This document shows, piece after piece, positions 1-26,422 of a stretch of 26,422 bases of DNA (position 1 is the first letter of the stretch; each line of letters begins with the position of its first letter). The notes under the pieces were generated by a model, which saw nothing but the letters and a program-made list of their open reading frames with translations, ran no database searches and was not told the DNA's origin. The stretch comes from Gracilariopsis chorda (Eukaryota; Rhodophyta; Florideophyceae; Gracilariales; Gracilariaceae). Position numbers and translations under genes: made by a program. Where the stretch lies: the NCBI GenBank assembly GCA_003194525.1, contig NBIV01000562.1, positions 1-26,422 of the forward strand, in the 5' to 3' direction.

Positions 1-1588
1 TGGATGGTATCAAACATATGGCTCATAACGGTGTTGTGTCAGGGCTGAATGTGGACTTGAATCAATCGATGGATGTGTGTGACTCTTGTGTAGTGGGAAA
101 ATCTACACGTGCTCCAACTCCCAAGCAAGGGGGGGACGGCTTTGCACCCATTGGACCTAGTGCATTCGGACATTTGTGGTCCAATCCAAGTAGTTCCTTG
201 GGAGGTTCACGCTACTTCGTCACATTCATCGATGATCACTCCCGTTTTTGCTTCTTGTACATGCTCAAGACCAAGGATGATGTGTTCCACGTGTTCGTGA
301 AGTGGCTCAAGATGGTTCAAAATCAGAGTGACCGACATGTGAAAACCATCACCGCACGTGAGTCTGTGCTACATGCGTTACGCACAGACAATGCTGGTGA
401 ATATGTGTCAAAGAAGTTTTCACAAGAGCTTGAACGTCACGGTATTGAACATCAGCGAACGGTGACTTACAATCCACATCAGAATGGTCTGGCCAAACGG
501 TTCAACCGAACACTCATGGACTTGGTGAGATCGATGCTGCATCACAAGAAACTGCCAAAGAGCTTCTGGGCTGAAGCATTGAACGTTGCAGTGTATGTGC
601 GCAATCGAGTCACCTGCAAGGCCCTTCCGAGTGACGTGACACCACTCGAGATGTGGAGTGGATATGAACCTGACTTGAGCAATCTGCGTGTGTTCGGTGG
701 CCGGTGCTGGTACAAAGTGGTGGACCACAAGCTGAAGAAGCTGGAGCAACGTGCCGTGGAGGCGATCTTTATTGGGTACACATCTGGATCGAACGGTTAA
801 AAACTGTGGGATGCGTAAAAGAAGAAGGTGGTTGTGTCGAGGGATGTGAGGTTTGACGAATGTAGTGGTTCAGATCAAGGTACTGACCACGTTAATGATG
901 ACGACTATGCTGAGATCGACATCTCGGACCAGCCGAAATCAAACATCACCTCCACCTCTACTACACCCACCGATGCTGCCCAAGTTGAACCCGCTGCACC
1001 AGATACTCCACCAGAAGAAGCTTCAGGCAGTGGCCACGATGAGTTCACAGCTGAGACAGAAGTTGAGCCAGACGTACCAGATCCACAACCACTTCGGAGA
1101 TCCACTCGTGAGCGTAGAGCGCCTATCTCATGGTGGCGCGGAACTGCCCTACTCACTGCCAGTGATGACATCCCATCCTCATACTCCGATGCGGTGTCAC
1201 GTCCTGATTCAAAAGCGTGGACCAAGGCCATGAACAGTGAGTACGAGTCTCTGATGGAGCATGACACATGGGAGTTAGTGCCAAGGCCAGCTGACAGCAA
1301 CGTCATATCATCCAAGTGGATATTTGTGCAAAAATATGAGGCTGGCGACAACGATGAACCGACAGTGAGGTACAAGGCTCGTGTGGTGGCTCAAGGGTTT
1401 CTTCAGATCGAAGGTGTAGACTTCTCCGAGACGTATGCACCAGTGGTCAAATTCACATCCATTAGAATGATTCTGTCCATTGTAGCAGTGCAGGACTATG
1501 ATCTGCACCAGATGGATTTGAAGACTGCATTCTTGAATGGCGACCTGGAAGAGACTGTGTACATGGAGCAGCCAGACGGATTCATTAA
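1..1588 (+). pseudogene. A1: broken copia pol fragment (integrase to RT)
   Basis: This is the middle of a family A copia polyprotein, entering at the window edge in the pre-integrase/zinc-binding region and stopping in the RT domain where an LTR begins. The CDSC motif of the integrase zinc finger is visible near the start. The integrase core has the second catalytic Asp at 387-389. The expected catalytic Glu, 35 residues later, is Lys (AAA at 495-497), whereas A2 and A3 have GAA. Small deletions after the G-run at 129-135 put about 136-194 out of frame, and a later 1-nt loss restores it, so the stretch holding the first catalytic Asp is scrambled. Two nonsense codons follow, TAA at 798-800 (Tyr in A2) and TAA at 816-818 (Gln in A2). 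After them come the acidic linker and the RT N-terminus, up to the TAFLNGD motif and just past it. It is clearly dead; assignment to family A is certain from near-identity to A2 and A3. Confidence 0.93.
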
Positions 1589-2367
1589 TGTTGGCAGTAG
1601 TACCTGTGCTGTCACTGAAAACCAAATGATCCGGGGAGCATGGGCTTGTTTAGAGGGTACCTCTGCAAAAGCGCATATGGGCGTGTGCGCGAACCCAACG
1701 TGAAACTGGCTTCTGATTGGCTACTGCAAATGTACATATGCACTGTGGTGCGTACAAGTGGTATGGCATAACTGGATCGGTTGGACACACCCACGTGTCC
1801 AGCTACTACAGTGGTCACAGTGTACGTTGTGTGCAGGGGTTACTGGTGAAGTGGTTGACAGCTGGTACAAGTGATACAGTAGTGGTTGGTACAATGGTAA
1901 GGTGCGCATGCACTGTCAACAGGTTTACACATGCACGGGTATATTGATGACGTGGGTGTTGTGTGCATTGCCACATGATGACATGGCACTAACACCACAG
2001 GTTACGTGCCGACTTACTGTGACGTGTTGACTTACCGTGATGTGTTGGCATGTGCTGGCGTGTGTTGGAGTCGTGAATTTGTGCCTTGTCATGGTCATGT
2101 GTATGCACGTAACTATTACAGAAGGTTGGTGCGTTGGTGTGCGTTGATGTAATGAGGTTGTGCTGAGCTGGCTATGTCATGTTAGATGATGATTGGTAGT
2201 ATTGAGTGTCCCTGCTTAGTGGTTTAGGTTTTACTTGTAGTTGGTGTTCCCGCGCAATTCGAGTTTAGAGTGGTACATAAGATGTGCCTGAAGGACCTCC
2301 AAGTAAATCCAAGCTAGAGCTGGCGAACTTCCCTTCCATCCCCTCAACTTCCTTACAACTTTCAAAA
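1589..2367 (+). repeat. A2 5' LTR (779 bp)
   Basis: It starts TGTTGGCAGTAG immediately after A1 RT sequence and ends TTCAAAA directly before the primer-binding site; other family A LTRs end TTCAACA. The sense strand is rich in T and G. The conserved palindrome is damaged here (GCGCATATGGGC at 1671-1682). The inverted CCAAT box (GATTGGCT) and an inverted repeat around CACGTG (1783-1800) are kept. It shares diagnostic bases with the A2 3' LTR, such as GAAGGTTGG where A3 has GAACATTGG, so it belongs to the same subfamily. Confidence 0.93.
2274..2307 (+). promoter_or_regulatory. A2 5' LTR core promoter, TATA box mutated
   Basis: The TATA box that reads TATATAA in A3 is TACATAA here (2274-2280). 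AGTAAA follows at 2302-2307, 28 nt downstream of the first T, where the transcript should begin. The mutation should weaken transcription of A2; that is inference. Confidence 0.6.
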
Positions 2368-2385
2368 GGTTATGGGACCAGCCCC
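2368..2385 (+). other. A2 primer-binding site
   Basis: GGTTATGGGACCAG directly follows the LTR. It matches the anticodon-arm complement of initiator tRNA-Met used by copia-type elements, with one change (GGGACC instead of GGGCCC in A3, A4 and C) that would leave a mismatch with the primer. Confidence 0.75.
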
Positions 2386-3310
2386 GCTTACCGCTGCCGC
2401 TATCCCTTTCCGTATCGTTCGTCTGTCGCCGCTCTCCCTCACCGCCGTTCATCCGTTTCGCTGTTGTTGCCTCTTTCGTCGTTGCGTCGGGTGTCTTGAT
2501 CCCATTGCTGGTCGGTGTTGGTCATTCTCCTTTGGTTTGCGTTCCTCCCTGAGGGCGTTGGGGTGGTAGTGGTTCGACGTTTACTTCCTACCGTTGTTGA
2601 GTTGGGCCTCCGTTGTTGCCCGTGTTGTCGATCGCTATCTACTTTGTGTGTGACACTCCCTCTATCTTGTGTTTTGGGATCCACGAGTCGTTTGTTGGGT
2701 CGTATCCGTGAGGTTGAGTCGGTCTAGTTTCGAAGTCTGCGCTCCGTGATCGTGTGCTCAGCAGTTGTTTGTTTTTTCGTGTTTCTTAATCAACATCTGG
2801 TGTCCAGTGCGACGAGCGGTTGATCCGGGATACTTTGGGTGATTCCAGGTATCCGTGGACGTGAGCCTGGCGGCTTGAACCAAAGCGGATGTACTGTCGA
2901 GCGGCTTCCCACCGGTCCATTTGGACAGATAACGGTGACGGTCGTTAAGACCTGGTAAGTTCAGCGGGTGCATCTGTGGACGGGGTGCCGTGGCGTACTG
3001 CGCTGGTGCGGGTGATTGAATTATTTGTTTTGATCCTGACTGTGTGTCAAGATTCTTGGGCTGTTGCGAAGGTATTCCATAACGAGCTTTTGATCCGTGC
3101 ATCTGACCCTTGGGCGTTTGTGCGGGGAGGCGACGTGGCGTAGGCTGACCTTAAGTGGTTGAGCGTTAGCAGCGTACTTTGGTTGCCATAGTAGCTTCAG
3201 TTTCGAGGTCGCGCAAGTTCTTGCAAAAGGCCAGAAAGGGTTATACTTGGTGAAGGCATATCTTGGGTCATTAACCATCCTCTGGAAGCCTCGTAGAGAG
3301 TGACGCATCT

Positions 3311-3429
3311 TCTCCTTAGACGTAGGAGAGGGAAGACAGAAGAAGACGTCTTGTACCCGGAGCATCTCCGGGGGCCAGGGGTCCGACACCCTAGGGTAGC
3401 GGAGGTAGTTCCTCCCGTCAGTGCGCCCG
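3311..3429 (+). promoter_or_regulatory. A2 conserved four-hairpin leader module
   Basis: Four stem-loops in order. H0 is TCTCCT/AGGAGA with a 7-nt loop (3311-3329). H1 is CCCGGAG/CTCCGGG with loop CAT (3356-3372). H2 is AGGG/CCCT (3377-3392). H3 is GGAGG/CCTCC with loop TAGTT (3401-3415). The tail CGTCAGTGCGCCCG ends at 3429. The same order and spacing recur in families B and C. A 10-bp palindrome AAGACGTCTT (3343-3352) lies between H0 and H1. The function is not known; packaging, dimerisation or translation control are candidates. Confidence 0.7.
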
Positions 3430-3438
3430 AATTTGAAG

Positions 3439-3488
3439 TTTTGTTGTTGTTGTCGTCGTTGTTTTTGTTGTTATTGTTGTCGTTGTTG
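3439..3488 (+). repeat. TTG/TCG-rich tract before A2 gag
   Basis: Imperfect TTG triplets with occasional TCG and TTA. The same tract stands at the same place in A3 and A4 with small differences in copy number. It ends about 70 nt before the gag ATG and makes a T-rich 5' UTR end. Confidence 0.75.
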
Positions 3489-3558
3489 CCATTTTTGTAC
3501 TACTTAAGTGCCGTAGGTCTTTCATCGCACCTGTGCTGTTTGTTGACATCTACCAAGC

Positions 3559-4983
3559 ATGGATTCATTCGGTGGCATCAAGATTGAAAAGTTGGGCGAG
3601 GATAACTTCCATGTATGGAAGCAAAAGGTTGAGTTGCTGCTTGCACTCAAGGACCTCGATGACCATCTTGAATCAACCAGGCCTACGGAAGATGACGAGT
3701 TGTCAGCATGGAAGAAGAAAGACGCCAAGGCCAGGGCTGTTATTGGTCTCAGCATCAGTGATGAGCATTTGGACCATGTGAGGGATACCGAGAATGCTGC
3801 GGAAATGTGGAAAGCCATTTGCGATGTGTTCCAGCGTAAAACGCTGCTCAACCGAATCAATGCAAGACGTGCCTTCTACACAGCCAAGATGCGAGATGAT
3901 GAGAAAATGTTACACTTCATCAATCGTGTTCGTCTTCTTGCATCGGATGTGAAGAGCATGGACGTAGTGGTTGATGAAGAAGCCATCGCTATGGCAATCC
4001 TATGTGGGCTACCAGACCGTTTCGAACATCTCATTGTCGCTCTTGACACCACCATTGGTGATCGCAAACTCGATTTAGAGTTTGTGAAGAGTCATTTGCT
4101 GCAAGAGGAACAGCGAATGAACGATCGTGCCAAGGAGGAGTCCGGAAGTGACACGGCTTTGGTCGGTGCGCAGTCACGAAAGAAGTCCATGGTGTGCTAC
4201 TACTGTGGTAAGAAGGGGCATATCCAGAGAAACTGTTTCAAGAGACAACGTGACGAAGCTAGCAAAGAGCAGAGTGCTGCCGCAAACCCAGCTGTGCAGA
4301 CCGATCTCGGCAACGAGAAACGAGGATGTGACAGTGACTCTGACGTTGTTTGTCTCATTGCCACAGGTTCTGTGGAAGAAAGTATCAGTGACTGGATCAT
4401 TGACTCTGGTGCCACCGCCCATATGACGTATGACGAGTCCATGTTTGACAGTTATAGCAAAAGAGAGTCTGCCGGTGTGAGTATCGGCAATGACTCGAAG
4501 CTGGAGTCTCTTGGTCATGGCAGTGTCCACCTCGATCTCGCTGTTGAAGGGCGTAAGAGCAAGTGCCGGTTGGGTGAAGTAGTGCACGTACCGAATTTAA
4601 GGTATCATCTGCTGTCAGTATCTGCGATGTGTGACCTGGGTGCCCGAGTGGTGTTTGACGAAACCAAAGTATGTGTATACAAAGGCACCACCATGATCGC
4701 CCAGGGCCGTCGCATGAAAGGACTGTACTACCTATGTACCGCGATTGAAGTACCAGAAGACATGGACAACGCACTTGTGACTGACCTGTCACTATGGCAT
4801 GCTCGAATGGCTCATTTGAATGTGGATGGTATCAAACATATGGCTCGTAACGGTGTTGTGTCAGGGCTGAATGTGGACTTGAATCAATCGATGGATGTGT
4901 GTGACTCTTGTGTAGTGGAAAATCTACACGTGCTCCAACTCCCAAGCAAGGGGGGGAACGGGCTTTGCACCCATTGGACCTAG
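3559..4983 (+). CDS. A2 Gag, protease and N-terminal integrase (5' part of broken polyprotein)
   Basis: This is the first part of the family A polyprotein. The start is the ATG in CCAAGCATGG, kept in A3 and A4. Residues about 10-190 form the copia-type Gag region that builds the virus-like particle. A CCHC zinc knuckle follows (C213, C216, H221, C226), which binds the element RNA. Next is an aspartic protease with the D282-S-G motif that cuts the polyprotein. The pre-integrase domain comes next (LYYL near 388, WHARMAH at about 413), and then the CDSC zinc pair (C448, C451). A single-base loss near 4917-4918, where A1 and A3 read GTGGGAAAA and A2 reads GTGGAAAA, throws the frame off. The last 20 or so residues are therefore aberrant and the frame stops at 4983. 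The rest of integrase continues in another frame. Identity as a copia Gag-protease is very secure. Confidence 0.93.
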   Translation: MDSFGGIKIEKLGEDNFHVWKQKVELLLALKDLDDHLESTRPTEDDELSAWKKKDAKARAVIGLSISDEHLDHVRDTENAAEMWKAICDVFQRKTLLNRINARRAFYTAKMRDDEKMLHFINRVRLLASDVKSMDVVVDEEAIAMAILCGLPDRFEHLIVALDTTIGDRKLDLEFVKSHLLQEEQRMNDRAKEESGSDTALVGAQSRKKSMVCYYCGKKGHIQRNCFKRQRDEASKEQSAAANPAVQTDLGNEKRGCDSDSDVVCLIATGSVEESISDWIIDSGATAHMTYDESMFDSYSKRESAGVSIGNDSKLESLGHGSVHLDLAVEGRKSKCRLGEVVHVPNLRYHLLSVSAMCDLGARVVFDETKVCVYKGTTMIAQGRRMKGLYYLCTAIEVPEDMDNALVTDLSLWHARMAHLNVDGIKHMARNGVVSGLNVDLNQSMDVCDSCVVENLHVLQLPSKGGNGLCTHWT

Positions 4984-6044
4984 TGCATTCGGACATTTGT
5001 GGTCCAATCCAAGTAGGTTCCTTGGGAGGTTCACGCTACTTCGTCACATTCATCGATGATCACTCCCGTTTTTGCTTCTTGTACATGCTCAAGACCAAGG
5101 ATGAGGTGTTCCACGTGTTCGTGAAGTGGCTCAAGATGGTTCAAAATCAGAGTGACCGACATGTGAAAACCATCACCGCACGTGAGTCTGTGCTACATGC
5201 GTTACGCACAGACAATGCTGGTGAATATGTGTCAAAGAAGTTTTCACAAGAGCTTGAACGTCACGGTATTGAACATCAGCGAACGGTGCCTTACAATCCA
5301 CATCAGAATGGTCTGGCCGAACGGTTCAACCGAACACTCATGCACTTGGTGAGATCGATGCTGCATCACAAGAAACTGCCAAAGAGCTTCTGGGCTGAAG
5401 CATTGAACGTTGCAGTGTATGTGCGCAATCGAGTCACCTGCAAGGCCCTTCCGAGTGACGTGACACCACTCGAGATGTGGAGTGGATATGAACCTGACTT
5501 GAGCAATCTGCGTGTGTTCGGTAGCCGGTGCTGCTACAAAGTGGTGGACCACAAGCTGAAGAAGCTGGAGCAACGTGCCGTGGAGGCGATTTTTATTGGG
5601 TACACATCTGGATCGAACGGTTATAAACTGTGGGATGCGCAAAAGAAGAAGGTGGTTGTGTCGAGAGATGTGAGGTTTGACGAATGTAGTGGTTCAGATC
5701 AAGGTACTGACCACGTTGATGATGACGACTATGCTGAGATCGACATCTCGGACAAGCCGAAATCAAACATCACTTCCACCTCTACTACACCCACCGATGC
5801 TGCCCAAGTTGAACCCGCTGCACCAGATACTCCACCAGAAGAAGCTTCAGGCAGTGGCCACGATGAGTTCACAGCTGAGACAGAAGTTGAGCCAGACGTA
5901 CCAGATCCACAACCACTTCGGAGATCCACTCGTGAGCGTAGAGCGCCTATCTCATGGTGGCGCGGAACTGCCCTACTCACTGCCAGTGATGACATCCCAT
6001 CCTCATACTCGGATGTGGTGTCACGTCCTGATTCAAAAGCGTGA
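4908..6044 (+). CDS. A2 integrase core and linker (second part of broken polyprotein)
   Basis: This is the continuation of the polyprotein in the frame entered after the 4917 deletion; the exact left edge is arbitrary because this segment has no start of its own. It carries the integrase catalytic triad: Asp at 4992-4994 in VHSD, Asp at 5211-5213 in RTDNAGEY, and Glu at 5319-5321 in GLAERFN. The last two are separated by 35 residues, the classic D,D35E of retroviral and copia integrases that insert the cDNA into the genome. A Ser/Thr/Pro- and acid-rich linker follows. The segment ends at an in-frame TGA (6042-6044) where A1 and A3 have TGG (Trp), so this is a nonsense mutation and not a natural end. 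The downstream RT lies in the same frame. Confidence 0.92.
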   Translation: MCSGKSTRAPTPKQGGERALHPLDLVHSDICGPIQVGSLGGSRYFVTFIDDHSRFCFLYMLKTKDEVFHVFVKWLKMVQNQSDRHVKTITARESVLHALRTDNAGEYVSKKFSQELERHGIEHQRTVPYNPHQNGLAERFNRTLMHLVRSMLHHKKLPKSFWAEALNVAVYVRNRVTCKALPSDVTPLEMWSGYEPDLSNLRVFGSRCCYKVVDHKLKKLEQRAVEAIFIGYTSGSNGYKLWDAQKKKVVVSRDVRFDECSGSDQGTDHVDDDDYAEIDISDKPKSNITSTSTTPTDAAQVEPAAPDTPPEEASGSGHDEFTAETEVEPDVPDPQPLRRSTRERRAPISWWRGTALLTASDDIPSSYSDVVSRPDSKA

Positions 6045-6053
6045 ACCAAGGCC

Positions 6054-7583
6054 ATGAACAGTGAGTACGAGTCTCTGATGGAGCATGACACATGGGAGTT
6101 AGTGCCAAGGCCAGCTGACAGCAACGTGATATCATCCAAGTGGGTATTTGTGCAAAAATATGAGGCTGGCGACAACGATGAACCGACAGTGAGGTACAAG
6201 GCTCGTGTGGTGGCTCGAGGGTTTCTGCAGATCGAAGGTGTAGACTTCTCCGAGACGTATGCATCAGTGGTCAAATTCACATCCATTAGAATGATTCTGT
6301 CCATTGTAGCAGTGCAGAACTATCATCTGCACCAGATGGATGTGAAGACTGCATTCTTGAATGGCGACCTGGAAGAGACTGTGTACATGCAGCAGCCAGA
6401 CGGATTCATCAAACCTGGGAACGAGGACTTGGTATGCCTTCTCAAGAAAGCAATCTATGGGCTACGACAGGCATCAAGGCAGTGGTTTGCAAAGATGTAC
6501 TTGTTCCTCGTGGGTTGGATGGGTCTGAAGCCAAACGTTGCAGACGAGTGCGTCTACACCAGAGAGGTACTGGGAGCGCTTGTGATCATTGCTCTTTATG
6601 TGGACGACTTGCTCATTGCGAGTCCAAGTATGGAGACAATGAATCGCGTAAAGCGTGAACTGTCAAAACGTTTTCAGATGAAGGATCTCAGTGAAGCGCG
6701 CATGGTACTTGGGTTCGACATCCATCGTGATCGATCCAAAAGACAGCTGTACCTGACACAGTCTGCATACACGCGTAAGGTCTTAGAACGTTTTGGCATG
6801 TTGCAGTGCAAACCAATGGACACTCCCATGGACTCCGGTGCTGACCTCACTAAGGTAGAAGAGCCTCTGACGAACATCCCGTATCGCCAGGTGATCGGTT
6901 GTCTGATGTATTTCTCTGTTGGCACTCGACCGGACATCTCGTTTGCAATGTCCAAGCTAGCCAAGTATGTCGAGAAACCTGGAGAGACTCATTGGAAAGC
7001 GGTCAAGCGTGTTCTGCGTTACCTCAATGGCACTCGCTCCCTCGGACTTACTTATGGCACCACGACTGATACTCAGCTGTATGGATACGTAGACTCTGAC
7101 TGGACAGGTGATACATCCAACCGCAAGTCCACCAGTGGGTATGTGTTCAAGATGTGCGGTGCTCCTGTGTCTTGGAGCTCGCGCCAACAGGAAGTAGTTG
7201 CATTGTCTAGCGCTGAGGCTGAGTATGTGAGTCTGTGCAGTGGGACGAAGGAAGCGATCTGGCTGAGACGATTGTGGAGTGGCATTGGCAACGCAAGTGG
7301 ACTACACGTGGATGAGTCAGTGACGCTTATGGTTGAGCCCACAACTGTGTACGTGGACAACCAAGGTTGCATCGACCTTGCTCGAAATGGAGTTGTGAAC
7401 AAGCGTACTAAGCACATTGATATTCGCTTTCACTTCACCAGAGAGGCTCTACGCGACAAAGCCGTCCAGTTGCAGTACTGTTCCACGGAAGACATGGTTG
7501 CCGATATGGTGGCGAAAGCGCTCGGTCGAGTTAAGCTGGCAAGGTTCCGCGGTGACTGTGGCTTGCTCCCCTTAGACCTTTGA
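6054..7583 (+). CDS. A2 reverse transcriptase and RNase H (third part of broken polyprotein)
   Basis: RT with the TAFLNGD motif and the catalytic YVDD at 6597-6608, which copies element RNA into cDNA. RNase H follows, with DSDW, SAEAEY and VDNQG acidic motifs and the C-terminal RTKHIDIR signature. It lies in the same frame as the integrase segment, from which only the 6042 TGA separates it; the first Met at 6054 is not a natural start. Several positions that are standard in copia elements and kept in A3 are changed here: ETYASV for ETYAPV, DWTGD for DWAGD, and DMVAKAL for DMLTKAL. They suggest decay beyond the nonsense codon. The frame ends with TGA 20 bp before the 3' LTR. Confidence 0.93.
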   Translation: MNSEYESLMEHDTWELVPRPADSNVISSKWVFVQKYEAGDNDEPTVRYKARVVARGFLQIEGVDFSETYASVVKFTSIRMILSIVAVQNYHLHQMDVKTAFLNGDLEETVYMQQPDGFIKPGNEDLVCLLKKAIYGLRQASRQWFAKMYLFLVGWMGLKPNVADECVYTREVLGALVIIALYVDDLLIASPSMETMNRVKRELSKRFQMKDLSEARMVLGFDIHRDRSKRQLYLTQSAYTRKVLERFGMLQCKPMDTPMDSGADLTKVEEPLTNIPYRQVIGCLMYFSVGTRPDISFAMSKLAKYVEKPGETHWKAVKRVLRYLNGTRSLGLTYGTTTDTQLYGYVDSDWTGDTSNRKSTSGYVFKMCGAPVSWSSRQQEVVALSSAEAEYVSLCSGTKEAIWLRRLWSGIGNASGLHVDESVTLMVEPTTVYVDNQGCIDLARNGVVNKRTKHIDIRFHFTREALRDKAVQLQYCSTEDMVADMVAKALGRVKLARFRGDCGLLPLDL

Positions 7584-7593
7584 AGTCAGTGAC

Positions 7594-7603
7594 AGAGGGG
7601 GGG
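7594..7603 (+). other. A2 polypurine tract
   Basis: AGAGGGGGGG directly abuts the 3' LTR, the expected place for plus-strand priming. Confidence 0.8.
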
Positions 7604-8383
7604 TGTTGGCAGTAGTACCTGTGCTGTCACTGAAAACCAAATGTTCCGGGGAGCATGGGCTGTTTTAGAGGGTAGCTCTGCAAAAGGGCATATGCGCGTG
7701 TGCGCGAACCTAACGTGAAACTGGCTTCTGATTGGCTACTGCAAATGTACATATGCAACGTGGTGCGTACAAGTGGTATGGCATAACTGGATCGGTTGGA
7801 CACACCCACGTGTCCAGCTACTACAGTGGTCACAGTGTACGTTGTGTGCAGGGGATACTGGTGAAGTGGTTCACAGCTGGTACAAGTGTTACAGCAGTGG
7901 TTGGTACAATGGTAAGGTGCGCATGCACTCTCAACGGTTTTACACATGCACGGGTATACTGATGACGTGGGTGTTGTGTGCATTGCCACATGATGACATG
8001 GCACTAACACCACAGGTTACGTGCCGACTTACTGTGACGTGTTGACTTAACCGTGATGTGTTGGCATGTGCTGGCGTGTGTTGGAGTCGTGAATTTGTGC
8101 CTTGTCATGGTCATGTGTATGCACGTAACTATTACGGAAGGTTGGTGCGTTGGTGTGCGTTGATGTAATGAGGTTGTGCTGAGCTGGCTATGTCATGTTA
8201 GATGATGATTGGTAGTATTGAGTGTCCCTGCTTAGTGGTTTAGGTTTTACTTGTAGTTGGTGTTCCCGCGCAATTCGAGTTTAGAGTGGTATGTAAGATG
8301 TGTCTGAAGGACCTCCAAGTAAATCCAAGCTAGAGCTGGCGAACTTCCCTTCCATCCCCTCAACTTCCTTTCAACTTTCAACA
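7604..8383 (+). repeat. A2 3' LTR (780 bp)
   Basis: Runs from TGTTGG to TTCAACA, directly followed by family B sequence (CCCCGAGCG). Its palindrome is altered (GGGCATATGCGC) and its TATA box reads TATGTAA (8290-8296), a different change from that in the 5' LTR. AGTAAA is kept at 8318-8323, and the CACGTG inverted repeat at 7798-7815. Confidence 0.94.
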
Positions 8384-9781
8384 CCCCGAGCGTCGATCGC
8401 GATGGCCACTGTCGACTACAAACCCATTGTCCAAGGTGAGACGAACTTCAGTTGAGCGAAAGAAAGATTCAATGCCCTTGTCCGCCAAGTATCCTATGGA
8501 CACCAAATTGTATTCCAGTTCTGGAACGAACAGGACATCAGGCAATCGTAGGTTTGCGTACTCAAATGGCAATACTATGTCACCCCGCTGCGTTGCACAT
8601 ACTTCAGTATTGTCGGCAAGCATGATGGTTCGAGTTTCTACGTTGTGCAAAGACTCGGGAATAAACGCAGACACCGAATGGAAAAAGTGTGATGTAGCAC
8701 CACTATCGGCATAGGTGTCCATATCACAACTGTCGGGAGGTACGATGGAAGACTTTTGCAGTGCCATACCACATACCTCAATCTTTGATGAACTACCAGC
8801 CGGTTTATTGCAAGACTTGGACGCCCCAGATTTGCTCTTCGATTTGATGTTAAGCTTGTCCAGGATGCTTTTGGGTAAGTGATTATCTGGGTTATCGGGA
8901 TTCACATGGCATCTGTCCTTTGTGTGACCATCACGATCACAGAATTCACAGTGATAAGTCCGGTTACTGGACACCACGTATGCTCTACCAGTTGTACTTG
9001 GCCGATCATCAGAGTCACTTCCATCCCTGATGTGAGTGTGACTGGAGTATTGGGACACTCGTGAACCACCAGAACCTTTGCTTCTGTTCTTCTTTCGTCT
9101 TCGCGTACGTCCAGAACTAGAAGAACTGACCAGACGAGCATTGTACTCATCGATCAAAGTGGTTGCCACATAGTCCCAAGTCAGTTCCGATATGTCCTTG
9201 GTACGGAGTGCAGCAGCCGTGGACTCCAACGAACTGTTCGGATCAATGGAAGCAAGTAGCATAGGTGCCTTGTGAGACTCCGGTATAGCAGCATCCTTGC
9301 CCATACGGTCTAACTGAGCGAACAATGCCGTGTATTGATCCACATAGCTGGACATGTTCTCACCGCTGTACGACATTCGGAACAATCGTGTCTGCACTGC
9401 AATTCTAGATACAGTCCTATTGGAGGCATAAAGTCCATCCAAGAGTTGCAACATACGTGCAGGATCATCATCCACGTCCATGACTACGCGTAATGGAGCA
9501 TCACCAAGAGCACAGATGATGATACCACAATCCTTTTCTCGTTTCGCAATGATACGGGGAGTTGCTATTTCAGTGCCACTACCTGCGGTAGTTGTGTCTT
9601 GAGTTGAAATATCTGTGGTAGATTGAACCCCACAGGGATTCGCGACATTCCAGACACCATTAATACGGCATGCAGCACGGAGACGGTGACGCCACAGCAT
9701 ATAATCATCACCACGCTTACCATGGAAACGAGGAATTTTCATTCCAGATGTGGATTCCGTTTCAACTTCGGAGTCTGACAT
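8384..9781 (-). CDS. Family B Gag-protease, downstream copy, 3' truncated
   Basis: Gag and protease of family B. The start chosen is the ATG at 9781 (product begins MSDSEVETE), the first Met after the leader; an upstream in-frame extension exists but lies in leader-type sequence. Residues about 15-220 form the copia Gag region. A basic Arg/Lys/Ser stretch precedes a CCHC knuckle (C278, C281, H286, C291). The protease DSG follows (D359, codon 8705-8707). The gene is cut in the pre-integrase region at 8384, where the A2 3' LTR takes over and supplies a chance stop a few bases later. It is near-identical to the copy at 14245-15581. Its pol half is absent here, presumably beyond the A block or lost. 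Confidence 0.9.
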
Positions 9782-9993
9782 GGTTCCTACGGGACTAGAA
9801 CCAAAGAAAAGCAACAAAAGCAACTATGTAGATGCCAAATGTAGTGATATCCACGCAATGTATTGAAGCCGAAAGAGGGATTTCAAGGCTTCTGTTACAC
9901 AAAGAACCAGAAAAACTGGAGCGGAGAAGAATCTCAAACACTCAACAGCGAAAACTTCAGAGGAGACCGTGTAACCAAGTCTACTACGCTTGT

Positions 9994-10007
9994 CGAGACG
10001 CGTCTCG
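9994..10007 (-). other. Family B leader palindrome
   Basis: CGAGACGCGTCTCG is perfectly self-complementary. Family C has CCAGACGCGTCTGG at the equivalent place, changed at both mirror positions so that symmetry is kept. A candidate RNA dimerisation loop, by analogy with retroviral dimer-initiation palindromes. Confidence 0.55.
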
Positions 10008-10102
10008 TACGCGATCACAGGCAGAGTTCGGGTACTCAACGCCCGGAGTATACTCACAGGACGTACTGATACGAGCCTGGACAGAAATAAAACTTCTTAA
10101 GA

Positions 10103-10225
10103 CGGGCGCACTGGCAGGAGATACTATCCCCGCTACCCTAGAGGTCCGAATCCTCTGGTCCCTGGTAACTCTCTCCAGGTGAGATGCGGTTTCTGCAACC
10201 AATCCTGCTCTGCGCACTTCAGAGC
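10103..10225 (-). promoter_or_regulatory. Family B four-hairpin leader module
   Basis: On the - strand: H0 GCTCTG/CAGAGC with loop AAGTGCG (10225-10207), H1 CCTGG/CCAGG (10179-10161), H2 AGAGG/CCTCT with a 7-nt loop (10156-10140), and H3 GGGGAT/ATCTCC with one G-U pair (10131-10117). The tail ends GTGCGCCCG at 10103. Spacers H1-H2 (4 nt), H2-H3 (8 nt) and the 14-nt tail equal those in A and C. Confidence 0.7.
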
Positions 10226-10550
10226 GAGGGGCTTTACAATCCGTACGAGACGTCCAAGGGAGGCTAGTAGCTGACGCGATAAGCTTTCACCAGTTAACCC
10301 CTTCTAGTCGCTTGCCGGAAAATAGCGCGGTCTTCCTTGTGCGCTGAAGCAAAGAAGCAGGGATCGGAACAGGGGCAGGTCGGCTTACCAGAGAAGGTGT
10401 CTCTGAACGCTTTGCCTACTTTCACCACTGCCACTCGACTTCCACAAGATTCGCTCGCTCGCAACGCAACGCGTACCTGCGCGAAAGAAAAACCAGTCTT
10501 CGTAGAATCCAAAGAGATATTAGTAGAGCTCGACGTCTGCAAAAAGTCGA

Positions 10551-10568
10551 CGCTCTGGGCCCATAACA
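10551..10568 (-). other. Family B primer-binding site
   Basis: The - strand reads TGTTATGGGCCCAGAG right after the LTR end CAACA. It is the initiator tRNA-Met anticodon-arm type shared with A and C, but its first base is T where A and C have G. Confidence 0.72.
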
Positions 10569-11301
10569 TGTTGCAACGCACGCGGGTTATGAAAACAAAA
10601 GGGAAGAAACAACGGGAGGAAGAAGAAACAAGAAAATAAAACAAGGAAGGTTGTCAGCCTTAGTCGACCAGTTTACTCGACAGGAGGCGAAGCCAATCTA
10701 CATATACCCTACCGCACACACTTCACCGTCGTCGCAGCAAGCGACGGCGGTGGTTGCACCATTACACTACACGTTATTCGTGTGTGCAGGTGTACACGAA
10801 ACGCGCACACAATCTAGAGGGTCACAGTTTCAAATAACTAAATCAATCAATGCGGCAAATCCATTGCCAGTCCCTTGATCTGGAACCAGCTCTAGAAAAT
10901 CAACAATTACCATCCTTGCACTCCAACCCCTCCGCCCAGCTCGCAAACGCACATTGTCCCAAATCACCCAATACAGCTCCCATTCGCATCTTCGGCATTG
11001 CAGCACAACCGTCTACTGCGCGCACACTTGGACCAACCACATTGCTCCACTTGTGCATATCCGCAATCCAGTACCATACAGTCCATAACACTTGTACGGT
11101 ATACAATGCATATAGCATTTTGCAGTAGCCAATCACATTGCCGTTTCACGTTGGGTTTGAGCAGAGGCGCATATGCGCGTTTGGAGCGAGGGGCTCCAAA
11201 AGTGCCCATCGTCCCCTGAAGGTTTGGTTTTGGACCAAGCTGACACCTTCTGTGGGGGTTGGCCAGGCACTCGACCACTTGTAGAGTTCAACACTTCAAC
11301 A
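10569..11301 (-). repeat. Family B LTR (733 bp), shared by two tandem units
   Basis: On the - strand it starts TGTTGAAG right after the GA-rich tract ending pol, and ends TTGCAACA before the primer site; TGTTG/CAACA are the terminal inverted repeats. It serves as 3' LTR for the pol upstream and as 5' LTR for the leader and gag downstream. It holds a perfect GCGCATATGCGC palindrome (11167-11178) and TAGCCAAT on the + strand near 11126-11133, both shared with the A and C LTRs. The remaining U3 is unlike A. Confidence 0.88.
10672..10706 (-). promoter_or_regulatory. Family B LTR core promoter
   Basis: TATATG on the - strand (10706-10701) is followed 29 nt later by AGTAAA (10677-10672). Spacing and motif match the A and C LTRs. 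The AGTAAA is probably at or near the transcript start. Confidence 0.6.
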
Positions 11302-14241
11302 CTCCTCCTCGAGTTCCTGTCCAAGACCAAGCCGTTTGAGAATTGCATTAACAATCATACGTCCCAATGGCTTGGTGAGTAAATCGGCATCATTCAGCTC
11401 ACTTGGGACGTATTGAACACTAATCACATTGTCTCGTATGAGATCTCGGATAAAGTGAACCTTTACATCAATGTGCTTAGCACGACTAGAAGGACACCTT
11501 TCACCACCAGCCCACTCCAATGCGCACTGGTTGTCAGAGTGTAGAGGAACCAAAGGTTTCATGTCGAAGCCGCATTCCCGTAGCACACGAGCAACCCATA
11601 CCACTTCCTGTGCAGCCAAAGTCAGAGCATAGTACTCCGCCTCGCCAGTGGATAGCGCAACTGACGCTTGTTTTCTACCACCATACCAGCAGGTTGCTGA
11701 CCCAAGTTTAACGATATACCCGGACATCGACTTCCGACTCGTAGTATCTCCAGCGTAGTCAGAGTCCACAAAACCATGCAGATCTAGCGATCCAGGCCTG
11801 TAGCATAGCCCATGCTGTCGCGTTCCACACAGGTACCTGAGCACACGCTTCACTGCTTTGTGACACCAAGCGGTAGGAGCACTCTGAAAACGAGCCAGGA
11901 TGAGAACTGGTGCAAGTATATCCAACCTAGTACGTAGTGCCAAGTACAGCAGAGACCCGATCATCTGCTGGTACAACTGCACATCCATTGGTGATTTGTC
12001 CTCCTCCATTGCTAGAGATGTGAAGAAGCACTCCACCATAGGGCTAGGTACTGGCTTAGCGTTCTGGAGACCAAATCGTCGAAGTATACTTTCAATATAC
12101 AGCGACTGTCCCAGCTTGACACCAAGGAGTTGTCCGGCTGTACCTATCTTCCATGACAGCTCCACGCCAAGGTACAGAGTGATTCGGTTCTCAATGCGGA
12201 GGTCATAGAGTGTTTTGAGCTCCTCCAACACCGTAGTCCGTTGCTCCAGCGTTGGGGTGAACACCAGAATGTCGTCCACATATACGAGTATGTAGGCATA
12301 CATGCCATCTCCAACCTTTCGCTTGAGTACGCACGGTGCGCTGGGTAGTTCCTCAAAACCCAACCTCTTCATGTCTGCTTTGAACTTGGTGTGCCATGCT
12401 AGATGAGCCTGTTTCAAACCGTACATAGCCTTGAGTAACTTATAGCACTTTGTGGTCAGACCAGGAACACCAGGCGGTGACATCACCCACACGTCTTCTT
12501 TAAGCTCACCGTTGAGAAATGCAGTCTTAACATCTACTTGAGCCACATACATCTGAAGACAAAGTGCGACGTACAGGAACATGCGGACCAGGCTAAATGG
12601 CACTACTGGCGCATATGTCTCCATGTAGTTCTGCCCGTATGTCTGGTGATTGCCACCAGCCACAACCCTAGCCTTGAATCTCTCAACTGATCCTTTGGCA
12701 TCGCGCTTTACGTTTAGAATGACATGAGTAGGAAGAGGCTGAGAGGCAGGTGATTCATCCTCCTCCCAAGTGTTCTTCTCCTCCAGAGATGTGAGTTCTT
12801 CATCAATGGCACTCTTCCAAAGGCTCTGCTCAAGTGGTGTGGCAGACAGTGCTTCGCCCAGAGTAGGTTCATCACTGGTAGTAATATCCATTTGTGACGT
12901 TGCACTACCGGCCATGTACCACCACTTAGCTGGTGCACGTCGTGTACGGCGAGGATAGCGTGGTTCTGGTTCAGATTCCGGTAAGACATCAGTGTCCGAA
13001 GTATGTTGACTAGCACTTGGGGCATGCTCACCACAATTGTCTAGGTCCGAATCGTCACCAGAAGTATGCTCGCTATCATCTGGATGATCGGTACCGCTTT
13101 CAATGCTCTGTGCCGTTGGTATAGGAGTGGATTCAATATGTTCCGTATCACTCTCAATGTCGAATGGGGTGTCCACAGAAACCATACTACCACTCTCAGT
13201 ATCGATTTCAGAGTGATCTGTGCATTCATAAGTATCATCTGATGCACCTTCATCACTCATAACATGTTCCAGAAATGGTGCCCCAGGGAACTTGGACTCG
13301 TCAAATGTCACATGCCGAGACTTTACAATGCGTGGAATCTCATCACTATCATTGACTAAAACATCATACACACCATGCTCAAGAGTCTGCAAGTACACTC
13401 CCTCAAGTGCACGAGACTCGAACTTGGTATCCGGTTTCATCTTAAGCACGAACGCAGCACACCCAAACACTTTGACATGCTTCAGGGATGGTTTTGAACC
13501 AGTCATCAAAAGGTAAGGGCTGCTTCCAGTTGTTGAGTGATAAACCCTATTGCGAACATGTATGACGTGCTTTAATGCGTATGGCCACAAGCACTCTGGC
13601 AGACTTGCCTGTATGAGCAAAGCTCGAGCAGCTTCCTCCATATTGCGATTGATGCGCTCGGCTATTGCATTGTGTTCCGGAGTATACGGAGGACAGAAAG
13701 AAGTGTCTTGAAGATTGTTGGCAGGGTTCAGCTGCAACGCAATATACTCCTGGGCATTATCCGAGTGCACTTTCGCAATGGCCACTCCTCCAAGCTGCTG
13801 GAACTTGTGCTCAACTGCATCGAATACAACAGCAATTTCACTTTTATGGGTCATGAAGCCTAAGAGTGCATACCTTGAATGCTCGTCAAGGAAGGTAGAG
13901 GCATATTGAAACTTTTGTGGGAATGAAGGTACAAGGGGTACTAGTATATCGGAGTGTATAACCTCACCTACGGCTGATGCTCGGTCGTATTTGCCAGGGA
14001 ACGGAAGTTTATGTGCCTTACCAAGCATACACGGGCGGCATATCTCCTCTATTCCCGACATCTTCGGCACCCCTTCAGCATGTTTGTAAACTGACTGGAG
14101 GTCGCGCGCATTGATGTGGGCAAGTCGCCGATGCCATAGATTAGCAATACTGGACTCCGATGTCTTCATGCAATGATCTCCACTAGTTGGTGACGAGGAT
14201 GGGGTTGGGTTGGTACCTTGCAATATCGGATCGGGTAAGGT
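11296..14241 (-). CDS. Family B integrase, reverse transcriptase and RNase H
   Basis: The long uninterrupted pol half of the family B polyprotein, lying in frame with gag and separated from it only by a TAA (14242-14244). Counting from the TTG codon at 14223: the zinc finger has H31, H36, C62 and C65. The integrase core has D92 (IHSD), D155 (VHSDNAQEY) and E189 (IAERINR); the last two are 33 residues apart where 35 is typical. An acid-rich linker follows, then RT with TAFLNGE and the catalytic YVDD (codons 12282-12271, about residue 648). RNase H follows, with DSDYAGD, STGEAEYY, SDNQ and the AKHIDVKVHF signature. It ends with Cys-stop encoded by the first six bases of the LTR (TGTTGA). No other lesion is visible. 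Position 14241 is simply the first codon after the TAA. Confidence 0.93.
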   Translation of the reverse strand, partial: TLPDPILQGTNPTPSSSPTSGDHCMKTSESSIANLWHRRLAHINARDLQSVYKHAEGVPKMSGIEEICRPCMLGKAHKLPFPGKYDRASAVGEVIHSDILVPLVPSFPQKFQYASTFLDEHSRYALLGFMTHKSEIAVVFDAVEHKFQQLGGVAIAKVHSDNAQEYIALQLNPANNLQDTSFCPPYTPEHNAIAERINRNMEEAARALLIQASLPECLWPYALKHVIHVRNRVYHSTTGSSPYLLMTGSKPSLKHVKVFGCAAFVLKMKPDTKFESRALEGVYLQTLEHGVYDVLVNDSDEIPRIVKSRHVTFDESKFPGAPFLEHVMSDEGASDDTYECTDHSEIDTESGSMVSVDTPFDIESDTEHIESTPIPTAQSIESGTDHPDDSEHTSGDDSDLDNCGEHAPSASQHTSDTDVLPESEPEPRYPRRTRRAPAKWWYMAGSATSQMDITTSDEPTLGEALSATPLEQSLWKSAIDEELTSLEEKNTWEEDESPASQPLPTHVILNVKRDAKGSVERFKARVVAGGNHQTYGQNYMETYAPVVPFSLVRMFLYVALCLQMYVAQVDVKTAFLNGELKEDVWVMSPPGVPGLTTKCYKLLKAMYGLKQAHLAWHTKFKADMKRLGFEELPSAPCVLKRKVGDGMYAYILVYVDDILVFTPTLEQRTTVLEELKTLYDLRIENRITLYLGVELSWKIGTAGQLLGVKLGQSLYIESILRRFGLQNAKPVPSPMVECFFTSLAMEEDKSPMDVQLYQQMIGSLLYLALRTRLDILAPVLILARFQSAPTAWCHKAVKRVLRYLCGTRQHGLCYRPGSLDLHGFVDSDYAGDTTSRKSMSGYIVKLGSATCWYGGRKQASVALSTGEAEYYALTLAAQEVVWVARVLRECGFDMKPLVPLHSDNQCALEWAGGERCPSSRAKHIDVKVHFIRDLIRDNVISVQYVPSELNDADLLTKPLGRMIVNAILKRLGLGQELEEEC
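11302..11313 (-). other. Family B polypurine tract (weak)
   Basis: CTCGAGGAGGAG on the - strand abuts the LTR start and overlaps the last codons of pol. It is less pure than the tract of family A but is in the expected place. Confidence 0.5.
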
Positions 14242-15581
14242 TTACAACCCCGAGCGTCGATCGCGATGGCCACTGCCGACTACAAACCCATTGTCCAAGG
14301 TGAGACGAACTTCACTTGAGCGAAAGAAAGATTCAATGCCCTTGTCCGCCAAGCATCCTACGGACACCAAATTGTATTCCAGTTCTGGAACGAACAGGAC
14401 ATCAGTCAATCGTAGGTTTGCGTACTCAAATGGCAATACTATGTCACCCCGCTGCGTTGCACATACTTCAGTATTGTCGGCAAGCATGATGGTTCGAGTT
14501 TCTACGTTGTGCAAAGACTCGGGAATAAACGCAGACACCGAATGGAAAAAGTGTGATGTAGCACCACTATCGGCATAGGTGTCCATATCACAACTGTCGG
14601 GAGGTACGATGGAAGACTTTTCCAGTGCCATACCACATACCTCAATCTTTGATGAACTACCAGCCGGTTTATTGCAAGACTTGGACGCCCCAGATTTGCT
14701 CTTCGATTTGATGTTAAGCTTGTCCAGGATGCTTTTGGGTAAGTGATTATCTGGGTTATCGGGATTCACATGGCATCTGTCCTTTGTGTGACCATCACGA
14801 TCACAGAATTCACAGTGATAAGTCCGGTTACTGGACACCACGTATGCTCTACCAGTTGTACTTGGCCGATCATCAGAGTCACTTCCATCCCTGATGTGAG
14901 TGTGACTGGAGTATTGGGACACTCGTGAACCACCAGAACCTTTGCTTCTGTTCTTCTTTCGTCTTCGCGTACGTCCAGAACTAGAAGAACTGACCAGACG
15001 AGCATTGTACTCATCGATCAAAGTGGTTGCCACATAGTCCCAAGTCAGTTCCGATATGTCCTTGGTACGGAGTGCAGCAGCCGTGGACTCCAACGAACTG
15101 TTCGGATCAATGGAAGCAAGTAGCATAGGTGCCTTGTGAGACTCCGGTATAGCAGCATCCTTGCCCATACGGTCTAACTGAGCGAACAATGCCGTGTATT
15201 GATCCACATAGCTGGACATGTTCTCACCGCTGTACGACATTCGGAACAATCGTGTCTGCACTGCAATTCTAGATACAGTCCTATTGGAGGCATAACGTCC
15301 ATCCAAGAGTTGCAACATACGTGCAGGATCATCATCCACGTCCATGACTACGCGTAATGGAGCATCACCAAGAGCACAGATGATGATACCACAAGCCTTT
15401 CCTCGTTTCGCAATGATACGGGGAGTTGCTATTTCAGTGCCACTACCTGCGGTAGTTGTGTCTTGAGTTGAAATATCTGTGGTAGATTGAACCCCAGAGG
15501 GATTCGCGACATTCCAGACACCATTAATACGGCATGCAGCACGGAAACGGTGACGCCACAGCATATAATCATCACCACGCT
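14242..15581 (-). pseudogene. Family B Gag-protease, upstream copy, 5' truncated with nonsense end
   Basis: This is the same protein as at 8384-9781, with its first 22 or so codons replaced by the A3 LTR at 15581/15582. The CCHC knuckle (around 14803-14814 and downstream on the - strand) and the protease DSG (Asp codon 14571-14569) are kept. It ends at TAA (14244-14242) in the pre-integrase context SGL-stop, where copia elements commonly have SGLY. The frame then continues straight into pol. A TAC or TAT to TAA change is the simplest explanation; readthrough between gag-protease and integrase is the alternative. It has no start codon of its own. Confidence 0.88.
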
Positions 15582-16359
15582 TGTTGGCAGTAGTACCTGT
15601 GCTGTCACTGAAAACCAAATGTTCCGGGGAGCATGGGCTGTTTTAGAGGGTACCTCTGCAAAAGCGCATATGCGCGTGTGCGCGAACCCAACGTGAAACT
15701 GGCTTCTGATTGGCTACTGCAAATGTACATATGCAACGTGGTGCGTACAAGTGGTATGGCATAACTGGATCGGTTGGACACACCCACGTGTCCAGCTACT
15801 ACAGTGGTCACAGTGTACGTTGTGTGCAGGGGATACTGATGAAGTGGTTGACAGCTGGTACAAGTGGTACAGCCGTGGTTGGTACAATGGTAAGGTGCGC
15901 ATGCACTGTCAACAGGTTTACACATGCACGGGAATATTGATGACGTGGGTGTTGTGTGCATCGCCACATGATGACATGGCACTAACACCACAGGTTACGT
16001 GCGGACTTACCGTAACGTGTTGACTTACCGTGATGTGTTGGCATGTGCTGGCGTGTGTTGGAGTCGTGAATTTGTGCCTTGTCATGGTCATGTGTATGCA
16101 CGTAACTATTACAGAACATTGGTGCGTTGGTGTGCGTTGGTGTACTGAGGTTGTGCTGAGCTGGCTATGTCATGTTAGATGATGATTGGTAGTATTGAGT
16201 GTCCCTGCTTAGTGGTTTAGGTTTTACTTGTAGTTGGTGTTCCCGCGCAATTCGAGTTTAGAGTGGTATATAAGATGTGCCTGAAGGACCTCCAAGTAAA
16301 TCCAGCCAGAGCTGGCGAACTTCCCTTCCATCCCCTCAACTTCCTTTCAACTTTCAACA
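15582..16359 (+). repeat. A3 5' LTR (778 bp)
   Basis: TGTTGG to TTCAACA. It has a perfect GCGCATATGCGC palindrome (15664-15675), inverted CCAAT GATTGGCT (15708-15715), an inverted repeat GGACAC/GTGTCC around CACGTG (15776-15793), and a second conserved block GATTGGTAGTATTG from 16183. This is the best-preserved family A LTR in the window. Confidence 0.95.
16267..16300 (+). promoter_or_regulatory. A3 5' LTR core promoter (intact)
   Basis: TATATAAG at 16267-16274 and AGTAAA at 16295-16300, 28 nt apart. Both are intact, unlike the A2 LTRs. The U3/R border probably lies at or near AGTAAA. Confidence 0.68.
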
Positions 16360-16377
16360 GGTTATGGGCCCAGCCCC
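16360..16377 (+). other. A3 primer-binding site
   Basis: GGTTATGGGCCCAGCC directly after CAACA, the initiator tRNA-Met anticodon-arm type, with no base changed relative to A4. Confidence 0.82.
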
Positions 16378-17330
16378 GCTGACCGCTGCCGCTATCCCTT
16401 TCCGTATCGTTCGTCTGTCGCCGCTCTCCCTCACCGCCGTTCATCCGTTTCGCTGTTGTTGCCTCTTTCGTCGTTGCGTCGGGTGTCTTGATCCCATTGT
16501 TGGTCGGTGTTGGTCATTCTCCTTTGGTTTGCGTTCCTCCCTGAGGGCGTTGTGGTGGTAGTGGTTCGACGTTTACTTCCTATCGTTGTTCAGTTGGGCC
16601 TCCGTTGTTGCCCGTGTTGTCGATCGCTATCTAATTTGTGTGTGACACTCCCTCTATCTTGTGTTTTGGGATCCCCGAGTCGTTTGTCGGGTCGTATCCG
16701 TGAGGTCGAGTCGGTCTAGTTTCGAAGTCTGGGCTCCGTGATCGTGTGCTCAGCAGTTGTTTGTTTTTCGTGTTTCTTAATCATCATCTGGTGTCCAGTG
16801 CGACGAGCGGTTGATCCGGGTTACTTTGGGTGATTCCAGGTATCCGGGGACGTGAGCCTGGCGGCTTGAACCAAAGCGGGTGTACTGTCGAGCGGCTTCC
16901 CACCGGTCCATTTGGACAGATAACGGTGACGGTCGTTAAGACCTGGTAAGTTCAGCGGGTGCATCTGTGGACGGGGTGCCGTGGCGTACTGCGCTGGTGC
17001 GGGTGATTGAATTATTTGTTTTGATCCTGACTGCGTGTCGGGATTCTTGGGCTGTTGCGAAGGTATTCCATAACGAGCTTTTGATCCGTGCATCTGACCC
17101 TTGGGCGTTTGTGCGGGGAGGCGACGTGGCGTAGGCTGACCTCCTTCTTAGGATCAGGCCGCGTGTGACCTTAAGTGGTTGCGCGTTAGCAGCGTACTTT
17201 GGCTGCCATAGTAGCTTCAGTTTCGAGGTCGCGCAAGTTCTTGCAAGAGGCCAGAGAGGGTTATACTTGGTGAAGGCATATCTTGGGTCATTAACCATCC
17301 TCTGGAAGCCTCGTAGAGAGCGACGCATCT

Positions 17331-17449
17331 TCTCCTTAGACGTAGGAGAGGGAAGACAGAAGAAGACGTCTTGTACCCGGAGCATCTCCGGGGGCCAGGG
17401 GTCCGACACCCTAGGGTAGCGGAGGTAGTTTCTCCCGTCAGTGCGCCCG
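17331..17449 (+). promoter_or_regulatory. A3 four-hairpin leader module
   Basis: Same as in A2: H0 17331-17349, H1 17376-17392, H2 17397-17412, H3 17421-17435, tail to 17449. H3 here is GGAGG/TCTCC, so one G-C pair of A2 has become G-U and the stem can still form. Confidence 0.7.
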
Positions 17450-17578
17450 AATTTGAAGTTTTGTTGTTGTTGTTGTCGTTGTTTTTGTTGTTATTGTTGT
17501 CGTTGTTGCCATTTTTGTACTACTTAAGTGCCGTAGGTCTTTCATCGCACCTGTGCTGTTTGTTGACATCTACCAAGC

Positions 17579-19003
17579 ATGGATTCATTCGGTGGCATCA
17601 AGATTGAAAAGTTGGGCGAGGATAACTTCCATGTATGGAAGCAAAAGGTTGAGTTGCTGCTTGCACTCAAGGACCTCGATGACCATCTTGAATCAACCAG
17701 GCCTACGGACGATGACGAGTTGTCAGCATGGAAGAAGAAAGACGCCAAGGCCAGGGCTGTTATTGGTCTCAGCATCAGTGATGAGCATTTGGACCATGTG
17801 AGGGATACCGAGAATGCTGCGGAAATGTGGAAAGCCATTTGCGATGTGTTCCAGCGTAAAACGCTGCTCAACCGAATCAATGCAAGACGTGCCTTCTACA
17901 CAGCCAAGATGCGAGATGATGAGAAAATGTTACACTTCATCAATCGTGTTCGTCATCTTGCATCGGATCTGAAGAGCATGGACGTAGTGGTTGAGGAGGA
18001 AGACATCGCTATGGCAATCCTATGTGGGCTACCAGACCGCTTCGAACACCTCATTGTCGCTATTGACACCACGATTAGTGATCGTAAACTCGATTTAGAG
18101 TTTGTGAAGAGTCGTTTGCTGCAAGAGGAACAGCGAATGAACGATCGTGCCAAGGAGGAGTCCGGAAGTGACACGGCTTTGGTCGGTGCGCAGTCACGAA
18201 AGAAGTCCATGGTGTGCTACTACTGTGGTAAGAAGGGGCATATCCAGAGAAACTGTTTCAAGAGACAACGTGACGAAGCTAGCAAAGAGCAGAGTGCTGC
18301 CGCAAACCCAGCTGTGCAGACCAATCTCGGCAACGAGAAACGAGGATGTGACAGTGACTCTGACTTTGTTTGTCTCATTGCGACAGGTTCTGTGGAAGAA
18401 AGTATCAGTGACTGGATCATTGACTCTGGTGCCACCGCCCATATGACGTATGACGAGTCCATGTTTGACAGTTATAGCAAAAGAGAGTCTGCCGGTGTGA
18501 GTATCGGCAATGACTCGAAGCTGGAGTCTCTTGGTCATGGCAGTGTCCACCTCGATCTCGCTGTTGAAGGGCGTAAGAGCAAGTGCCGGTTGGGTGAAGT
18601 AGTGCACGTACCGAATTTAAGGTATCATCTGCTGTCAGTATCTGCGATGTGTGACCTGGGTGCGCGAGTGGTGTTTGACAAAACCAAAGTATGTGTATAC
18701 AAAGGCAACACCATGATCGCCCAGGGCCGTCGCATCAAAGGACTGTACTACCTATGTACCGCGATTGAAGTACCAGAAGACATGGACAACGCACTTGTGA
18801 CTGACCTGTCACTATGGCATGCTCGAATGGCTCATGTGAATGTGGATGGTATCAAACATATGGCTCGTAACGGTGTTGTGTCAGGGCTGAATGTGGACTT
18901 GAATCAATCGATGGATGTGTGTGACTCTTGTGTAGTGGGAAAATCTACACGTGCTCCAACTCCCAAGCAAGGGGGGAACGGGCTTTGCACCCATTGGACC
19001 TAG
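17579..19003 (+). CDS. A3 Gag, protease and N-terminal integrase (5' part of broken polyprotein)
   Basis: The same 474-codon layout as A2: Gag region, CCHC knuckle (from 18215), protease DSG (Asp codon 18422-18424), pre-integrase, and zinc finger ending CDSCVVGK. The start is the conserved ATG in CCAAGCATGG. Unlike A2, the GTGGGAAAA site is intact. The frame is lost instead at the G-run 18971-18976, which has six G where A1 and A2 have seven. The last 8-10 residues are out of frame and stop at 19003. The integrase core continues in the -1 frame. The run followed by A (GGGGGGA) formally fits a -1 slippery site, but its place inside the integrase zinc-finger region makes a plain deletion more likely. 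Confidence 0.93.
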   Translation: MDSFGGIKIEKLGEDNFHVWKQKVELLLALKDLDDHLESTRPTDDDELSAWKKKDAKARAVIGLSISDEHLDHVRDTENAAEMWKAICDVFQRKTLLNRINARRAFYTAKMRDDEKMLHFINRVRHLASDLKSMDVVVEEEDIAMAILCGLPDRFEHLIVAIDTTISDRKLDLEFVKSRLLQEEQRMNDRAKEESGSDTALVGAQSRKKSMVCYYCGKKGHIQRNCFKRQRDEASKEQSAAANPAVQTNLGNEKRGCDSDSDFVCLIATGSVEESISDWIIDSGATAHMTYDESMFDSYSKRESAGVSIGNDSKLESLGHGSVHLDLAVEGRKSKCRLGEVVHVPNLRYHLLSVSAMCDLGARVVFDKTKVCVYKGNTMIAQGRRIKGLYYLCTAIEVPEDMDNALVTDLSLWHARMAHVNVDGIKHMARNGVVSGLNVDLNQSMDVCDSCVVGKSTRAPTPKQGGNGLCTHWT

Positions 19004-20202
19004 TGCATTCGGACATTTGTGGTCCAATCCAAGTAGGTTCCTTGGGAGGTTCACGCTACTTCGTCACCTTCATCGATGATCACTCCCGTTTTTGCTTCTT
19101 GTACATGCTCAAGACCAAGGATGAGGTGTTCCACGTGTTCGTGAAGTGGCTCAAGATGGTTCAAAATCAGAGTGACCGACATGTGAAAACCATTACCGCA
19201 CGTGAGTCTGTGCTACATGCGTTACGCACAGACAATGCTGGTGAATATGTGTCAAAGAAGTTTTCACAAGAGCTTGAACGTCACGGTATTGAACATCAGC
19301 GAACGGTGCCTTACAATCCACATCAGAATGGTCTGGCCGAACGGTTCAACCGAACACTCATGGACTTGGTGAGATCGATGCTGCATCACAAGAAACTGCC
19401 AAACAGCTTCTGGGCTGAAGCATTGAACGTTGCAGTGTATGTGCGCAATCGAGTCACCTGCAAGGCCCTTCCGAGTGACGTGACACCACTCGAGATGTGG
19501 AGTGGATATGAACCTGACTTGAGCAATCTGCGTGTGTTCGGTAGCCGGTGCTGGTACAAAGTGGTGGACCACAAGCTGAAGAAGCTGGAGCAACGTGCCG
19601 TGGAGGCGATCTTTATTGGGTACACAACTGGATCGAACGGTTATAAACTGTGGGATGCGCAAAAGAAGAAGGTGGTTGTGTCGAGAGATGTGAGGTTCGA
19701 CGAATGTAGTGGTTCAGATCAAGGTACTGACCACGTTGATGATGACGACTATGCTGAGATCGACATCTCGGACAAGCCGAAATCAAACATCACCTCCACC
19801 TCTACTACACCCACCGATGCTGCCCAAGTTGAACCCGCTGCACCAGATACTCCACCAGAAGAAGCTTCAGGCAGTGGCCACGATGAGCCCACAGCTGAGA
19901 CAGAAGTTGAGCCAGACGTACCAGATCCACAACCACTTCGGAGATCCACTCGTGAGCGTAGAGCGCCTACCTCGTGGTGGCGCGGCACTGCCCTACTCAC
20001 TGCCAGTGATGACGTCCCATCCTCATACTCCGATGCGGTGTCACGTCCTGATTCAAAAGCGTGGACCAAGGCCATGAACAGTGAGTACGAGTCTCTGATG
20101 GAGCATGACACATGGGAGTTAGTGCCAAGGCCAGCTGACAGCAACGTGATATCATCCAAGTGGGTATTTGTGCAAAAATATGAAGGCTGGCGACAACGAT
20201 GA
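18928..20202 (+). CDS. A3 integrase core, linker and RT N-terminus (second part)
   Basis: The reading frame after the G-run; only the part from about 18975 is genuine and the left edge is arbitrary. The catalytic triad is intact: Asp 19012-19014, Asp 19231-19233 and Glu 19339-19341 with 35 residues between the last two. The acid- and Pro-rich linker and the RT N-terminal region follow without a stop; the Trp codon that is TGA in A2 is TGG here. An extra A at about 20183 (TATGAAGGCTGG versus TATGAGGCTGG in A1 and A2) ends this frame at 20202, and the true frame continues at about 20184. Confidence 0.92.
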   Translation: MCSGKIYTCSNSQARGERALHPLDLVHSDICGPIQVGSLGGSRYFVTFIDDHSRFCFLYMLKTKDEVFHVFVKWLKMVQNQSDRHVKTITARESVLHALRTDNAGEYVSKKFSQELERHGIEHQRTVPYNPHQNGLAERFNRTLMDLVRSMLHHKKLPNSFWAEALNVAVYVRNRVTCKALPSDVTPLEMWSGYEPDLSNLRVFGSRCWYKVVDHKLKKLEQRAVEAIFIGYTTGSNGYKLWDAQKKKVVVSRDVRFDECSGSDQGTDHVDDDDYAEIDISDKPKSNITSTSTTPTDAAQVEPAAPDTPPEEASGSGHDEPTAETEVEPDVPDPQPLRRSTRERRAPTSWWRGTALLTASDDVPSSYSDAVSRPDSKAWTKAMNSEYESLMEHDTWELVPRPADSNVISSKWVFVQKYEGWRQR

Positions 20203-21634
20203 ACCGACAGTGAGGTACAAGGCTCGTGTGGTGGCTCGAGGGTTTCTGCAGATCGAAGGTGTAGACTTCTCCGAGACGTATGCACCAGTGGTCAAATTCA
20301 CATCCATTAGAATGATTCTGTCCATTGTAGCAGTGCAGGACTATCATCTGCACCAGATGGATGTGAAGACTGCATTCTTGAATGGCGACCTGGAAGAGAC
20401 TGTGTACATGGAGCAGCCGGACGGATTCATCAAACCTGGGAACGAGGACTTGGTATGCCTTCTCAAGAAAGCCATCTATGGGCTACGACAGGCATCAAGG
20501 CAGTGGTTTGCAAAGATGTACTTGTTCCTCGTTGGTTGGATGGGTCTGAAGCCAAACGTCGCAGACGAGTGCGTTTACACCGGAGAGGTACTGGGAGCGC
20601 TTGTGATCATTGCTCTTTATGTGGACGACTTGCTCATTGCGAGTCCAAGTATGGAGACAATGAATCGCGTAAAGCGTGAACTGTCAAAACGTTTTCAGAT
20701 GAAGGATCTCAGTGAAGCGCGCATGGTACTTGGGTTCGAGATCCATCGTGATCGATCCAAAAGACAGCTGTACCTGACACAGTCTGCATACACGCGTAAG
20801 GTCTTAGAACGCTTTGGCATGTTGCAGTGCAAACCAATGGACACTCCCATGGACTCCGGTGCTGACCTCACTAAGGTAGAAGAGCCTCTGACGAACATCC
20901 CGTATCGCCAGGTGATCGGTTGTCTGATGTATCTCTCTGTTGGCACTCGACCGGACATCTCGTTTGCAGTGTCCAAATTAGCCAAGTATGTCGAGAAACT
21001 TGGAGAGACTCATTGGAAAGCGGTCAAGCGTGTTCTGCGTTACCTCAATGGCACTCGCTCCCTCGGACTTACTTATGGCACCACGACTGATACTCAGCTG
21101 TATGGATACGTAGACTCTGACTGGGCAGGTGATACATCCAACCGCAAGTCCACCAGTGGGTATGTGTTCATGATGTGCGGTGCTCCTGTGTCTTGGAGCT
21201 CGCGCCAACAGGAAGTAGTTGCACTGTCTAGCGCTGAGGCTGAGTATGTGAGTCTGTGCAGTGGGACGAAGGAAGCGATCTGGCTGAGACGACTGTGGAG
21301 TGGCATTGGCAACGCAAGTGGACTACACGTGGATGAGTCAGTGACGCTAATGGTTGAGCCCACAACTGTGTACGTGGACAACCAAGGTTGCATCGACCTT
21401 GCTCGAAATGGAGTTGTGAACAAGCGTACTAAGCACATTGATATTCGCTTTCACTTCACCAGAGAGGCTCTACGCGACAAAGCCGTCCAGTTGCAGTACT
21501 GTTCCACGGAAGACATGGTTGCCGATATGCTGACGAAAGCGCTCGGTCGAGTTAAGCTGGCAAGGTTCCGCGGTGACTGTGGCTTGCTCCCCTTAGACCT
21601 TGAAGTCAGTGACAGAGGGGGGTGTTGGCAGTAG
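20168..21634 (+). CDS. A3 reverse transcriptase and RNase H (third part)
   Basis: RT with ETYAPV, TAFLNGD and catalytic YVDD (20618-20629). RNase H follows, with DSDWAGD, SAEAEY, VDNQG and the RTKHIDIR signature, and then DMLTKAL near the C-terminus. All the family-standard residues that A2 has lost are present. Its first dozen or so codons lie before the 20183 insertion and are not genuine. One T is missing near the natural end (CCTTGAAG versus CCTTTGAAG in A2), so the TGA is out of frame. Translation would run through the polypurine tract into the LTR and stop at 21634. Confidence 0.93.
   Translation: MCKNMKAGDNDEPTVRYKARVVARGFLQIEGVDFSETYAPVVKFTSIRMILSIVAVQDYHLHQMDVKTAFLNGDLEETVYMEQPDGFIKPGNEDLVCLLKKAIYGLRQASRQWFAKMYLFLVGWMGLKPNVADECVYTGEVLGALVIIALYVDDLLIASPSMETMNRVKRELSKRFQMKDLSEARMVLGFEIHRDRSKRQLYLTQSAYTRKVLERFGMLQCKPMDTPMDSGADLTKVEEPLTNIPYRQVIGCLMYLSVGTRPDISFAVSKLAKYVEKLGETHWKAVKRVLRYLNGTRSLGLTYGTTTDTQLYGYVDSDWAGDTSNRKSTSGYVFMMCGAPVSWSSRQQEVVALSSAEAEYVSLCSGTKEAIWLRRLWSGIGNASGLHVDESVTLMVEPTTVYVDNQGCIDLARNGVVNKRTKHIDIRFHFTREALRDKAVQLQYCSTEDMVADMLTKALGRVKLARFRGDCGLLPLDLEVSDRGGCWQ
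21614..21622 (+). other. A3 polypurine tract
   Basis: AGAGGGGGG directly before the shared LTR. Confidence 0.8.
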
Positions 21635-22400
21635 TACCTGTGCTGTCACTGAAAACCAAATGTTCCGGGAGCAAGGGCTGTTTTAGAGGGTACCTCTGCA
21701 AAAGCGCATATGCGCGTGTGCGCGAACCCAACGTGAAACTGGCTTCTGATTGGCTACTGCAAATGTACATATGCAACGTGGTGCGTACAAGTGGTATGGC
21801 ATAACTGGATCGGTTGGACACACCCACGTGTCCAGCTACTACAGTGGTCACAGTGTACGTTGTGTGCAGGGGATACTGATGAAGTGGTTGACAGCTGGTA
21901 CAAGTGGTACAGCCGTGGTTGGTACAATGGTAAGGTGCGCATGCACTGTCAACAGGTTTACACATGCACGGGTATATTGATGACGTGGGTGTTGTGTGCA
22001 TCGCCACATGATGACATGGCACTAACACCACAGGTTACGTGCCGACTTACCGTAACGTGTTGACTTACCGTGATGTGTTGGCATGTGCTGGCGTGTGTTG
22101 GAGTCGTGAATTTGTGCCTTGTCATGGTCATGTGTATGCACGTAACTATTACAGAACATTGGTGCGTTGGTGTGCGTTGGTGTAATGAGGTTGTGCTGAG
22201 CTGGCTATGTCATGTTAGATGATGATTGGTAGTATTGAGTGTCCCTGCTTAGTGGTTTAGGTTTTACTTGTAGTTGGTGTTCCCGCGCAATTCGAGTTTA
22301 GAGTGGTATATAAGATGTGCCTGAAGGACCTCCAAGTAAATCCAAGCTAGAGCTGGCGAACTTCCCTTCCATCCCCTCAACTTCCTTTCAACTTTCAACA
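21623..22400 (+). repeat. Shared LTR between A3 and A4 (778 bp)
   Basis: TGTTGG to TTCAACA. It is preceded by the A3 polypurine tract and followed by an A4 primer-binding site, so it is both a 3' and a 5' LTR. It differs from the A3 5' LTR at a few places, for example CCGGGAGCAAGGG versus CCGGGGAGCATGGG. The TATA box (22307-22314) and AGTAAA (22335-22340) are intact. Confidence 0.94.
22307..22340 (+). promoter_or_regulatory. A3/A4 shared LTR core promoter
   Basis: TATATAAG then AGTAAA 28 nt after the first T, both intact. If active it would transcribe A4. Confidence 0.65.
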
Positions 22401-23619
22401 GGTTATGGGCCCAGCCCCGCTGACCGCTGCCGCTATCCCTTTCCGTATCGTTCGTCTGTCGCCGCTCTCCCTCACCGCCGTTCATCCGTTTCGCTGTTGT
22501 TGCCTCTTTCGTCGTTGCGTCGGGTGTCTTGATCCCATTGTTGGTCGGTGTTGATCATTCTCCTTTGGTTTGCGTTCCTCCCTGAGGGCGTCGTGGTGGT
22601 AGTGGTTCGACGTTTACTTCGTATCGTTGTTGAGTTGGGCCTCCGTTGTTGCCCGTGTTGTCGATCGCTATCTACTTTGTGTGTGACACTCCCTCTATCT
22701 TGTGTTTTGGGATCCCCGAGTCGTTTGTCGGGTCGTATCCGTGAGGTCGAGTCGGTCTAGTTTCGAAGTCTGGGCTCCGTGATCGTGTGCTCAGCAGTTT
22801 TTTGTTTTTCGTGTTTCTTAATCATCATCTGGTGTCCAGTGCGACGAACGGTTGATCCGGGTTACTTTGGGTGATTCCAGGTATCCGGGGACGTGAGCCT
22901 GGCGGCTTGAACCAAAGCGGGTGTACTGTCGAGCGGCTTCCCACCGGTCCATTTGGACAGATAACGGTGACGGTCGTTAAGACCTGGTAAGTTCAGCGGG
23001 TGCATCTGTGGACGGGGTGCCGTGGCGTACTGCGCTGGTGCGGGTGATTGAATTATTTGTTTTGATCCTGACTGCGTGTCGGGATTCTCGGGCTGTTGCG
23101 AAGGTATTCCATAACGAGCTTTTGATCCGTGCATCTGACCCTTGGGCGTTTGTGCGGGGAGGCGACGTGGCGTAGGCTGACCTCCTTCTTAGGATCAGGC
23201 CGCGTGTGACCTTAAGTGGTTGCGCGTTAGCAGCGTACTTTGGTTGCCATAGTAGCTTCAGTTGCGAGGTCGCGCAAGTTCTTGCAAGAGGCCAGAGAGG
23301 GTTATACTTGGTGAAGGCATATCTTGGGTCATTAACCATCCTCTGGAAGCCTCGTAGAGAGCGACGCATCTTCTCCTTAGACGTAGGAGAGGGAAGACAG
23401 AAGAAGACGTCTTGTACCCGGAGCATCTCCGGGGGCCAGGGGTCCGACACCCTAGGGTAGCGGAGGTAGTTTCTCCCGTCAGTGCGCCCGAATTTGAAGT
23501 TTTGTTGTTGTTGTTGTCGTTGTTTTTGTTGTTATTGTTGTCGTTGTTGCCATTTTTGTACTACTTAAGTGCCGTAGGTCTTTCATCGCACCTGTGCTGT
23601 TTGTTGACATCTACCAAGC
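22401..23619 (+). other. A4 primer-binding site and untranslated leader
   Basis: It begins with GGTTATGGGCCCAGCC and is otherwise the same leader as A3, with the 28-nt segment present and the antisense frame (23450 to 22977) open. The TTG tract is at about 23500-23549. No sense gene seen. Confidence 0.8.
23372..23490 (+). promoter_or_regulatory. A4 four-hairpin leader module
   Basis: H0 23372-23390, H1 23417-23433, H3 23462-23476 with the G-U pair seen in A3, tail to 23490. Identical in design to A3. Confidence 0.68.
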
Positions 23620-24927
23620 ATGGATTCATTCGGTGGCATCAAGATTGAAAAGTTGGGCGAGGATAACTTCCATGTATGGAAGCAAAAGGTTGAGTTGCTG
23701 CTTGCACTCAAGGACCTCGATGACCATCTTGAATCAACCAGGCCTACGGACGATGACGAGTTGTCAGCATGGAAGAAGAAAGACGCCAAGGCCAGGGCGG
23801 TTATTGGTCTGAGCATCAGTGATGAGCATTTGGACCATGTGAGGGATACGAGAATGCTGCGGAAATGTGGAATGCCATTTGCGATGTGTTCCAGCGTAAA
23901 AACGCTGCTCAACCGAATCAATGCAAGACGTGCCTTCTACACAGCCAAGATGCGAGATGATGAAAAATGTTACACTTCATCAATCGTGTTCGTCATCTTG
24001 CATCGGATCTGAAGAGCATGGACGTAGTGGTTGAGGAGGAAGACATCGCTATGGCAATCCTATGTGGGCTACCAGACCGCTTCGAACACCTCATTGTCGC
24101 TATTGACACCACGATTGGTGATCGTAAACTCGATTTAGAGTTTGTGAAGAGTCGTTTGCTGCAAGAGGAACAGCGAATGAACGATCGTGCCAAGGAGGAG
24201 TCCGGAAGTGACACGGCTTTGGTCGGTGCGCAGTCACGAAAGAAGTCCATGGTGTGCTACTACTGTGGTAAGAAGGGGCATATCCAGAGAAACTGTTTCA
24301 AGAGACAACGTGACGAAGCTAGCAAAGAGCAGAGTGCTGCCGCAAACCCAGCTGTGCAGACCGATCTCGGCAACGAGAAACGAGGATGTGACAGTGACTC
24401 TGACTTTGTTTGTCTCATTGCGACAGGTTCTGTGGAAGAAAGTATCAGTGACTGGATCATTGACTCTGGTGCCACCGCCCATATGACGTATGACGAGTCC
24501 ATGTTGACAGTTATAGCAAAAGAGAGTCTGCCGGTGTGAGTATCGGCAATGACTCGAAGCTGGAGTCTCTTGGTCATGGCAGTGTCCACCTCGATCTCGC
24601 TGTTGAAGGGCGTAAGAGCAAGTGCCGGTTGGGTGAAGTAGTGCACGTACCGAATTTAAGGTATCATCTGCTGTCAGTATCTGCGATGTGTGACCTGGGT
24701 GCGCGAGTGGTGTTTGACAAAACCAAAGTATGTGTATACAAAGGCAACACCATGATCGCCCAGGGCCGTCGCATCAAAGGACTGTACTACCTATGTACCG
24801 CGATTGAAGTACCAGAAGACATGGACAACGCACTTGTGACTGACCACTATGCATGCTCGAATGGCTCATGTGAATGTGGATGGTATCAGGCAACGTGTTG
24901 TGTCAGGGCTGAATGTGGACTTGAATC
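23620..24927 (+). pseudogene. A4: truncated, multiply frameshifted Gag-protease
   Basis: The start ATG is conserved. Four small indels break the frame compared with A3. A C is lost near 23849 and an A gained in the A-run near 23898, which together restore the frame after a scrambled stretch. A G is lost near 23962 and a T near 24503. The CCHC knuckle and protease DSG are both encoded between the last two. The pre-integrase region from about 24843 has a 4-nt, a 1-nt and a roughly 12-nt deletion. At 24927 the sequence stops at the first base of the family C LTR. Integrase, RT and RNase H are absent from this unit in the window. Confidence 0.9.
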
Positions 24928-25738
24928 TGTTGATGTTAGCACGTAGTCGAGTGCCGGGTAGTACTGGGACATCATGGTGCAACACTTGAAAACAAAGTTT
25001 CATATAACGGAGGGCTGTTTTTGGGACCTGCTTTACAAAAGCGCATATGCGTGTGTTCTCAAACCCAACGTGAAACGGGCATATGATTGGCTACTGCAAA
25101 CACTCATATGCAACGTATTGGTTACAAGTGTTATGCATTCTATGGGCTCTTGGCACGGAACTGGCCACTTGGCATAAGGTGAATGGGTATGGTACTGAAG
25201 AATATGTGTGGCTACATGTGGTTTACAGGTATATGGAAGTGTGTCATGTGTGCGGTTGTGCAAGCAGGCACGTGCCATGCACGCAACACACCTAGGGTAT
25301 GTACATGGATGCGGTGGCATGTGTATTTGTGCTTTGTCATTGTCATGATGATGCGAGTAAGTGTTTATACAGTGCTGCAACATGCTGGCACATTGTTGGC
25401 GTGTCCGGTTCACTTATTGTGCGTTGCTGGCTACTTGGTTCACTTGGTCTGCATTGTTGTAATGTGTTGTTATGTTGTTATGCATGGTTGTACTTGGCTG
25501 TAATCAGTGTGTGCAACCCTTATTGTGTTATGTTTGTTTATGATTGGTAGTATTGGGTGTCCCCACTTAGTGGTATAGGGTTTTCTTGTAGTTGTAGTGT
25601 GACGTAGAGGTGCTATATAACACGCTGAAGTTGCACTACCAAGTAAACTCGCCCCAAGACTGGCAACCTTCACTGCTTCTTTTTCTTCTTTCTTTGTTCT
25701 ACAGATGCGCCGTAGCCCAACTAACATTACTATCATCA
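24928..25738 (+). repeat. Family C 5' LTR (811 bp)
   Basis: It starts TGTTGATGTTAG and ends CTATCATCA just before GGTTATGGGCCCAG. The first 30 bases recall B (GTCGAGTGCC). Then come the block shared by all three families (GCGCATATGCGT from 25041, AACCCAACGTGAAAC, GATTGGCTACTGCAAA) and A-like segments (TTTGTGC.TTGTCAT, TGATTGGTAGTATTG at 25541, CTTAGTGGT). The 3' end is inferred from the primer site. Confidence 0.82.
25614..25647 (+). promoter_or_regulatory. Family C LTR core promoter
   Basis: TATATAA (25614-25620) and AGTAAA (25642-25647) with the same 28-nt spacing as family A. Confidence 0.65.
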
Positions 25739-25756
25739 GGTTATGGGCCCAGAGCG
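25739..25756 (+). other. Family C primer-binding site
   Basis: GGTTATGGGCCCAGAGCG after the LTR end CATCA, the initiator tRNA-Met anticodon-arm type. Confidence 0.8.
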
Positions 25757-26059
25757 TCGATTCTTTGCAGACGTCGCGCTTTACTAATTCTTTTATTTGC
25801 GTTCTACGAAGCTGTTCTTGCGAGAAGTTTTGCGTATCTTGTGGAGGTACAGTTGTTGTGGTGAAAGTAGGCAAAGCGTTCAGAGACCCCTTCTCTGGTA
25901 AGCCGACCTGCGCCTTTCCGATCCCTGCATCTGTGCTTCAGCGCACAAGGAAGACCGCGCTATTTTCCTGCAAGTGTCTAGCAGGGGTTAACTGGTGAAC
26001 GCTTATCGCGACAGCTACTAACCTCCCTGGGACGACACGTAGGGATTATAAAGCCCCTC

Positions 26060-26183
26060 GTTCTGAAGTGCGCAGAACAGGGTAGGTCACGAAGAATTTC
26101 GTACCTCACCTGGAGAGAGTTACCAGGGTCCAGGGGTTCAACCCTTAGGGTAGCGGAGATAGTATCTCCCGTCAGTGCGCCCG
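26060..26183 (+). promoter_or_regulatory. Family C four-hairpin leader module
   Basis: H0 GTTCTG/CAGAAC with loop AAGTGCG (26060-26078), H1 CCTGG/CCAGG (26109-26127), H2 AGGGG/CCCTT with loop TTCAA (26132-26146), H3 GGAGAT/ATCTCC (26155-26169), and the tail CGTCAGTGCGCCCG to 26183. Compared with B, H0 and H2 carry compensatory changes. Confidence 0.7.
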
Positions 26184-26280
26184 CTTTTACGAAGTTAGTT
26201 TCCTTTCCGAGTGTGCTTCAGAGCTGCTCGTGAGTATACTCCAGGCGTCGAGAACCCGAAATCCGCCTGTGATTCGCGTA

Positions 26281-26294
26281 CCAGACGCGTCTGG
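26281..26294 (+). other. Family C leader palindrome
   Basis: CCAGACGCGTCTGG, perfectly self-complementary, at the place of CGAGACGCGTCTCG in family B. Confidence 0.55.
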
Positions 26295-26422
26295 ACGAGC
26301 GTTGAGACTTGGTTACACGGTCTCCGCTGGCGCCCTCGCTGTTAAGTGTTGAGTATAATCCACTCCAGCATCACCCACATAGTGTGACATCCGCTATCAG
26401 TCCAAAGCTGTACCGCCAAACA

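Follow-up and report, generated by a model that had tools for sequence, protein, structure and literature searches.

A conserved leader RNA of about 220 nt in several copia families of Gracilariopsis chorda: a candidate packaging and dimerisation signal

Introduction

The packaging signal of retroviruses such as HIV-1 is a series of ordered hairpins between the primer binding site (PBS) and gag, with a dimer-initiation hairpin among them and a zinc-knuckle Gag protein as partner. In copia elements the cis-acting signals in the RNA are ill defined, and even the packaging signal of Ty1 is described as imprecisely mapped (PMC8396678). For the 5' part of the Ty1 genomic RNA the same account gives a proposed packaging signal at +230-580, the palindromes PAL1 and PAL2, the PBS with its boxes and a pseudoknot (PMC8396678). 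Conserved dimerisation and packaging signals are spoken of for BARE2 of barley (PMC3735527), and the leaders of the pararetroviruses CaMV and RTBV are described as long and structured, serving both translation and packaging (PMC5902531).

The DNA analyzed here, called the window throughout, is the whole stretch of 26,422 nt of contig NBIV01000562.1 from Gracilariopsis chorda. It represents a nest of copia elements with gag, integrase and RVT_2 domains and, in the A elements, LTRs of about 740 nt. The A elements carry PF14223, PF00665, PF25597 and PF07727 in that order together with LTR repeats, which places them within Ty1/copia. Successive A elements in the window appear to share LTRs. An original prediction had described four ordered stem-loops (H0 to H3), followed by a GTGCGCCCG tail, in the leaders of three copia families (A, B and C) and had interpreted them as a selected RNA structure. 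In this work the prediction was followed up by computational analysis of the window and of further copies from the same genome.

Results

Layout of the Leader RNA

H0 to H3 and the tail were found exactly where they had been placed: at 26060-26183 in copy C, at 10225-10103 on the minus strand in copy B and at 3311-3429, 17331-17449 and 23372-23490 in the three A copies. The spacings are correct in A, B and C as well (4 nt between H1 and H2, 8 nt between H2 and H3, 15 nt for H3 and 14 nt for the tail), and so are the stems of H1 (CCCGGAG/CTCCGGG in A, CCTGG/CCAGG in B and C), H2 (AGAGG/CCTCT in B, AGGGG/CCCTT in C) and H3 (GGAGG/CCTCC in copy A2, GGAGG/TCTCC in window copy A3, GGAGAT/ATCTCC in C and GGGGAT/ATCTCC in B). 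The boundaries of the element, on the other hand, had been drawn too short. The pieces named make up only its 3' half: the complete leader RNA measures about 220 nt, and its 5' half is a long hairpin composed of the helices P0, P1 and P2; both this hairpin and a small hairpin termed H0b had been missed. In copy C, conservation starts at about position 25965, i.e., 95 nt 5' of 26060, in an alignment of 50 leaders with 240 columns.

Based on this alignment, the conserved core of copy C comprises positions 25965-26185 of the plus strand. The corresponding cores are found at 17238-17451 (plus strand, copy A2) and 10101-10320 (minus strand, copy B) by alignment, at 3218-3431 (plus strand, copy A1) in the same register as 17238-17451, and at 23279-23492 (plus strand, window copy A3). 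All further coordinates of the core refer to the plus strand of copy C. Its 5' domain (25965-26046) consists of P0 (25965-25969/26042-26046), P1 (25974-25978/26034-26038) and P2 (25982-25987/26024-26029), separated by the conserved internal loops GCAA and CGTA. These helices, like H1 (26109-26127), H2 (26132-26146) and H3 (26155-26169), are supported by pair counts and by the strands of the individual lineages. The H0 hairpin (26060-26078) was taken from single-sequence folds and was left out of the pair counts because its register shifts by one column between families. Between H0 and H1 lies H0b (26084-26106, with an AGGT/ACCT base), likewise placed by folding and likewise outside the pair counts, a small lineage-variable hairpin which is weak or absent in lineages A3, D, D2, E and F3. 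H2 and H3 are connected by the single-stranded linker AGGGTAGC (26147-26154), and H3 is followed by the tail (26170-26183) with its near-invariant CAGTGCGC, both defined from the alignment. The linker had been called invariant; near-invariant is the appropriate term, as L038, L062 and L084 deviate among the added copies.

Distribution within the Genome

The module is shared by families A, B and C as predicted, which turned out to be part of a larger set. A pattern of 35 places covering linker, H3 and tail, searched with up to three mismatches, gave 859 matches in the alga's own genome of 91.3 Mb and 1081 contigs (435 and 424 by strand), and the reversed pattern gave none. Together with the window, 102 fetched loci formed a sample of 103 records, all from this one genome, and a regular expression identified the module in 99 of them (L020, L021, L086 and L097 were missed) at 104 places. 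L069 and L068 were excluded for a non-homologous 5' part or a partly deleted module, and clustering of the remaining 102 places at 97% resulted in the 50 leaders of the alignment, with a mean pairwise identity of 0.71 and a minimum of 0.52. H3 is biased against pairing in this sample, because 42 of the 102 loci (L061-L102) came from searches favoring a changed H3. The diverged leaders D2 (L066), A3 (L088) and B2 (L084) gave further matches at 73-90% with self-matches excluded, and in total at least six leader families with hundreds of copies are present in this one genome. Some module matches form tandem arrays, recurring every ~4970 nt (C39), every ~8070 nt (C55) or every 3907 nt exactly (C202, four copies); six copies of the C39 array retain the gag region, as seen within the 1.5 kb compared when 30 loci were set against the window.

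Compensatory Evolution

For the analysis of compensatory changes a set of 31 pairs in the six helices P0, P1, P2, H1, H2 and H3 was counted in the 50 leaders, all less than 97% identical. Pairing amounts to 88.6%, compared with 80.9% in shuffles; 18 pairs changed on both sides, compared with 12.4; and compensated double-change cells number 139, compared with 46.2, a value that none of 500 shuffles reached. When the structure is slid by one to three columns, the double-change cells drop to 11-32. Both shuffles and slides flatter the structure, because it was derived from the sequences in which it was then counted. To allow for relatedness, changes were additionally counted by parsimony on a FastTree tree made from the unpaired columns only. 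This gave 24 pair-keeping double changes, compared with one to five in ten slid versions and with a mean of 4.0 and a maximum of 12 compensatory events when the same columns were re-paired at random 200 times. The tree also contains 106 pair-breaking events, compared with 25-85 in the slid and a mean of 65.4 in the re-paired versions, figures to be read in light of the fact that slid pairs start less paired and that many copies are decayed or were picked for a changed H3.

Exchanging the 3' strands among 12 lineages, each represented by a single sequence (20,000 permutations), never reached the observed pairing of P0 and resulted in p values of 0.0005 for P1, 0.0003 for P2, 0.016 for H1 (a value affected by misaligned A leaders), 0.055 for H2 and 0.009 for H3. 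In a joint permutation over six families the real order of 3' strands took rank 1 of 720. P1 illustrates the pattern, with the strands GAGGC/GCCTC in A, GAGAC/GTTTC in F, GGAAC/GTTCC in D and GTGTC/GACAC in C.

A G-test with APC, in which the 50 leaders were compared with 200 tree-simulated alignments, gave no pair at E ≤0.5; the top-scoring of the 22,155 column pairs is a P1 pair, and many high scores belong to family-specific positions. The stacking count is no better than its null (17 vs. 19.3 at 85% pairing, 39 vs. 35.0 at 80%). The covariation anticipated for a larger alignment therefore holds as whole-structure counts, which show matched pairing and compensatory evolution of the leader RNA, but not in the strict test of single pairs.

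Folding

The minimum free energy structure contains the long hairpin P0-P1-P2 in five of ten single leaders (A, A2, D, D2 and E); in C a form of it appears in the MEA structure only, and B, F, L033 and L084 fold otherwise. Folding energies are ordinary, the whole core having z-scores from -1.7 to +0.8 in 12 lineages. In the same lineages, the 5' domain ranges from -3.6 to +0.7 and H1-H3 from -1.4 to +1.8, and the H0 interval lies between -2.3 and -3.2 in six and between -1.1 and +0.7 in the other six. RNAalifold recovered only part of the helices from a MAFFT alignment. The A, D, E and F lineages could form a closing helix from a GCA before H0 and a TGC of the tail; it is not claimed here, because B, B2 and C cannot form it and the tail hardly varies. 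With stability and single-pair significance being ordinary, the case for the structure rests on compensation across the families.

Host Elements and Gag Classes

The Gags of the elements carrying the leader RNA form three classes, namely A, B/C/F and D/E. The gag start of copy A1 (Retrotran_gag_2 with zinc knuckle, Pfam domains) is located at 3559-4983 on the plus strand, and zinc knuckles were detected by Pfam in the Gags of A and E and by eye in that of C. Among organism-named matches, those scoring best with the A Gag are unnamed Chondrus crispus proteins (39-41% identity), and a transcript protein given without species name matches at 74%. Gag identities are 28% over 96 residues between A and B, 19% between A and E, 20% between C and E and 69% between B and C, and the reverse transcriptases of A and B are 35% identical. 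For these four Gag pairs, in the order given, leader identities are 61, 63, 71 and 82%.

Recent recombination between A, B and C, which had been considered as a competing explanation of their likeness, is disfavored: since three Gag classes with only 19-28% identity where alignable carry the leader RNA, it does not explain the sharing. Judged from these identities, the leaders (53-87% between lineages) are far better kept than Gag between the classes, yet fall short of the near-identity to be expected from a recent exchange. An older exchange of leaders between families may have occurred. Compensatory counts and Gag divergence together support the central claim of the original prediction, a selected RNA structure common to several copia families.

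Position, Primer Binding Site and AUG Depletion

The leader RNA is situated between the PBS and gag. A gag match on the same strand was present downstream in 74 of 79 module sites, counted in L001-L082 where 700 nt or more follow the module; query C alone contributed 30 of the loci searched. The distance from the tail to the implied gag start is 127-131 nt in A, 106-149 nt in D/E and mostly 341-356 nt in B/C/F, with outliers of 200 and 724 nt. From the tail through the following 300 nt towards gag, E and D elements likewise agree at 77-79% (query L037).

The PBS of C, GGTTATGGGCCCAG, was assigned to 25739-25752 on the plus strand by likeness, and that of B, GTTATGGGCCCAG, likewise by likeness, from 10567 on the minus strand. 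Those of the A copies, at 2368 (one base different), 16360 and 22401 on the plus strand, adjoin the LTR by LTR comparison. In D and E leaders a PBS was not identified. The distance from the PBS to the GGGTAGC linker depends on the family and ranges from 266 to 1026 nt. We take the PBS to pair with the anticodon arm of a typical initiator tRNA and not with its 3' end, presumably in the manner of the half-tRNA priming of Drosophila copia. ARAGORN detected no tRNA in the window, and two patterns based on the 5' half of a typical gene (up to three mismatches) found no initiator tRNA gene in the own genome; an intron, an unusual sequence or an assembly gap may account for the missing match.

Downstream of the LTR, the PBS supplies the first AUG, which opens a frame of 14 codons in B and C and of 49-65 codons in A. 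From there to gag, with the PBS excluded, ATGs number 1, 0, 0, 0 and 1 in 1179, 1179, 781, 773 and 638 nt of two A leaders, C, B and F, respectively, and the 888 nt preceding gag contain one ATG in the E leader and one in the D leader. Mononucleotide shuffles of these seven leaders predict 9.8-17.2 ATGs, and none of 2000 shuffles of each was as low. The A leader is AUG-poor for hundreds of bases 5' of the core too, with a near-AUG-free span at 2368-3558. Of all 64 trinucleotides, ATG is the least frequent in the 50 cores (25 in total, the next 47): 32 cores are free of it and 18 hold one or two, which corresponds to a mean of 0.50 per core, compared with 1.42 after dinucleotide and 3.33 after mononucleotide shuffling. 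Across 57 unique leaders divided into 100-nt bins, ATG is low throughout the leader and returns near gag. CAT, i.e., ATG on the other strand, exceeds ATG in most leader bins and is also low near the core in B/C/F and D/E. The depletion of sense-strand AUG suggests linear scanning, which would select such an AUG desert.

Palindromes

Downstream of the tail and outside the shared core, copy C has two perfect palindromes on the plus strand. The first, GAGTATACTC, comprises 10 nt (26232-26241) and also occurs in the B leader and in the F leader L035. The second comprises 14 nt (26281-26294) and is present in L033, L062 and L078 and absent in L035; its version in B differs from that in C by matched, i.e., compensated, changes. 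The A, D and E leaders examined are devoid of these two palindromes and have others of 8-12 nt. No clear excess of palindromes was observed, the leaders having 3-6 compared with 2.6-3.7 after shuffling. The 10- and 14-nt palindromes of B and C are candidates for dimerisation sites.

Database and Literature Searches

The original prediction had matched the module to no named motif, which is true for Rfam 15: there were no matches in the window at the gathering score, and with E values up to 10 the leader of C gave nothing but two noise matches on the opposite strand (E 2 and 4.8). A self-cleaving ribozyme of the retrozyme type was rejected, as no Rfam ribozyme matched the window or the leader of C. 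In a viral collection the module pattern matched L103 and L104 exactly, which is regarded as chance because the surrounding DNA is unlike the leader by eye; a gag search of this collection gave none and the 5'-domain pattern zero matches. A collection of prokaryote genomes gave zero matches as well. Among the open-access titles listed on copia leaders, dimerisation, packaging, primer tRNA and upstream AUGs, on LTR elements with conserved RNA structure, on RNA structure of red-algal retrotransposons and on red-algal and Chondrus copia elements, none was found to describe the leader RNA.

Discussion

The best single reading of the leader RNA is a packaging/dimerisation signal of the genomic RNA, a candidate role to which we assign a probability of roughly 0.48. 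It is preferred because of the position of the element, the zinc-knuckle Gags and a place resembling the proposed packaging region of Ty1, and with 74 of 79 sites followed by gag the element lies where a packaging signal is expected. On one and the same RNA, ribosomes would reach gag by scanning the leader. The structured element would tag the genomic RNA for binding by zinc-knuckle Gag, for dimerisation and for packaging into virus-like particles. A host partner would fit at least as well as Gag, because the RNA stayed alike while Gag diverged.

The original prediction had offered translation control next to packaging or dimerisation; the latter stays the likeliest function, and the former loses ground. 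A role in translation, be it internal ribosome entry, shunting or a brake that limits the amount of Gag, would suit an element in the leader 5' of gag at these 74 of 79 sites, and the PBS AUG, coming first after the LTR with its 14-codon frame in B and C, would suit it too. Nevertheless we consider such a role unlikely, because the leaders are nearly AUG-free (0-1 in seven leaders, where 10-17 are expected), which points to linear scanning, and because the distance to the gag AUG varies by family from 106 to about 355 nt. Internal ribosome entry becomes less likely, since neither a fixed distance to the start codon nor tolerated upstream AUGs were found, some types being less strict in this respect. 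A shunt leader is marked by a large hairpin with a short reading frame closing directly in front of its base; in C, ~180 nt separate the end of the 14-codon frame from the core, which speaks against shunting at the core. Structured leaders are described as driving shunting in plant pararetroviruses (PMC5902531), which speaks for the general idea of a translation element. That a host factor recognizes the element to export the full-length RNA from the nucleus or to stabilize it would agree with an RNA kept across Gag classes that are only 19-28% identical where alignable, although no Rfam family was matched, and we rate this as rather improbable. Such an element would work like the constitutive transport elements, which are known from some retroviruses and mouse retroelements.

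An element of reverse transcription, holding the primer tRNA or placing the template near the PBS, appears doubtful. The PBS adjoins the LTR in A and, by likeness, in B and C, and 6 nt of the nearly invariant tail would pair with the D arm of a typical initiator tRNA of eukaryotes; but a match of 6 nt easily arises by chance, the two patterns revealed no host initiator tRNA, and the PBS lies at widely family-dependent distances 5' of the linker. The ordinary folding energies, the lack of a significant pair in the simulated-tree G-test and a stacking count at its null would all be compatible with no function whatsoever, i.e., shared leader ancestry plus chance pairing in GC-rich sequence. This is very improbable in view of the 24 compensatory events against one to five for slid structures on the same tree, the first rank among 720 orders of 3' strands in six families, and the best of 22,155 column pairs lying in P1.

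We also put forward a wider proposal, tentatively and with the odds against it: a new two-domain RNA family of ~220 nt, long kept while the Gags fell to ~20% identity, whose partner would likely be a host factor or another RNA and not Gag alone, so that the leader would carry a host-read "genomic RNA passport", shared by several copia lineages of this alga, together with a selected AUG desert as long as 1.2 kb. An RNA so well kept next to Gags that diverged poses a sharp question, namely whether Gag or the host is the reader. With natural compensatory changes across at least six families and hundreds of copies in one genome, there is enough material to propose a structure without probing.

We judge the leader RNA to be a new RNA family in a known kind of role. 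With retroviral packaging signals it shares several ordered hairpins between PBS and gag and the zinc-knuckle Gag; it differs in having no match in Rfam and in that striking palindromes are found in only some families. Like the leaders of CaMV and RTBV it is part of a long structured leader, but those are described as carrying several short reading frames and as being shunted (PMC5902531), whereas the copia leaders analyzed here are nearly AUG-free. The BARE elements of barley are copia elements as well, for which separate RNA pools, some of them spliced, are described (PMC3735527); the likeness noted here is one of description. The closest parallel is Ty1, likewise a Ty1/copia element with a structured cis-acting RNA at the 5' end and with primer site and dimerisation palindromes nearby (PMC8396678). 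While the signal of Ty1 is described as imprecisely defined, a pseudoknot close to the 5' end being the structural motif known from it (PMC8396678), the leader RNA presented here, deduced from sequence alone, is a row of hairpins with a near-invariant linker and tail 3' of the PBS.
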